A stretch of 64,000 nt of DNA, from the NCBI GenBank assembly GCA_018266295.1, contig JAFEAQ010000019.1, forward strand, positions 124,001-188,000, given 5' to 3'. The notes below the pieces were generated by a model. That model saw only the letters and a list, made by a program, of their open reading frames with translations. It searched no databases and was not told the origin of the DNA. The position numbers were made by a program, and so were the translations under genes. Source of the DNA: Bdellovibrionales bacterium. GTDB lineage: Bacteria; Bdellovibrionota; Bdellovibrionia; Bdellovibrionales; Bdellovibrionaceae. Positions 1-64,000 of this stretch are shown in pieces (position 1 is the first letter of the stretch; each line of letters starts with the position of its first letter).

Positions 1-1
1 T

Positions 2-553
<552 letters not shown>

Positions 554-593
554 GAATTAATTTAATAACAACAAGAAAATGTAGGGGTGAGCC

Positions 594-3500
594 TTGAGAG
601 ACTTGTTGAACTTTTTTGACAAACCAAAAGATCCACTTAGTTTTGACGCCGTCAGAGTATCTCTGGCGTCGCCTGAAATGATCCGTGACTGGTCATTTGG
701 TGAAGTAAAAAAACCTGAGACAATCAACTATCGTACTTTCAAACCTGAGCGTGACGGTTTGTTCTGTGCAAAAATCTTCGGTCCTATTAAGGATTACGAA
801 TGCTTGTGCGGTAAGTACAAACGTATGAAATATCGTGGAGTGATCTGCGAGAAGTGCGGCGTTGAAGTTACACAAACAAAAGTTCGTCGTGAAAGACTTG
901 GACATATCGAGTTGGCAACTCCTGTTGCTCACATCTGGTTCTTGCGTTCACTTCCTTCTCGTATCGGTAACTTGCTCAACCTTTCTTTGAAAGACGTTGA
1001 GAAGGTTTTGTACTGTGAAGCTTATGTTGTTATCGACCCAATGGAAACCACTCTTGAAGAAGGCACGGTTCTTTCAGAAGAAGCTTACCAAGGCGCTCTG
1101 AACGAATTCGGTCCTACTTTCAAAGCGGGCATGGGCGGTGAAGCTGTTCGTGAGCTTTTGAGAAAAATCGATCCTGAGTACTTGTCTCGTAAACTCCGCA
1201 TGGAGATCAAAGAGACTAAGTCTGAGGCTCAAATCAAAAAATTGTCTAAACGTTTGAAAGTCGTAGAGGCTTTCAAAAATTCCATCAATAAAACTGAATG
1301 GATGATGTTGGAAGCGCTTCCGGTTCTTCCTCCTGATCTTCGTCCATTGGTTCCATTGGATGGCGGTCGTTTCGCGACTTCAGATCTGAATGATCTTTAT
1401 CGCCGCGTAATCAACCGTAACAACCGTTTGAAACGTCTTCAGGAGTTGAACGCTCCAGACATCATCATCCGCAATGAAAAACGCATGCTTCAAGAAGCTG
1501 TGGATGCATTGTTGGACAATGGCCGTCGCGGTAAGACTTTCACGGGTCCAAATAAACGTCCTCTTCGCTCACTTTCTGACATGCTCAAAGGTAAGCAAGG
1601 TCGTTTCCGTCAAAATCTTCTTGGTAAGCGCGTAGACTACTCTGGTCGTTCTGTGATCGTAGTAGGTCCTACTTTGAAGCTTCACCAATGTGGTCTTCCT
1701 AAGGCCATGGCTCTCGAGTTGTTCAAACCATTCGTTTACAACAAGCTCGAAGAAAAAGGTTTTGCGACAACTATTAAGCAAGCTAAGAAAATCGTAGACC
1801 AGCAAGCCGTTGAGGTCTGGGATATCCTTTCTGACGTGGTTAAAGAACATCCAGTTCTTTTGAATCGCGCTCCAACTCTTCACAGACTTGGTATCCAAGC
1901 TTTCGAACCGGTATTGCACGAAGGTAAAGCGATCCAATTGCATCCGCTCGTTTGTACGGCGTTCAATGCCGACTTCGACGGTGACCAAATGGCCGTTCAC
2001 GTTCCGTTGTCAGTAGAAGCGCAAGTAGAAGCTCGCGTTTTGATGATGTCTACGAACAATATCCTTTCTCCAGCGTCTGGTAAGCCGATCATCAATCCAT
2101 CTCAAGATATTATCTTGGGTATGTATTGGTTGACTCGTGTCCGTCCTGGCGCGAAGGGCACTGGCAAAATCTTCTCTAGCGTTTCTGAAGCTCAATACGC
2201 TTACGAAACTGGCTTGGTAGATTTGCAAGCTCTTTGTAAAGTTCGTATCAACGGTAAGCTCGAAGAGACTTCTGTTGGTCGTGCGATCTTGTCTGACTCT
2301 GTTCCTCGCGAAGTTCCTTTCAACGAAGTGAACTTGGTAATGAACAAGAAGCAAATCGCTGCCTTGATCGATAAAACATTCCGTGTTGCCGGCGCGAAAG
2401 CGACTTGCATCCTCGCGGATAAGATCATGGAACTCGGTTTCAAATATTCTACAGCGGCAGGTATGTCGATCTGTATCGATGACATGGTTATCCCAGCTGC
2501 GAAGGCGACTTTGATCGCCGATGCTGAAAAGCAAGTAACTGAGATCCAGCAACAGTACGACGAAGGTTTGATCACAGATGGTGAGCGCTACAATAAAGTA
2601 GTGGATATCTGGGCGCAAACCGCAGACCGCGTTGCTAAAGAAGGTATGAATGCGATCGAGAAACAAAAATTTGTTATCGATGGCAAAGAGACCGTTGGTC
2701 CATCATTCAACCCGATCTACATCATGGCTGACTCCGGAGCCCGTGGTTCCGCGAATCAGATCCGTCAGTTGGGTGGTATGCGTGGTTTGATGGCGAAACC
2801 TTCTGGTGAGATCATCGAGACTCCGATCACGGCTAACTTCCGTGAAGGTTTGACAGTTATCCAGTACTTCATTTCTACGCATGGTGCGCGTAAAGGTTTG
2901 GCCGATACCGCATTGAAAACAGCGAACTCTGGTTACTTGACTCGTCGTTTGGTTGACGTTGCTCAAGACGTTGTTGTCAGCGAGACAGATTGCGGTACGA
3001 CAGACGGTTTGGAAGTTACACCGCTTTACGAAGCCGGTGAAATCATCCAGCCGATCGGTGAGCGTCTCTTGGGTCGTACAGCTTTGAAAGAAGTTTTGGA
3101 TCCATACACTAATAACGTAGTTATCCCTGCGAACCATGAGTTCACAGAAAGCGACGTTAAAAAAGTAGAAGCTCTCGGTATCGATAAAGTAACGATCCGT
3201 TCTGCTCTGACTTGCCAATCGAACCGCGGCGTTTGTATCCGTTGCTACGGCCGTGACTTGGCTCGTGGTGCGACTGTGAACATGGGTGAAACTGTAGGTA
3301 TCATCGCAGCTCAATCTATCGGTGAGCCTGGTACTCAGTTGACGATGAGAACGTTCCACTTGGGTGGTGCGGCTTCTCGTGCGGTTGAACAATCTGTTCA
3401 CACGACTCGTTATGATGGAACTATTAAGTTAACAAACGTTCACGCTGTGCCTAATCGTCAAGGCAAACTCACTGTTATGAATCGTAACGGTGAAGCTTTG

Positions 3501-4715
3501 GTGATCGATGAAGCTGGCCGTGAAAGAGAAAGATTTAAGCTTGTTTATGGTGCCGTCCTGAACTTCAAGGAAGGTGAAAAGGTTGTAAAAGGAGCTACCG
3601 TTGCAGAATGGGATCCTTACTCCAACCCAATCATCGCCGAGTTGTCTGGTAAGATCGCTTACCAAGATATCGAAGAAGGCGCGACCATGACTGAGCAAGT
3701 GGATGCTGTAACAGGCTTCGCGACGAAGGTTATTACTGAAAGTAAATCTTCTGATGTGAAACCAACAGTATTCTTGACTGATGCTAATGGTAAACCAATG
3801 ACATTGCCAGGTCGTGATATTCCTGCCCGTTATCTGATCCCTGTTGGGGCTCAGCTACTCGTTGCTGACGGACAAGAAGTTCACTCTGGTGATATGATCG
3901 CGAAAATGCATCGTGAGACTTCTAAAACGAAGGATATCACGGGCGGTCTTCCACGCGTTGCCGAGTTGTTTGAAGCTCGTAAACCTAAAGAAGCTGCAAT
4001 CATTTCCGAGATCGATGGTTACGTTACTTTCGGTAAGGACGTTAAAGGTAAACAGCGCGTAATCGTGACTCCTGAAGTGGGTGAGCAAAAAGAATACCTC
4101 ATCCCTAAAGGTAAGCACGTTGCCGTTCGTGAAGGTGAATACGTAAGAGCCGGTGAGGCCCTTATGGATGGACCTACAAACCCACACGATATCTTGGCGG
4201 TTCTTGGCGAAAAAGCGTTGTCTGCATACCTTGTGAACGAAATCCAAGAAGTTTACAGACTTCAAGGTGTGGGTATCAATGACAAGCACATCGAAGTGAT
4301 TGTTCGTCAGATGCTCCGTAAGGTAGAGGTTCGTGATCCAGGTGATACACGTTTCCTCGCAGGCGAACAGGTTGAGAAATATGCCTTTGAGCAAGAGACA
4401 ACTCGCGTGACAAACGAGGGTGGTCAAACAGCGACTTATGCGCCATTGCTCCTCGGTATTACAAAAGTGTCTTTGAGCACTGACAGCTGGATTTCTGCTG
4501 CTTCCTTCCAAGAAACTACTAAGGTTCTTACTGAAGCTGCAATCAACTCCAGAACAGATCATCTCAGAGGCCTCAAAGAGAACATCATCATGGGTCGCTT
4601 GATCCCAGCCGGTACCGGTTTGACTTCTTACAAACGCTGGAAAGTGGTTGTGAAGGAAGATGAAGACGTTCCATTTGTATCTCTCCCTGGTATGTCCGCT
4701 ACAGCGACGCCGTAA
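594..4715 (+). CDS. rpoC: RNA polymerase beta' subunit
   Basis: Full-length beta' subunit (1373 aa), which forms the RNA polymerase active centre with beta. The N-terminal zinc site (CLCGKYKR...CEKCGV) is intact, and the catalytic NADFDGD loop lies at residues 458-464 with the three metal-binding aspartates. A bridge-helix/trigger-loop region follows (for example [18 protein letters not shown]). The start is TTG at 594, preceded by a GGGGTGA Shine-Dalgarno-like sequence at about 583-589. It is co-transcribed with rpoB upstream. A hairpin follows the stop codon and separates it from the str operon. Confidence 0.99.
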
Positions 4716-4738
4716 TAAGCGTGTAATTAATAAAGGGT

Positions 4739-4760
4739 AGGGAGCTGAAATCAGCTCCCT
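4739..4760 (+). terminator. Hairpin after rpoC
   Basis: A perfect inverted repeat (AGGGAGCTGA / TCAGCTCCCT) lies 23 bases after the rpoC stop. The following bases are A/T-rich but lack a clean T-run, so it may be a weak terminator or an RNA-processing hairpin between rpoBC and the str operon. Confidence 0.5.
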
Positions 4761-4785
4761 GTATACAAAATTTATAAACTAGGGC

Positions 4786-4814
4786 TTGACCCGCCAAAGT
4801 TCGAGGGTTAGGTT
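4786..4814 (+). promoter_or_regulatory. Sigma-70-type promoter for the str operon (rpsL-rpsG-fusA)
   Basis: TTGACC at 4786-4791 and TAGGTT at 4809-4814 are separated by exactly 17 bases. Transcription would start near 4821, giving a short leader before the rpsL GTG at 4858. It lies directly after the rpoC hairpin, where a promoter for a separate operon would be expected. Confidence 0.55.
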
Positions 4815-4857
4815 CCTGCATCCGTATATTGGGAATAATTGTTATAAGGGGTTCGAA

Positions 4858-5232
4858 GTGCCTACAATTAATCAGCTCATCAAAAGTGAGCGTATTGTTC
4901 AAAAAAACCAAACTAAGTCACCTGCTTTGACTTCTTGTCCTCAGCGCCGCGGTGTTTGCACTCGCGTGTACACGACGACTCCAAAGAAGCCAAACTCAGC
5001 TTTGCGTAAAGTAGCCCGTGTTAGATTGTCTAACGGTTACGAAGTGACTTCTTACATTCCTGGAATCGGTCATAACCTCCAAGAACATAGCGTTGTCTTG
5101 ATTCGTGGTGGTCGTGTGAAAGACTTGCCAGGGGTTCGTTACCACATTATTCGCGGTGTATTGGATCTTCAAGGTGTTAACGGACGTCTTCGTGGACGCT
5201 CTAAATACGGCACTAAGAGACCTAAGAAATAG
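4858..5232 (+). CDS. rpsL: 30S ribosomal protein uS12
   Basis: Decoding-centre protein of the small subunit, 124 aa from GTG at 4858, the usual family length. The GTG is preceded by AAGGGG at 4846-4851 with six bases of spacing, and the protein then begins with the family's PTINQLI. The open frame extends further upstream, but that part is not S12-like and overlaps the promoter. Conserved loops [11 protein letters not shown] and [13 protein letters not shown] are intact, with lysines at both positions where streptomycin-resistance changes usually occur. First gene of the rpsL-rpsG-fusA cluster. Confidence 0.97.
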
Positions 5233-5251
5233 TCATTAAGAGGTTATAGAA

Positions 5252-5725
5252 ATGTCACGTCGTAAAAAGACCTTTAAAAGAGAAATTATTCCAGATCCAG
5301 TTTTCAAAGATCTCGTTGTTGCGAAATTCGTTAACAAAATGATGATCCAAGGTAAAAAAGGTACTGCTCAAGCACTTTTCTACGGAGCTCTTGATGAACT
5401 CAAAGGAAAAGTACCAAATGAAGAACCTATTTCTATCTTGAAAAAAGCTATCGAGAACGTGAAGCCTTCTATCGAAGTTCGTTCACGTCGCGTTGGTGGA
5501 GCTACTTACCAAGTTCCTGTAGACGTTCGTCCTTCTCGTCGCCTTGCTTTGGCGATGCGTTGGTTGATCGCTTACTCTCGTGAGCGCGGTGAGAAAGACT
5601 TCTCTAAGCGTCTTGCTGGTGAATTGATGGATGCTTTCAACAATCGTGGTAACTCCATTAAGAAAAAAGATGACGTCCACAGAATGGCTGAAGCCAACAA
5701 GGCGTTCTCTCACTACAATTGGTAA
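5252..5725 (+). CDS. rpsG: 30S ribosomal protein uS7
   Basis: S7 (157 aa) binds the 3' major domain of 16S rRNA and nucleates assembly of the 30S head. The [10 protein letters not shown] start, [11 protein letters not shown] and AMRWLI...RGEKDF segments are typical of the family. The ATG at 5252 follows an AAGAGGT ribosome-binding site. It sits 19 bases after rpsL and 9 bases before fusA, so all three are probably on one transcript. Confidence 0.97.
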
Positions 5726-5734
5726 TCCTTCCTG

Positions 5735-7840
5735 ATGTCAGCGAAAGATCCCAAAGTTGTAGCTGATTTAAAGTATACTCGTAATATCGGCATCATGGCT
5801 CACATCGATGCCGGTAAAACGACCACCACCGAACGAATTCTCTACTACACAGGTAAAAGTCATAAAATCGGAGAAGTTCATGATGGCGCTGCCACCATGG
5901 ACTGGATGGTTCAGGAGCAAGAGCGTGGTATCACGATCACTTCTGCAGCCACGATGTGCTTTTGGAAGGACTATCGAGTTAATATCATCGATACTCCGGG
6001 GCACGTAGATTTCACTATCGAAGTGGAGCGTTCTTTGCGCGTCCTCGATGGTGCCGTGACTGTATTTGATGGTGTGAATGGGGTTGAGCCACAGTCTGAA
6101 ACTGTTTGGCGCCAAGCTGATAAATACCATGTTCCTCGTATTTGCTTCGTAAATAAAATGGACCGCGTAGGTGCTGACTTTGTGATGAGTTTGAACTCAA
6201 TCAAGGAAAAGCTCGGCGCAAATCCTATTGCCGTGCAAGTCCCAGTGGGAATCGAAGATACCTTCCGTGGTGTCGTCGATCTTCTCGAAAATAAAGCCTA
6301 TGTCTGGGATACCGGCGGTAAAGACGAAGCCTTCAAAACAATCGATGTTCCTGATGACATGAAAGCGGAGGTAGATAAATACCGCGTAGAAGTTGTCGAG
6401 AAAATCGTTGAATTCGAAGATGCCCTTTTGGAAAAATATCTCAATGGGGAAGAAGTCTCTGTTCCTGAATTAAAACAAGCTCTCAGAAAAGGAACTCTTG
6501 CTTTGAAAGCAGTTCCTGTATTCTGTGGTGCTGCCTTCAAGAATAAAGGCGTTCAGCCTTTGTTAGACGGCGTGATTGATTATCTCCCATCTCCTCTGGA
6601 TATTCCTGCGATTGAGGGGCATGACCCTGAGAAACCAGACAAAAAAATCGTTTGTAAAACTGATTTTGAAGCGCACACAGCGGCTCTTGCATTTAAGCTT
6701 GCGAACGATCCATTTGCCGGCACTCTCACATACGTGCGTGTGTACTCGGGCGAAATCAAGATCGGTGATCAGCTTTTGAATCCTCGTACTGAAAAGAAAG
6801 AACGTATTCAAAAGCTTGTTAAGCTTCATGCAAACTCTCGCGAAGAAATTCAATCCATCAAGGCCGGTGATATTGGTGCGGTCGTTGGTTTGAAATTCAC
6901 TGCGACAGGTGACACTCTTTGTGAATCTTCTCATCCTGTGGTTTTGGAGTCTATCACGTTCCCTGAGCCAGTTATTTCCGTAGCTATCGAAGCCAAATCT
7001 TCGGCTGATCAGGAAAAGATGCTTCAGGGCTTAGCCAAACTTGAGAAAGAAGATCCTTCTTGTAAACTTAGAACAGATCCGGAAACAGGGCAGATTCTGT
7101 TGTCCGGTATGGGTGAGCTGCATTTGGAAATCCTCGTTGACCGCCTTTTGCGTGAATACAAAGTTCAGGCGAACGTGGGTAAACCGCAGGTCTCCTACCG
7201 TGAAACTATTACATCGGCGACGACCGTCGATTATGTTTACGAACGCCAATTAGGAGGGGAGGAGCATTTTGCTTCTGTCCGCCTTAAAATCGAGCCAATT
7301 CCATTGGCTGACGGCGTTCAGTTCGTCTCAAAGGTTCAGCCGTCTTCATTGATCCAGCCAGGCTATATCAAGTCTGTGGAAAATGGCTTTAAGGAGTCCG
7401 CAGAAGTGGGTCCTCTGGCGAGCTACTCAATGATCGGCATCAAAGGCACCCTTGAAAGCGTCGAGGCTCGTCAGGAGTCCTCAAATGAAATCGCCTTCAA
7501 GGCTGCAGCCTCCCTGGCTTTCCGTGAGGCCGTTAAAAAGGTGGGGACAGAGCTTTTGGAGCCTATCTTTAAAGTGGAAATTACATGCCCTGACGATTTC
7601 GTGGGCAATGTTGTTGGAGATTTAAACTCTCGTCGTGGAAAGATTCTTTCTATGAATGTAAAGCCCGGCGGGGGGCAAATCATTTCGGCCGAGGCGCCGC
7701 TTGCGAGTCTATTCGGTTATGCAACCGATATTCGCAGCTTAAGCCAGGGCCGTGCGAGCTTCAGTTCTGAGTTTTTGGCGTACGCAATCGTGCCTCCAAA
7801 AGTGAAGACTGAAATTTTGACAAAGCTAGGTCGATTTTAA
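5735..7840 (+). CDS. fusA: Elongation factor G
   Basis: Canonical EF-G (701 aa), the GTPase that drives ribosomal translocation and, with RRF, ribosome recycling. The P-loop [12 protein letters not shown] is near residue 22, followed by [10 protein letters not shown], the DTPGHVDF switch and the [10 protein letters not shown] guanine-specificity motif. Domains III-V run to residue 701. The Shine-Dalgarno sequence ahead of the ATG at 5735 is weak (TTCCTG), so translation may depend on coupling to rpsG, nine bases upstream. tuf does not follow it, unlike in many proteobacteria. Confidence 0.98.
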
Positions 7841-7862
7841 TTAATTTTTTTTCGATTTGCCT

Positions 7863-7892
7863 TTGACATTATTTGTTTCATCGGTGCATACT
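7863..7892 (+). promoter_or_regulatory. Sigma-70-type promoter for the S10 operon
   Basis: A perfect TTGACA -35 box (7863-7868) and CATACT -10 box (7887-7892) are spaced by 18 bases. They lie in the 211-base gap between fusA and rpsJ, and the predicted start near 7899 leaves a leader of about 150 bases. The -35 match and location are good; the -10 box matches 4 of 6 positions. Confidence 0.6.
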
Positions 7893-7894
7893 CG

Positions 7895-7994
7895 CGCACC
7901 TGTACACCTAAGTTTACAAAAAACTCTCTGAATCAGGGTATTTCCAGGGCCGCAAGGGCCCACCAGAGGCGGTTTTCGATGGGACGAAGGTGCG
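7895..7994 (+). promoter_or_regulatory. Possible structured leader of the S10 operon
   Basis: Three nested pairings can be drawn: CGCACC (7895-7900) with GGTGCG (7989-7994), CTCTG (7926-7930) with CAGAG (7964-7968), and GGGCC (7947-7951) with GGCCC (7957-7961) closed by a GCAAG loop. The outermost strand lies at or just before the predicted transcription start, so that pairing is doubtful. S10-type leaders in other bacteria bind a ribosomal protein for autoregulation; here this is inference from position and base pairing only. Confidence 0.3.
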
Positions 7995-8051
7995 TATGTT
8001 AACCAGATTTTACTAGTATTTACGATACTTTAACAAAAAGAAGAGTGTCCT

Positions 8052-8369
8052 ATGCAAAGTCAGAAAATCAGAATTCGGTTGAAGGCTTTCGACCATAAAC
8101 TTTTAGACCAATCTACGAAAGAAATCGTAGAGACGGCTCGCCGTACTGGTGCAAAAGTTGCTGGTCCAATTCCCTTGCCAACTCGCATTAACCGTTATAC
8201 AGTCCTGCGCTCGCCGCACGTTGACAAAAAATCACGTGAGCAATTTGAAGTAAGAACGCATAAGCGCATGCTGGATATTTTAGAACCAACACAGCAAACT
8301 GTCGATCAGCTCATGAAACTCGACCTCTCTGCTGGCGTAGATGTTGAAATTAAACTGTCAGCGATCTGA
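8052..8369 (+). CDS. rpsJ: 30S ribosomal protein uS10
   Basis: S10 (105 aa) is a small-subunit head protein and in other bacteria also NusE, a partner in transcription antitermination. The [15 protein letters not shown] opening, [17 protein letters not shown] and RTHKRMLDI motifs are all present. First gene of the S10 operon, with ATG at 8052 after AAGAAGAG. rplC follows 12 bases after its stop. Confidence 0.97.
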
Positions 8370-8381
8370 TAGGAGTAAGTC

Positions 8382-9056
8382 GTGAGCGAAGCTACAAATA
8401 CAACAGAAAACACTACCTCTGCGGCAGGACTGAAACTTAACGGTCTTTTCGCGTTCAAAGAAGGTATGTCTACAATTTTCAATGACCAAGGTGAAGCTGT
8501 TCCAGTAACAGTTCTTCGTTATGAACCTTGGGTTATTTCTCAAATCAAAACAAATGACAAAGACGGTTACGAAGCTGTTCAGGTTGCTTGCCACCCTAAA
8601 AAAGCTAAGAACTCAAACAAGTCTGAAAAAGGTCATTTGGCTAAAGCTGGTTTCGAGAACGGTGCTCAATTCGTAAAAGAACTTCGTCAAGCTCTCCCTG
8701 AGGGTGCAGCTCTTGGCGCGCAAGTTTCTATCGAAAGTCTTTCTAAAGGTGATTTCGTAAAAATCACTTCTAAATCAAAAGGTAAAGGTTTCGCTGGTTC
8801 TGTGAAACGTTGGAATTTTGCGGGCGGTCCTGCAACCCACGGTTCCCACTTCCACCGTCGTCCGGGTTCTTCTGGTAACAGAACATGGCCAGGCCGTGTA
8901 ATGCCAGGTAAGAAGTTCCCAGGTCATTTGGGTAACGAAACAGTAACTGTAAGAAACGTTGAAGTTGTTGAAATCAACACTACTGAAAACGTTGTTTTGG
9001 TAAAAGGACCAGTTCCTGGCGCCAGAAACACTCTAGTGAAATTGGTGAGAGAATAG
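8382..9056 (+). CDS. rplC: 50S ribosomal protein uL3
   Basis: L3 (224 aa) is an early-assembly large-subunit protein reaching the peptidyl-transferase region. The start is GTG at 8382 with AGGAG at 8371-8375 and six bases of spacing. The first ~15 residues are a Thr/Asn/Ala-rich extension before the conserved domain (LNGLFAFKEGM), which explains the extra length over the usual ~209. The GSHFHRRPGSSGN and RVMPGKKFPGHLG segments are intact. rplD begins two bases after the stop. Confidence 0.96.
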   Translation: MSEATNTTENTTSAAGLKLNGLFAFKEGMSTIFNDQGEAVPVTVLRYEPWVISQIKTNDKDGYEAVQVACHPKKAKNSNKSEKGHLAKAGFENGAQFVKELRQALPEGAALGAQVSIESLSKGDFVKITSKSKGKGFAGSVKRWNFAGGPATHGSHFHRRPGSSGNRTWPGRVMPGKKFPGHLGNETVTVRNVEVVEINTTENVVLVKGPVPGARNTLVKLVRE

Positions 9057-9058
9057 TT

Positions 9059-9688
9059 ATGGCAGTAGTTAACGTTCTTAATTGGAAAAAAGAAAAAGTT
9101 GGTCAAGTTGAATTGGCTGCGAATGTTTTTGAAGCTCCTGTTAAAAAGGAAGTTTTGCACAACGTAGTTCATTGGCAATTGGCTAGTCGTCGTCAAGGTA
9201 CTCACATGACTAAAACAAAAGGTCTCGTGAGCGGTGGTGGTAAAAAGCCATTCAAACAAAAAGGTACTGGTGGAGCTCGTCAAGGTTCTAGCCGTTCTCC
9301 TTTGATGCCTGGCGGTGGTACTATGTTCGGTCCTCAACCGCGCAGCTATGCGTATGTACTTCCTAAGAAAGTACGTCGCTTAGGTCTCAGCATGGCTCTC
9401 TCTCACTTGCACAGTGAAGGTAAGCTCTTCGTAGTTGAGAACATGAAATCTGAAGGTAAAACTAACGAACTCGAAAAGCGTTTGAAGTCTTTCGGTTTGA
9501 ACAAAGCAGTTTTGATTGACGCTAACGTTGATGAGAACTTCAGCCGTGCAAGCCGCAACTTAAATGCATTCAAATACTTCCCAGTTGAAGGTTTGAACGT
9601 GTTTGACCTATTGAAATACGATGCTGCTGTTATCACTAAAGACTCAGTAGCAAAAATCATCGACAGATGTTCATTGGAGAATGCGTAA
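9059..9688 (+). CDS. rplD: 50S ribosomal protein uL4
   Basis: L4 (209 aa) lines the peptide exit tunnel and in gamma-proteobacteria also represses the S10 operon. The basic loop carrying KPFKQKGTGGARQGS is conserved. ATG at 9059 lies two bases after the rplC stop and its own TAA overlaps the rplW start (TAATG), so L3-L4-L23 are likely translated in a coupled manner. Whether L4 autoregulates here is not visible from the sequence. Confidence 0.96.
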   Translation: MAVVNVLNWKKEKVGQVELAANVFEAPVKKEVLHNVVHWQLASRRQGTHMTKTKGLVSGGGKKPFKQKGTGGARQGSSRSPLMPGGGTMFGPQPRSYAYVLPKKVRRLGLSMALSHLHSEGKLFVVENMKSEGKTNELEKRLKSFGLNKAVLIDANVDENFSRASRNLNAFKYFPVEGLNVFDLLKYDAAVITKDSVAKIIDRCSLENA

Positions 9689-9966
9689 TGAAACAAGTCA
9701 TTAAAGCACCTCTCATTACTGAGAAGAACACATACCACAACGCTGCTGGCGTTTATGTTTTCGAAGTTGATTTGAAATCTTCAAAAACAGAAATCAAAGC
9801 TGCTGTGGAAAAGAATTTTAAAGTTAAAGTTGATAGCATCAGAACTAGCGTTTGCAGAGGTCACTCTAAAAACACTAAATTTGGCGCAACAAAGGTTCCT
9901 TACTGGAAGAAAGCTTACGTTAAGCTGAACGCTGGTGAGAAAATCGCGTTGTTTGAGGGAGTATAG
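9688..9966 (+). CDS. rplW: 50S ribosomal protein uL23
   Basis: L23 (92 aa) sits at the tunnel exit and docks trigger factor and SRP in characterised bacteria. The protein begins [13 protein letters not shown], typical for the family. The ATG at 9688 overlaps the rplD stop by one base (TAATG); the open frame upstream lies inside rplD and has no family similarity, so the overlap start is preferred. It ends two bases before rplB. Confidence 0.95.
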
Positions 9967-9968
9967 AG

Positions 9969-10787
9969 ATGGGGATCAAGACGTTTAGCCCACGCTCTGA
10001 TGGCAGAAGAGGAATGACTGGTTTCGATTTCAAAGAGATCACTAAAACATCTCCAGAGAAATCACTCACAGCTCCTTTGAGCAAAAAAGCTGCTCGTAAC
10101 AATCATGGTCAAATCACCATGAGACATATCGGCGGCGGTCACAAAAGAAAATATCGTTTGATTGATTTCAAACGTGAAAAACTTGAAGTACCAGCAAAAG
10201 TTGTTGCGATCGAGTACGATCCAAACAGAACTTGCCGTATCGCTTTGATTTCATACACTGACGGAGCAAAAGCTTATATCTTGGCTCCAGTTGGTTTGAA
10301 TGTCGGTGACACTGTTGTGTCTAGCGATAAAGCGGATATCAAACCAGGTAACTCTTTGACTCTTGGTGCGATTCCTCTCGGTACAACTATCCACAACATC
10401 GAGTTGCGTCCTGGTAAAGGCGGTCAAATCAGCCGCGGTGCTGGTGCAAGTGCGACTTTGGCGGGTAAAGGCGAGAAATATTGCCAAGTCCGTCTTCCAT
10501 CTGGCGAGTTGAAACAGGTTTTGACTGTTTGCCGCGCTTCAGTTGGTCAAGTGGGTAACACTGATAACGAAAACATCTCTTTAGGTAAAGCTGGTCGCTC
10601 TCGTTGGAGAGGTATCCGTCCAGGAGTTCGCGGTATGGCGATGAATCCAGTTGACCATCCTCTCGGTGGTGGTGAAGGCGTGGGTAAGGGTCATCATCCT
10701 GTAACTCCATGGGGCCAACCTTGTAAGGGATACAAGACTAGACACAATAAACGTACTGACTCTTCAATTGTTAAGAGACGCAAGTAG
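9969..10787 (+). CDS. rplB: 50S ribosomal protein uL2
   Basis: L2 (272 aa), one of the most conserved large-subunit proteins, needed for subunit association and peptidyl-transferase function. The sequence has [20 protein letters not shown], the GGRGVGKG-like loop (here [19 protein letters not shown]) and the basic C-terminus. The conserved His of the GKGHHP loop is present. It follows rplW by two bases and precedes rpsS by ten. Confidence 0.98.
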
Positions 10788-10797
10788 GGATTAAAAA

Positions 10798-11094
10798 ATG
10801 GCACGTTCAACGAAAAAAGGACCGTTCATCGACGATCATTTGCTTAAAAAGATCGACAATGCGATTCAAAAAAACGATAAAAAAGTTATTAAAACTTGGT
10901 CACGTCGCTCTACCATTCTTCCAGAAGCTTTGGGTCTTACCTTTGCAGTTCATAACGGAAGAAAATTTGTCCCTGTCTACGTGACAGAGAACATGATTGG
11001 TCACAAGTATGGTGAGTTTGCACCATCTAGAACCTTCCATGGTCACGCAGAGAAAAAAGCAGCTCCAGCAGCGGCTCCTGCGGCAAAGAAATAA
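10798..11094 (+). CDS. rpsS: 30S ribosomal protein uS19
   Basis: S19 (98 aa) forms the S13-S19 head complex of the 30S subunit. It has [26 protein letters not shown] and [16 protein letters not shown]. After the conserved core comes a short Ala/Pro/Lys tail (residues ~86-98) absent from the ~92-residue E. coli protein. It lies between rplB and rplV in the standard order. Confidence 0.96.
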
Positions 11095-11106
11095 TAAAGG
11101 TGATTT

Positions 11107-11439
11107 ATGGAAGTTAAAGCAAGTTTGAAATACGCAAGAGTAGGCGCACAAAAAGCAAGATTGGTTGCTGACGTAGTTCGTGGAAAAGATGTGAACGAGG
11201 CTGTAAAGACTCTCACTTTCTTGAACAAGAAAACTGCTGGTCTCATTAAAAAGCTTATCGAGTCTGCGGTTGCAAATGCTGAATATAAAAAAGTTATGGA
11301 CGTGGATAACCTCTACGTTAAGTCTATCTGGGTTGATCAAGGACCTTCTTTGAAAAGATTCCGTCCTCGCGCTCAAGGTCGTGCTTATGGTATTCACAAG
11401 AAAACCAGCCATATCAACGTAGTTCTCGAGGAGAAATAG
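11107..11439 (+). CDS. rplV: 50S ribosomal protein uL22
   Basis: L22 (110 aa) extends a hairpin into the peptide exit tunnel. The sequence shows the family order: a [17 protein letters not shown]-like start, NAEYKK, and the tunnel hairpin with [21 protein letters not shown]. Its length matches E. coli L22. The stop is two bases before the rpsC GTG. Confidence 0.96.
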
Positions 11440-11441
11440 TC

Positions 11442-12107
11442 GTGGGACAAAAGGTTAATCCAATTGGACTTAGAGTCGGAGTTATCAGAACTTGGGATTC
11501 TCGTTGGTACGCAAAAGGCCAACAATACTATGAGAACCTCCACGAAGATATTCGCCTCAGAAAATATTTGAAAGCGAAATTGAAGCACGCGGGCGTTGCG
11601 AAAATCGAAATGGAACGCGCTGCTAAAAAAATTAAGATCATCATCTCTACAGCTCGTCCTGGTGTTGTTATCGGTAAAAAAGGTACAGGCATCGACGCTC
11701 TTAAAGCTGATGTTCAAAAATTGACTCCAAACGAAGTATTCTTGAGCATTCAAGAAGTTCGTAAGCCAGATTTGGATGCACAATTGGTTGCTGAAAGCAT
11801 CGCACTTCAACTTGAGAAACGTATCTCTTGGAGAAGAGCTTTGAAGAAATCAATCGCTGCAGCAATCAAAGGTGGCGTAAGAGGTATCAAAATCCGCGTT
11901 TCTGGCCGTCTTGATGGTGCAGAGATCGCTCGTTCAGAGTGGTACAACGAGAAGTCTGTTCCATTGCACACTTTGAGAGCGGATATCGACTACGGTACTG
12001 CTGAAGCATTGACTGCTTACGGTATCATCGGTCTTAAAGTATGGATCTATAAAGGCGACGTATTGAGCGCTCGTGAAGTTGAGGAGGCTGGCCGTGTTAA
12101 GTCCTAA
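11442..12107 (+). CDS. rpsC: 30S ribosomal protein uS3
   Basis: S3 (221 aa), a head protein at the mRNA entry site. It starts at GTG 11442 ([12 protein letters not shown]) with GAGGAG just upstream. The KH-type RNA-binding motif [13 protein letters not shown] is near residue 70 and the C-terminal domain ends with [10 protein letters not shown]. The last 14 bases overlap the start of rplP. Confidence 0.97.
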
Positions 12108-12501
12108 GAGAGTTAAATGGCGTAAGCAATTCGTAGGTCGTGCAACTGGTTTCGCAGTTCGCGGCTCTAACTTGGATTTCGGAGACTTCGGTCTTCAGGC
12201 AACAGAAGAACACCGCATGACTGCGCGTCAACTTGAAGCAGCTCGTATTGCTATTTCAAGAAGCGTTAAGCGTGGTGGTAAAATCTGGTGCCGCGTTTTC
12301 CCTAACATCCCTGTAACTAAGAAGCCTGCTGAGACTCGTATGGGTAGCGGTAAAGGTAATCCTGAGTACTGGGTAGCTCGTATCTTGCCTGGAAAAGTTC
12401 TTTTTGAAATGAACGGTGTTACACGTGAGCAAGCTAAAGAAGCTTTTGAGCGCGCAGCACACAAACTTCCATTCAAAACTAGATTCTTGGCTCGGGAGTA
12501 A
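12094..12501 (+). CDS. rplP: 50S ribosomal protein uL16
   Basis: L16 (135 aa) contacts tRNA in the A site. The start is GTG at 12094 ([11 protein letters not shown]), inside the end of rpsC, with GAGGAGG at 12081-12087 and six bases of spacing; the frame upstream belongs to rpsC and has no L16 similarity. Motifs [35 protein letters not shown] and [11 protein letters not shown] are present. Confidence 0.95.
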
Positions 12502-12506
12502 CAGTC

Positions 12507-12698
12507 ATGAAATTTACTGAAATTAAAGATCTGTCTGTAGCAGAACTTAAAAAGAAAAGAGCAGGTTTGAGCGAAGAGCTCTTCCAGGCTCGTATTAAAA
12601 ACACAATTGGTCAACTTTCGAGCCCAATTGAAATCAGAAACCTTCGCCGTGATATTGCTAAAATCAATACGGCTATTGTTAAAAAAGTAGCTCGGTAA
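12507..12698 (+). CDS. rpmC: 50S ribosomal protein uL29
   Basis: L29 (63 aa) is a small helical protein near the tunnel exit. The sequence ([17 protein letters not shown]) and the [10 protein letters not shown] helix are typical, and the length matches the family. It lies five bases after rplP and twelve before the rpsQ ATG. Confidence 0.95.
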
Positions 12699-12710
12699 TT
12701 GAGGAAGACT

Positions 12711-12977
12711 ATGGAACAAAATTCTAGAGGACGTAGAAACGAAGTCGTAGGCGAAGTGATCAGCAACAAGATGGATAAAACTATCTCTGTATTGATCTTC
12801 AGAATGGTTAAACACAAAAAATACGGTAAGTACGTTAAAAAGACTTCTGTATTCAAAGCTCATGACGAGAAGAATGTTGCGAAAATTGGCGACGTAGTAA
12901 AAATCTACGAAACTCGCCCATTGAGCAAAACTAAGCGCTGGGCGCTTAGCGAAGTCGTAGAGACGGCAAAAGGCTAG
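12711..12977 (+). CDS. rpsQ: 30S ribosomal protein uS17
   Basis: S17 (88 aa) is an OB-fold protein of the 30S body. The start is ATG at 12711, with GAGG at 12701-12704 and six bases of spacing; the in-frame TTG directly after rpmC is inside the ribosome-binding region. The core has [21 protein letters not shown] and [27 protein letters not shown], all family hallmarks. Confidence 0.95.
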
Positions 12978-12986
12978 GGTGCAGTT

Positions 12987-13355
12987 ATGATTCAAATGCA
13001 GACAAGACTCAACGTAGCTGATAACTCTGGAGCCAAAGAAGTATTTTGTATCAAAGTACTTGGCGGCTCTAAGAGACGTGTAGCTTCTATCGGAGACATT
13101 ATTGTTGTTTCTATTAAAGAAGCTCTTCCAAATGCAAAAGTTAAAAAAGGTGACGTGGCTAAAGCAGTTGTTGTTAGAACTGTTCACAAGTTGCGCCGTC
13201 CAGATGGTTCTTACATCCGTTTTGATGATAACTCTGCAGTTCTCATCAATGCTTCTAAAGAGCCAATCGGGACTCGTATCTTCGGCCCAGTAGCGAGAGA
13301 GTTGAGAGCAAAACAATTCGTTAAGATTGTTTCTCTAGCTCCAGAAGTTCTCTAA
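12987..13355 (+). CDS. rplN: 50S ribosomal protein uL14
   Basis: L14 (122 aa) lies at the subunit interface. It has [19 protein letters not shown] at the start, an [12 protein letters not shown] segment and the [13 protein letters not shown] ending typical of the family. Only ten bases separate its stop from the rplE start, so rplX (uL24), which usually lies here, is absent. Confidence 0.97.
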
Positions 13356-13365
13356 GAGGTGTGAT

Positions 13366-13905
13366 GTGAATCGCTTACAATCTAAATACAACAAAGAAAT
13401 CGCTCCAGCTTTGATGAAAAAAATGGGCGCAAAGAACGTAATGCAAGTTCCTCGTTTAGAGAAAATTGTATTGAGTGTTTCTTTGAGCGAAGCAGTTCAA
13501 AATCCAAAAATTTTGAACACAGTCGTTGATGAAATCACATCAATCACTGGTCAAAAAGCAGTTATCACTAAAGCTAAGAAAGCTATCTCTAACTTCAAGT
13601 TGAGAGCTGGCATCCCTCTCGGTGTTCGCGTGACATTGAGAAGAGACAGAATGTGGTCATTCATTGATCGTTTGAACACATTGGCTCTTCCTCGCGTAAG
13701 AGACTTCCGTGGTCTTCCGAATAAAGGTTTCGATGGCCGTGGTAACTACAACATGGGCTTGAAAGAGCAAATCGTATTCCCAGAGATTAACTACGACCGC
13801 GTAGACAAAGTTCGCGGTATGAATATCACTGTTTGTACAACTGCTAAAAACGATGCTGACGGAAAAGCTCTTCTTGAAGCACTCGGCATGCCATTCAGAA
13901 AATAA
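13366..13905 (+). CDS. rplE: 50S ribosomal protein uL5
   Basis: L5 (179 aa) binds 5S rRNA in the central protuberance. It starts at GTG 13366 ([11 protein letters not shown]), with AAGAGG six bases upstream. The motifs [26 protein letters not shown] and [16 protein letters not shown] are present. The short, well-formed junction with rplN argues that the missing rplX is a real gene loss or relocation rather than a sequence error. Confidence 0.97.
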
Positions 13906-13919
13906 AAGGTTGGTGTCAA

Positions 13920-14225
13920 TTGGCTCGTAAAGCAAGTATTGAAAAAAATAATAAAAGAAAAGCTCTCGCTAAAAAGTACTTCAAGCATAGAGAAGAGCTT
14001 CGCGCTAAAGCTGTAGACATGAAGCTTTCTGATGAAGAAAGAGCAACTGCTCGCAAGAAATTGCAAGCATTGCCACGCGATACAAACGCTAACCGCGTTG
14101 TAACTCGTTGTGAACTCAGCGGCCGTCCACGTGGTAACTACAAAAAGTTTGGTCTTTCAAGACTTGCTTTCAGACAATTGGCCCTTGATGGAAAATTGCC
14201 TGGCGTAACTAAGGCAAGTTGGTAA
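13920..14225 (+). CDS. rpsN: 30S ribosomal protein uS14, zinc-free type
   Basis: S14 (101 aa), a 30S head protein. This is the long, zinc-independent form: only one cysteine ([12 protein letters not shown]) remains where the zinc form has a CxxC...CxxC site. The start is TTG at 13920, reading [13 protein letters not shown], with AAAGG upstream. The C-terminus [24 protein letters not shown] is canonical. Confidence 0.95.
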
Positions 14226-14235
14226 GAGGAATACT

Positions 14236-14625
14236 ATGGATACAATTGCACAATTTCTTACAGTCATTCGTAATGCAGGAACAGCTCAACACGAAAAAGT
14301 TGACTTGCCTGCTTCTAAAGTAAGAGCTGGTATCGCTCAAATCTTAGCTAACGAGGGCTACATCCGTAGCTTCAAAGTAGCTAAAGATTCAAAACAAGGT
14401 ATCATGCGTGTTTACTTGAAATACTCTGAAGATGGTCAACACGCGATCACTTCAATTGATAAAGTTAGTACTCCAGGTCGTCGCTTGTATGTAAAAGCAA
14501 CTCAGATTCCAAAAGTAAGATCTGGTCTTGGCATGTGCATTTTGAGCACTAGCAAAGGAATCATGAGTGACAAGCAAGCTGCTGAGAAAAATCTCGGTGG
14601 TGAACTTCTTTGCACTGTTTGGTAG
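14236..14625 (+). CDS. rpsH: 30S ribosomal protein uS8
   Basis: S8 (129 aa) binds the central domain of 16S rRNA and in E. coli represses the spc operon. The N-terminus (DTIAQFLTVIRNA) and the C-terminus (GLGMCILSTSKGIMSDKQA, with GGELLCTVW) are conserved. It lies ten bases after rpsN and seven before rplF. Confidence 0.96.
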   Translation: MDTIAQFLTVIRNAGTAQHEKVDLPASKVRAGIAQILANEGYIRSFKVAKDSKQGIMRVYLKYSEDGQHAITSIDKVSTPGRRLYVKATQIPKVRSGLGMCILSTSKGIMSDKQAAEKNLGGELLCTVW

Positions 14626-14632
14626 GTGAAAT

Positions 14633-15175
14633 ATGTCTCGTATCGGTAAAGCCCCAGTCATTTTTGACGATAAAGTTCAAGTGAGTGTCACTCCAAAAAA
14701 TGAAGTGATCATTAAAGGCGCGAAAACTTCTTTGAACATTGCTATGCAGCCACAAGTGTCTGCAAAGCTCGATGGTAAAAAAGTTGTTTTGACTCGTGCT
14801 GATGACACTAAAGAAGCAAAAGCTCTTCATGGTTTGTACAGAGCACTTATCCAAAACGCTGTGATCGGTGTTACTAAAGGCTTTACGAAGTCTTTGGAAC
14901 TTCACGGGGTTGGTTACCGTGCGAACGTAGCCGGCAAGAAGTTGGAACTCTCTTTGGGTTTCAGCCATCCTGTGATCTTCGACATCCCAGAAGGCATTGA
15001 AATTAAAGTAGATAAGCAAACTACCATCAGCATCACTGGCGCAAGCAAAGAGCTTGTTGGTCAAGTAGCTGCTAAAGTTCGTGGCTTCCGTCCACCAGAA
15101 CCTTACTTGGGTAAGGGCGTTCGTTATGTTGGTGAACATATCAGACGTAAAGCTGGTAAATCTGCTGGTAAATAA
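14633..15175 (+). CDS. rplF: 50S ribosomal protein uL6
   Basis: L6 (180 aa) sits at the base of the L7/L12 stalk. It begins MSRIGKAPVIF and contains LHGVGYRANV and the C-terminal RGFRPPEPYLGKGVRYVGE motif. A short Lys/Gly/Ala tail follows. It precedes rplR by twelve bases. Confidence 0.96.
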   Translation: MSRIGKAPVIFDDKVQVSVTPKNEVIIKGAKTSLNIAMQPQVSAKLDGKKVVLTRADDTKEAKALHGLYRALIQNAVIGVTKGFTKSLELHGVGYRANVAGKKLELSLGFSHPVIFDIPEGIEIKVDKQTTISITGASKELVGQVAAKVRGFRPPEPYLGKGVRYVGEHIRRKAGKSAGK

Positions 15176-15187
15176 TTGAGGTGAGTT

Positions 15188-15559
15188 ATGATGAAGTTAA
15201 AGATGAGCAAACACACTAGTGAACGCAAGCAAAACCGCCTCACTAAGAAAATCAGAATCAGAAAAACAGTTCACGGAACTGAAGAGCGTCCACGTTTGTG
15301 CGTTTTCAGAAGCGGCAAGCATATGTACGCTCAAATCGTTAACGATGTGAATGGTCACACAATCGCAGCAGCTTCTTCTGTTAGCATCGATACCAAAAAC
15401 TCTGGTAAAGACCTCGCTAAAGAAGTAGGCATGGCGGTAGCTAAAGTAGCTTTGGCTAAGAACATCAAGAGTGTCGTTTTTGATAGAAACGGCTATTTGT
15501 ATCATGGTCGAGTTAAGTCTCTTGCAGAAGGCGCGCGTGAGGGCGGCCTCAATTTCTAA
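15188..15559 (+). CDS. rplR: 50S ribosomal protein uL18
   Basis: L18 (123 aa) binds 5S rRNA with L5. The sequence has ERPRLCVFRS.KH.YAQI, VVFDRNGYLYHGRVK and the AEGAREGGLNF C-terminus. Two ATG codons in a row open the frame at 15188; a GAGG ribosome-binding site is about six bases upstream. Genes on both sides are closely spaced. Confidence 0.95.
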   Translation: MMKLKMSKHTSERKQNRLTKKIRIRKTVHGTEERPRLCVFRSGKHMYAQIVNDVNGHTIAAASSVSIDTKNSGKDLAKEVGMAVAKVALAKNIKSVVFDRNGYLYHGRVKSLAEGAREGGLNF

Positions 15560-15569
15560 GGAGTAAATT

Positions 15570-16028
15570 GTGGAGAAAGTTCAAACAGCAGCTGAATTCG
15601 AAGAGCGCGTAGTAGCCATCAACCGCGTAACAAAAGTTGTTAAGGGCGGTCGTCGTTTCTCTTTCGCAGCACTTGTAGTTGTAGGTAACGGCACAGGCGA
15701 TATCGGATTTGGTTCTGGTAAAGCTGGTGAGGTTCCAGAAGCTATTGGTAAAGCAAGCCGCGCAGCTAAAAAGAATTCTAAATCTATCTCTTTGAAAGAG
15801 GGCACAATCCCTCACGAAGTTATCGGTAAATTTGGCGCTGCTAAAGTTATTATGAAACCAGCTGCTCCTGGTACTGGCGTAATCGCTGGTGGTGCAGTTC
15901 GTGCAGTTCTTGAGTCTGTTGGTGTTAAAGACATCCTTACTAAATGTGTTGGTACTCGTAACCCACACAATGCGGTAAGAGCTACCATCGATGGCTTAAA
16001 CCAACTGAAACAGTCTAAGCAGATCTAA
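15570..16028 (+). CDS. rpsE: 30S ribosomal protein uS5
   Basis: S5 (152 aa) helps decoding fidelity and mRNA unwinding at the entry site. The start is GTG at 15570 after AAGGAG. The double-stranded RNA-binding segment ([20 protein letters not shown]) and the [15 protein letters not shown] motif are present. It is a little shorter than the 167-residue E. coli protein, mainly at the ends. Confidence 0.96.
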
Positions 16029-16053
16029 TTTCTGCAAAACGTGTAGGTAGAAA

Positions 16054-16239
16054 ATGGCAAAGACATTTGTTGTAACATTAAAGAAATCTCTCATTGGCAC
16101 GACTCAAGACCAGAAGGACACTGTAAGATGCCTTGGTCTTAAGAAGATCCGTCAGAGTGCTGAAGTAAAAGACACTCCGGCTAATCGTGGCCAAATCATG
16201 AAAGTTCAGCACCTCATCACTGTGGATGTTAAGGGGTAA
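16054..16239 (+). CDS. rpmD: 50S ribosomal protein uL30
   Basis: L30 (61 aa), a small peripheral large-subunit protein. [23 protein letters not shown] and the MKVQHLITV ending match the family, as does the length. It lies between rpsE and rplO, two bases before rplO. Confidence 0.95.
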
Positions 16240-16241
16240 TT

Positions 16242-16679
16242 ATGAGTCTCTTGAAAACACTTGCTCCAAAAGAAGGTTCTAAACACTATCCAAAAAGAAT
16301 CGGTCGCGGTATCGGTTCTGGTATGGGTGGAACTGCTACTAAGGGTCATAAGGGTCAACTCGCTCGTACTGGCGGCACTGTTCGTCGTGGTTTCGAGGGT
16401 GGTCAAACTCCTATGCACAGAAGACTTCCTAAGTTTGGTTTTAGCAACGTCGCGTTCGCAACTGAATATGACATTGTAAATCTCAGCCAATTGGCTAAAC
16501 TTTCTGGCGAAGTAACTCCTGAAACCCTTCACCAGGTTGGTCTTGTTGGTAAAGGCTTGGTTAAAGTTCTCGGCAACGGCGAACTTAAAAAAGCTTTGAC
16601 TGTTAAGGCTCACAAGTTCAGCGAAAGCGCTAAAAAAGCGATCGAAGCTGCTGGTGGCAAAGTAGAGGTAATTAAATAG
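16242..16679 (+). CDS. rplO: 50S ribosomal protein uL15
   Basis: L15 (145 aa), a late-assembly large-subunit protein. The Gly-rich basic N-terminus ([21 protein letters not shown], then [17 protein letters not shown]) is characteristic. The stop TAG shares its last G with the secY GTG, so the two genes are probably translationally coupled. Confidence 0.96.
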
Positions 16680-18004
16680 TGTCAGCCGTAGATAGCATCG
16701 CTAAAAATTCAGACCTAAGAAATCGCATTTTTTTCACTCTAGCGATGCTAGCTGTGTACCGCATCGGAGTTCACGTTCCAACTCCAGGTGTTGATGGTGG
16801 CGCTGTTCTATCCTTTTTCCAGGCTCAAAGTGCTGGAATTTTCGGCTTATTTAACACCTTTACGGGTGGTGCATTATCCCAATTCAGTATTTTTGCATTG
16901 GGAATCATGCCTTACATTTCTGCGTCTATCATTTTCCAGCTTTTGACATCTGCTGTTCCTTATTTGGAAGCATTGAAAAAAGAAGGTCAGCAGGGGACTA
17001 AGAAGATCAACCAATACACGCGCTATGCGACTGTCGTGTTGGCGATCATCCAAGGTTACGGCATCAGCTCATACCTGTTGCACTCAACAAGTCCTTCTGG
17101 CCAGTCATTGGTTGTGTCTCCTTATATCGGCTTTTTGCCGTTCCAGATCATGACGATCATCACGCTAACAGCGGGTACTTGCTTCGTTATGTGGTTGGGT
17201 GAACAAATCACTGAACGTGGAATTGGTAATGGATCTAGCTTGATTATCTTTACAGGTATCGCGGCGGCAGTTCCGAGCGGTGCGCATAAGCTTTGGGAGC
17301 TTGTTACTTCTAATGAAATGCGCGCGATCGTAGCTTTGGCGTTGTTGGTATTAATGGTGGCGATCATCGCCGCTGTTATTTACATGGAAGTTGCGCAAAG
17401 ACGTATTGCTATTCAGTACTCTCAAAGACAGGGTACAGGCATGCAGTCTATGCAAGCTCCAAGCAGCCATTTGCCTATTAAAATTAACTTCTCAGGTGTT
17501 ATTCCTCCGATCTTCGCGAGCTCTCTTTTGATGTTCCCAGCGACGGCGGCTCAGTTCGTGAGCTCACCTTGGCTGAAATCCCTCCAGGATTCTTTGAATC
17601 CTTCAGGTGTCCTTTATAACATCATCTTCGTAGCGTTGATTGTGTTTTTCTCATTCTTCTACACTGAGATCGTTTTCAATCCGAGTGAAGTGGCTGATAA
17701 CTTGAAAAAGTACGGTGGCTTCATTCCTGGCGTAAGAGCGGGTAAGAGCACTTCTGAGTACATTCAACGTGTGTTGGATCGTTTGAACGTAGCGGGTTGT
17801 ATTTACCTCTGCGTAGTTTGTATCCTTCCAGGTATTCTTTCTAGCCAATTGAATGTTCCATTCTATTTCGGTGGAACTAGTTTGTTGATCCTTGTCGGTG
17901 TTGCACTGGATACAGCTCAACAAATTCAATCTCATATTTACACCCAAAAATATGAGGGCTTCCTTAAAGGGGCTAAAATTAGAAGTAGAAGGGTTACGTT
18001 TTGA
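16679..18004 (+). CDS. secY: Protein translocase subunit SecY
   Basis: SecY (441 aa) is the channel-forming subunit of the inner-membrane Sec translocon. About ten hydrophobic segments are visible, beginning with [19 protein letters not shown]. The plug-region Gly/Ser sequence, the [11 protein letters not shown] segment and a basic cytosolic C-terminus ([11 protein letters not shown]) are present. The start is GTG at 16679, overlapping the rplO stop by one base. The TGA overlaps the adk TTG, so rplO-secY-adk look tightly coupled. Confidence 0.97.
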
Positions 18005-18636
18005 GCATCATTCTTTTCGGAGCACCAGGAGCAGGTAAGGGCACTCAGTCAGCCCTGTTGGTCGAGAAGTTGGGCATGACTCAAATCAGCACTGGAGATC
18101 TCTTCAGAGCTGCGATTAAAAATAAAACAGAATTAGGTGTTAAAGCTCAGTCCTATATGGATGCTGGGCAATTGGTGCCCGATTCTATTGTTATTGGAAT
18201 GGTTGAAGAGGTTCTTAAAAGCGGCGTTAAGAACTTCATACTAGACGGTTTCCCAAGAACCGTACCTCAAGCCGAAGCTCTTGATGAGCTTCTCAAAAAA
18301 CTCAACCTTTCTGTTTCTAAGGCAATCTTCTTGGAAGTGCCTAGAGCAGAACTGATGAGTCGTTTGACTGGCAGACGGGTATGTAAAAATTGCGGGGCTG
18401 TCTACCACATAGTCAATAAACCTTCTAAAACAGAAGGTGTTTGCGATAACTGTGGCGGCCAGGTAGTTCAGCGCAATGACGATAAGACAGAGGTCGTCGG
18501 AGCGCGGTTAGATGTTTACGATCAGTATACTAGCCCATTGAAGGACTATTATACCAAGGCTCACAAATACGTTGAAATAAACGGAAATAGAGATACTGAA
18601 GCAGTTTTTTCAGATATTAAGAAGTTAATTTCTTAG
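18001..18636 (+). CDS. adk: Adenylate kinase, zinc-LID type
   Basis: Catalyses ATP + AMP to 2 ADP. The 211-aa protein has the P-loop GAPGAGKGT (residues 7-15), the [12 protein letters not shown]-binding motif and [11 protein letters not shown] at the LID. Cys128, Cys131, Cys148 and Cys151 form a four-cysteine zinc site in the LID, as in many Gram-positive and deep-branching enzymes. The start is TTG at 18001, overlapping the secY stop by four bases. A 127-base gap follows before rpmJ; map and infA are not here. Confidence 0.96.
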
Positions 18637-18661
18637 AATCTGAAAATACTCGAAATTACCC

Positions 18662-18690
18662 TAGACAAGGGGTGACCTCAGTGTTACTTT
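18662..18690 (+). promoter_or_regulatory. Possible promoter for the rpmJ-rplQ operon
   Basis: TAGACA at 18662-18667 and TACTTT at 18685-18690 are spaced by 17 bases within the 127-base adk-rpmJ gap. The -35 box matches 5 of 6 positions but the -10 box is weak. Downstream, GAGGGC (18726-18731) can pair with GCTCTC (18737-18742) across a TTTTC loop, which may be a leader hairpin for the alpha-type operon. Confidence 0.3.
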
Positions 18691-18763
18691 TCCGGACCGC
18701 ATTTGTGTTTATGTGTGTTTGATTCGAGGGCTTTTCGCTCTCAGTACAGACGTGGGAATAAGT

Positions 18764-18877
18764 ATGAAAGTTAGACCATCAGTAAAAGCAATCTGTAATA
18801 AGTGTAAGATTATTAAAAGAAAAGGCGTGATTCGCGTAATTTGCGAAAACCCTAAACATAAGCAAAGGCAGGGCTAA
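18764..18877 (+). CDS. rpmJ: 50S ribosomal protein bL36, zinc type
   Basis: L36 (37 aa), a very short large-subunit protein. The sequence [15 protein letters not shown] and a later [13 protein letters not shown] show the zinc-binding pattern Cys11, Cys14, Cys27, His32, so this is the zinc-containing form. It starts at ATG 18764 and ends two bases before rpsM. It heads the rpmJ-rpsM-rpsK-rpsD-rpoA-rplQ group. Confidence 0.95.
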
Positions 18878-18879
18878 TC

Positions 18880-19254
18880 ATGGCACGTCTACTTGGTGTC
18901 GATTTACCTAGAAACAAACGCGTTGAGATCGCATTGACTTATATCTATGGTATCGGTCGTCCTCGCGCTCGTAAACTTGTTAAAGAAGCAGGTATTCCTC
19001 AAACTTTGAGAACTGAAGGCCTGACTGACGAACAAATCGCTAAATTGCGTTCTATCATTGAATCAAGCTTCAAGGTTGAGGGTGACCTCCGCCGTGAAAT
19101 CGGTCTTGCTATCAAACGTTTGATGGATTTGAACTGCTACCGCGGTATCCGTCATCGTAAAGGTTTGCCAGTTCGTGGTCAGAATACACGCTCTAATGCG
19201 CGTACTCGTAAAGGACCTAAGAAGACCGTGGCTAACAAGAAAAAAGCCGTATAG
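18880..19254 (+). CDS. rpsM: 30S ribosomal protein uS13
   Basis: S13 (124 aa), a head protein that contacts P-site tRNA and forms intersubunit bridges. It has [26 protein letters not shown], and the C-terminal [23 protein letters not shown] motif followed by a lysine-rich tail. The start is ATG at 18880, two bases after rpmJ. Confidence 0.96.
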
Positions 19255-19268
19255 TTAGGATGAATTAA

Positions 19269-19664
19269 ATGAATACAGTTGAAAAAAAGCCTGTTACTAA
19301 AAAGAAAGTTAAAAGAAACGTTCCTCAAGGGAACTGCTACATCCAAGCTGGTTTCGGTAACGTTATCGTAACTATCACGGATCCAAATGGTGACACAGTT
19401 TCTTGGTCATCTGCAGGTCACTTAGGTTTCAAAGGTAGCCGTAAAGGCACTCCTTTCGCGGCTCAAGTTGCAGCAGAAGATGCAGCAAAAAAAGCTATGG
19501 AAGCTGGTATGAAATCTTTGGACGTTTATCTTAAAGGTCCTGGTGCAGGTCGTGAGCCAGCTATCAGAGCATTGGCTGCTACAGGCATGAGAATCCTTAC
19601 CCTCAAAGACGTAACTCCCGTTCCACACAACGGCTGCCGTCCACCTAAGCGTAGAAGAATCTAA
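19269..19664 (+). CDS. rpsK: 30S ribosomal protein uS11
   Basis: S11 (131 aa), a platform protein near the mRNA exit. A short lysine-rich N-terminal extension precedes the conserved core; [40 protein letters not shown] and the [18 protein letters not shown]-terminus are present. AAGGAG follows its stop for the next gene, rpsD. Confidence 0.97.
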
Positions 19665-19675
19665 GGAGATTTGTC

Positions 19676-20302
19676 GTGAGCTGCATTAATCAAGGCGTAT
19701 GTAAACTCTGCCGTCGCGAAAATATGAAGTTATTCCTTAAGGGTGACCGTTGCTACACTGATAAGTGTGCATTTGAGCGTCGTCCTTATCCTCCAGGCCA
19801 ACACGGACAATCTCGTTTGAAATTCTCCGAGTTCGCTCTTCAATTGCGCGAAAAGCAAAAAACAAAAAGATTCTATGGTGTTTCTGAAAGCCAATTCGTG
19901 AAATACGTTAAAGAAGCCAACCGTTCTAAAGAATTGACTGGTACAGCGCTTCTTAAAAATCTCGAGATGAGATTGGATAACGTAGTTTACGCGTTGGGTT
20001 ATGCAAATTCCCGTCGTGAAGCTAGACAACTTGTTAAGCACAATCACTTCCTCTTGAATGGCAAGAGAGCCAACATCCCAAGCATGATGGTTCAAAAAGG
20101 TGATGTGATCCAAGTTACCGAAGCAAGCAAAGAAGTGGTTAAAATCCAGGCAGCTATGCAATCCGTAGCTCGCAGATCTGTACCATCTTGGCTTGAAGCT
20201 GATCATGCAAACTTCAAAGGTGTTGTAAAAGACTCTCCAGTGAGAGACGATGTTACACTTCAAGTTGAAGAGAACATGATCGTAGAATACTACTCAAGAT
20301 AA
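19676..20302 (+). CDS. rpsD: 30S ribosomal protein uS4, zinc type
   Basis: S4 (208 aa) starts 30S assembly with the 16S 5' domain and often autoregulates the alpha operon. It has an N-terminal cysteine cluster (Cys9, Cys12, Cys26, Cys31), consistent with the zinc-binding form, and an S4 RNA-binding domain near residues 95-160 (LDNVVYALGYANSRREARQLVKH). The start is GTG at 19676. It ends 18 bases before the rpoA ATG. Confidence 0.96.
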   Translation: MSCINQGVCKLCRRENMKLFLKGDRCYTDKCAFERRPYPPGQHGQSRLKFSEFALQLREKQKTKRFYGVSESQFVKYVKEANRSKELTGTALLKNLEMRLDNVVYALGYANSRREARQLVKHNHFLLNGKRANIPSMMVQKGDVIQVTEASKEVVKIQAAMQSVARRSVPSWLEADHANFKGVVKDSPVRDDVTLQVEENMIVEYYSR

Positions 20303-20320
20303 TTGATCGCGGGGGAGCTT

Positions 20321-21349
20321 ATGCAAGAGCACTATTATAAATTCTGGAGAGAGATGATCAAACCTAAAGGTTTTGAGGTTGATCGTGAGACTCTTCGTGA
20401 TGATTACGCAAAATTTATTATTCGCCCCCTCGAAAGAGGTTTTGGCGTAACTCTTGGTAACTCTTTGAGAAGAATTCTTTTGAGCTCAATGATGGGATCT
20501 GCCATCACTGCGGTTAAATTCGAAGGCGTTCTTCATGAGTTCACCACTATCACTGACGTTCTTGAGGACGTTACTGATATTATTTTGAACCTTAAACAAG
20601 TTCGTTTCCGTCAATACACTAGCGATAGCCTTACTTTGAAGATCTCTAAAAAAGGTCCAGGCAAAGTAACTGCTGCTGATATCCAAACTTCTGACAAAGT
20701 TGAAGTTTTGAATCCAGACCAGCACATCGCTACTTTGGGTGCAAACGCGAACTTCAACGCTGAAATCATCGTTGAATTCGGTCGTGGCTATGTTCCTACG
20801 GAAAACAGAGAAAAAGAATTCCCAGTTGGCTACATCGGCGTTGACGCTCTTTATAGCCCTATCAGCAAGGTTAACTACAGCGTTTCCAATGCTCGTGTTG
20901 GTCAAAGAACTGACTACGATGCTTTGACTTTGGAAGTATGGACTGACGGCTCTTTGAAGCCTGAAGAAGCGGTAGCTCTTTCATCTAAAATCATGAAAGA
21001 ACAACTCCAAATCTTCCTTACTTTCGATGAAACAATGGAGCCTTCTGAAGAAACTAGAGATTCTTCATCTCCTACATTGAATGAAAACCTCTTCAGATCA
21101 GTTGATGACCTCGAACTTTCTGTTCGTAGTGCTAACTGCTTGAAGAATGCGAACATCCGTTACATCGGTGAGTTGGTTGTACGTTCTGAAGCTGAAATGC
21201 TTAAGACTAAGAACTTCGGTCGCAAGTCTTTGAATGAAATCAAAGAAATCTTGTCTGAAATGGGTCTTGGCTTGGGTATGAAGATCGAAGGATGGCCACC
21301 TCCAGGATGGGATCCTAACCAGCCACCTCAAAAGAGAGAAGCTCAGTAA
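20321..21349 (+). CDS. rpoA: RNA polymerase alpha subunit
   Basis: Alpha subunit (342 aa from ATG 20321) assembles RNA polymerase through its N-terminal domain and contacts UP elements and activators through its C-terminal domain. The NTD motif [16 protein letters not shown] is near residue 50. The CTD carries [16 protein letters not shown] and [13 protein letters not shown], the DNA-binding helix-hairpin-helix. A GGGGAG lies just before the ATG; the TTG at 20303 is a less likely start because it falls upstream of this site. The C-terminal tail is Pro-rich. Confidence 0.97.
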
Positions 21350-21368
21350 TATTTCTCGGAGTTAAAAA

Positions 21369-21902
21369 ATGAGTTCACACAGAAGAAGAGTTAAAACATT
21401 CAGTCGTAAGTCAGGTCCTCGTAAAGCTTTGTTGAGAGGCATTATGAGCTCACTTGTTGAGCATGGCCGTATCACTACGACTGTAGACAGAGCAAAAGAA
21501 GTAAGAAGACACATCGAAAAAGCAATCACTCTTGGTAAAAAAGGTGATTTAGCTACTCGTCGTTTGCTTCTTTCTAGAATTCCAAATCAAGACGTTGTTA
21601 ATGCTATCGTAACTGACTTGTCAGTTCGTTTCAAAACTCGTCCTGGTGGCTACACTCGCATCATCAAAATCGGACGTCGTCCGGGCGATACTGCTGAGAT
21701 GGCTTTCTTGGAATTCGTAGACTACGATTTCGAAGCTAAGACTGCTGATAAAGCTGCTAAAGAAACTGCAGCTAAAGCAGACGAAAAAGGCGCTAAGAAA
21801 ACTGCAACTAAAGCTAAAAAAGCTTCAGCGAAGTTGGTAGCAGCTAAAAAGAAATCAGTTAAAAAGATCCAGAAGAAAAACAGAACTGCGGCAAGAGCTT
21901 AA
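21369..21902 (+). CDS. rplQ: 50S ribosomal protein bL17 with a long lysine/alanine-rich tail
   Basis: L17 (177 aa). Residues 1-~117 are the conserved domain (SHRRRVKTFSRKSGPRKALLR, GGYTRIIKIGRRPGDTAEMAFLEFVD). The remaining ~60 residues are almost only Ala, Lys, Thr and Glu/Asp, like a histone-H1-type tail, whereas E. coli L17 is ~127 aa. The ATG at 21369 follows TCGGAG. It is the last gene of the cluster and is followed by a terminator. Confidence 0.95.
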   Translation: MSSHRRRVKTFSRKSGPRKALLRGIMSSLVEHGRITTTVDRAKEVRRHIEKAITLGKKGDLATRRLLLSRIPNQDVVNAIVTDLSVRFKTRPGGYTRIIKIGRRPGDTAEMAFLEFVDYDFEAKTADKAAKETAAKADEKGAKKTATKAKKASAKLVAAKKKSVKKIQKKNRTAARA

Positions 21903-21938
21903 TTTAAGCTCCCAATCTTTTTAAAAATGATTAACATA

Positions 21939-21969
21939 AAGCCTAGGGAAACCTGGGCTTTTTGTTTTT
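21939..21969 (+). terminator. Rho-independent terminator after rplQ
   Basis: A stem of AAGCC-T-AGG paired with CCT-G-GGCTT across a GAAA loop is followed directly by TTTGTTTTT. It lies 36 bases after the rplQ stop and closes the ribosomal block. Confidence 0.85.
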
Positions 21970-21988
21970 AAGGCCCCGAGAGGGACGT

Positions 21989-22645
21989 ATGAATAAGCAT
22001 CTCAGAGCATTACTGATTGTTGGTGGTTTGGCTGTTCTCATTGTAGTCGCTGTTTTAGCGTACAAAGGACAAAGCCGTATGGAGGCTGAGGCGGATGCTG
22101 AGGCAAATGCTCAGAAGATGGTTCAGTTGAAAGAGCCGCTTCCTCCCTTTACTGCGAAAGCTTTGGACGGGAAAGAGATTCAACTTTCTCAATTTAAAGG
22201 AAAAGTTGTTGTCGTGAATTTCTGGGCTTCTTGGTGTGGGCCTTGTATTGAAGAGGTACCTTCGCTGATTAAGCTCCTTAAGACCTTTCCAAATGATTTA
22301 GAGCTCATTGCTATCTCTGGGGATTCGAATCAGGCCGATATTGATAGCTTCATGAAGTCATTCCCCGAGATGAAGACTTTGCCTAATATTCATGTGGTTT
22401 GGGATGCAGATAAAAGCCTTTCTCAGAAGTATCAGATCTATCGCCTGCCGGAGTCGTTCCTGCTCAATAAGGATCTTAAGTTGATTAAGAAGATTTCTGG
22501 AACGATCGACTGGCATACTGAAGATGCCATTGCCTATATTAAGCAAGTTATCTCAGGAACTGAGGCGCCGGCGGCGGGTCCTGCAACAGGGGCTGGGACT
22601 TCGCAGGATGAAGACTCAGGGAAAACTCCTGAGGATCAAAACTAG
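21989..22645 (+). CDS. TlpA/ResA-like membrane-anchored thioredoxin
   Basis: A 218-aa thiol-disulfide oxidoreductase of the TlpA/ResA type, likely tethered outside the inner membrane. It has an N-terminal hydrophobic segment (residues ~8-26), an Ala/Glu-rich linker, then an AhpC/TSA-like thioredoxin fold with WASWCGPC (Cys83 and Cys86) and the cis-Pro region RLPESFLL. The C-terminal ~28 residues are low-complexity Ala/Gly/Pro and acidic. The ATG at 21989 is preceded by AGAGGGA; the earlier TTG lies in the rplQ terminator. Family members reduce cytochrome-c or periplasmic disulfides; the partner is unknown. It converges with the kinase gene, one base away. Confidence 0.85.
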   Translation: MNKHLRALLIVGGLAVLIVVAVLAYKGQSRMEAEADAEANAQKMVQLKEPLPPFTAKALDGKEIQLSQFKGKVVVVNFWASWCGPCIEEVPSLIKLLKTFPNDLELIAISGDSNQADIDSFMKSFPEMKTLPNIHVVWDADKSLSQKYQIYRLPESFLLNKDLKLIKKISGTIDWHTEDAIAYIKQVISGTEAPAAGPATGAGTSQDEDSGKTPEDQN

Positions 22646-22646
22646 T

Positions 22647-23351
22647 CTACGATTTTGTAAAAGAAATTTCGATTGTTGTGCCGATGTGGTGCTGGCTTGT
22701 AACAGTCAGGTCGCCTTGCCATGTGTGCATCGTTTGAATCGCGCTATAAAGGCCTAGGCCGTTGCCCTTTTTCTTGGTGGTAAATCCCTCTTGGCCGATC
22801 TTTTTAAGCGTTCTAGCCGGGATTCCGGCGCCATTGTCTCGGATTTTTAAAATGATCTGCTCAGAGGTCTCTTTCCAAGTGAGGGACCAGCAAGTGGCGT
22901 CGGCTTCTTTCGCATTCTGGATCAGATTCCAAAGGATACGATGGAAGTCTCCTATATTGCCAAGAGCCTGAACGTCCTGGGGGAGGTTTTTGTGAAAGCC
23001 CTCAAGCTCCATGGAGTTTTGCAGCTGGAATTTAGCCTCGCGGGCAAAGCATTTGATCGCTTCACAAAGATCAAAGCATTCCACTGGCTTCGCTTTTTGC
23101 GGGCCTTGGGCTTGCTTACGAGCCTGAAGGATTTCTTCGGCGATATTATTAATGCGCTTCACAGCCTCATCGAGAAGGCCTAAGTGATCCAAGTCGGGGC
23201 TTGCTTGCTTCAGGTGGTGGATCGTCAGATTTACGGCGGACAGTGGGCTTCTCAAATCGTGGGCGGCACGGAAGAAAGATTCCATGCTGATCGCCGGTGG
23301 CTGGATTGAGGGCATTGGCTCCTCAAAGTAAGTCCGAAGAAAGAGACCCAT
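22647..23351 (-). CDS. Soluble sensor histidine kinase without a sensor domain
   Basis: A 234-aa protein that is essentially only a kinase core. Its H-box is RAAHDLRSPLSAV (His31), the N-box NLIQNAKEA, the G1 box DNGAGIP and the G2 box GNGLGL. No transmembrane or sensory domain is seen; residues 1-22 are a short Pro-rich lead. GGGAG eight bases before the ATG at 23351 supports the start. It closely resembles the C-terminal half of the fused kinase at 24647-25807 (shared stretches near the H-box and EGFTTK..GNGLGLY.AIQ). It lies divergently from the winged-helix gene at 23679. No receiver partner is adjacent. Confidence 0.85.
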   Translation of the reverse strand: MGLFLRTYFEEPMPSIQPPAISMESFFRAAHDLRSPLSAVNLTIHHLKQASPDLDHLGLLDEAVKRINNIAEEILQARKQAQGPQKAKPVECFDLCEAIKCFAREAKFQLQNSMELEGFHKNLPQDVQALGNIGDFHRILWNLIQNAKEADATCWSLTWKETSEQIILKIRDNGAGIPARTLKKIGQEGFTTKKKGNGLGLYSAIQTMHTWQGDLTVTSQHHIGTTIEISFTKS

Positions 23352-23678
23352 TATTTTTACTCCCGCTTGAGGTCTTTAGTTTTGCCATAAGGACTTAAAT
23401 TTAAAAAGGGCCCCCTAAACCGATTTAATTTATTTCAAGGGCCGTCCAAAGCTTTAACAGTGCGGTCTTGGAGGTTCTTTGAGTCGCGGGGCAAGGGGCT
23501 CCGGTGAAGGGAAAAATGGCCGAAAAACGTCAGTGAAGGCAGTGTCTAAGGATTAAACAAGCATTGATTATTTCCATAAACATTTTTTGTTTTCGGAGTT
23601 TTCCTCGGAAATCCCTTATAAAGAAAGCCTATTTCGAGCCTGAAAACTCAAAGGCCCGGGATAACAAGCGGAGGAATA
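23352..23678. other. Intergenic region between divergent kinase and winged-helix genes (327 bases)
   Basis: It should carry the outward promoters for both neighbours. TTATAAA at about 23616-23622 could be a -10 box for the + gene, but no convincing -35 partner was found. The GCGGAGG before 23679 is a clear ribosome-binding site. No small gene or strong hairpin was recognised. Confidence 0.4.
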
Positions 23679-24212
23679 ATGAAGCACGTTAATGGCTATA
23701 CCGCTGGTGAGCAAACTGCAACTAAGAAGAACATCGCAACCAGTGACTTGATTCATTTTAGTGGAAATTGGGTTTGGAGGGCTGTTGAAGCTCTGGTCCA
23801 AGCCAAAGATTTTAATCCTGATCCTGTATGGATCGCGGATCGTCTGAATATCTCCGCGGAAGCAGCGAAAGATGCTCTCGAGGGGCTTGTTCGGATTGGG
23901 TTAGTTACCGTGACTACGGATGGTATTCAGAGTAGGGCTGAATTTATCGAAGCTAATTGTAATGATTTGGAGAGATCGGATCTCTTTCAAATTCACTCTA
24001 AAATTAAAAATCAAATTTCTGAGAAGATGACCCATAGAGATTCTTATTCGAATGCGATTGTACTTACAAAAGGTAAGTATATGAACGAATTCTACAGAAA
24101 ATTTTCAGCACTTGTTGCTGAGTTGGCAGAGAAGAGTGCGGAAGACAAAGAGTCTAACGAAGTATTTGCATTAGAATTATCATTGGCGCGCATTTCGCGC
24201 ACGAAAGAGTAG
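23679..24212 (+). CDS. Winged-helix DUF4423-like regulator
   Basis: A 177-aa protein resembling the C-terminal DUF4423 part of TIGR02147 regulators, without their N-terminal helix-turn-helix. Residues ~22-85 form a likely winged helix (WVWRAVEALVQAKDFNPDPVW, then IADRLNIS...AL.GLVRIGLV). The C-terminal NEVFALELSLARIS strand corresponds to the family's ending. GGAGG precedes the ATG. It aligns by eye with residues 12-165 of the fused kinase at 24647-25807, including ...W...AL....DF....WI..RLNIS. The gene is AT-rich: 18 G/C in 60 bases at 24001-24060. It is 7 bases upstream of the small secreted-protein gene, probably in one operon. DNA binding is inferred. Confidence 0.65.
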   Translation: MKHVNGYTAGEQTATKKNIATSDLIHFSGNWVWRAVEALVQAKDFNPDPVWIADRLNISAEAAKDALEGLVRIGLVTVTTDGIQSRAEFIEANCNDLERSDLFQIHSKIKNQISEKMTHRDSYSNAIVLTKGKYMNEFYRKFSALVAELAEKSAEDKESNEVFALELSLARISRTKE

Positions 24213-24219
24213 GTGTCCA

Positions 24220-24597
24220 ATGAAGACGTTACTTTCAATTTTAACTATTTTTGTAAGTTTGAACTGCTTTGCGAAAGGTTCAGGCTCGGGAACCAGCGGC
24301 GATAGCTACTACCGCGCAAACAAAACTTGGAACACGGATGTATTAACTGAGAAGTTCCCGGGGCAGGTTTATTATATGGGTAAGAAACAGGCTGAGATTG
24401 AGTTTGCCACTAATAACGGTGGGGATGATAAGGTTGAGATTCGGTCTTTGCGTCCTGAGGAGATTGCGGATTCAGGTTTGATTGATGGATTGAAACGCTC
24501 TCAGCAATCTAAGAAATGGGAGAATGTTAATCTTCCTGTTAAGATCGATATGAATCGCACCATCCTCAATAAAATGGGTGGAATGCAGGTTCGATAA
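24220..24597 (+). CDS. Small secreted protein of unknown function
   Basis: A 125-aa protein with a clear signal peptide (MKTLLSILTIFVSLNCFA, likely cut after Ala18), followed by a Gly/Ser-rich stretch and a small mixed domain. No family was recognised. It starts seven bases after the winged-helix gene with AGGTG just ahead of the ATG, and ends before a strong shared terminator. Co-transcription with the regulator gene suggests a linked role; this is inference. Confidence 0.7.
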   Translation: MKTLLSILTIFVSLNCFAKGSGSGTSGDSYYRANKTWNTDVLTEKFPGQVYYMGKKQAEIEFATNNGGDDKVEIRSLRPEEIADSGLIDGLKRSQQSKKWENVNLPVKIDMNRTILNKMGGMQVR

Positions 24598-24616
24598 AAG
24601 GAAATCATAGTTAGTG

Positions 24617-24650
24617 GTAGAAAAGGCGCTGAGTTTAGTGCCTTTTCTAC
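24617..24650. terminator. Bidirectional terminator between convergent genes
   Basis: GTAGAAAAGGC-G-CT pairs with AG-T-GCCTTTTCTAC across a short loop. It serves the + secreted-protein gene. Its right end overlaps the TAG stop (24647-24649) of the - kinase gene. Its core is nearly identical to the terminator at 25886-25921. Confidence 0.85.
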
Positions 24651-25807
24651 TCTTCGCTGCAAATTAAACTTAGGCTAATTTCAATGCAAGCTCCGTTCTG
24701 CACGTCAGTAAATTGAATTTTTCCATCCCACTTTTCAATATTTTGAATCGCGTAATACAGTCCTAGTCCATTTCCTTCTGGCTTAGTGGTAAACCCTTCT
24801 TTGCCGAGTAAATTTCTAATATTTGATGAAAATCCTTGGCCATTATCTTTTAGAATTATTCTTATGCAATTTTCCTCAATATAGCTTTGATATTTTATTT
24901 CAGTAGCCTTGGCATCAATTGAGTTTTGAATAAGGTTTTTTATAATTCTGTGAAGTTGGGACGAGTTTCCAGATGCAAATTTTTTAGAAGCACTCTTGCT
25001 TCCGATGCTATGGAAAATTTGAATCCTTTTCTCGCTTGAGAAACTCTTTTCAAGCTCTTTTTCAAAAAACTCAAAGTTCAAGTAAGCATTCGTGTCGTCC
25101 GGCTGCTTGATATGGAATTCTTTTTTTAAATTCAATATTCCATTGGCAATCATATTTATACTTGCAACAGTTTCTTTAAGAAAATCTGACAGCTCATTAG
25201 ATGAATTCTCATTTTTTAAAGCATGCGCTATCATGTTTAAAGCAGACAAAGGACCTCGAATATCATGTGCGGCCTGAAAAAGTGATTCCTGCAATATATC
25301 TGATTGTTTGTTTTTTGTAACTGTCAGCTTAGGAATACAAAGATCAAAGGCAAACACGTTGGTGCATCCTTTAGCTAGACCTGCTTCGTGTACTGCATCG
25401 ACAAGAGCGTTATATTTTTTCAGAAAATCATTAATAATTTCGCCATCAGCTAACATGACCCCAAGACTGTTTGGTACGCCAGAAACTATTTTTGTGCTCA
25501 ACTCAGCTCTAGATTTTATATAAAGCTCAACAATTTCCTTTCTTGTTAGGTGGTTCTCCCCGATATCCATGAGCTTTTCATTGGTGCGAAATCCAAATTC
25601 AGTTTTGTGAATTAGGTTTTTGTTTAAGAGCCAGCTAAATGATTCGCTGGCGTGGTCCATGGAAATGTTTAATCTTTCGGATATCCATTTCGCATTTGCC
25701 TGAAAGTCTGGCGAATCTATTAACGCATTAATAGTACGTTTGACCCAACTAGAGGCAAATTCGATCAAATCTTCTTGGGATAGTTCCGGTTCGATTTTCA
25801 TATTCAT
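24647..25807 (-). CDS. Fusion of DUF4423-like winged-helix domain and histidine kinase
   Basis: A 386-aa soluble protein. Residues ~12-165 match the 177-aa winged-helix protein at 23679 (WISERLNIS region; ending VFAFDLCIPKLTV), and residues ~168-383 match the 234-aa kinase at 22647. The kinase part has His181 in AAHDIRGPLSAL, NLIQNSIDA, DNGQGF and EGNGLGL. No membrane segment or receiver domain is seen. The gene is AT-rich (20 G/C of 60 at 25021-25080, against 29 of 60 in the neighbouring gene at 26101-26160). It lies between two near-identical terminators. This could be a regulator controlled by its own kinase domain or a cytosolic sensor kinase; the ligand and target are unknown. Confidence 0.75.
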   Translation of the reverse strand: MNMKIEPELSQEDLIEFASSWVKRTINALIDSPDFQANAKWISERLNISMDHASESFSWLLNKNLIHKTEFGFRTNEKLMDIGENHLTRKEIVELYIKSRAELSTKIVSGVPNSLGVMLADGEIINDFLKKYNALVDAVHEAGLAKGCTNVFAFDLCIPKLTVTKNKQSDILQESLFQAAHDIRGPLSALNMIAHALKNENSSNELSDFLKETVASINMIANGILNLKKEFHIKQPDDTNAYLNFEFFEKELEKSFSSEKRIQIFHSIGSKSASKKFASGNSSQLHRIIKNLIQNSIDAKATEIKYQSYIEENCIRIILKDNGQGFSSNIRNLLGKEGFTTKPEGNGLGLYYAIQNIEKWDGKIQFTDVQNGACIEISLSLICSEE

Positions 25808-25885
25808 AACCTACAATCATAAGCGTTTTATTAATAAATTTAAACAAAATTTGTTTTTCGACCGAAAATGTGCGGATGTCTAGAA

Positions 25886-25921
25886 AATAAAAAAGGCGCT
25901 GGGTTCAGCGCCTTTTTTATT
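25886..25921 (-). terminator. Terminator after the TIGR03545 gene
   Basis: A perfect AAAAAAGGCGCTG / CAGCGCCTTTTTT stem with a four-base loop and T-runs on both strands. It lies 40 bases past the stop of the - gene starting at 27946. It separates that gene from the fused kinase downstream on the same strand. Confidence 0.9.
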
Positions 25922-25960
25922 TTTATGATCCTTGCTTTGTTGGACAACGAAGTTGGAAAA

Positions 25961-27946
25961 CTAGAAGCCGAATTTCTTTTTTAGGTCGTCGACGGCTTTT
26001 TTGCCCTGCTTTTCGATTTCTTTTTTGCCTTGGTTCTCGGCGTCCTTCTTGGCTTGATCGGCTTTGGCTTCAGCTTGTTTCTTTTGGGCGTCTAGCTGGG
26101 CTTGAGCCTTCTTCACTTCTCCGTCGAATTGTTCGCGGATCTGCTTCACTTGCTTGTCAATCTGCTCGCGTTGCTTGCCGATTTCTTTGTTCACGTACTC
26201 TTCGATTTGCTTACGGGCTTCTGCAATCTTTGCCTCTACCTGTTTACGCAAACCTTTTTCGAGCTCGCTGCCTAAGTTTGATGTCACATCGAAGCTCACC
26301 GCTGGCAAATAACCAGAGGCTTCACCCGTGAGGGTAATCACCGGCAATCCTGCAAAAGTGTTCTTCAAGATGCTGTTGATGTTGCCATCTTTTGCTGACA
26401 CTTCGAAATTGGCTGTTGTGAACTGATTGTTCAAATTCATTTTGAAATCGCGCAGCGCTTTCAGCGTTCCATCGATGTTGAGCTTGCCCGTTGCGGAGTT
26501 CAGATTGATCGTCACGTCCGAAGAGTTCACGAGCTCTGCCGCATTGATAGGGTAGGAGCCCACCGCCATCTGGTAAGTGATGAGGCTGTCTTCTTTGGTG
26601 TTATCCACAGTCATTTTCAAGAGCAAATCTTTGATCTGATCCGCAGGGAAATCACCTTCAAGAGTGGCCACTGTCGGACGGCCCACCAAAGCTTGGTTGG
26701 AAGTGATATCCAGGATTTGACCTTTGATATTGCCGGCTTTTGGCGACATGCCTGCTTGAGAGCTGATCGCAGCTCTCTTCACCCAGAAGAGTGGGTAAGA
26801 GTTCTTACGGCCGAACTCATATGTAATCCCTTTTTCACGAGGGTGCGGCTGAATTGGTACATCATCAGGATCCACCGGTTTGTTTTTATCCTTGCCGGTG
26901 ATTTTGTTCATGTACTTCGGTGGTACGTACTTTTCAGCCATCGCACGGTAGCGATTGATCTTCGCCATGTATTTGCCGAGGTAACGGTTGAACAAGGCAC
27001 GCGTAAGTTCTTTGGTGTTGATCGAAGGAATACGGAAGCGAGTTTCCAGTGCTTTCACGTCGGCCTTAATCAAAGCATCGAGAGATTTTACGTCGGCATC
27101 GATCTTCTTGAGATCCTTTTCAAGCTCTTGGCCTGTAGAACCGATTTGCTTGTAGTAGGCGTCGCCTTGTTTGAGGACCGCATCGAGCTCCTGCAATGAA
27201 GCTTGGAGCTCTTGTGGAGTTTTGAAATCCTTTGTTTTGATTTTACCAAGGCGGTCATTCAAAGCCTGGATGTCTTTACCTTGAGGTAAAGTTTTCAGTT
27301 TGTCGTCCCAGTACTTTTGTCGTTCCTTGAGGTTGGCTTCGATCTCGGCTGCTTTCTTTTTGGACTCGAGCGTGCCTTCGATTTTGCCTAGCTGAGCGCT
27401 GGCGTTTGTACCGCCCAAGATGGCCGCAAGGTCACCGAGCATATTGTCAGCGTACTCTTGCTGGGCTTTTGCGAGAGCCTCTTCTTTTAAGCGCTGAGCC
27501 TCTTGTTCAACCATGCCAGGGCCTGGTTTTGGTGGAGGCGGCGGTGGAGCGACTTTACCTGGGTATTTACGAGCAGTACCGAATTGAATGTTTTCAATCA
27601 CAGCCTCGTTCACGAGGATCTTCGCGCGAAGAAGCGCGTCCCAAGACATGCCCCAACGGACGTCGCCAATTTCAATCACATTCTGAGTTGGTTTCTCAGC
27701 GTCTGTGATTTGAATTCCTTGAACGCGAAGGCTTGCATTGAAGAAGCTCGTTTCAACTTTGGCGATATTCACTTCAGCGCCGACACCTTTATAGCCGGCC
27801 CACTCCATTCCGGCGCGCAACTGCATGTCGAAGAAGAAGTGGAAGTAAGCAAAAATAAGAACGCAGACAATCACGAAGGGAACAACTGCATTCCAGCGAA
27901 TAGGACCTTTTACTTTTGGTGTTTTTGTTTTTTCAGCCATGTTCAT
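25961..27946 (-). CDS. TIGR03545 family envelope protein
   Basis: A 661-aa protein of unknown function from the TIGR03545 family, which typically sits beside TIGR03546. It has one N-terminal membrane segment (VVPFVIVCVLIFAYFHFFF, residues ~19-38). An AsmA-like beta region follows (NIAKVETSFFNASLRVQGI...). Next come a Pro-run (APPPPPPKP), a long coiled-coil section (residues ~150-320), further beta-rich sequence and a Lys/Glu/Gln-rich C-terminal coil. The ATG at 27946 overlaps the TAA of the upstream gene (TAATG), so the two are coupled. The bulk is probably periplasmic. A role in envelope architecture or lipid transport is only a guess from the AsmA-like look. Confidence 0.75.
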   Translation of the reverse strand: MNMAEKTKTPKVKGPIRWNAVVPFVIVCVLIFAYFHFFFDMQLRAGMEWAGYKGVGAEVNIAKVETSFFNASLRVQGIQITDAEKPTQNVIEIGDVRWGMSWDALLRAKILVNEAVIENIQFGTARKYPGKVAPPPPPPKPGPGMVEQEAQRLKEEALAKAQQEYADNMLGDLAAILGGTNASAQLGKIEGTLESKKKAAEIEANLKERQKYWDDKLKTLPQGKDIQALNDRLGKIKTKDFKTPQELQASLQELDAVLKQGDAYYKQIGSTGQELEKDLKKIDADVKSLDALIKADVKALETRFRIPSINTKELTRALFNRYLGKYMAKINRYRAMAEKYVPPKYMNKITGKDKNKPVDPDDVPIQPHPREKGITYEFGRKNSYPLFWVKRAAISSQAGMSPKAGNIKGQILDITSNQALVGRPTVATLEGDFPADQIKDLLLKMTVDNTKEDSLITYQMAVGSYPINAAELVNSSDVTINLNSATGKLNIDGTLKALRDFKMNLNNQFTTANFEVSAKDGNINSILKNTFAGLPVITLTGEASGYLPAVSFDVTSNLGSELEKGLRKQVEAKIAEARKQIEEYVNKEIGKQREQIDKQVKQIREQFDGEVKKAQAQLDAQKKQAEAKADQAKKDAENQGKKEIEKQGKKAVDDLKKKFGF

Positions 27947-28470
27947 TACCCGTAGAGATCCTGATATTTGTTGTACCAATTATAAACTTTTGTAGCCGCA
28001 AAGCTCTTCCAGATTTTTGTTCCTTTAAAGCGAGCCACAACCGTCACACGGTATTTGAGGATCAAAGAGCGGAAGATGAAGAATGCTGGAATCACCAAGA
28101 TCAGGCCAACGATCATTGAGCCCATAACAATCGAGTTGTTAAAACGGGTCATCGGTACGAGCGGCATATTGTACAACTCTGTGAAGAGTGGACGTAGTGA
28201 CGGAGTTTCGAGAACTGCACGGCCCAACTGATCTGCAACAGGGTCAAAAAGAAATGCCACGAATTTAAAGAAGAACGCCGCGAGGAAAGCAGCGCCCATC
28301 TGAATACGGAAGAAGAAAATTAAAAACAGAATCAGGAATGTCTGAATGGATAAAAACGGGGAAAATCCCAGGATCAATCCACAGGCAAGGCCCGAAGCAA
28401 GTTGGTTGGTTCCAGTCTCTGAATTCAGTAACCGGAAGAACGCGAATATCTGCTTTAACAGCAAAGTCAT
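27946..28470 (-). CDS. TIGR03546 family membrane protein
   Basis: A 174-aa inner-membrane protein with about four hydrophobic segments and the SGLACGLILGFSPFLSIQT motif of the DUF2062-like TIGR03546 family. AGGAGAAG precedes the ATG at 28470. Its stop overlaps the TIGR03545 start, so the pair forms a two-gene coupled unit, consistent with a shared complex. Function is unknown. Confidence 0.75.
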   Translation of the reverse strand: MTLLLKQIFAFFRLLNSETGTNQLASGLACGLILGFSPFLSIQTFLILFLIFFFRIQMGAAFLAAFFFKFVAFLFDPVADQLGRAVLETPSLRPLFTELYNMPLVPMTRFNNSIVMGSMIVGLILVIPAFFIFRSLILKYRVTVVARFKGTKIWKSFAATKVYNWYNKYQDLYG

Positions 28471-28679
28471 ATCTTCTCCTGATTGGGGTTAGGGTCTTCA
28501 ACAGGGTAAAAAGGCCTCTAAGCATTGGCAATCTTTTGATTTTTCGCAGTGAGTATAAGAGAGTAAATATTCGCCGTATGAGCGAAAATGAAAGAGAAAC
28601 GACGAGAGCAGATTGCAAAACTCTCGTGCTTCTCAACAGGGGCTTTGGTAACATAACACTTCGAGAGTGAGTGAAAAGT

Positions 28680-29273
28680 ATGAGTGAAAAGTCTTTGGCA
28701 GGTTTTGGCGAGCAGGCGTGTTTGTTTCTGGATCGCGACGGTGTGATTGTTCACGATGTCCCTTACAATACAGATCCACAAAAAGTAGAGCTAAAGCCCG
28801 GTATCGTTGAGCTCCTTCAAAAAGCTCATAAGATGGGCATGTGGGTGACGATTGTGAGCAATCAATCGGGTCTCGGTCGTGGGTACTTTTCCTGGAATGA
28901 CTATCGCCAAGTACATCAGCGTATTTGCCAGCTACTAGCCGCTCAGGGCGAATGGGTCGATCTTGCTTTGTGTGCACCTTTCTATGAGGGCACCGAGTTC
29001 AAGCAAGCCCAGGCTCGTCCTCACTACCGTAAGCCCGATGTTGGTATGTTTAAACATGCAGAAGAAGAACTCGGCGTGGCTTTTTCAAAATCAATTATGG
29101 TGGGTGACAGTGCGACGGATCTGATTCCAGCGTTTCAGTCGGGGATTCGTAAGCTTTATCTCGTGGCTTCGGATAAACAGGCCGAAGAAGTGAAGAAGCT
29201 GGAGAGCCATCAGAAGGCCCATCCTCAGTTTAAATACCAGTTGATCTCGGATTTCTCCGAGATCGTTTTCTAA
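28680..29273 (+). CDS. gmhB: D-glycero-D-manno-heptose 1,7-bisphosphate 7-phosphatase (HAD family)
   Basis: A 197-aa HAD phosphatase likely removing the 7-phosphate in ADP-heptose synthesis for the LPS core. Asp18 and Asp20 sit in LFLDRDGV, the Thr/Ser motif is VSNQSGLGRG, and the RKPDVGMF and MVGDSATDL motifs complete the active site. The short lid is as in GmhB. Start ATG 28680 is chosen over GTG 28671. The length and motif order fit GmhB better than histidinol-phosphatase. It converges with the next gene, seven bases away. Confidence 0.8.
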   Translation: MSEKSLAGFGEQACLFLDRDGVIVHDVPYNTDPQKVELKPGIVELLQKAHKMGMWVTIVSNQSGLGRGYFSWNDYRQVHQRICQLLAAQGEWVDLALCAPFYEGTEFKQAQARPHYRKPDVGMFKHAEEELGVAFSKSIMVGDSATDLIPAFQSGIRKLYLVASDKQAEEVKKLESHQKAHPQFKYQLISDFSEIVF

Positions 29274-29280
29274 CTAGATA

Positions 29281-30549
29281 CTAGATTTTTGCTAGTGCGG
29301 TTTTTAAGTCTTGAATGATGTCATCGGCTTTTTCTAGGCCGATACTCAAGCGGATCGCGCGTGGGTCGATTCCAGATTCATCCTGCTTGTCAGAAGGAAT
29401 TGCTGAATGGGTCATGTAGCCCGGCACTTCGATCAATGTTTTGTTCAAGCCGAGACTCACTGCCAAAGTGATCGCGTAAGAATTATTGGCAATATCATCC
29501 ACGAACTGTTGGCAAGTGGTGAGGTCGCCTTTGAGCTGGAATGAAATCATCGTGCCTGGAGAAAATTCTTCCTCAGGAGAGAGGAGATATTTCTTCGCAA
29601 GCTCATACTGTGGATGAGATTCAAGGCCCGGGTAAGTGACTTTTTCAACTTTGGGATTTGATTCTAGGAACTGAGCCACTTTCATTGCCGTTTTCTGTTG
29701 CTCTTCAAAGCGCAATGACTGAGTTGAGATCCCGTAAACCAAGATGTGCCACGCAGAGTAGGGGTGAATAATTGCGCCGAAGTCTTTGCGGCCGATTCTT
29801 AGAAGAGTGTCGAACTCTTTACGAGTGATGACTGCTCCACCCATTTCGGTTCCGAAGCCCGAAATGTTTTTCGTCAAACTTTGGATCACCATATCCGCGC
29901 CCCATTCGAGGGGGCGAAGACCCCAAGGAGTCGCAAAGGTATTGTCGACAAGGATCAAGATCTTCTTATCATCAGCGCGCTTTTCGTTGGCCTTTTTAAC
30001 CAGGCTTGCGATTTTTTCGATGTCGATGATTTCAAGATTTGGATTGGAAACAGATTCGAAGTAAATCACGCGAACTGTAGGATCCTGGATTTCTTTTTCA
30101 AGATCTTTGGCGTTGAGATCCATCATGTGGTTTTTAATGCCAAGACGAGGAAGCCAGTTTGTGATGAGGCTATAGGTGCAACCGTAGAGCGTGCGGTGAG
30201 CAAGGATCTTATCGCCGGCTTGCATGCAGGACATGATCGCTGTGGAGATAGCTCCCATACCGCTGGCGAAGCTGACAGCGCATTCGCCGGATTCCATCAG
30301 AGCGAGTTGCTCTTCAAGCATCTTGGTCGTGGGCTCTTCGAGGCGATCGTAGATCCAGATCGGTTTGTCAGTGGCCTTGCGTTCTTCGCCAAAAGCGACG
30401 AAGCCTTGAGCACCGCGCTCGAGTGAACCAAGACGGAAAGATGTTGATGCGGTCATTGGCGGCACGATGTGGTGGCCGAACTCCCAGGCTTTGGTGGTCG
30501 AAGCGCCGTGAATGGCGCGCGTACGTTGACTAGCTTTGGTTGACTTCAT
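29281..30549 (-). CDS. Cys/Met metabolism PLP-dependent enzyme (methionine gamma-lyase / cystathionine gamma-synthase type)
   Basis: A 422-aa fold-type I PLP enzyme. It shows SFASGMGAISTA, Asp202 in LVDNTFATP, and the Schiff-base lysine at residue 227 in IQSLTKNISGFG. The C-terminal RLSIGLEKADDII motif is intact. Family members perform gamma-elimination or gamma-replacement on sulfur amino acids; which reaction occurs here cannot be decided. The ATG at 30549 has AAAGAGAAAG upstream and overlaps the end of the preceding gene by 20 bases, which suggests coupling. A longer upstream frame lies inside that gene. Confidence 0.85.
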   Translation of the reverse strand: MKSTKASQRTRAIHGASTTKAWEFGHHIVPPMTASTSFRLGSLERGAQGFVAFGEERKATDKPIWIYDRLEEPTTKMLEEQLALMESGECAVSFASGMGAISTAIMSCMQAGDKILAHRTLYGCTYSLITNWLPRLGIKNHMMDLNAKDLEKEIQDPTVRVIYFESVSNPNLEIIDIEKIASLVKKANEKRADDKKILILVDNTFATPWGLRPLEWGADMVIQSLTKNISGFGTEMGGAVITRKEFDTLLRIGRKDFGAIIHPYSAWHILVYGISTQSLRFEEQQKTAMKVAQFLESNPKVEKVTYPGLESHPQYELAKKYLLSPEEEFSPGTMISFQLKGDLTTCQQFVDDIANNSYAITLAVSLGLNKTLIEVPGYMTHSAIPSDKQDESGIDPRAIRLSIGLEKADDIIQDLKTALAKI

Positions 30550-31522
30550 ATGGCACTTTCTCTTTTCTTTGCATGTAGAAGAAGGCCCCGAACAGTCCGA
30601 ATACAAATTGAGCTACCTGAAGCGCGGTGATCACCGTTGGGCCTAAATCTGTTGCGTGACCGGTATAAATATTAAACAAGAAATAAAACGCCGCTTGCCC
30701 CACGCCGACGCCGGCAGGAGAAATCGGAATCGCCGTCGCCATAAAACCGAGAGGCGCGACGAGGAAGTAGGTCGACCAGTTCATCTCAGCACCCAAGCCA
30801 GACGCGTGACCGGCAAGAATCATAAACATGATCGAGAATGTCTGAGCCAAGAGACTGATTGCGATGCTGCCAAGGAGGTTTTTATAGTCACGGCCATAGA
30901 GGTGGAGAGATTCGTATATGCGTGTGGTTTTTGAAGCTCCCGGCAGTTTTTGCAAACGTCGGTTCACGCTGCCGCGTTTGTGCAGCTTCTGTGAAAAGAC
31001 GAGTCCAAGGCCCAATGTGGCTGCCGTGAAAAGACCCACGATCACGAGGAAAAGAACATGCAAAGAGCTGTTGCTTTGTACGAGCTGCCAGTCAAAAAGC
31101 ATCGCGAGCAAGGCCATCAAGATCATCGCGTAAAGTCCCAGCACGCGGTCCATGAGAACGCTGGTTGCTGCTGCCATGCGGGACTCTGGGAAGTCCTTGG
31201 CGAAATAGAAGGCCTTTACCAAATCTCCGCCGACGCCACCTGGCACTGCGAAGTTAAAGAAGATGCCGATCATGGTGAGCTTAAAAGTTCTCCAAGATGG
31301 CAGGTGATGGCTTTGAGTTTGAAGCAAAATGCGCCAGCGCTCGCTGGTAAGGTACATATTGGCGCCCACAAGCAGGAATGCTGGAATCAGGTACTGAGGC
31401 TGAAGCAAATTCGCGAGGGCTTTAAAGTTCAATTTTCCGGATTGCACGAGCCAGTAGATAAGGCCTACGGAAAAGACGATTTTCAGAGCTTGAATAAGAA
31501 AGTTTTTGGCCTTTTTTTGCAT
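30530..31522 (-). CDS. Flippase-like / lysylphosphatidylglycerol synthase TM-region family protein
   Basis: A 330-aa polytopic membrane protein with about eight hydrophobic segments. The PGGVGGDLVKAFYF motif after the second pair of helices and a late ISPAGVGVGQAAF motif are typical of the UPF0104 / LPG_synthase_TM family. No acyl- or lysyl-transfer domain is attached, so it is a flippase-like stand-alone form; its substrate is unknown. It is the first gene of a two-gene - strand unit with the PLP enzyme. No good Shine-Dalgarno precedes ATG 31522. Confidence 0.75.
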   Translation of the reverse strand: MQKKAKNFLIQALKIVFSVGLIYWLVQSGKLNFKALANLLQPQYLIPAFLLVGANMYLTSERWRILLQTQSHHLPSWRTFKLTMIGIFFNFAVPGGVGGDLVKAFYFAKDFPESRMAAATSVLMDRVLGLYAMILMALLAMLFDWQLVQSNSSLHVLFLVIVGLFTAATLGLGLVFSQKLHKRGSVNRRLQKLPGASKTTRIYESLHLYGRDYKNLLGSIAISLLAQTFSIMFMILAGHASGLGAEMNWSTYFLVAPLGFMATAIPISPAGVGVGQAAFYFLFNIYTGHATDLGPTVITALQVAQFVFGLFGAFFYMQRKEKVPYEVNQS

Positions 31523-31676
31523 GGAGGCAGACTAAACGAATAGGGGCGGAGTTTGCTAGATTTTTTCGGCTTTACGCAGAGGGAAAAGGCGAATGACATT
31601 CCGAATCAATCTGGGCTATTTGTAGACGATTTTGGGGCGTTTTGGTTGTATGTCTCTTTGGTCAGGAGGATCCGTC

Positions 31677-33035
31677 GTGATTCCAGCAATTTTATCAGGT
31701 GGCAGTGGCACGCGTTTGTGGCCCGTATCTCGAGCTAATTTTCCGAAACAGTTTTGTGATCTTTTCGACGACTCTTTGCAGAGTCTGACAATTAAGCGTT
31801 CGCTAAAGTTGGGAACGCCGTGGATTGTGACTGGGGCGGCTCTCAAAACCTTGACGGAAGCGAACCTTAAAGACCTCCATTTACAAAACGTAACGACGAT
31901 CTATGAACCGGTTGCGAAAAATACGGCACCTGCAGTGGCGGTGTTGGCGTATGTTCTTGTTCAGCGCGGAATGGGCGAAGAGATTGTCGGCGTCTTTCCG
32001 TCAGATCATCTGATTCAAAATACCGATGCCTTTTACAATGCTGTTGCTGAAGCGGAAGTACTCGCTCAGAAGGGTTTTGTTGTTACTTTGGGTATTAAGC
32101 CTGATCATCCGGCGACGGGCTATGGCTACATCCAAAAAGATAGAAGTTCTAATAAAGTTTTGAAGTTCCATGAGAAGCCTTCTTTCGAGACGGCTGAGAA
32201 GTTTCTCGCTTCGGGCGATTTCTTCTGGAATGCCGGTATGTTTATCTTTAAGGCGAAGACGATGCTGGAGAAATTCCAGAAGCTTCAGCCTGAAATTTAT
32301 AAAATCGTTTCTCAGTTGAAAGCGGATATGAGCAACCTCAATGAGGTTTATGCTCAATTCCCGAGCATTTCTATCGACTACGCAGTGATGGAAAAATTGA
32401 GCTCTGATGAACTCGCGTGTATTCCAGCGGACATGGCTTGGAGTGATGTTGGCTCATGGGATGCTGTTGCCCAAGTAAACGACGGGCAGCACGGTCCTAA
32501 GTCACTCGAAGTAAAGGGCCATGACAACTTCGTCTTTGGTCGCGAAAACAAAATGTACTCGTTCGTAGGCACGGATGACCTGATTGTCGTTGATACGGAA
32601 GATGCCTTGATGGTCGTGAAGAAGGGTGAATCTCAGGAAGTAAAACAGGTCGTTGAGGCTTTGCAGAAACAGGGATCTTCATTAGTTAAAGACCATGTTT
32701 TTGAAAAGCGTCCGTGGGGAGCCTTTGAAATCTTGCGTGATACAGAACACTTCAAATCGAAGGTGATTACTGTGAATCCAATGTCACAGCTTTCATATCA
32801 GTCTCATAGCAAGCGTGCTGAACACTGGATTATCACTCGCGGTGAAGGGGAAGTGGTTTTGAATGACCAGGTGATCCCGGTAAAAGCGGGCAGCCACGTG
32901 TATATTCCAACACAAGCGAAGCATCGCATGCGTAACACCTCTGAAACTGTTCTTGAGTTCGTAGAGGTACAGCTGGGCTCTTATTTCGGTGAAGACGATA
33001 TCGTTCGATACCAGGACGATTATAAGAGAACATAA
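31677..33035 (+). CDS. manC: Mannose-1-phosphate guanylyltransferase / mannose-6-phosphate isomerase
   Basis: A 452-aa two-domain enzyme of GDP-mannose synthesis. The N-terminal nucleotidyltransferase has PAILSGGSGTRLWP (residues 3-16), FPSDHLIQ and the FHEKP motif. The C-terminal cupin (from about residue 345) resembles the type II isomerase (RPWGAFEIL, SYQSHSKRAEHW, then GSHVYIPTQAKHRM). The start is GTG 31677, with AGGAGG at 31664-31669 and seven bases of spacing; upstream codons in the frame have no family similarity. It probably feeds surface polysaccharide synthesis. Confidence 0.9.
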   Translation: MIPAILSGGSGTRLWPVSRANFPKQFCDLFDDSLQSLTIKRSLKLGTPWIVTGAALKTLTEANLKDLHLQNVTTIYEPVAKNTAPAVAVLAYVLVQRGMGEEIVGVFPSDHLIQNTDAFYNAVAEAEVLAQKGFVVTLGIKPDHPATGYGYIQKDRSSNKVLKFHEKPSFETAEKFLASGDFFWNAGMFIFKAKTMLEKFQKLQPEIYKIVSQLKADMSNLNEVYAQFPSISIDYAVMEKLSSDELACIPADMAWSDVGSWDAVAQVNDGQHGPKSLEVKGHDNFVFGRENKMYSFVGTDDLIVVDTEDALMVVKKGESQEVKQVVEALQKQGSSLVKDHVFEKRPWGAFEILRDTEHFKSKVITVNPMSQLSYQSHSKRAEHWIITRGEGEVVLNDQVIPVKAGSHVYIPTQAKHRMRNTSETVLEFVEVQLGSYFGEDDIVRYQDDYKRT

Positions 33036-33084
33036 GCAAACTTAACGCGTGACTGTTTGGTAAAAGTTTAGTGAAATTTTGTTC

Positions 33085-34479
33085 ATGGGCTTTTACAAAA
33101 AACTTCTCGTGATTTTGGGTGTCCTTGTTCAGTGTCAGTTTTCCCAAGCCAATGTGCTTGGGATGGACGCGCAAACCTTTAACCCGACAACGAATGGCCT
33201 CGATTTCGTGACAGTTCACTCCTCGGCGACATTGGATCCCGGGATTGTGAATATCGGTTTCTTCTTGAACTACGCGGTGAACTCTTTGCCATATATCTAT
33301 GGCGTGAGTGGCGCCGGGCAAACGCGCACGAAGTTTAATGATACGCTCTTTTCATCGGACTTGAATTTCGGTGTCGGTTTGACGGACAACTGGGATATCG
33401 GTTTTTCTTTTCCCTATTTGATTTCACAAAACGTAGAAGATGGCAGTCAGCTAAGCCGTTATAGCCAAACGGGCATTACCGGTCAGCGCATGAACACGAA
33501 GTATCGCTTTTATAATGGCGACACTTGGGGCTGGGCTGTGGTTGCCTCTGCGGATAAGAGCTTGGTTGAGAACAATCCTTATACGGGCGAGAACCCAGGA
33601 CCAACGTTCAACTTGGAAGTCGCTACGGATGTGATGCTTTCTGAAGTTTTGTTGGGCTTTAACCTTGGTCATCGCTGGCGTTCTCCGGGGACGAGTCTGG
33701 CTTCAATTTACGGAATTTCTCCGTTGCCGAATCAATGGATTTATTCAATGGCCGCGAGTTACTTGCTGAAGAGCCTTGATACGAAGTTGATCTGGGAACT
33801 TTACGGAAGCTATCCTGATGGTAAGAGCAGCGATGCAATCACTCAGAACGTATCGGATCGTGAGAGATCTTCGCTCGAAACTCTCGTGGGAATGAAGTAC
33901 GACTGGAATACGAATCTTGCGATTCACTTCGGTGGCGGGACTGAGATCTATCACGGAACGGGAACTCCAGCGTGGCGTTTGTATTCAGGTATTAACTACG
34001 CGTTTGGTCCGGTTTGGGGTAAGAAAGATTGGCCGCCGGCTGTGGAACCAAGACGTGACGTGAAGACTTTGCCGAAGGTTCAAAACTTCACTCTGACTTT
34101 CTTGCGTTTCAAATTCGACTCGACCGAGCTTGATCCAAGTTCATACAAGAATCTTGATATCGTCGTGAAGATGGTGCGTGAAACTCCGAATGTTCAAAAG
34201 ATTACGATTGAAGGACACACGGATTCAGTCGGTTCAATCGTTTACAATCAGAAGCTGAGTCAGGCTCGTGCGACGACTGTAAAAGACTACTTGAAAACTC
34301 ACATGCCTGAAATGAGCAAAGTGGACTTCCAGGCGATCGGTTATGGTCCAACCCGCCCTATCGCGAATAATGGGAACTATCAGGGCCGTGCGAAAAACCG
34401 CCGGGTCGTCATCCGTGTCGCTCGTAAGATCATGGTGGGTGATAAACCTGAAATGGAAGAAAGTTCTCTTACATTCTAA
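33085..34479 (+). CDS. OmpA-family outer-membrane protein with beta-barrel
   Basis: A 464-aa secreted protein. A signal peptide (residues ~1-22, ending FSQA) is followed by a beta-rich ~300-residue region like an outer-membrane barrel (alternating aromatic strands, ending INYAFGPVWG). A C-terminal OmpA peptidoglycan-binding domain (residues ~340-445) has EGHTDSVGS (His378), a QARATTVKDYL segment and GRAKNRRVVIR. It probably anchors the outer membrane to the cell wall. The ATG at 33085 is preferred to the TTG six bases earlier. It converges with the SDR gene. Confidence 0.85.
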   Translation: MGFYKKLLVILGVLVQCQFSQANVLGMDAQTFNPTTNGLDFVTVHSSATLDPGIVNIGFFLNYAVNSLPYIYGVSGAGQTRTKFNDTLFSSDLNFGVGLTDNWDIGFSFPYLISQNVEDGSQLSRYSQTGITGQRMNTKYRFYNGDTWGWAVVASADKSLVENNPYTGENPGPTFNLEVATDVMLSEVLLGFNLGHRWRSPGTSLASIYGISPLPNQWIYSMAASYLLKSLDTKLIWELYGSYPDGKSSDAITQNVSDRERSSLETLVGMKYDWNTNLAIHFGGGTEIYHGTGTPAWRLYSGINYAFGPVWGKKDWPPAVEPRRDVKTLPKVQNFTLTFLRFKFDSTELDPSSYKNLDIVVKMVRETPNVQKITIEGHTDSVGSIVYNQKLSQARATTVKDYLKTHMPEMSKVDFQAIGYGPTRPIANNGNYQGRAKNRRVVIRVARKIMVGDKPEMEESSLTF

Positions 34480-34489
34480 GAGTAAGATA

Positions 34490-35932
34490 TTATTTTTGTG
34501 AATAACCGGGGACCTGTTTGCTCCACTTTGAGCGAGGCCCGTGCTGAAGATGATAGTCAAATCGCCTCATGACCCATAAGTGAATAACGGCTTGAGTGTA
34601 TTTGTAGATATACCAGGGAAGGCTCGGCGAGAAATTGTGAATGGCGGCAAGGATGTACTTTCCGTTCAGAACCTCGCGGAACTCAAGCCGGGAATCTTTC
34701 GGATTATCTTTTGAAGCCAGTAAACCGCCGACGATGTAGAAAAGCTGTCGATCCGGGGAACTTCGGGTTGTTGAAAGTTTTAGTCTTAGCAAGCTCTTTC
34801 GTAAAAAGAAGAATCGAAAGCGACAGATCGTTTCGTCGGATTGAACCATAAGAAATGGAAAAAAGAAGTGGGGGAGCCATCGCAAATATTCATGCGCGGC
34901 CCACTCCGCATTATGTCCTGCCGGCAAATGCAGGCGCTGAACTGATCTTACCAGAGAAGCTTCGTGAGAGCGCTTACGGATGGTCTTATGTGTTTTTGAA
35001 AGCGTGGGCTTAAGCTCCTTCATCTCGTGCGCTAAAGACTCATCGAGAGTCTGATAGGTATAGTAGGGAATCAGCAATTGCCTTCGGGCATCCGGTAGCA
35101 TATTGCTGCGAAGGCTTTCGACCAGAGGTTTGATCAATGTGGGGCTTGCTCCGGTGATGATGCGAACCCAGAGGACCGACAGCCGTGGATTGAAAAAGGG
35201 AACCGCAACGATCCAGCGTTTTTTTCCGAGGAGTTCGGCTGTTTTCAGCATGAGATCGCGATACGTCAAGGTGTCAGGGCCCGCGAGGTCATAGGTATGG
35301 CCTTGAGTCTCGGGATGATCGAGGCAATAACACAAACTCGCAATGACATCGCGAACGTCGATGGGTCGTAAAGAGTGAGTCGTCCAATGCGGGCAGAGCA
35401 TGAATGGCAGGCGTTTTACCAAAAGGTACATCATTTCAAATGATGATCCGCCTGCGCCAATAATCAGACCCGCGCGCAAACTTGTCAGGGGAATACCGCT
35501 CGCTCGGAGAGTTTCTTCGACTTCCCAGCGGCTTTGCAAGTGTGGTGAGAGGCTTTCTTCGAAGGGAATGATGCCGCCCAGGTAAAGGATCCGCTGAATT
35601 CCATTTTTGCGGCAAGCGCGAACAAAATTGTCAGCGAGGATCAGATCCGTGTCGCTGAAGTTTGCTTGACTCAGCCGCGCTGATGGGAGCATCGAATGCA
35701 CAAGATACACCGCTGTGTCTGCGCCAGCGCTCGCCTCTTCGATTTGTAAGAGTGAAAAGAGGTCACACTGACGCCACTCAATATGAGTCGCATCTTTGAG
35801 GGCCGGAGGAATATTTTGATAGCGCTGAAGAGCGATGACCTTATAGTCTTTCAAAGCCAAAAGCAGCCGCTGGCCGATAAAACCGGTGGCTCCTGCGACA
35901 AGAATGGTTCCTTTGGGCTTTGAGTTTTGCAT
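34490..35932 (-). CDS. NAD(P)-binding SDR/NmrA-like protein with C-terminal extension
   Basis: A 480-aa protein. Residues 1-~300 are an atypical short-chain dehydrogenase with the nucleotide motif VAGATGFIGQRL (residues ~12-23) and a VRDVIAS segment typical of NmrA/UbiE-associated sugar-epimerase-like proteins. The C-terminal ~170 residues (DUF2867-like region) have several aromatic hydrophobic stretches. Substrate unknown. There is no Shine-Dalgarno before ATG 35932; instead the palindrome GGCTA-TTT-TAGCC (35935-35947) overlaps a possible -10 (TAAAAT on the - strand) only a few bases from the ATG, so the transcript could be leaderless. Confidence 0.7.
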   Translation of the reverse strand: MQNSKPKGTILVAGATGFIGQRLLLALKDYKVIALQRYQNIPPALKDATHIEWRQCDLFSLLQIEEASAGADTAVYLVHSMLPSARLSQANFSDTDLILADNFVRACRKNGIQRILYLGGIIPFEESLSPHLQSRWEVEETLRASGIPLTSLRAGLIIGAGGSSFEMMYLLVKRLPFMLCPHWTTHSLRPIDVRDVIASLCYCLDHPETQGHTYDLAGPDTLTYRDLMLKTAELLGKKRWIVAVPFFNPRLSVLWVRIITGASPTLIKPLVESLRSNMLPDARRQLLIPYYTYQTLDESLAHEMKELKPTLSKTHKTIRKRSHEASLVRSVQRLHLPAGHNAEWAAHEYLRWLPHFFFPFLMVQSDETICRFRFFFLRKSLLRLKLSTTRSSPDRQLFYIVGGLLASKDNPKDSRLEFREVLNGKYILAAIHNFSPSLPWYIYKYTQAVIHLWVMRRFDYHLQHGPRSKWSKQVPGYSQK

Positions 35933-35978
35933 ACGGCTATTTTAGCCCATTTTTGTTGGCGAAAGAAAGTAGAGAGAC

Positions 35979-36013
35979 GGGGAAGAGAACGGAGGTGGAC
36001 CGCCCTCTTCCCC
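35979..36013 (-). terminator. Hairpin after the hemerythrin gene
   Basis: GGGGAAGAG (35979-35987) pairs perfectly with CTCTTCCCC (36005-36013), eight bases past the hemerythrin stop. The T-run on the - strand is poor (TCTCTCTACTTTCTTT), so it may be a weak terminator. A second small stem (CGCCC TAGT GGGCG, 36017-36030) covers the stop codon itself. Confidence 0.45.
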
Positions 36014-36020
36014 AGGCGCC

Positions 36021-36506
36021 CTAGTGGGCGACGTGACTTGGAATATAACGGCTTTCTGGTTCCGAGCGCGGCCCCTTCAGAAGCTCGTTGAATCTGGAGC
36101 TGTATTCCTCTCCGAGATCTTTGCGAATGTCCAAGCTCAGCATTTTTGATAGTTTTGGAAAGAACTCTTTTTCTTCCTCTTCAATATGGTGCTTAAGCAT
36201 CTCACACACGACGGTGAATTTTGCTTCCCAGACATGCTGTTCGCTGACGGTCTTCAGTTCTCTCAAAAGATGATCGACGATTCCGTGTTCTTCGAAGCCC
36301 TCGAATGCAAAGTGATTTACTTTGCTGAGATCTGTGACATTAGAATAGAGGGCGACCTCTTCACTTTGTGCGTGGGCGGGCACCACGGTAGACATTTTTT
36401 TGAAGAGTCTTTTCTTCGCTTCAAAAGTCGTCTTTTTCTGTAGACCTGCGGTGTAAAGCTTTTTGATCGTTTGATGATCTCTTTTAAGCGCGCTGACAAG
36501 TTCCAT
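36021..36506 (-). CDS. Hemerythrin-like HHE domain protein
   Basis: A 161-aa soluble four-helix protein with histidines placed as in HHE-type hemerythrins: RDHQTIKKLY, VPAHAQSEE, EEHGIVDHLL and MLKHHIEEEEKEFFP. These would bind a di-iron centre for O2, NO or iron-stress sensing or storage. The start is ATG 36506 with AAGGAG seven bases upstream; the longer frame begins within the leader. A 25-base inverted repeat lies just upstream. Its physiological role cannot be read from sequence. Confidence 0.8.
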   Translation of the reverse strand: MELVSALKRDHQTIKKLYTAGLQKKTTFEAKKRLFKKMSTVVPAHAQSEEVALYSNVTDLSKVNHFAFEGFEEHGIVDHLLRELKTVSEQHVWEAKFTVVCEMLKHHIEEEEKEFFPKLSKMLSLDIRKDLGEEYSSRFNELLKGPRSEPESRYIPSHVAH

Positions 36507-36523
36507 GGTATGTCTCCTTTGTC

Positions 36524-36548
36524 GATTCAACATTCTTAACGTTGAATC
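36524..36548 (-). promoter_or_regulatory. Inverted repeat upstream of the hemerythrin gene
   Basis: GATTCAAC (36524-36531) and GTTGAATC (36541-36548) are perfect 8-base arms separated by nine bases. It lies 18-42 bases ahead of the ATG and could be a dimeric repressor operator or a 5' UTR hairpin. No clear -35/-10 pair was identified around it. Confidence 0.45.
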
Positions 36549-36633
36549 ATTTAGAGGAGCTTGTCAGATCTTTGTTTGGAAAAGTTTTTGCGAAGAAAAA
36601 TTCAAATCGCGTCACTGTATATGGTCAGGGTGC

Positions 36634-38610
36634 TTATTCTTCGAAGACATATCTCGCGAGGGTTTGGAAGAGAACCTCGAAATCGACAGGCTTTGTCAGA
36701 TAGTCGTTGCAACCCGCTTCAATGCAGCGGTCTCGATCTTCTTTCATCGCGTGAGCTGTGAGTGCAATAATAGGTTTTTTGTAACCGCCAAGACGTAAAG
36801 TTCTTGTGGCAGTTCGTCCATCCATCACCGGCATTTGTACGTCCATCAAGATCACGTCAAACTCAGAAGAAGATGCTTTTTTAATCGCCTCTTCACCATT
36901 GTCAGCCAATGTGACAACCATATTTTGATTGGAAAGAATGCGATTCAGCAGCAGACGGTTAATTTCCGAGTCATCGACGAGGAGAACGGACTTGCCTTGA
37001 ACCCGTGAGAGAGCCCGGGCAGTTTCCTCTTTAGTGAGTTTTTCGTTTTTAGGTCCCTTCGGAGTTTCGAAAGGAATTGTGACGGTGAACACGCTGCCCT
37101 TGCCAGGAATGCTGCTTTCAAGCACGACATCACCTTGGAGCATCCGTGCCAAGTGGCGGGAGAGAACCAAGCCAAGGCCGGTTCCTTCATGTTTGCGGGA
37201 CAAGGAATTGTCCACTTGGCTAAAGCTTTTAAATAGCAAATGTTGCTTATCGATCGGGATGCCGACGCCGCTGTCTTTGATTTTGAAAATGAGGCGGTCA
37301 TTTTGAGCTTCGCAACGAATGGCCACATGTCCATAATCTGTGAACTTGATGGCGTTTCCTAAGAGGTTCATCAGGATTTGCTTCAAACGCTGAGGATCTG
37401 TATTAACGTAGTCGGGGAATGAGTCCTGGACATCGACAATGACTGAGACTTGTTTCTTGCCGAGTTTTGCTTCGCAAAGGACGCGGACTTCTTTGAGCAA
37501 TGTCTTCAAAGAGAAATCACGTTTTTCAATCTCTAGATAGCCCGCCTCTACTTTCGAGAGGTCTAAAATATCGTTGATGATCTTGGTTAAAGACTCGCCG
37601 GTTTTTTCGATAATTCCGACGTACTCGGTGCGGTCTTTTTCTGACAGGTTCGGATCTTGTAAGAGTTTGGTGAAACCAAGAATCGCGCCGAGCGGAGTCC
37701 GCATCTCATGACTCATATTAGCGAGGAAGAGGCTCTTTAAACGATTGGCTTTTTCGCTGTTCTTCAAGTCTCCGGCCATTTTGTTAAGAGTTTCAGCTAA
37801 TGAGGCGAGGTCGTCACCGGTACGGATGGGAATTTCATGTTCAAGATTACCGGAACCCAGGGCTTCAGCCGCCACTTTCAGTTCGCGCAAGCGAAGAGTA
37901 AGGCTGCGGGAAATCGAGAAGGTTAAAATCAGACCTGTGGTTTCAACGGTCAGTACGGCGAGAAACAGTGTTAGCAGCAACATATGCTGCATCCAGCGTG
38001 AACCTTCTCCGAGAGCCGTGGAGAAGCGAGACTCCATGCCTGTGAGATCGTTATTGATCTGTGAGATCTCTTCAAGCGTCGCGAGGATCTCACCATTGCT
38101 GGAGTTAGAGGAGATCTGCTGGTGAAGTTGCTGACCAAGAATCGTGAGGCGGTCTACCATGGCGTCTGCTTCAGTCCACAAAGCGATGGGCTCGGCGATA
38201 TATTTTACGTTGCGGAAACGGTCGATGAGTTTCGCGAGACCCTCGACGTCATCCGGGTGATTCTTACCCTGTAAAAATCCGCCGCGCACTGTTTCATAGT
38301 TATAGGGGTCGTTTTCGAGAATTTCATGGCGGCCGGCTCGGTCTCCGAGAATGACATCGATCTCATTAAAGAATTTTTCGTAGTAGTTTGGATCTTTGGT
38401 GCGGGCATAGTCGAAGAGACTGATCACCGCTTCTTTTTGAGCTTTAGACCAGAGGCTTTCGCCATTGACGAAGGCCCGAGCGGTCGACAGCGTGTTCATG
38501 GCAAACAGCATCGTTAAGAGTTCTGACATAACCAGGAAAGCCATAACACCGACAACGATGTATAGCTTGTTCGAGACAGATAGGTTTCGCCAGAGAGATT
38601 TAATTTTCAT
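36634..38610 (-). CDS. Membrane hybrid histidine kinase with HAMP and C-terminal receiver
   Basis: A 658-aa sensor kinase. Two membrane segments (residues ~15-41 and ~208-233) enclose a ~165-residue periplasmic helical domain. HAMP follows, then HisKA with the H-box in NMSHEMRTPLGAIL (His near 300), an N-box NLLGNAIKF, DSGVGIP and GTGLGL. The C-terminal receiver has LLVDDSEIN, the phosphoacceptor in VILMDVQMPVMDG and YLTKP. It would autophosphorylate and pass phosphate to its own receiver; no Hpt domain is in this protein. No Shine-Dalgarno is seen before ATG 38610. It is divergent from another hybrid kinase. Confidence 0.9.
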   Translation of the reverse strand: MKIKSLWRNLSVSNKLYIVVGVMAFLVMSELLTMLFAMNTLSTARAFVNGESLWSKAQKEAVISLFDYARTKDPNYYEKFFNEIDVILGDRAGRHEILENDPYNYETVRGGFLQGKNHPDDVEGLAKLIDRFRNVKYIAEPIALWTEADAMVDRLTILGQQLHQQISSNSSNGEILATLEEISQINNDLTGMESRFSTALGEGSRWMQHMLLLTLFLAVLTVETTGLILTFSISRSLTLRLRELKVAAEALGSGNLEHEIPIRTGDDLASLAETLNKMAGDLKNSEKANRLKSLFLANMSHEMRTPLGAILGFTKLLQDPNLSEKDRTEYVGIIEKTGESLTKIINDILDLSKVEAGYLEIEKRDFSLKTLLKEVRVLCEAKLGKKQVSVIVDVQDSFPDYVNTDPQRLKQILMNLLGNAIKFTDYGHVAIRCEAQNDRLIFKIKDSGVGIPIDKQHLLFKSFSQVDNSLSRKHEGTGLGLVLSRHLARMLQGDVVLESSIPGKGSVFTVTIPFETPKGPKNEKLTKEETARALSRVQGKSVLLVDDSEINRLLLNRILSNQNMVVTLADNGEEAIKKASSSEFDVILMDVQMPVMDGRTATRTLRLGGYKKPIIALTAHAMKEDRDRCIEAGCNDYLTKPVDFEVLFQTLARYVFEE

Positions 38611-38948
38611 AATTTGCGCTCAATAACAGCAACAATCTTAACCTGCTTTGTGTGTCATAGTTCAGGATATGTCGAATCGCAAAACGTCCCATGGTTTATA
38701 TCGTTTTTTGGGAAAAATTACAGTGAAAAACACCCTTTAGAAAGAATCGTCACATGTCGTGCTTACTCTGGGAGCGTCATTGCTAAATTGAAAAAAGTGG
38801 GAACTATCTCGAACCAAAACGCTCCAAAAAGCGGAAATATTTGGGGCTATCTGCAGTAGGCTTTTTCTGAGCGCGATTTGCTGGACCAAAGCAGTGAAGT
38901 GGAGCGTTCCTCGTTAAAAAATGACCCCATTGGCCCGATATGTAATTG
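38611..38948. other. Intergenic region between two divergent hybrid kinases (338 bases)
   Basis: It must contain promoters for both kinases. A sigma-28-like sequence occurs at 38915-38941. A short open frame (38614-38859) has no ribosome-binding site or recognisable family and was not called. Nothing else was recognised. Confidence 0.4.
38915..38941 (+). promoter_or_regulatory. Possible sigma-28 (FliA) promoter for the hybrid kinase gene
   Basis: TAAA (38915-38918), exactly 15 bases, then CCCGATAT (38934-38941), which matches GCCGATAA at 6 of 8 positions. The expected start is at or next to the ATG at 38949, and no Shine-Dalgarno is present, so a leaderless transcript is possible. Confidence 0.35.
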
Positions 38949-41462
38949 ATGGATAAGTCTTCGTTATTCCATTTTCTATTAAGGCAATTCGGAACGCAGT
39001 TTGGGGTGATCCTCCTGATTGCTTCCAGCGTTTACTATTTCCAGGGAAATACCTCCAAGGAAGATCTCTATAGTCTTGCGATGCTCATGCAAACCCGTCA
39101 AGCCGTCGAGCAGGCGAACTTTCTAAGTCAGCAGTACCTCAATTCGGGCAAAGTGAAAGATCTTGATGAGTACAACAAATCTATCGTGCAGATGGGAAAA
39201 GTCGTCAGTGAGCTTGCGGATGGGCTTAAAAAATTTCCGGATCATCAAAAGAAGTTCGCTGAAATTCAGAAAAAGACGCGGGTTTATTTTGTTGCGATGA
39301 ATGAGCGCCTTGAGAAACGTCAGCGCAGTGGCGTTGGTCATGGAGACCGCGAAATTGCCAATGCCGATGGCTTGAATGAAGTGCTGAATCTGATCGATGT
39401 TATGAATCGGGATATTCGCGACAATACTCTGCAGCCGTTGACGGTCGCGGGTAAAACTTATCCGCTGTCCTTGTGGTATTACCTAGTGGGCATGGTGATT
39501 GCGGTGTACTCAATCTTGATGAGTTATCGTTTTCAGACAGCTCTTCAAGAGGAGCAGAAGAAGGATATTTCGGATCTAAAAATTCAGTCGATCCTGTTGG
39601 ATGGTATCCTGAATAGTATTAGCGAAGCCCTCGTAGTTGTTGATGATCAGGGGCGCTTCACGCGTTACAACACGGCTGCGCAGAGAATTATCGGCAACAA
39701 AACAAAAAGTATTTCTTCCGAGCAGGATGCTCAGGACTTTGGTTTCTTTGATGTGAATACCATGCAACAACTGTCCGTGAACGAACTGCCTTTTGCTCGG
39801 GCGCTTCGAGGAGAGCAGGTCGAAGACCTCGAGATCATGGTTCATAACGAAGCGAATCCACAGGGAATGTATATCAGTATCAGTAGCCGCTATTTGCGTG
39901 ATATTGACGGCAGTATTCACGGAGCGCTTGCGGTTTTCCGCGACATTAGCCGCCGGAAAGCGACGGAGCAGGAATGGCTGCGCGCGCGTGAATCCGCTTT
40001 AGAAACGGCTCGTAAAAAATCTGACTTCCTCGCGGCGATGAGCCATGAGATCCGCACTCCGATGAATGGTGTGATCGGGATGTCGACTTTGCTTGCAGAG
40101 ACGAAGATGACTGAAGAACAGAAAGACTATGTTGGGACAATTAAACGTTCTGCGGAAGCACTGCTGCGTCTGATTAATGATATTTTGGATCATTCAAAAA
40201 TTGAGGCCGGCAAAATTCAGATTAATCCTCGTCCATTTGATCTACGTCAGATGTGTGAAGATATTATGGAGCTTTTTCATCCCGCAGTTCGCGAGAAAAA
40301 TATTGGCCTTGAAATTAGTTATCTGGGCCGCGAAGAATGGGCCTTTGTCGCAGATCCTGAAAGGCTGCGCCAGATCCTTGTGAACTTGATCGGTAATGCA
40401 GTGAAGTTTACAGAAAAAGGCTATGTGCGCGTGGTGGTTGAGTGTCAGAAGTCCTATGCCGGAAAATCTTCTTTGAAGTTCTCGGTGACGGATACAGGGG
40501 CGGGCCTCAGCGAAGAAGAGAGTCAGTTGCTCTTCCAAAAATACGTTCAGACAAAGTCAGGAATGAAGTTCGGCGGCACCGGTTTAGGTCTGTCGATTTG
40601 CCGTCAGCTCGTAGAGTTGATGGGAGGGCAGATCGGTTTGAGCAGTAAATTGGGCTTAGGCTCGACATTTTGGTTTACGTTAGATTTACCGGAGACGACG
40701 ATTCAGCAGATTCCAGCACAGCAAGAAAGTACTTTTGCCGCCATCTTCAAGGGGCATGTCTTGTTGGCAGAAGATCAGCCGGTCAATCAGCGCGTTGCCG
40801 TGACCTATTTGCAGAAGCTCGGGCTTGAAGTGGATGTCGCGCAAAATGGCCAGATTGCCGTGCAGAAGGCCCTGGCGAAACGTTACGACGTGATCTTTAT
40901 GGACTGTCAGATGCCTGTGATGACCGGTTATGATGCGACAAAAAATATTCGCGCTCAACAGCAGGGCGAGCGGACTCCGATTATCGCGTTGACGGCAGAG
41001 GGAACGAGCGGTGAGCGCAATACTTGCCTTGAGGTCGGGATGGATGACTTCTTGACGAAGCCTCTGGAGCTGGAACGCTTGATCGGGGCTTTGCATCGCT
41101 GGATTAAAACCGATGCACCTATTTTAGATTTAAAGGCTTTGGAAAAATTAAAATCATACGTTGTGAACAACAAGAGTTTGACTGAAGCCTTGATTGAGGA
41201 CTTTCAGAATACGGCTCCAGGCTTGGTCGCAAGTATGAGAACAGCTTTAGATTCCGGGAATTTAGAAGAAGCTCAATCGGCGGCGCATGCGTTGAAATCA
41301 ACCAGCGCGACGCTGGGAGCGACAGCTTTAGCGGGGCTCAGCGAGCGCATTGAAGATGCGTCGGACTTGGATGAAGCCAAGGCGCTATTTGCCGGTGTGG
41401 ATGAACAATTAAAGAAAAGTCTGGCCGAGTTGCAAAAATACTCAACTCGGGCAGCGGCGTAA
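38949..41462 (+). CDS. Hybrid histidine kinase: PAS, HisKA, HATPase, receiver, Hpt
   Basis: An 837-aa sensor kinase with two membrane helices (residues ~12-30 and ~175-197) around a helical periplasmic region. A PAS domain with PAC-like tail (ISRRKATE) is at about 215-335, then HisKA with AAMSHEIRTPMNG (His near 365), NLIGNAVKFTE, DTGAGLSEEE and GTGLGLSI. The receiver has VLLAEDQPVN and its aspartate in FMDCQMPVMTG (near 651), and a C-terminal Hpt domain carries AHALKSTSATLGA (His near 779). This is a complete internal phosphorelay. ATG 38949 is preferred to the adjacent TTG. The PilZ-like response regulator starts 11 bases downstream, likely its output partner. Confidence 0.9.
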   Translation: MDKSSLFHFLLRQFGTQFGVILLIASSVYYFQGNTSKEDLYSLAMLMQTRQAVEQANFLSQQYLNSGKVKDLDEYNKSIVQMGKVVSELADGLKKFPDHQKKFAEIQKKTRVYFVAMNERLEKRQRSGVGHGDREIANADGLNEVLNLIDVMNRDIRDNTLQPLTVAGKTYPLSLWYYLVGMVIAVYSILMSYRFQTALQEEQKKDISDLKIQSILLDGILNSISEALVVVDDQGRFTRYNTAAQRIIGNKTKSISSEQDAQDFGFFDVNTMQQLSVNELPFARALRGEQVEDLEIMVHNEANPQGMYISISSRYLRDIDGSIHGALAVFRDISRRKATEQEWLRARESALETARKKSDFLAAMSHEIRTPMNGVIGMSTLLAETKMTEEQKDYVGTIKRSAEALLRLINDILDHSKIEAGKIQINPRPFDLRQMCEDIMELFHPAVREKNIGLEISYLGREEWAFVADPERLRQILVNLIGNAVKFTEKGYVRVVVECQKSYAGKSSLKFSVTDTGAGLSEEESQLLFQKYVQTKSGMKFGGTGLGLSICRQLVELMGGQIGLSSKLGLGSTFWFTLDLPETTIQQIPAQQESTFAAIFKGHVLLAEDQPVNQRVAVTYLQKLGLEVDVAQNGQIAVQKALAKRYDVIFMDCQMPVMTGYDATKNIRAQQQGERTPIIALTAEGTSGERNTCLEVGMDDFLTKPLELERLIGALHRWIKTDAPILDLKALEKLKSYVVNNKSLTEALIEDFQNTAPGLVASMRTALDSGNLEEAQSAAHALKSTSATLGATALAGLSERIEDASDLDEAKALFAGVDEQLKKSLAELQKYSTRAAA

Positions 41463-41473
41463 GAGGAGTAAGT

Positions 41474-42163
41474 ATGGCGCACATTCTTATTGTCGACGAC
41501 CAACAAAGCGTATTGATGACATTGGAAGCTCTTTTAAAGAGCGATAATCATCTTGTTACTGCCTGTACCAATGCAATCGATGCCATGGATAAGTTGAATA
41601 AAGAACCTTATGACATGGTGATCTCTGATGTGGTGATGTCTGTTGGGGGCACAGGGCTTGCACTTCTTCGCACCATCCGTGGGCAGCCGAAGATTGCGAA
41701 GATTCCGGTGATTTTGTTGACCGGAAAGCGCGAGAAGTCGGATGTTGAAAAAGGTATTCAGGCCGGTGCGGATGACTACGTTGTAAAACCTATTGATCCG
41801 GCGTTGTTGCTGGCGAAGATCAAAGATATTTTGTCCCGTTCTGTTCAGGCAGCACCACGCTTTGCGGAGGCCGCCGTAAACATGAAGGCTGAGATGGAAA
41901 CTAAAACCGATATCATTTCTATTTCTGAATTGGGCTGCACATTGAAATCGAATGTCTTTGCTTCACCTGGCGCCGTGATTAAAATTCATAGCGATGTTTT
42001 CAAAGACATTGGTATTGCGAATCCTACTCTGAGAATTATTTCTGTCGAAGAGGCGGCGAGTGCCGATGGTTTCCGTAAGTTTACAGGGAACTTCGTGGGC
42101 CTCAGTGAAAAAGAACTGACTCCGCTGCGCCTTTGGATCCGCGCGAAAATGCGAGCCGCGTAG
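41474..42163 (+). CDS. Response regulator with PilZ-like C-terminal domain
   Basis: A 229-aa protein. Residues 1-~120 are a receiver: ILIVDDQ, Asp52 in VISDVVM, LLTGK and Lys105 in DYVVKPID. The C-terminal ~95 residues resemble PilZ: SISELGCTLKS matches its (D/N)xSxxG half and a FVGLSEKELTPLRLWI ending is similar. The upstream RxxxR c-di-GMP motif is not evident. GAGGAG precedes ATG 41474 and the gene is 11 bases after the hybrid kinase, so they are co-transcribed. It probably receives phosphate from the Hpt domain. Confidence 0.75.
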   Translation: MAHILIVDDQQSVLMTLEALLKSDNHLVTACTNAIDAMDKLNKEPYDMVISDVVMSVGGTGLALLRTIRGQPKIAKIPVILLTGKREKSDVEKGIQAGADDYVVKPIDPALLLAKIKDILSRSVQAAPRFAEAAVNMKAEMETKTDIISISELGCTLKSNVFASPGAVIKIHSDVFKDIGIANPTLRIISVEEAASADGFRKFTGNFVGLSEKELTPLRLWIRAKMRAA

Positions 42164-42186
42164 AGCGGTGTCAAGAAGCCACCGCT
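42164..42186 (+). other. Hairpin after the response regulator gene
   Basis: AGCGGTG (42164-42170) pairs with CACCGCT (42180-42186) across a nine-base loop, starting at the first base after the stop. No T-run follows, so it is more likely an RNA-stability or attenuation structure than a terminator. Confidence 0.4.
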
Positions 42187-42245
42187 AAAAGATACTTGTG
42201 ATTCTTTGAGCGGTTGTTTAGGCTATTTTCAGCAAGGATGCGAAA

Positions 42246-43133
42246 ATGGCAAAACAAGACGATGAAGTCCCTCAGATCAAAAACTATCTTTCTATTACTT
42301 CCTTTCTGCAAGATATCTACCTCTATAGAAAATCTCTGAATGCCGGTTTCTCCTATGAGAGCTGGGCCGCGGAGATTGGTTTTAAGAGCCGGTCTTTTTT
42401 GAAAATGCTTATTGATGGCGAGCGTGCGATCACCGCTCCTACAGCAGAGACCTTGTGTGATGCTTTTTCTTTTTCAATGGAGGAGCGCTCTTACTTCCGC
42501 CTGCTTGTGAGCTATTGCCAAGCTCGTGATAATGAAGAAAAAGAACTCTATCTTGAAAAGATTTTTGAAAATCTTGGACAGCACCGTGATTTAACAGAGA
42601 TTGTGCACTACAATGAGTTTCTGTCTTCGAAGGAGTTGCCAAAGCTTTTGGTTCTTTTAAGTTTTAGTGATCTTGATAAATCACCGGCGGGGCTTGCGGG
42701 GTTCTTAAAACAGTCCGTCGAACACGTGGATCAAAACCTCGCAAAATTGAGAAAGCTTGAGCTGGCTTCTGTGAATGCAACCACCGGCCAATGGGAGCCA
42801 ACAAAGAAGAACTTCAAAGTGCCGAAGAGCTTTTCAAATAGAGCGCTGACTCATTACCATAATGAATCTCTTTTGGAGGCCATTGAAGCACAAAAGTTGC
42901 CGCCGCATCTTCGCCGATTCCGAAGCTTGTTATTACCTTTGGAAGAAGAGGGCTTTGAGAAGCTTTTGAATGACATTGAGTCTTTGATTTCAAAAAGTGT
43001 GGCTAAATACGATAGCGAGAAGTTGGAAGGCAAGCGCCTTTACAAGATGAACATCAATTTGCATCCCGTGACCGAAAAGCATGCTGCTCACAATTCTGAG
43101 CACGAGTCGACCGAGACGTGTTCTCAAGGGTGA
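42246..43133 (+). CDS. TIGR02147 family regulator (HTH plus DUF4423)
   Basis: A 295-aa protein with the full TIGR02147 layout. The N-terminal part (residues ~12-75) begins ITSFLQDIYLYRK and has the helix-turn-helix YESWAAEIGFKSRSFLKMLIDGER. A C-terminal DUF4423 region carries a winged helix (LAGFLKQSVEHVDQNLAKLRKLEL) and ends YKMNINLHPVTE. AAGGA lies seven bases before ATG 42246. These proteins are abundant in Bdellovibrio and Fibrobacter and are thought to be transcription regulators. It lies 82 bases after the PilZ-like regulator on the same strand. Confidence 0.8.
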   Translation: MAKQDDEVPQIKNYLSITSFLQDIYLYRKSLNAGFSYESWAAEIGFKSRSFLKMLIDGERAITAPTAETLCDAFSFSMEERSYFRLLVSYCQARDNEEKELYLEKIFENLGQHRDLTEIVHYNEFLSSKELPKLLVLLSFSDLDKSPAGLAGFLKQSVEHVDQNLAKLRKLELASVNATTGQWEPTKKNFKVPKSFSNRALTHYHNESLLEAIEAQKLPPHLRRFRSLLLPLEEEGFEKLLNDIESLISKSVAKYDSEKLEGKRLYKMNINLHPVTEKHAAHNSEHESTETCSQG

Positions 43134-43214
43134 GATCAGGCCTAGACTTCTAAACAGATACCAAACCGGCGATACTGACTCCGTGATTTAAACATACAAT
43201 CAAAGGAGTGCTTC

Positions 43215-44012
43215 GTGTTTCGTTATATGTTGGCAATGGGTTTGGTTTCTTCGCTGGTGGGATGTGCTTCGACACAAATGAATGTTTCAGAATTACGAGC
43301 TCCGGCAGGGACTGGCGACGTCGACTCCTCTCAGATGTCAGAGTTTGGCACCATTGTAAGTTATAAATTGCCCATTACTCGAAATGGCAAGCAAACAACT
43401 CGCGTGGCTAGCAGCTATTGGGTTGGCGAATGGCCTATGCCGATGATAGATGTTTTGTCGGATTTTCCTGGAACGACGAAGATTTCCGCCTACACGAACT
43501 TACGCAATCCTCGAGAGCAGGATAAGGTTGCTTGCACGATTAAGAACGGCGTCTACCATCCTTGGTCAAATAACGATCCATCGGCGGCGAACTATTATAC
43601 TTTGAGTGATGTCCAGGATTACAAGGCACTTCGTGATGTAACGTATAGTGCATATTCCTACAAGCAAAAGAAAGAAATTAAGATGAAGATTCCGAAGGGC
43701 GCGTTGATCACAAACGTCGTTTATGGCTCTGAAGGGTATTGTTCAGCCACGCTTAAAATCGGTAAAACACTTCGTTCTATTGATGAAGCATGTTCATTCT
43801 TTATGGAGAATAAAGATTTTCAAAAAATTTCCGCGGATGACAACTTTAGCGAGCAATGGATTTATATGACATGCGAAGAAAAGGACTCCTCCGGCAGGAA
43901 CGTCAAAGCTTTTGTCCAAGATAAGTCTTTGCAAGCAGAGCCAGGAGTTAAAGACGGCTGTCCAAAAGCGTATGGCGTTGCTGGAAGTGCAAAGGACTGC
44001 AGTGCGAACTAA
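43215..44012 (+). CDS. Lipoprotein of unknown function
   Basis: A 265-aa predicted lipoprotein. A short signal peptide ends in a lipobox SLVGC (Cys17), then a mature part with about six further cysteines in its C-terminal half that may form disulfides. The start is GTG 43215 with AAAGGAG six bases upstream. No family was recognised. Its TAA overlaps the TAG of the convergent gene on the other strand. Confidence 0.7.
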   Translation: MFRYMLAMGLVSSLVGCASTQMNVSELRAPAGTGDVDSSQMSEFGTIVSYKLPITRNGKQTTRVASSYWVGEWPMPMIDVLSDFPGTTKISAYTNLRNPREQDKVACTIKNGVYHPWSNNDPSAANYYTLSDVQDYKALRDVTYSAYSYKQKKEIKMKIPKGALITNVVYGSEGYCSATLKIGKTLRSIDEACSFFMENKDFQKISADDNFSEQWIYMTCEEKDSSGRNVKAFVQDKSLQAEPGVKDGCPKAYGVAGSAKDCSAN

Positions 44013-45550
44013 TGAACTTTGTGAATGTGAACCGTGCCATTCTGAGCTTTGATTTTATCAAGCTCGCTCTGAAGCACGGACATACGGTCATAGGTAGCAA
44101 TGTAATGATCAGTGGCAAGACCTTGCCATGAATGAGAGGCGGGATCTCGATTTGGCTCTGCCTCTGATTTTATTTGTCCGCCGCGAATGATCAGACGGTA
44201 ACTTGTTTTACTTTTTGCGAGCTGGAAGTCGATATCCGAATTTAGCAGCGTCGTGAGGCGACGTACACGATTGTAGGTAGCGCCTGCGCGGATAAAGTGA
44301 CGCTCGAATTTATCGGCAACATCTTCTGCAGTGAGCGGGATTTCTTCGTTCTCTTCCTCTTCGAGGATTTCTTCCTCGGTGTCTTCTAAGATTTCCTCTT
44401 CTTGTTGCTTTCGGTACCACCAAAGACCGACTGCGAGAATCGAGCGCATCGAGCTAAATATATACGGTTCAAAATCGTGGCGTTCGCAGAAGATCTTAAA
44501 ACCCTCTTTGAGAAGCTCTGGATCCATTTCTTCATAGAACATCAGTGTATTGAAATCATTTTGCTGCAGAGATTCTGCGAGTTTTAGCATCGAATCAAAA
44601 GCCATGGCACTCGAAAAGGGCCCAAGAGTGTGTTCTTTGTCTTGAGCAAAGCTGATCGAGGTAAAATCGCGATTAAAAAAAACCAAAGCGCGATTGCCGG
44701 TTTTAAGACTGATATTGTAACGCGGATTCAGCCGTTTGATCTCGTCCGTTTCAAGCAGGGCTGATTCCAGCGGACTATTGCATGGAGTAACAACCAGGTC
44801 CCAAGTTTGCGTGAGCATTTCAAGCTTGCGTGGATCGCGATTCTTTTGTCCGCGGAAATAGCTGTTCACGCGGCTTTTGAGCGAGGTTGCTTTACCGACG
44901 TAGAGAACTTCTCCCCACTGGCTGATCATGCGGTAGATACCAGGCTGATCGGGCAGGCTGAGACGCTTTTCTTTCGGAAGTGGGTATTCGTATTTTGTAC
45001 GTTTCTCTTTGGGCGTTTCCGCGAGCCAAGCGCGAAGCTCGGTAAAATTCGTAATGCCTTTTTCCGCAAGCATTTTGGTGAGGCCCTGCCAGATCACGCG
45101 AGTGGCGTTGATGTAGCTTTGGCCGCGTTTCACATCGCCCGCGTTATAGCCAAAATATCCTGCAAGCCCCTTGATGCCTCGACTCGGCAGATTCGGCATC
45201 AGGCGCTTAGCGATTTCATGTGTACAGATGACTTCAAAGGGAAGTTCTTCGCCGAAGATGTGCTTGAGGAAAGGTTTTTCAAACTGGGCGAAGTGAATGA
45301 TGGCGACAGCTTGCTGGTCTTCAGCGAAAATGCTTAACACCTCGTCGAGAGGTTTTGCCTCTTCCATGTCTTCATCAGTAATACCGGTGATGGCTTGAAT
45401 GCGGTAAGGCACCTTTGTGCCCTCTGGCTGTGCGATCAAAAAGCTTTTTGTGGAACTGTCATCGCCCCAGGCGATTTCCAGAACATTGCTATTGTCAGGT
45501 TTAGCACCAGTCGTTTGCAGATCGAGAAAGAAATAATCCTGGAAGCTCAT
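44009..45550 (-). CDS. DEDDh-exonuclease-fold / GIY-YIG (UvrC/Cho-like) nuclease protein
   Basis: A 513-aa protein. Residues ~4-160 resemble a DnaQ-type DEDDh exonuclease (FFLDLQTTG, ITGIT, HFAQFEKPFL), but key residues differ: Asp10 is kept, the motif I Glu is Gln12, the motif II Asp is Glu91, and motif III has Asn148 with no His. Residues ~200-285 are a UvrC-type GIY-YIG domain with Tyr206, Tyr217, Arg227 and Glu267 all present. A long acidic stretch (residues ~385-405) follows. The ATG overlaps the helicase stop by four bases (ATGA). A DnaQ-UvrC combination is known in mycobacteria; here the exonuclease part is probably inactive. Likely role: DNA repair. Confidence 0.75.
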   Translation of the reverse strand: MSFQDYFFLDLQTTGAKPDNSNVLEIAWGDDSSTKSFLIAQPEGTKVPYRIQAITGITDEDMEEAKPLDEVLSIFAEDQQAVAIIHFAQFEKPFLKHIFGEELPFEVICTHEIAKRLMPNLPSRGIKGLAGYFGYNAGDVKRGQSYINATRVIWQGLTKMLAEKGITNFTELRAWLAETPKEKRTKYEYPLPKEKRLSLPDQPGIYRMISQWGEVLYVGKATSLKSRVNSYFRGQKNRDPRKLEMLTQTWDLVVTPCNSPLESALLETDEIKRLNPRYNISLKTGNRALVFFNRDFTSISFAQDKEHTLGPFSSAMAFDSMLKLAESLQQNDFNTLMFYEEMDPELLKEGFKIFCERHDFEPYIFSSMRSILAVGLWWYRKQQEEEILEDTEEEILEEEENEEIPLTAEDVADKFERHFIRAGATYNRVRRLTTLLNSDIDFQLAKSKTSYRLIIRGGQIKSEAEPNRDPASHSWQGLATDHYIATYDRMSVLQSELDKIKAQNGTVHIHKVH

Positions 45551-47913
45551 GGAGAATCCTCCCAGAATCCGGTGATGTCAGACAAAATACTTTGTGAGAC
45601 GAGCTCCTGCGGGCTTTCATCAAACCAACCCTGCGGCATGCACTGGGCGTAGCTAGATTGTAAAAAGCGCGGATCCATCATCACGATCACACCACGGTCC
45701 TTCTCAGAGCGAATCACCCGGCCGGCAGACTGAATTGCTTTCGCCATGGCAGGGTAGACATACGTATAATCAAAGGCCTTGTGCTTACCATAGGCGGCTT
45801 CGTAATAGGATCTTATTTGTTCACGCTCAAAGTCAAAAGTCGGCAGTGCCGGGCCTATCACAAAGGCCCCAATCAGCATATCACCTGCATAATCAATACC
45901 TTCCGAGAAAATGCCCCCTTGAACTCCGAGGAGCAGAGTGGGCTTATCACCACTTTTGAGTTCGTCTAGATACCCTTTGACGAGGGATGGTTTCATTTCG
46001 CGGCCTTGCTGCAGAATCTGATACTCCGGCAAATTCAAGAGTGCGCGAGCCTTAAACAGGAAATCAAAGCTTGGAAAGAGTGCGATGTAGTTACCAGGCT
46101 TGAGGCGCACCACGCGCTGAATGACATCCGCAATACGAGGGGCGCTGGAGTCGCGGGCGCTCAGCTTGGTTGAGATCTGTGGAATGATGAGGAGCTTACG
46201 ATTCTCTGTCGGGAATGGTGAGGTGAACTCGACTGTCTTTGTATTAGGCAGAGTAAGGCCCATCAAAGTTTGATAGTAATCAAAAGGCTTCAGTGTGGCT
46301 GAGAAGGCGACGACGTTCTGAAATTCTTTATAAACCTTTTTCAGATGCTCAGAGGCATCACAGCAAGTCACTTTGAGCATCTCGCCGAGATAGTTGCGCT
46401 GATAAGTCTGAAAAAACGCCGGTCCGACAAATTCGAGTGCCGCCATAAAATCAGACCAAGTATTCGAAAGGCGAAGCACCGGATCCTGTGGCTGAATTTC
46501 CACGTCGGATTCAAGATAGCGTAAAGTAAAGTCACGGATTTTTTTCTCAAGCGCGGCGAACGGTTCCGGATCAATTTTGATCTTCCGTGGACCGCCTTCG
46601 CTATACCCTTTGATGAGCGCAATAGCCTCATCGAGGAGTTCTCCGCCCTGTTTGACAAAGCGAATATCAATCGCCGAGAAAGCTTTTTCAAAGGCTTGTA
46701 ATTGCTCGACGGTGATGGCGGGCGAGAAGTAGTCCTGGGCTCGCGATGGCAGGTTGTGGGCCTCGTCGATAACAAGATTGGCCTTTTCTGAGGGCTTCAT
46801 TAATGGTTCTGAAAGGCGACCAATGAGGCCACGGGGAGCAAAGACGTAATTGTAGTCGCCAATGACAACGTCCGCTCTTTCAATCGCTTCGACCGAAAGT
46901 TCAAATGGGCAGACTTGGTATTCTTCGCCAAGGCCTTTAAGTTTTTTTGCACTGAGACTGCGAATTTTTCCGAGTTTGTTGATGAGATCGTTTTCTTGCA
47001 GTTTTTTGTAATAGTCTTTGGCGAATTCGCAGTATTGCGGATTGCACATGACTTCGGCCTTTAGGCACATCTTGCTTTTGGCATTCAGAGTGAGCGCGCG
47101 CACCTTAGAGCCTTTTTCTTGCAAGAGCTCTAAAGCCTCTTCGGCCATTTGGTGCTGGGAATTTTTAGGTGTGACGTAAACGACTTTTTGGCCGCGGGCC
47201 AAAGCCTCTTTCAGCGAAGGATAAAGCACGCCCACAGTTTTGCCCAAACCTGTTGGGGCTTGGACGAGCAGAGGGTTTTTTTCTATTAAGTTTTCACTGA
47301 TGCAATCGACGAGTTCTTTTTGTCCTGGGCGCGGTGCTTCGAAAGGAAACTCGAGAGCTTCTGCACTTTTTTGGCGTTTTTTAAAAAGCTTCTCGCGGAT
47401 TTTGGTTTCTTCAACCAGTTCCGCCAAGCGAAGTGTCAGCCAGCTTTCATAGCCGGCGACATCAAGCTCTACGACAAGATCATGAGACTTGAAGTTGCGA
47501 GAAGAAACCAAATGCAGGCGCAACTCGGGAATCAACCCTGTTTGCTTGTATTGGATATAACCATAAGTACGAAGCTGCCACACATAAGGATGATTTGGAT
47601 CTTTTGCGAGCTTCTTATAGAGTTCGTCGATATCGAAAGTCGTTTTGATTTCTTCAATCGTTGTGCCGTCACTTTCGATGATCCCATCGGCGCGGCCGGA
47701 AACAACAAAAGTATATGGAGCACAATCAAATGCATGGCTTAAGCGTTTTTCCGCTGTATAGCCCTCGACTTCACGCATACGGCGAAGCTGAACTTGCTGG
47801 TGAATTTCTTGGCCGGAGAGCGGAGGGGCACCGTAGCCCGAGTGTACCTCGATGCTTCCTACCCGAGGGCAGGGGACAGAAAATTGTCGGGCGTCGATCT
47901 GGATTTTTCGCAC
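45547..47913 (-). CDS. XPD/DinG-family helicase with N-terminal Cas4/RecB-like nuclease domain
   Basis: A 788-aa superfamily-2 helicase. Residues ~15-150 show PD-(D/E)xK nuclease features: SGRADGII (Asp76), EEIK (Glu88, Lys90) and the QxxxY motif at 113-117. The helicase has Walker A APTGLGKT (219-226), an Fe-S cysteine set (Cys283, Cys290, Cys295, Cys335), DEAH at 383-386 and a C-terminal QSAGRVIRSEKDRG motif. The start is GTG 47913, with no clear Shine-Dalgarno. A 5'-3' helicase plus nuclease role in repair is inferred. The next gene overlaps by four bases. Confidence 0.85.
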   Translation of the reverse strand: MRKIQIDARQFSVPCPRVGSIEVHSGYGAPPLSGQEIHQQVQLRRMREVEGYTAEKRLSHAFDCAPYTFVVSGRADGIIESDGTTIEEIKTTFDIDELYKKLAKDPNHPYVWQLRTYGYIQYKQTGLIPELRLHLVSSRNFKSHDLVVELDVAGYESWLTLRLAELVEETKIREKLFKKRQKSAEALEFPFEAPRPGQKELVDCISENLIEKNPLLVQAPTGLGKTVGVLYPSLKEALARGQKVVYVTPKNSQHQMAEEALELLQEKGSKVRALTLNAKSKMCLKAEVMCNPQYCEFAKDYYKKLQENDLINKLGKIRSLSAKKLKGLGEEYQVCPFELSVEAIERADVVIGDYNYVFAPRGLIGRLSEPLMKPSEKANLVIDEAHNLPSRAQDYFSPAITVEQLQAFEKAFSAIDIRFVKQGGELLDEAIALIKGYSEGGPRKIKIDPEPFAALEKKIRDFTLRYLESDVEIQPQDPVLRLSNTWSDFMAALEFVGPAFFQTYQRNYLGEMLKVTCCDASEHLKKVYKEFQNVVAFSATLKPFDYYQTLMGLTLPNTKTVEFTSPFPTENRKLLIIPQISTKLSARDSSAPRIADVIQRVVRLKPGNYIALFPSFDFLFKARALLNLPEYQILQQGREMKPSLVKGYLDELKSGDKPTLLLGVQGGIFSEGIDYAGDMLIGAFVIGPALPTFDFEREQIRSYYEAAYGKHKAFDYTYVYPAMAKAIQSAGRVIRSEKDRGVIVMMDPRFLQSSYAQCMPQGWFDESPQELVSQSILSDITGFWEDSP

Positions 47914-48213
47914 GCAGCTATTAAATAGCCCGAGGACAACACGGTCAATCCCAACAATGCGCGATTGTGTCAGTCATTGCGGAAAAAGATCTTTTTACTG
48001 CGAAAAACGAAGTTGCTCGGCGATATCAGTAGACAACATTTTAATCACATACTAATAGCCAGATAGAATATTTGCTCTCTGCTCCGATCCTGGAATCCGC
48101 CGCAGAATTGCGTTTCGGAACGATTCTGTGTGCGAATCAGGACTATTCCTCGACTCGAATTTGCCTCCTTTTGCATCGACAATAAAACAGCAAAAACACA
48201 AGGAGGAACCATT
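47914..48213. other. Intergenic region (300 bases) between divergent helicase and lipoprotein genes
   Basis: It contains the palindrome GCTATT-A-AATAGC (47917-47929) four bases before the helicase GTG, a possible operator. TTGCCT with a TAAAAC 16 bases later (near 48163-48190) could be a promoter for the lipoprotein gene. No gene was recognised. Confidence 0.35.
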
Positions 48214-48972
48214 ATGAAGACAACTCTCTTCAATAAAACAGTAGCCGTTTTGGCTGTAGCAGCTCTCTCTCTGACAGCTTGTAAAACAAGTTCTGATGCT
48301 GCTGAATACATTAAACACATTAAGCTTTCGAAAGATGCTCAAACTTTTGAGTACTCCACGACTTTCAGTCAGAACGTGGAAGTAGATATGGAAGCTGAAT
48401 TCCCCATCGGCAAATACGGCACAGTGGCTTTTTATAAAGACGACGCAGGACTTTTCCACGTTGGTTTGAGAGCAAGTTTCAACCTCTTCGGTGACATCAA
48501 CTTGACTCCAGTTTCTAAATTGCCAACAGGCATGAGCTTCCCAGCGATCGTATCCGGTTCACTATACCAGTACGTTGTGAAGTCTATTCCCGGTCAATAC
48601 ACTGTGTATGCGTACTTCAGCAACTTGACGGGTTCAGATGCTAAGAAGTTGGCAGGTGTGGCGATTCAGTTCGAAAATATTAAAAACAACTTCCCACAAG
48701 TGACGATCACTCAAAGTTTCTTCACAAATGACAATAAGAAGTTCGCTTCTTTCACAGTTTTCGGCCCAGCGACTGTTGATGGCAAGCAAATCCCAGGCGG
48801 TATCTTCCTCGTGGGTGACATCAATCAGGCGATCGATTCCGGCAACTTCAACACCAATTCTACAACGATCGGTGGTAAAGATGCTGCGAACTACAAGACT
48901 GAAAAGCAAAAGCAACAGCTTATGCGTAAAGTTCAAAAAGCTTTCGAAGCTAACGGCGTAAAATTGCACTAG
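48214..48972 (+). CDS. Lipoprotein of unknown function
   Basis: A 252-aa predicted lipoprotein. Its signal peptide ends with lipobox SLTAC (Cys23). The mature part is beta-strand-rich with no recognised family. ATG 48214 is chosen because AGGAGG lies at 48201-48206 with seven bases of spacing; upstream codons have no ribosome-binding site. A terminator follows. Confidence 0.75.
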   Translation: MKTTLFNKTVAVLAVAALSLTACKTSSDAAEYIKHIKLSKDAQTFEYSTTFSQNVEVDMEAEFPIGKYGTVAFYKDDAGLFHVGLRASFNLFGDINLTPVSKLPTGMSFPAIVSGSLYQYVVKSIPGQYTVYAYFSNLTGSDAKKLAGVAIQFENIKNNFPQVTITQSFFTNDNKKFASFTVFGPATVDGKQIPGGIFLVGDINQAIDSGNFNTNSTTIGGKDAANYKTEKQKQQLMRKVQKAFEANGVKLH

Positions 48973-48999
48973 TCTGGGCAATTTTGTTAAAAGTCTATA

Positions 49000-49027
49000 A
49001 CCGGGCTCATTGAGGTCCGGTTTTTTT
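49000..49027 (+). terminator. Terminator after the lipoprotein gene
   Basis: ACCGG at 49000 pairs with CCGGT, with an inner CTC/GAG pairing, followed by a T-run of seven. It lies 27 bases past the lipoprotein stop. Confidence 0.8.
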
Positions 49028-49118
49028 ATGTCTAATTTCATCAAGTGACGAATTTGTCGGCTCTTTGTGGGGGGCCTGGTCAAAGCACCTCCATAAACTT
49101 TCACGATGGAGTGGAATC

Positions 49119-50552
49119 GTGAAGAACTATGATGCCGTTGTCGTGGGTTCGGGGCCAAATGGCCTTGCAGCAGCGATTACTTTAGCTCGCGCCGGCCTTG
49201 CCGTGAAAGTCTTTGAGAAGTCAGACTTCGCGGGGGGAGGACTGCACACTGCTGAACTGACACTTCCCGGTTTCTTGCACGATGTTTGTTCGGCGGTTCA
49301 TCCGTTAGCTGTGGTTTCGCCTTTTTTCAAGTCATTGCCACTTGCCAAGTATGGTCTTCGCTGGGTGCATTCTCCTTTAGTTCTAGCGCATCCGCTTTTG
49401 GATGATGAGGCTATTCAAGTGGAAGTCTCTCCGGAAGATACAGCTCAGAATCTCGGAGACGATGCAGGAACATATCTTCGCTTTATTGAATCGATGACTA
49501 AGTATAGTGATGAGATTTTTGCCGACATCTTTCGGCCGGCATTGCATTGGCCCCGATTTCCCGCGGTGTGGGCCCGTTTTGGGATGAGTGCACTGATGCC
49601 GGCAAAAACCTTCTCGCGACTGCGCTTTCGTGGGTCTCGAGCGCGGGCTTTGTTTGCAGGGATTGCGGCCCATTCGAATATTCCACTGGATCGCTACGGC
49701 ACGACGGCGGTGGGGCTGATGTTAAATATGTCGGCGCATATGCAAGGCTGGCCTATTCCAGCCGGCGGTGCGCGCGAGATTGCTAGAGCAATGGTTGCAT
49801 ACTTTCAAGCACTCGGTGGAGAGGTGGAACTCGGGTATCATGTCTCGGGACCGGCTTCGTTGCCGGCGAGCCGCTATGTGTTTTTGGATTTAACACCGAG
49901 ACAGATTCTACACTTCTTCGGTCAAGAGCTCCATCCAAGAGAGCGGAGAAATTTCTCTCATTTTCGTTATGGACCTGGAGTTTTTAAAGTGGACTGGGCT
50001 CTTTCACAGCCGATTCCCTGGAAGGACCTTGCTTGTTTTGATGCAGCAACGGTGCATCTAGGAAATCACGCAAAAGATATATTTCACTCTGAAGAAGGGC
50101 CTGCACGCGGTGAAATTAAGCCGCAACCATTTGTTTTGCTGAGCCAGCCAAGCTTGTTTGATAAATCACGCGCGCCAGAGGACAAACACGTCGCCTGGGC
50201 TTACTGCCATGTTCCGCAGGGCTCGCAGATCGACGCCACCGCGATCATTGAGAATCAAATCGAAAGATTTGCGCCGGGATTTAAGAAGGCGATTCTTGCG
50301 AGAAGCGTTTTGAATGCGTCAGCTCTTGAGAAGATGAATCCGAATCTTATCGGTGGAGATATTTCGGGCGGGGACATGAGTCTGAAGCAGCTGTTGTTCC
50401 GACCGGGATTTAAACTCAATCCTTATCGTCTGGATGTTGAAAAATATTATATTTGTTCGTCATCAACTCCGCCGGGACCGGGAGTCCATGGCATGTGTGG
50501 ATTCAATGCGGCTCAAGGCGCGCTCGGTGGCCGGAGTCTGCAGTCTTACTGA
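49119..50552 (+). CDS. FAD-dependent NAD(P)/FAD oxidoreductase, phytoene-dehydrogenase-like
   Basis: A 477-aa flavoprotein with the N-terminal dinucleotide motif VVVGSGPNGLAAAITLARAG and a C-terminal GVHGMCGFNAAQGAL segment of the COG1233 (phytoene dehydrogenase / PYROXD2-like) family. The substrate is unknown; carotenoid genes are not in the neighbourhood. The GTG at 49119 has GGAG seven bases upstream and begins at NYDAVVVG, the usual start for this fold; the longer frame upstream is not family-like. Confidence 0.75.
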   Translation: MKNYDAVVVGSGPNGLAAAITLARAGLAVKVFEKSDFAGGGLHTAELTLPGFLHDVCSAVHPLAVVSPFFKSLPLAKYGLRWVHSPLVLAHPLLDDEAIQVEVSPEDTAQNLGDDAGTYLRFIESMTKYSDEIFADIFRPALHWPRFPAVWARFGMSALMPAKTFSRLRFRGSRARALFAGIAAHSNIPLDRYGTTAVGLMLNMSAHMQGWPIPAGGAREIARAMVAYFQALGGEVELGYHVSGPASLPASRYVFLDLTPRQILHFFGQELHPRERRNFSHFRYGPGVFKVDWALSQPIPWKDLACFDAATVHLGNHAKDIFHSEEGPARGEIKPQPFVLLSQPSLFDKSRAPEDKHVAWAYCHVPQGSQIDATAIIENQIERFAPGFKKAILARSVLNASALEKMNPNLIGGDISGGDMSLKQLLFRPGFKLNPYRLDVEKYYICSSSTPPGPGVHGMCGFNAAQGALGGRSLQSY

Positions 50553-50786
50553 AATCTGATTCGTTTATTTGTTTGGACTGCGGATGTCACGATACATTCC
50601 TTGCTCTAAGTCTAGCCGATGTATAATATAGATGGGTTGCTCACTGATTCTTTTTTGTGAGTAGTAATGGTCAAGTCTGACAAGCCTCTTAGATCCTCAG
50701 CCTGTAAAAATCGGATTTGGTGTTTATAAACTTCGCACGACGTGTTTATGGACGAGCCGAGCGTGCCTTTTTTCAAAGGAAGAAAA

Positions 50787-51494
50787 ATGACCATGCGTAG
50801 TTACAAAACAACCAAAGGAACCGAACTGCCTCTATTGAACCTTCGTGGGAAGGAATATTTGGAGGTGAAATATCGTCTCGTGTGGTTCCGCGAAGATCAT
50901 CCGGATTGGTCGATCGAGACGGAGCTTGTATCTGTCACTGATGTTTCAGCTTACGCGAAAGCAACAGTGCGTGATGATAAAGGAAGAATTATTGCCACTT
51001 CCCACAAGTACGAGAGTATTCAGGGATTTCCCGACTTCATCGAGAAAGCGGAGACCGGCGCCATTGGCCGTGCTTTGGCGTTAATTGGTTACGGAACACA
51101 GTTCTGTGCCGATGAACTAGATGAAGGCAAGCGCATCGTAGATTCGCCGGCGACTCCGGCTCGTGTTCAGCGTGCGAATAACTTTCCGAATGACAGGATT
51201 GCAAGAGCTCCGAAGCTTGAAGCAGGTCCTGACGGCGAAGCAGAATCTGCACCTGAAACAGAAGAGCAGAGCGCCAGCACAGGCTCCACAGAGCCCGGTG
51301 ATTACATGATCGCTTTTGGTAGGAAGTATAAAGGCAAAAAGCTGAAAGAAATTCCTAAAGGGGAGCTTGAAAGCTACATTCAATGGCTTGAGTCGAGTGC
51401 CGACAAGCAAGGTGCTCCGGTTTCACGCCAAGTGCAGTTTTTGAAACAAGCCTATAACCGGTTCTACAATGCGGAAGGTGCTTCACAGCACTAA
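50787..51494 (+). CDS. Rad52-superfamily-like ssDNA annealing protein with ExoX-type C-terminal motif
   Basis: A 235-aa protein. Residues ~12-120 look like the Sak/DdrA-type Rad52 superfamily: EYLEVKYRLVWFREDHPDWSI, then the hallmark FIEKAETGAIGRALALIGYGTQ. A low-complexity acidic linker (~121-185) is followed by FGRKYKGKKLKEIPKGEL..YIQWL, similar to the small C-terminal domain of ExoX-like nucleases. AAAGGA precedes ATG 50787 by six bases. It is 12 bases upstream of recD2, so an annealing protein and a helicase are co-expressed. Such proteins pair complementary single strands in repair; activity here is inferred. Confidence 0.65.
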   Translation: MTMRSYKTTKGTELPLLNLRGKEYLEVKYRLVWFREDHPDWSIETELVSVTDVSAYAKATVRDDKGRIIATSHKYESIQGFPDFIEKAETGAIGRALALIGYGTQFCADELDEGKRIVDSPATPARVQRANNFPNDRIARAPKLEAGPDGEAESAPETEEQSASTGSTEPGDYMIAFGRKYKGKKLKEIPKGELESYIQWLESSADKQGAPVSRQVQFLKQAYNRFYNAEGASQH

Positions 51495-51506
51495 TAAGGC
51501 ACAAAG

Positions 51507-53759
51507 ATGAGCCAGCTATCCTTTGAAGCGCCCGATACTCAGAATCCGGCCGGTTCCCCTCTTGCGGGGGAGCGGCCTTCTTTTGTCACGAATCTACAGC
51601 AAGGTTTGATTTGTGGTCACATCGAGAAAATAGTTTTTCAAAATCCCGTGACCGGGCAGTGTTTGTTAGATGTTAAACCCGAGGGGCCGGTGAAAGGTCA
51701 CTTCATGGTGGCGGGATATGCGGCCTCGGCTTTTCCAGGTCAAAGTGTCATTGTGAAAATCGCGCGCGAAGTTCAAGAGGGCGAGGTGAAAACTCTCCCG
51801 GCTGTTTCGCTGGAGATCGGGCCGCCGCTTATCGAGCGAACGATGCGGAAATTTCTGAAATCTCCGGCGATGGGGGAACTCAGCAAGAGTATCGCAAAGG
51901 CTCTTGTCGATAAGTTTCCACAGAATTTATTTGCCATTATGGATCTAGATCCAAAACGCCTCGGTGAGGCCGAGGGTGTCGGCGGAAAACGCCGTCAGCA
52001 AATAATTGAAGCTTGGGAAAAATTTAAATCTTTGGACAAGTTTAAAAAGTTTCTTTTTGCAGAGCACTTGCCGCTGGAATGGGCCGAGCTGCTATGGCCT
52101 CTCTTTGGGGCTGAGGCGCAGGAAAATTTTGTTAGAAACCCTTATGCTTTGGCTCGCGAACGAGGACTCAGTTTTGATCTCGTAGATGCCTATGCTCTTC
52201 GCCGCGGATTTTCGATTGAATCCGAAGAACGTCTGCGCTGCGCCTTAGGGGATATGTTACAAGAATATTACAAGCATGGCCACTGCGCCTATCCTGAAAC
52301 GAAACTTTTAGAGGAAGCTGTTTTAAAATTGAATTGTCCTCGTGAAGCTTTAGAGAGTGCTCTTGAGATAGAGCTCATCGAAAAGAAATTTGTAGAAGAT
52401 ACCATTGGCCGAGTTCCGTGTATCTATCTGCATGATGTCTGGAGACTGGAACAAGAAGTCGCCCAGATGTTGAAGGCCTTTCAATACAAAGACACTCCCT
52501 GGGGCTGGCTTAATCTTGAAAAAGTTTTGACCTGGTCTCAGAACATTTTGAATTTACAGTTGGCGCCATTACAAAAAGAGGCCATTGAGACCGCGCTGTC
52601 TTCGCCGTTGACGGTGATTACCGGTGGGCCAGGAACGGGAAAAACCACCCTGGTGCGGGCGTTAACAACGATTCTGCAAACCCAGTTTTTAAAGTTTGCG
52701 CTTTGTACGCCGACGGGAAGAGCCGCAAAAAGACTTGAAGAAACCACCGGGCAGCCGGCGCAGACGATTCATCGTCTGCTCAAACTTAACGGTCTGACGG
52801 GAGAGTTCGCCTACAATCGGGAAAACCCTTTGGATGTGGATCTTGTTCTGGTCGACGAGATTTCAATGGTGGATATCGCACTAATGCATCATCTGCTGGA
52901 AGCTCTTCCTGATCACTGCGCTTTGATTTTAGTTGGCGATGCGGACCAGATTCCGCCCGTCGGCGCAGGAAATATTCTTCAGAGTATGATCGACTCCGAG
53001 AAATTTACGGTTGTTCGCCTGAAAGAGATTTTCAGACAGAGCGAGAAGAGTCTTATTAAAATCAATGCCCAAAGAATCAATATAGGTGAGATGCCTCTCA
53101 AAGGGGACGGCCTCGATTCCGATTTCAATTACCTTCCGGTTCATGGCAGCGAGGAAGCAAAGCGCATGGTTTTTGACCTCGCGACGCGTGTGATTCCGAC
53201 AGAATATGGCATTACCGACATGAAGCAGGTGCAGATTCTAGTGCCTCTGAATACGGGAGCTCTGGGAACGCAGAAGCTTAATCAAGAGTTGCAGAAACTC
53301 TACACTGATGCGGACAAAGCTTCGGGCAGTATTCTGGGGTTTGAGCAAAACTTCGCTGTGGGTGACAAAGTGATGGTCATCAAGAATGACTATAAAAAGA
53401 ATCTCTTTAATGGCGATATTGGTTTTATTCGAACGATCCATCATCTCGAGCAGTATCTAGATATAGAGTTCGATGACCGACGCATTCGTTTTGATTTTGA
53501 AGAACTGGATCGCCTGACCTTAGCGTATGCAATATCCATTCATAAGTCCCAGGGATCGGAGTATCGTGCGGTGATTGTGGTTATAACCTCGGAGCATTTG
53601 CCTTTGGCGCAGCGGCACCTGATTTATACCGCGGTGACTCGTGGGAAAGAGCTGGTGTTTTTGGTGGCTGAGCCTCAAGCTCTGCAGACCGCGATTGCTT
53701 CAGATGAAAATAATCGCCGTTGGGAAAAGCTGACAGAGCTTTTTTCTTTACTGAAATGA
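51507..53759 (+). CDS. recD2: RecD2-type DNA helicase
   Basis: A 750-aa superfamily-1B 5'-3' helicase. It has an N-terminal OB-like/RecD2 N-domain, a helix-hairpin-helix region (around residues 150-170, EGVGGKRRQQII), the Walker A GGPGTGKTT (373-381) and Walker B VLVDEISMVD. A QIPPVGAG motif and the C-terminal AYAISIHKSQGSEY and YTAVTRGK motifs complete the helicase core. No RecB or RecC is nearby, so it is the stand-alone RecD2 type. It follows the annealing protein by 12 bases and overlaps the convergent LysR gene by 12 bases. Confidence 0.9.
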   Translation: MSQLSFEAPDTQNPAGSPLAGERPSFVTNLQQGLICGHIEKIVFQNPVTGQCLLDVKPEGPVKGHFMVAGYAASAFPGQSVIVKIAREVQEGEVKTLPAVSLEIGPPLIERTMRKFLKSPAMGELSKSIAKALVDKFPQNLFAIMDLDPKRLGEAEGVGGKRRQQIIEAWEKFKSLDKFKKFLFAEHLPLEWAELLWPLFGAEAQENFVRNPYALARERGLSFDLVDAYALRRGFSIESEERLRCALGDMLQEYYKHGHCAYPETKLLEEAVLKLNCPREALESALEIELIEKKFVEDTIGRVPCIYLHDVWRLEQEVAQMLKAFQYKDTPWGWLNLEKVLTWSQNILNLQLAPLQKEAIETALSSPLTVITGGPGTGKTTLVRALTTILQTQFLKFALCTPTGRAAKRLEETTGQPAQTIHRLLKLNGLTGEFAYNRENPLDVDLVLVDEISMVDIALMHHLLEALPDHCALILVGDADQIPPVGAGNILQSMIDSEKFTVVRLKEIFRQSEKSLIKINAQRINIGEMPLKGDGLDSDFNYLPVHGSEEAKRMVFDLATRVIPTEYGITDMKQVQILVPLNTGALGTQKLNQELQKLYTDADKASGSILGFEQNFAVGDKVMVIKNDYKKNLFNGDIGFIRTIHHLEQYLDIEFDDRRIRFDFEELDRLTLAYAISIHKSQGSEYRAVIVVITSEHLPLAQRHLIYTAVTRGKELVFLVAEPQALQTAIASDENNRRWEKLTELFSLLK

Positions 53760-54617
53760 GTTAGTGGATAGTTCTTTGATGAAAATCTGAGCTACGTTTG
53801 AAAGCTGGTGACTTCCTTGATGGACTTGGCAGAGGCGATAATCGACCTTTTGGGCCCAGGCATTCATAGAGGCAATGATTTTGGTACCGGCTTGGCGGCT
53901 CGCGATGAAGTCGGGCAGAAAAGCAATGCCATGACCCAGGCGGGCCATTTCTGCGATCACCTCCCAGTTTTCAATCTCCATGCGAATAGCGGCCTCTTTG
54001 CCGCTGTGCTTGCGATAAGCTTTTTGCAAATCGAAAACTCCGGGGCTTTCGCGGGTGACTAAAAAGCCTTCCTCGGATTTTACCGAGAGATCCTCAGCGA
54101 TTAAGCAGCGAAAGTTGCCTCGGTGAAGGATTTTCTTCTCAAGCGCAAGGGGGCTCCCGTCATCAAAAAGAATACCGACCTCGCATTCACCGGCTTTCAC
54201 TTTAGTGACAATTTCCTGCGTGTTGCCGATCTGAACACTGGGCAGAACCTTTGGATACTTATCCGTGAGCTTACGAAGCAGGGCCGGAAGAAGATAGAAA
54301 GCCACACTGGAAGACGTCGCAATCGTTAGCGGGCCTGTGGGCTCGCTTTGCAATCCGCGAAGATCATTCTTGAGATTCTCGAGAAAGCTCTCAAGATCTG
54401 CCGCCTTCTTCACCAGGAGCTTGCCCTCTTCCGTGAGTTTGAAGCGGTTCCTGGTGTGAATCATCAGCTCACATTGTAAAACTTCCTCAAGCTTGCGGAT
54501 CGCCTGGCTGATCGCCGGCTGACTGACGCCGAGCTTTTTGGCGGCAGCCGCAATGCCACCGAGCTCGGCGGCTGTTTTAAAGTACTTGAGATGATAGATA
54601 TTCGGTTCGTTTGCCAT
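53748..54617 (-). CDS. LysR family transcription regulator
   Basis: A 289-aa protein with an N-terminal winged helix-turn-helix (residues ~8-66: AAAKKLGVSQPAISQAIRKLEEVLQ) and a C-terminal substrate-binding domain starting with GPLTIATSSSVAFYLLPALL. The start is ATG 54617, reading MANEPNIYHLKYFKTAAE. LysR proteins usually regulate a divergent gene; here the divergent neighbour is a small secreted protein at 54713. The 3' end overlaps the recD2 3' end by 12 bases. The effector is unknown. Confidence 0.85.
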   Translation of the reverse strand: MANEPNIYHLKYFKTAAELGGIAAAAKKLGVSQPAISQAIRKLEEVLQCELMIHTRNRFKLTEEGKLLVKKAADLESFLENLKNDLRGLQSEPTGPLTIATSSSVAFYLLPALLRKLTDKYPKVLPSVQIGNTQEIVTKVKAGECEVGILFDDGSPLALEKKILHRGNFRCLIAEDLSVKSEEGFLVTRESPGVFDLQKAYRKHSGKEAAIRMEIENWEVIAEMARLGHGIAFLPDFIASRQAGTKIIASMNAWAQKVDYRLCQVHQGSHQLSNVAQIFIKELSTNSFQ

Positions 54618-54712
54618 AATAATAAAAAATTATAATTAAAATATATATAATCCATTTTTAATATTATGACAAGCTGTGTATAAGAGGTCCCATCAAAAAA
54701 GTGAGGATTCAA

Positions 54713-55039
54713 ATGAAATTTTTTCTTCCATTCGTTGTCTTCTTCGGGGTTGTTCCAGCATTTGCTACACAAAAAAAATGCGATGTCGTTTTAACCACGC
54801 TTTCTGGAGAAACTCGTTCTACGGAAATTCTAACTCCGCGAGTGATCGAAGGTGCTGATATCGCTTCATATGTAATGGACAAGAATTTTGGTGATTTCAA
54901 AGTTTTTGTGAGCGAAGTGGATGGGAACTATTATGCGGGTATTCATGCAGGTGCTAACTATTCAACTGCTGAAGGCGTAGAATCAGTAACATTGACATCG
55001 TCCTATCGCAAACGTGGGATCAGTCTTAACTGCTATTAA
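54713..55039 (+). CDS. Small secreted protein
   Basis: A 108-aa protein with signal peptide MKFFLPFVVFFGVVPAFA and a small mature domain with two cysteines (near its start and at the penultimate position) that could form a disulfide. No family recognised. GAGGA lies about seven bases before ATG 54713. It is divergent from the LysR gene. Confidence 0.65.
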   Translation: MKFFLPFVVFFGVVPAFATQKKCDVVLTTLSGETRSTEILTPRVIEGADIASYVMDKNFGDFKVFVSEVDGNYYAGIHAGANYSTAEGVESVTLTSSYRKRGISLNCY

Positions 55040-55062
55040 TTTATCAACCGGCAGACAGATTC

Positions 55063-55314
55063 TTAACCAAGTAGCTGAGTGATAGAAACCCCCAAACATT
55101 CAGCGATGGTTCTTAAGGTCGTGATCTTAGGGTCTGTTTGTCCGGCAACGATATAGTTCAATGTCGATCGTGCAATGCCATTCTCTTCACAGCAATGAAT
55201 CCAAAAGTCATACACTGAAGCATATCCAGCCAAGATAATGGCAGTTTGAATGCGTTTCCCAAGATCAAGAAGATATTTCTGGTTGCGGTTGTCACGTGCC
55301 TTGAGTTTTTTCAT
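55063..55314 (-). CDS. XRE-type helix-turn-helix regulator
   Basis: An 83-aa single-domain Cro/CI-like protein: a helix-turn-helix with NGIARSTLNYIVAGQTDPKITTLRTIAECLGVS. The ATG at 55314 is preferred to the TTG nine bases earlier; no Shine-Dalgarno is seen. No toxin partner is apparent beside it. It converges with the small secreted-protein gene, with its stop 24 bases away. Confidence 0.7.
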   Translation of the reverse strand: MKKLKARDNRNQKYLLDLGKRIQTAIILAGYASVYDFWIHCCEENGIARSTLNYIVAGQTDPKITTLRTIAECLGVSITQLLG

Positions 55315-55458
55315 AGTGTTCAAATTATAAACGTAATTTTAAGTTCATCGCGTCCAATATATAGGACGTTCCTATAGAATTTTTTGTACACAGCTTTCTT
55401 ATCTATGCGGAACTACATCATAAATTGTTTTTGCTTTAGTATATCTGCCAAATTTGTT

Positions 55459-55485
55459 TAAAGTACTTGTGCGGTCAACCGATAG
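55459..55485 (+). promoter_or_regulatory. Sigma-28 (FliA) promoter for the chemoreceptor gene
   Basis: TAAAGTAC, then 11 bases, then ACCGATAG: TAAA at 55459-55462 and the -10 element at 55478-55485 have the exact 15-base spacing of the sigma-28 consensus TAAA-N15-GCCGATAA, with 6 of 8 matches at -10. It lies 36 bases before a methyl-accepting chemotaxis protein, the usual sigma-28 target. Confidence 0.7.
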
Positions 55486-55521
55486 AGTGTCGTCCGATTC
55501 ACTGGACGCAAAAGGGGGCGT

Positions 55522-57033
55522 ATGGGGAAGTGGAGTTTGAATCTCAAGATCAGCGTTGTTGTCGCTGTTTTGGTTTCCACAATGGTTTTTATTTCTTATC
55601 TGGGTTTATCGCGCATGAGTTCCATCAACGATGCATTAAATGATATTGTTGGAAAAAATGCTGCTCGATTAGCTATAGCACTTGAAATTAAATCACTATT
55701 TTATCTGCAGTTAATGAATGAAAAGACATTTATTCTCGAAGACACGAAAGAGAGCATGCAACAAGTCCGCAATCTCATGGACAAACGTCATGAGGAAGTG
55801 AAGAAACTCTGTGCGGATCTCCATGCCATTTCTACTGAACTTGGCAAAGAAGAGATCACGAAGTTCCTCGAAACTTATGAGGCTTGGTTCAAAAAATCAG
55901 AAGAAGTTCAGGCTCATGCTTGGAACGGCGACGATGCCAAAGCCATTGAACTGAGCCGTAGTGTGACCAAAGGTCTCCGGGCAGAGGCCGAAAAGTACAT
56001 TCTTAGTACGACCGATCGCAATCAGAAAGTCATGGACCGTGAAGCCAAAGAAGCACACGAGCTCTATCTGAGCTCACGCAGCCTCGTGATGGCGATCAGT
56101 TTGTTCTCGATCTTATTTGGTATTACTTTGGCGGCGATAGTTCTTGTGAAGCTCAGTCGCACTATTAACCGCGTTGTCACTGACCTCAGCCACAATGGCG
56201 ATCAGGTGAACTTGGCGGCCCAGCAGATTTCGTCTGCTTCTCAAGGTCTGGCTCAAGCGTCTACAGAGCAGGCTTCGTCATTGGAGGAAACTGTTGCTTC
56301 GGTCGAAGAGCTGACGTCTATGGTGAAAGTAAATTCTGAGAATGCCCGCCAAGCCGCGGAGCTTTCAAATTCAACGGGCGCCGTGGCGGCTCGTGGTGAA
56401 AAAGAGATCCGAGATCTTGTGACCTCGATGAATGAGATCTCTTCGGACTCCAAAAAGATTGAAGAAATTATCAATGTTATTGATGATATCGCATTCCAAA
56501 CAAATTTGCTGGCGCTGAATGCCGCGGTTGAGGCAGCTCGTGCCGGTGAGCAGGGTAAAGGCTTCGCCGTGGTTGCAGATGCAGTCCGTGCTTTGGCGCA
56601 AAGAAGCGCGTCTGCAGCTAAAGACATCGCGGGCCTTATCAAGGGCAGTGTCACAAAGATTGAAGTGGGGAGCTCTCAAGCCAATCAGAGTGGCGCCGTG
56701 CTTGCTGAAATTCTTGATTCAGTGAAAAAGGTCGTTCAGTTGAATAACGAGATCGCGTCCGCAAGTGAGGAACAATCCAACGGCATTGCTCAGATCAGTA
56801 AAGCGCTAAATCAGCTTGATCAAACGACGCAGGTGAATGCAGCCTCTTCTGAGGAGGCGGCGGCAGCCGCCGAAGAGCTCTCAGCTCAAGCTCAATCTCT
56901 TTCGAACGTGGTGATTTTGCTGGAAGAAACTATTAAGGGAGCCAGCGCCAAGACGGAGCATGCTATACCGCCAGAAGAAATGGCGCAGAAAAATCTTCGC
57001 AGCCTGCCTGAGAAGATAAATGCCGCGGCATAA
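55522..57033 (+). CDS. Methyl-accepting chemotaxis protein
   Basis: A 503-aa chemoreceptor. Two membrane helices (residues ~8-28 and ~190-212) flank a helical four-helix-bundle-type periplasmic domain. The cytoplasmic part has the highly conserved tip [29 protein letters not shown] and flanking methylation helices. After the second helix only about 25 residues precede the signalling coil, so a full HAMP domain seems missing. No C-terminal CheR/CheB docking pentapeptide is seen. A GGGGG precedes ATG 55522; the sigma-28 promoter supports flagellar co-regulation. Confidence 0.9.
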
Positions 57034-57067
57034 ACCGGCTTTTGGCAAATTTCTGAAATAAGATCTG

Positions 57068-57094
57068 AAAAGGACGCTCCGGCGTCCTTTTTTT
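57068..57094 (+). terminator. Terminator after the chemoreceptor gene
   Basis: AAAGGACGC pairs with GCGTCCTTT across a TCCG loop and is followed by a T-run. It lies 34 bases past the stop. Confidence 0.9.
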
Positions 57095-57108
57095 GTTAGC
57101 GTTTTCGT

Positions 57109-57579
57109 ATGAAGCTTTTTACGGTCGGTTATGAAAGCACAAGCATAGATCAATTTGTCGAGTTTCTAGCCAAGAAAGACATCGAGATCGTCGTCGATGT
57201 CAGGAAAAATCCTGTGAGCCGAAAGAAAGGTTTCTCTAAGAACCGCTTGGCTCAGAATCTTTCGGAGAAGGGAATCGAGTATCTTCACCTGCCGAGTCTG
57301 GGAGTGCCGGTGGAGTGGCGCCACAAAGCCAAGGCCAAGCTCATAACCCGGAATAAAATGTTTCAAGACTACGTGAAAAAGATTCTGCCGAAAGAGCGTA
57401 AGGACATAAATCTTATCAGAAAACTTCTCCGGGAAAAGAACACCTGTCTTTTATGTTTTGAAGCCGATGCGTCTGATTGTCATCGCCATAGAGTTTCTGA
57501 AGAAGTGCGTCGCTTAGATAAAAAAGTGAAAGTTGTTGATCTTGAAGTGCTGCCGCCAAATCTGCGTATGTGGCGTTAG
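57109..57579 (+). CDS. DUF488 family protein
   Basis: A 156-aa protein of the DUF488 family: LFTVGYESTSIDQFV at the start, VVDVRKNPVSRKKGFS, and CLLCFEADASDCHRHR near the end, with conserved Cys and His that could bind metal. Function is not established. The terminator just upstream shows it is transcribed independently of the chemoreceptor. Confidence 0.8.
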   Translation: MKLFTVGYESTSIDQFVEFLAKKDIEIVVDVRKNPVSRKKGFSKNRLAQNLSEKGIEYLHLPSLGVPVEWRHKAKAKLITRNKMFQDYVKKILPKERKDINLIRKLLREKNTCLLCFEADASDCHRHRVSEEVRRLDKKVKVVDLEVLPPNLRMWR

Positions 57580-57715
57580 CTCAAGAATGGAAAGCTCTGA
57601 ACTGTCCAAATTTTTGACAAGTAAGAAGTCTTTCCAAGTTCCCTTATGCTCCCCCTGAAAAATCGAGCGCTCTCTGCTATAAGAATCGTTCACCTATATT
57701 CTGGAGAAAACTGAT

Positions 57716-58771
57716 ATGAAATTGCGCCCTTCACTTTTAGTTGCCGCTCTCCTGATCTCGTCCATTCAGGCTCATGCCTTTGAGTGGGCTTTTCAGCCTT
57801 CGCCGACGCCGGATCCTGTTCAGGAGGCGATTGAAAATCCTTACGGTCGTTACTACACACGTAAAGACATCGAACGAATCAACCGTGAAATCGAAACCGA
57901 AAGAAGCCGTGCTTCGGGAATGGCCAAAGGCCAGGTGATTACCATCGATACGCGGGACCAAGAGTCTTGCTTACTCATTCAAAAGCAGCTCGAGTCGTCA
58001 CCTATGATGGGAGTGAACGATCCGCGCAGACTTTGTGATCAAGATCCACAGAATCCACTGACGAGTGTTGTGATTTTAAGCCCATCCAATGAAACTGAAT
58101 GGCGTCGTGAAATCGACATTAGTCGGCTGAAATCTTCAGAAAGAAACATTTATACCAGCACACGCAATGCTTCTTTGGCGGCAGTGGGGGTCGCGGGCAT
58201 TCTATATATGATGCCAGAGAGCGTGTCCAAGTGGGATAAAAGTAAAATGAAGAATCTCGGTAAGAACTGGCGCGACAACGTGAAGGCAGGTCCCGTCGTC
58301 GATAAAGACGATTGGGCTATTAACTTCATCGGCCATCCTTACTCGGGTGCGGCTTATTATCAAATTGCCCGCCATTCAGGTTTAGGGCCTTGGGGCTCCT
58401 TTGGCTATTCGGTTGTGATGTCGACATTCTTCTGGGAATACGGTGTTGAAGCCTTTGCGGAAGTTCCTTCGATTCAGGATTTGATCATTACACCGGTCAT
58501 TGGATCGATTATGGGCGAGATCTTCTATCGCACAGAAATGAGGATCCGCGCAAACGACGGAAAAGTTCTGGGCTCAAAAAAATTTGGTTCTTTCTTAATG
58601 ATCGTTATGAACCCAATGGGCGCTATTAGCGATGAGATTAATAATGTGTTTGGCAAGAAGGTTGTTCAAGATGCGCGCGCCAACTGGGTTGTGCGTCAGC
58701 GCAGCTATGGCTCGGGCCCGAATATCGAAAAGAGTGGGTTCTGGGGCCTCGAGCTACAGTTTAAGTTCTAA
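57716..58771 (+). CDS. Secreted DUF3943 domain protein
   Basis: A 351-aa exported protein with signal peptide ending AHA (residue ~21). The mature part has a DUF3943-like core: GHPYSGAAYYQIAR, WEYGVEAFAEVPSIQDLIITP and GSIMGEIFYR. DUF3943 proteins are predicted outer-membrane-associated; function unknown. Start ATG 57716 has GGAG upstream. The next gene on the - strand abuts its stop with no gap. Confidence 0.7.
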   Translation: MKLRPSLLVAALLISSIQAHAFEWAFQPSPTPDPVQEAIENPYGRYYTRKDIERINREIETERSRASGMAKGQVITIDTRDQESCLLIQKQLESSPMMGVNDPRRLCDQDPQNPLTSVVILSPSNETEWRREIDISRLKSSERNIYTSTRNASLAAVGVAGILYMMPESVSKWDKSKMKNLGKNWRDNVKAGPVVDKDDWAINFIGHPYSGAAYYQIARHSGLGPWGSFGYSVVMSTFFWEYGVEAFAEVPSIQDLIITPVIGSIMGEIFYRTEMRIRANDGKVLGSKKFGSFLMIVMNPMGAISDEINNVFGKKVVQDARANWVVRQRSYGSGPNIEKSGFWGLELQFKF

Positions 58772-60340
58772 CTATTTACAATTTGGCGGATCGATGAGGG
58801 GAGCTCTCATCGATTCTTCCACCAGGCCGTTAAGGTCTTTCGTCACGTCAAAGCTATTCCAATCAGTACATTTGATCTTTGTCGCATTCTTCTGTGAAAG
58901 CATGATCGAGCTCTGCGGATTTGCGATACTATAGAACTGATCCATCGTTTTATCATCGGCTTGCGTGAGGCGACGGAAGGTCCCTTGGGCAAACTTCGAC
59001 TCTTCCCCTTTGCGAGTGACATAAACAATATTGTCACAGCCGAAAGCTTTCAGAACAAGAACCGGATGCAAGTCGCTCCAGCCGCCCGCCGAGAGCTGCG
59101 TGCGTGATAAGGCTTGGATGCGAGAAAGACCTGGCTCTGCCGGAGAAGTTGAAATCACATTTATCCACGCGCTTTCACCTAAAGACATAAATTTCTGAGA
59201 TTTTCTATCGTTCTTATATTCTGAAACTGTCTTGAATTGATTTTCAATTTTTGTAAGACCGTCATCTTTACCCCAGTAACCGAAATGTAGGTCCTCTGGA
59301 TTCACAGAGAAATCACCGAAATTTTCGTCGGTGGTCGTTTGATAGTCGATGTAGAGTTTCGTGAACTGCTCAACGGCGGCACCGGTTAAGACGGAAGTCG
59401 TCGGGAATGCCGGAATGTAAGCGCCGACGTTTTCATCGACACGATTTTTGCCACGGGCAGCGGATTCACGATACATCAAAGCTGCGCTGCCAATGAGTTG
59501 ACGACATTGAGGACGCTTTTCATTGAGTTCACGCCAAGAGAGGTTTTGCGAACCGGGCGTACAGGCTTTTAAGAAGTCCTTCATGCGTTGCTCGATCTGG
59601 GGCCCTTTGCCGGATTCGTTATTGTAATTCGCATAGAAATTGCCCATTTGACCGAGGATCGATGCGAGCTTTTTAAAATCAATTAAACCAGGGCGGACAA
59701 AAAGAGTTTTATCAGTTTGCGCATCAAACTTGCCAAAGTTTTGAATCGCCTGGGAAATCTGGCTGCTACGATAGCTCAAAAGAGGCATCACCGCAGCGTC
59801 TTGTTGCATCGCCAGTTTCGCTGTTCTTTGCACGTAAAGAATGAACTCAGGATTAATGACTTCTTTAAGGTCGTTTGAGTTCATCAGGGTTTGCAATTGA
59901 GAGAGATGTTTTAGCAGCAAGGCTTTCGCTGCTGGACTTTTGATAGCATCTTCTATTTTAGGTGCCGTCGTCAGTAGTGCTTGGAAGGCACCTTTATCCG
60001 CGAGCAGGGCTTGAATTGCTTTGCCTTCGGGAGTTTGTGTCAGGGCCTCGAGGTAGCCTTGGAAAGACTTAATTAAGAGCGCTCGCTCACTATTGGTTTG
60101 GGCCAGGGGATTTAGAGAAATACTTTCGAGCAGGAACATCGTGATACTGGCTGAACTTCCACCGGCCATCGCTGCTGGAAGGCCTTGCTCTTCAACGATA
60201 CTCGACATTGCACCCCAGTGCGCCGGCATCAGCTCACCGTTACCGCGAATCGCAGCACAGTATTGGGCCGCCGATGCGGAAGAAACTGTTGCTGTCAGGA
60301 CCGAAGTGAAAAGCACTGAAAATAGTTTGGAAGCTCTCAT
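58772..60340 (-). CDS. Secreted patatin-like serine hydrolase (tentative)
   Basis: A 522-aa exported protein with a signal peptide ending SASA (residue ~25). GNGELMPAHWGAMSSI is followed by MAGGSSASITMFL, which resembles the patatin nucleophile elbow but reads GGSSAS, not GxSxG. A C-terminal GWSDLHPVLVLKAFGC could hold the acidic partner. The start is ATG 60340 with GAGG six bases upstream, preferred to ATG 60352. In this family, lipid hydrolysis would fit; the altered elbow makes it uncertain. It abuts the DUF3943 gene. Confidence 0.5.
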   Translation of the reverse strand: MRASKLFSVLFTSVLTATVSSASAAQYCAAIRGNGELMPAHWGAMSSIVEEQGLPAAMAGGSSASITMFLLESISLNPLAQTNSERALLIKSFQGYLEALTQTPEGKAIQALLADKGAFQALLTTAPKIEDAIKSPAAKALLLKHLSQLQTLMNSNDLKEVINPEFILYVQRTAKLAMQQDAAVMPLLSYRSSQISQAIQNFGKFDAQTDKTLFVRPGLIDFKKLASILGQMGNFYANYNNESGKGPQIEQRMKDFLKACTPGSQNLSWRELNEKRPQCRQLIGSAALMYRESAARGKNRVDENVGAYIPAFPTTSVLTGAAVEQFTKLYIDYQTTTDENFGDFSVNPEDLHFGYWGKDDGLTKIENQFKTVSEYKNDRKSQKFMSLGESAWINVISTSPAEPGLSRIQALSRTQLSAGGWSDLHPVLVLKAFGCDNIVYVTRKGEESKFAQGTFRRLTQADDKTMDQFYSIANPQSSIMLSQKNATKIKCTDWNSFDVTKDLNGLVEESMRAPLIDPPNCK

Positions 60341-60467
60341 GCTTGACCTCATTTCTGCGACTTAAACAGAGCAAGGGATATACCAGATGAGGAGCTTTTA
60401 AGAGGGAATTGAAAGGGCAGAACGTCCCGGGTTGCCGTTTCTTGCTAGGCACCCAGGGAAAACACGG

Positions 60468-60484
60468 CGTCTCGGTTTGAGACG
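60468..60484 (-). terminator. Hairpin after the charged-protein gene
   Basis: CGTCTC pairs with GAGACG across a five-base loop, immediately next to the stop of the - gene at 60486. The T-run after it on that strand is weak (CCGTGTTTT). Confidence 0.45.
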
Positions 60485-60485
60485 G

Positions 60486-60950
60486 TTACTTCTTTTCTTT
60501 TGGGATGAATTTGCTGCCGGACTTACCAATAGGTTTTACCGGGCGGCGTTTCTTTTTCGGCACAGTGACCACCTCTGGAAGAAGGTCGCTGTAATCGCCA
60601 TCATCTTCGTCATCGTCTTCAAGGGCTTCTTCTAAAGCGCTTTTCTTTACTGCGGTGACTTTCTTTTTAGGGCTGGTGTGAACGGCGCGCTCTGAGCGAG
60701 GCTTTGCTTTGGCGAAGCCTTCGATATCATCAAAACGAACAAGCGTCGTGCGGGTCTCGCCGATCACTTTCACACCGTCAGTGGTGATCATTTTAATCAA
60801 GCCGGTCACACCGATGTGGCCGAGATTTTCTCCAGAAAGGCGGTACTTAGTTTTGGGTGCGTCTTTTTGACGAAAGAGTTTGTTTAACTCATTCACATCG
60901 ACAGTTCCGAATTCGGCTGCAAGGATTTTTACGATTTGAGTTTGCTTCAT
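60486..60950 (-). CDS. Uncharacterised charged protein
   Basis: A 154-aa protein of no recognised family. Residues 1-~95 look folded (MKQTQIVKILAAEFG, LGHIGVTGLIKMIT). The C-terminal ~60 residues hold an acidic run (DDDEDDGDYSD) flanked by Lys/Arg-rich tails ending KFIPKEKK. ATG 60950 has AAGGA seven bases upstream, so the longer frame is not needed. A nucleic-acid-associated role is only suggested by the charged tail. Confidence 0.6.
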   Translation of the reverse strand: MKQTQIVKILAAEFGTVDVNELNKLFRQKDAPKTKYRLSGENLGHIGVTGLIKMITTDGVKVIGETRTTLVRFDDIEGFAKAKPRSERAVHTSPKKKVTAVKKSALEEALEDDDEDDGDYSDLLPEVVTVPKKKRRPVKPIGKSGSKFIPKEKK

Positions 60951-61016
60951 GGCCACGTCCTTTAAGGAGCGTGACCATAGCATGGTTCCAACGGGAATCG
61001 AAGCGCTTTCACCAGT

Positions 61017-62801
61017 TTACAAAAAGCCGGGTTTGCGACGGGCCCTATCAATGGCAAAAGCACAGTTGATGAGTCCGACATGACTGTAAGTCTGCGGAAA
61101 GTTCCCCCATTGGCTGCCGGTTTCAAGATCGTAGTCTTCGCTCATCAGGCCAAGGTGGTTCTGGGCGACCAGAACTCGTTTAAACAGCTCTTCGGCGCGA
61201 TCGCCCAGACCGAGCGAGGCCAGAGCTTCGATATGCCAGAAACTGCAAACCAGGAAGGCCGACTTTTGCAGGCCAAAATCATCTTGATGGCGATAGCGGA
61301 GTAAAAAGCCCGGACTGAGCTCGAGTTCCTTTTCGATGGCTGCGAGATGTCCCATGGATCTTTCGAGAGGATGATCGATCAGAAAACCCAGAGTAATCAT
61401 TTGAAGCATACTTGCATCAAGGTCCTTAGAGCCGATCGCTTGAGTGTAAGCTTTCTTCTCTGAATCGTAGCAGCTTTCAAGCAAGCTTGCCGCGTGGTCG
61501 CGGCTTTTGAGCGCGCGGGCTTCGAGGTCGCCATCACCGATTTTGCGGGCGATTTTAAGAATCGCCGCACTTCCGGCCCAGTGAAAGAGCAGAGTATAAG
61601 CATGGACGGCGCGTTTTCCGCGGAATTCCCAGACGCCGTTGTCTGGCTCTTCCATCGTTTTCTCTAAATACTTTAGAACCCGCTTCATCATTTGTGTTGA
61701 AGAGCGAACATGACGATCAATCAGGCGTTCGTCAGTGTAAAGGCTGTAGAGCGCCAAAAGCACTTGCCCATAGGCATCGTGCTGAATTTGTGAAGCGGCC
61801 TGGTTGCCGATGCGCACAGGCTGATTGCCAAGATAACCTTCCATGGGCAATTCGATTTCGGTCATCTCCGGTGATCCATCAATGCGGTAGACTGGTTGCA
61901 GGCTTTCAAGCTGATCGAGATTTAGGTTTTCAATAAAGTGCGCGTACCGCTCCATCTCATCAAAGTGACCGAGGGAGTTCAGTGCCGAAATTGTATAGTA
62001 GGTATCACGTAGCCAACAAAAGCGATAATCCCAGTTGCGTCCTTCACCCGGAATTTCCGGTAAGCTCGTCGTGCAAGAGGCGATGATTGCCCCGGTGTCT
62101 TCATACTGATGGAGCTTCAGGGTCAGTGCGGAACGAATCACTTCTTTTTGAAAAATACTTGGCAGCGTACAAGACTCAACCCACTTCATCCAGTAGCGTG
62201 TTGTTCTGCTGAGAAATTCTTCAAAGGTGCTTTCGAGGGGACCTTCCAGAGGAATTCCCCAAGAAAGGACAAAATAAAGATCTTCACTGAGAGCAAAATC
62301 ACGTTTCTCAACCAAATAGGTGAGTGAAGCGTTCGTCGTCAAACGCACAGGCTGTTCAAGTCCCTCGTAACGGATGTGATTGCTTCCTTGCATATGCAAA
62401 GGTGTTAATTTTCCGTAATCTCCCACGGGACTGCAGTCGACAAGAATCCTTGGGGAACCTAAAATTTTTTTTATTTTTCTAAAGAGCATAAGGGGTTTAT
62501 GCTGACGCTCGAAAAGTAAAAATCTCGGAGCAAAATCAATAACCTCGAAAACGCCCTCAGGACTCTCAAAGCGCGTGACTAGCACATTTGTGTTGTCGAG
62601 ATATCTTTGCGTTGATGTGTAGTTTTTTGTCGAGGGACAAATTTTAAAATGACCCGCCTTGCCTTGATCGAGGAGTCCTCCAAAGATGAAACTAGAGTCG
62701 AAGCGTGGCCAACATAGCCACTGCACATTTGCATTTTTATCAATGAGTGCTGAATAAGCACAATTGCCGATCAGCCCCATGTCATAACGATGATTATTCA
62801 T
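61017..62801 (-). CDS. Glycoside hydrolase family 15 protein (glucoamylase/trehalase type)
   Basis: A 594-aa GH15 protein. The N-terminal beta-sandwich domain opens with IGNCAYSALIDKNANVQWLCWPRFDS. The (alpha/alpha)6 catalytic domain has GEGRNWDYRFCWLRDT, GVWEFRGKRAVHAYTL, and EDYDLETGSQWGNFPQTYSHVGLI, typical for the family. AAGG seven bases before ATG 62801 supports the start; the longer frame would overlap the divergent otsA. Next to otsA, a role in trehalose or alpha-glucan turnover is likely, but the substrate is not proven by sequence. Confidence 0.85.
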   Translation of the reverse strand: MNNHRYDMGLIGNCAYSALIDKNANVQWLCWPRFDSSFIFGGLLDQGKAGHFKICPSTKNYTSTQRYLDNTNVLVTRFESPEGVFEVIDFAPRFLLFERQHKPLMLFRKIKKILGSPRILVDCSPVGDYGKLTPLHMQGSNHIRYEGLEQPVRLTTNASLTYLVEKRDFALSEDLYFVLSWGIPLEGPLESTFEEFLSRTTRYWMKWVESCTLPSIFQKEVIRSALTLKLHQYEDTGAIIASCTTSLPEIPGEGRNWDYRFCWLRDTYYTISALNSLGHFDEMERYAHFIENLNLDQLESLQPVYRIDGSPEMTEIELPMEGYLGNQPVRIGNQAASQIQHDAYGQVLLALYSLYTDERLIDRHVRSSTQMMKRVLKYLEKTMEEPDNGVWEFRGKRAVHAYTLLFHWAGSAAILKIARKIGDGDLEARALKSRDHAASLLESCYDSEKKAYTQAIGSKDLDASMLQMITLGFLIDHPLERSMGHLAAIEKELELSPGFLLRYRHQDDFGLQKSAFLVCSFWHIEALASLGLGDRAEELFKRVLVAQNHLGLMSEDYDLETGSQWGNFPQTYSHVGLINCAFAIDRARRKPGFL

Positions 62802-62868
62802 TCGTAAACCTTTTTGGCTTCGTGGGGTGAGTTGATAAGACCTCCGTAGTATACAGAAGGAAACCCTG

Positions 62869-64000
62869 ATGCCAAACACTAAAAGAATTTTTGTGAGTAA
62901 TAGATTGCCTTTTAGCATAGATCCTAAAACAGGAGACCTTAAGCGTGGCAGTGGTGGTTTGGTGTCGGCGTTGCTAGGAGTGAGTCTCCATGAGCCATTT
63001 GCGTGGGTAGGTTTTGAAAGCGATCCGAAGGCGGCTAAAAAAATTCAGGAAGAAGCCTCCAAACACGTCGAGAATTTACAGTGCTATCCTATTCAGCTAT
63101 CGAAAGACATCTATGAAAAATACTACGATGGTTTTTCAAATGATATTCTTTGGCCGCTTTTCCACTATGAAGGACACTTCGCCAATTTCGATCGGGACAA
63201 TTGGCTCGCATATGTCGAAGCCAACTTAAAAATGGCAGAAGGTGTTGCTCGCGTAGCGAACCCGGGTGACACGGTATGGGTCCATGACTTTCATTTTATG
63301 TTATTGCCGAAATTTTTGCGTCACTTGAAACCACAGCTCAAGATTGGCTTTTTCTTACATATCCCATTTCCAAGTGCAGAACTGTTCCGTCAGCTGCCGG
63401 TGCGAGAAGAAATTCTGTCCTCTCTTGTGCAATGTGATCTAATTGGCTTTCATGAGCATTCTTATCTTCGCCACTTCGATGTTTGTTTAAAGGCGATTCT
63501 CGGCATTGAGTCGTCGCTCTTTAAAGCGGAGATGGAAGGACACACAGTAAATCTCGGTGTTTATCCGATCAGTATCGATACCGAAGGCTATCTGAAGAAA
63601 GCCGAGCATGAAGAGGTTGTGGCGCAAGCTCAGCAGTACCGCGAGCAAAGCGTCGCTCCGTATATGCTTCTGGGCGTGGATCGGCTTGACTACACCAAAG
63701 GACTCGACCTCAAGCTGTTAGGGCTACAGCAGACTTTTAAAAAGTACCCTGACCTCATTGGTAAAATCACCTTGTTGCAAGTCGCAGTCCCGACACGCGA
63801 ACGTGTGCCTGCTTACAAGAACCTTAAGAAAGTCGTCGATCGCTTGGTCGGCGCAATCAATGGTCAATTCGGCGGCCCTAATTATTCTCCGGTTCAATAT
63901 ATTTATCGCTCGGTTCCTGAAACAGAGTTGCTCGCGCTGTATCGTCGCGCAGATGCCGTTCTCGTTACAAGCAAACGCGACGGCATGAATTTAGTGGCGA
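62869..64000 (+). CDS. otsA: Alpha,alpha-trehalose-phosphate synthase, 3' truncated by window edge
   Basis: At least 377 residues of a GT20 enzyme making trehalose-6-phosphate from UDP-glucose and glucose-6-phosphate. RIFVSNRLPFSI, the KRGSGGLVSAL nucleotide-binding region, WVHDFHFMLLP, GFFLHIPFPSAELFR and GVDRLDYTKGL are conserved. AGAAGG lies eight bases before ATG 62869. It is divergent from the GH15 gene with a 67-base gap, which must hold both promoters. otsB is not visible in this window. Confidence 0.93.
   Translation, partial: MPNTKRIFVSNRLPFSIDPKTGDLKRGSGGLVSALLGVSLHEPFAWVGFESDPKAAKKIQEEASKHVENLQCYPIQLSKDIYEKYYDGFSNDILWPLFHYEGHFANFDRDNWLAYVEANLKMAEGVARVANPGDTVWVHDFHFMLLPKFLRHLKPQLKIGFFLHIPFPSAELFRQLPVREEILSSLVQCDLIGFHEHSYLRHFDVCLKAILGIESSLFKAEMEGHTVNLGVYPISIDTEGYLKKAEHEEVVAQAQQYREQSVAPYMLLGVDRLDYTKGLDLKLLGLQQTFKKYPDLIGKITLLQVAVPTRERVPAYKNLKKVVDRLVGAINGQFGGPNYSPVQYIYRSVPETELLALYRRADAVLVTSKRDGMNLVA

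Follow-up and report, generated by a model that had tools for sequence, protein, structure and literature searches.

The described systems closest to the locus considered here are the TIGR02147/DUF4423 one-component regulators, which have an in-chain N-terminal HTH, the sensor kinases with HisKA and HATPase_c domains, and the RRNPP pairs such as Rgg, in which the gene of an HTH regulator is followed by that of a small exported product. One- and two-component systems share input domains, and the same input may have an HTH as its output in one system and a kinase in another. A literature search returned nothing on TIGR02147, and no paper was found giving DUF4423 a shared-input role; DUF4423 is mentioned once, in passing, for Bd3700, listed among the proteins that the predator upregulates while growing inside its prey (PMC12546842).

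In the window, i.e. the whole stretch of 64,000 nucleotides that was analysed, which comes from a relative of predatory bacteria, a histidine kinase and a DUF4423 protein are encoded both separately and as one fused chain. The gene K (22647..23351, minus strand) encodes a soluble kinase of 234 aa, with a DHp domain carrying His31 and a HATPase_c domain. It is divergent from W (23679..24212, plus strand), whose 177-aa product is a DUF4423-only protein made of a winged helix and long C-terminal helices; the 327 bp between the two genes (23352..23678) presumably hold both promoters. S (24220..24597, plus strand) starts 7 nt downstream of W and codes for a protein of 125 aa, in which a signal peptide precedes a mature N-terminus rich in Gly and Ser. 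F lies on the minus strand (24647..25807) and produces a soluble fusion of 386 aa, composed of DUF4423 (residues ~9-165), DHp (168-234, with His181) and HATPase_c (~242-382). Between F and the upstream gene, which encodes 672 aa, an inverted repeat with 18-nt perfect arms and a 4-nt loop is found (25884..25923); this is a probable terminator and therefore F is likely a separate transcription unit. A first-pass annotation, made from the sequence alone, had placed the open reading frames of K, W and F correctly and had recognized the correspondence of W and K to the two halves of F, while S was missed.

Pairwise alignments support this correspondence: residues 19-176 of W match 9-165 of F with 29.1% identity over 158 aa (E 2.5e-24), and residues 21-232 of K match 171-380 of F with 38.5% identity over 218 aa (E 2e-36). 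Throughout the genome (4.2 Mb) the two best matches of F are K (E 1.6e-30) and W (E 4.5e-21), followed by a 439-aa kinase (E 2e-14) that is not near any DUF4423 gene. The assignment to DUF4423 (PF14394), already proposed in the first-pass annotation, is borne out by scores of 57.5 bits for W and 40.7 bits for F, both above the Pfam cut-off of 30, and it is in this domain that W and the N-terminal part of F resemble the TIGR02147 regulators. Differently from the latter, W and F lack the in-chain HTH, are linked to a kinase and remain below the TIGR02147 cut-off of 50 (34.8 and 25 bits, respectively), with matches starting at model position 105 or beyond. The gene at 42246, which had been indicated as a full TIGR02147 regulator, is such a protein, with 117.8 bits against the same cut-off.

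As regards the kinase part, HATPase_c is found in K (61.3 bits) and in F (51.8 bits) above the Pfam cut-off of 26.4. HisKA scores are weak (22.9 bits for K and 20.9 for F, cut-off 26.9), with the phospho-acceptor His (H31 in K, H181 in F) and the two DHp helices present, and the residues of the H, N, G1 and G2 motifs are invariant in the alignment of the kinases. K and F share the DHp His, the N, G1 and G2 boxes and the CA domain with the HisKA/HATPase_c sensor kinases, AtoS being the best NCBIfam profile; however, they lack membrane, PAS and HAMP regions, their input is presumed to come from DUF4423, either on its own or in the same chain, and no cognate receiver is nearby. K, W and F all lack membrane segments, as the first-pass annotation had reported. 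The same holds for its observation on receivers, since the nearest such domain is located about 10.9 kb away (window 36658), inside a hybrid kinase; no cognate response regulator is encoded alongside K, W and F or within about 10 kb, and the whole genome contains 74 receiver matches. Further along the window, a row of genes on one strand (38946-44012) holds a complete two-component set beside the DUF4423 regulator: a hybrid kinase (38946-41462) containing PAS, receiver and Hpt domains, then a response regulator (41474-42163), the full TIGR02147/DUF4423 protein (42246-43133) and a lipoprotein-like gene (43215-44012). PADLOC, used to look for a defence system, yielded just a weak ATPase-type match to K, and this candidate was rejected.

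About 20 DUF4423-only proteins were found in the order, nearly all of them encoded in a three-gene operon, H-W-S, which comprises an XRE-type HTH protein of ~130-155 aa (H), the DUF4423 protein and an exported protein that is Gly-rich after its signal peptide. Two of these cassettes are present in the window's own genome, on contig C22 (L087 and L179); no H-like gene was found near the window K/W/S locus. HTH_3 was identified in 5 of 5 H proteins, with pI values of 8-10. Since TIGR02147 proteins carry the HTH and DUF4423 in one chain, H and W together look like a split form of the same regulator. H also matches Rgg-type proteins in the PDB (E 2e-8), mainly in the common HTH; differently from the RRNPP pairs, the effector domain here is predicted as a winged helix with no evident TPR, and the exported proteins have ~80-670 aa, not the size of short propeptides. 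A profile scan of genome and viral collections returned three loci of the already known H-W-S type (L187-L189), an H-W pair (L190) and a TIGR02147 gene (L191). Four H-W-S cassettes (L080, L081, L085 and L179) adjoin conjugation-like clusters, with ~725-aa VirB4-like proteins and small membrane proteins; judged by eye, this suggests that they reside on integrated mobile elements.

The arrangement K(-)/W(+)/S(+) is found with identical order and orientation in another genus, on contig C94 of genome G056 (L088). Comparison of the G056 intergenic region with the K/W intergenic region and the region upstream of F revealed no convincing shared regulatory element. In three genomes of genus g4, taken as Bdellovibrio-type from their position (G007, G016 and G018; loci L083, L084 and L174), the gene of a kinase of 228-241 aa similar to K diverges from that of a full TIGR02147 protein. 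The regulators of G007 and G016 are 63% identical and the kinases 36%; G017 contains a 63%-identical TIGR02147 protein without an adjacent kinase (L195), and therefore the pairing of kinase and TIGR02147 is not universal. Of 67 DUF4423 loci surveyed, 3 have a kinase as neighbour, and neither the other small soluble kinases considered (L171, L172, L173, L175 and L176) nor L177, a kinase of the window's own genome, lie near a DUF4423 gene. The wider search for DUF4423-HisKA-HATPase fusions, proposed in the first-pass annotation, gave no match covering both halves of F in the order or in the phylum, with few candidates scored per genome and remote fusions possibly missed, and the G056 genome showed no copy of F. 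With the sensitivity of these searches, the fusion is found in the window's own genome only.

Phylogenetic analyses agree with a common history of the two partners. In the tree of 58 kinases, K and F group together with supports of 98/88 and the G056 kinase is next (93/81); in the DUF4423 tree (58 rows), window W, F and the G056 W protein form a group (97/76) within which W pairs with F (97/56). The two trees have matching shapes, with moderate supports and long G056 branches. The link between W and K, deduced in the first-pass annotation from the fusion, is thus strengthened by the second K/W/S locus in a different genus and by the concordance of the trees; a DUF4423 kinship and a conserved neighbourhood, on which that proposal depended, are both present. 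Moreover, the group of W, F and the G056 protein falls inside a larger one (98/90) whose other members are linked to H. Because the K-linked W proteins nest among the DUF4423-only proteins of the H-W-S type, the kinase most likely replaced the DNA-binding partner H, and the simplest history consists of a single replacement of H by K, followed by duplication and fusion to give F. A single clade of DUF4423-linked kinases is absent from the best tree but is not rejected (AU p 0.352), a value compatible with either one or two origins of these kinases; those linked to TIGR02147 may share the origin of K and F or have one of their own.

The AlphaFold2 model of W (pLDDT 88, pTM 0.82) contains a winged helix (~20-90) and two long helices. 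Its nearest solved structures are winged helices of the ArsR/MarR/LexA type, with Z values up to 7.9 that show the fold only; Foldseek gave no PDB match with E below 0.001, and no TPR array is evident in the model, the structural search not being exhaustive. In the model of F the DUF4423 domain is followed by DHp helices at 168-199 and 204-234 and then by the CA domain, with an uncertain relative placement of the domains (pTM 0.50). Of 47 sequences, 31 have a DUF4423 recognition helix with a net negative charge and 5 one with a positive charge; being mostly acidic, this helix is unlike the usual DNA-reading ones.

The explanation that fits best, with a probability of about 0.5, is that K and W constitute a cytosolic sensor kinase made of two proteins and F the same in one chain, with DUF4423 as the input module and a receiver encoded elsewhere, in a cassette derived from H-W-S by the swap of H for K. 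The winged-helix domain would act as an input or partner module for the kinase; a signal perceived by DUF4423, with a probable connection to the envelope or to S, the exported protein, would set the phosphorylation state of K or F, which would then pass the phosphate to a response regulator encoded elsewhere. As for its origin, a split one-component cassette H-W-S would have exchanged H for a histidine kinase, generating K-W-S, and F would derive from the same K-W lineage. This reading, which implies that K and W may be in physical contact, is limited by the small number of examples known, only two K/W/S loci and one fusion, and by the moderate supports and long branches of the trees. A different possibility, close to what the first-pass annotation had in mind, is that W is a winged-helix regulator whose binding to DNA is controlled, by direct contact or phosphorylation and with no receiver involved, by K or by the kinase half of F. 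Its similarity to ArsR/MarR/LexA domains, the distance from any receiver and the kinases facing a full TIGR02147 regulator in some Bdellovibrio-type genomes agree with such a role; however, the structural similarity, at Z below 8, concerns the fold only, only F45 and L70 are invariant in the alignment that includes W, with no conserved phospho-acceptor candidate evident, and most W relatives accompany a separate, basic HTH protein. Since relatives possess a separate XRE-type HTH and the helix is mostly net negative, W resembles an input or partner module more than a DNA-reading regulator. Thus, the notion that kinase and DUF4423 protein act together stands as far as the link between W and K is concerned, whereas the control of, or by, a DNA-binding DUF4423 regulator is less likely and this explanation appears possible but doubtful.

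It can also be argued that K is an ordinary orphan cytosolic kinase, whose nearness to W has no meaning, and that F arose as a chance fusion. Where a genome is rich in kinases, one of them will occasionally lie beside a DUF4423 gene by chance; the window's genome encodes many kinases besides its numerous receiver domains, and kinases are neighbours at few DUF4423 loci. An accident of this kind is nevertheless improbable, as the same order and orientation occur in two genera, the trees match in shape, and the halves of F derive from exactly K and W with intact catalytic motifs. Histidine kinases dimerise through DHp, so that F, a paralogue of K apparently transcribed as its own unit, might modulate the K-W pair by forming mixed dimers with K or by competing with W; the identity between F and K is low for mixed dimers, though, and the second K/W/S locus occurs in a genome where no F was seen, which makes this the least probable of the explanations considered. 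Most likely DUF4423 is an input or partner module with two alternative outputs, an HTH or a cytosolic kinase, the latter as K plus W or as F.

The gene S, downstream of W, aligns with small exported proteins encoded downstream of DUF4423-only genes in relatives, and has no Pfam family. Compared with a held-out profile, built without window S and the G056 copy and with E values on a 5000-sequence scale, S gave an E of 9e-7 as a whole protein and of 0.0085 for the mature part; a homology with the exported proteins of relatives is likely, not strong, as it depends partly on the signal peptide and on gene position. In 36 of 62 cases the DUF4423 gene is directly followed, in the same direction, by one whose exported product contains a Gly motif, versus 6 of 367 for other genes in the same loci (Fisher p 2e-29, indicative only, the signal-peptide call being a simple heuristic and related loci not being independent). 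At least two of the six control cases are preceded by regulators resembling missed TIGR02147 proteins. Across Bdellovibrionota, the gene that comes after DUF4423/TIGR02147 (surveyed loci L050-L128 and others) usually encodes an exported protein, ~80-670 aa long, in which the signal peptide is immediately followed by a GNGG, GGGG or GNGDDG motif; stop and start codons of the two genes often overlap. In genus g4 the TIGR02147 genes (L195-L209) often adjoin lipoprotein-like genes with GGGGNGVNGK-type motifs, and a lone homologue of S, of 114 aa (L178; G050 contig C10, 4619-4960), has no DUF4423 gene beside it. A broader proposal, which we consider rather unlikely as it stands, is that DUF4423 is a dedicated sensor of the adjacent exported Gly-motif partner and that, as a module sensing the envelope or a self-product, it is connected across Bdellovibrionota with an HTH of its own chain (TIGR02147), with one encoded separately (H-W-S) or with a soluble kinase (K-W-S and F).

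The K/W/S arrangement is a real and recurrent variant within a family that is essentially unstudied; it has more support than the first-pass annotation could show, and a somewhat different meaning. The principle of shared inputs takes a particular form here, since the swap occurs in part among separate proteins, members of a recurrent cassette that includes an exported product. Predatory bacteria and their relatives encode many DUF4423/TIGR02147 proteins, which have nevertheless been little studied; this locus offers a natural swap between a DNA-binding partner and a kinase for working out the role of DUF4423, and the neighbouring exported proteins provide a specific candidate for the signal or the target of the domain. 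If DUF4423 does sense its exported partner, these cassettes would represent a new class of modular signalling system.
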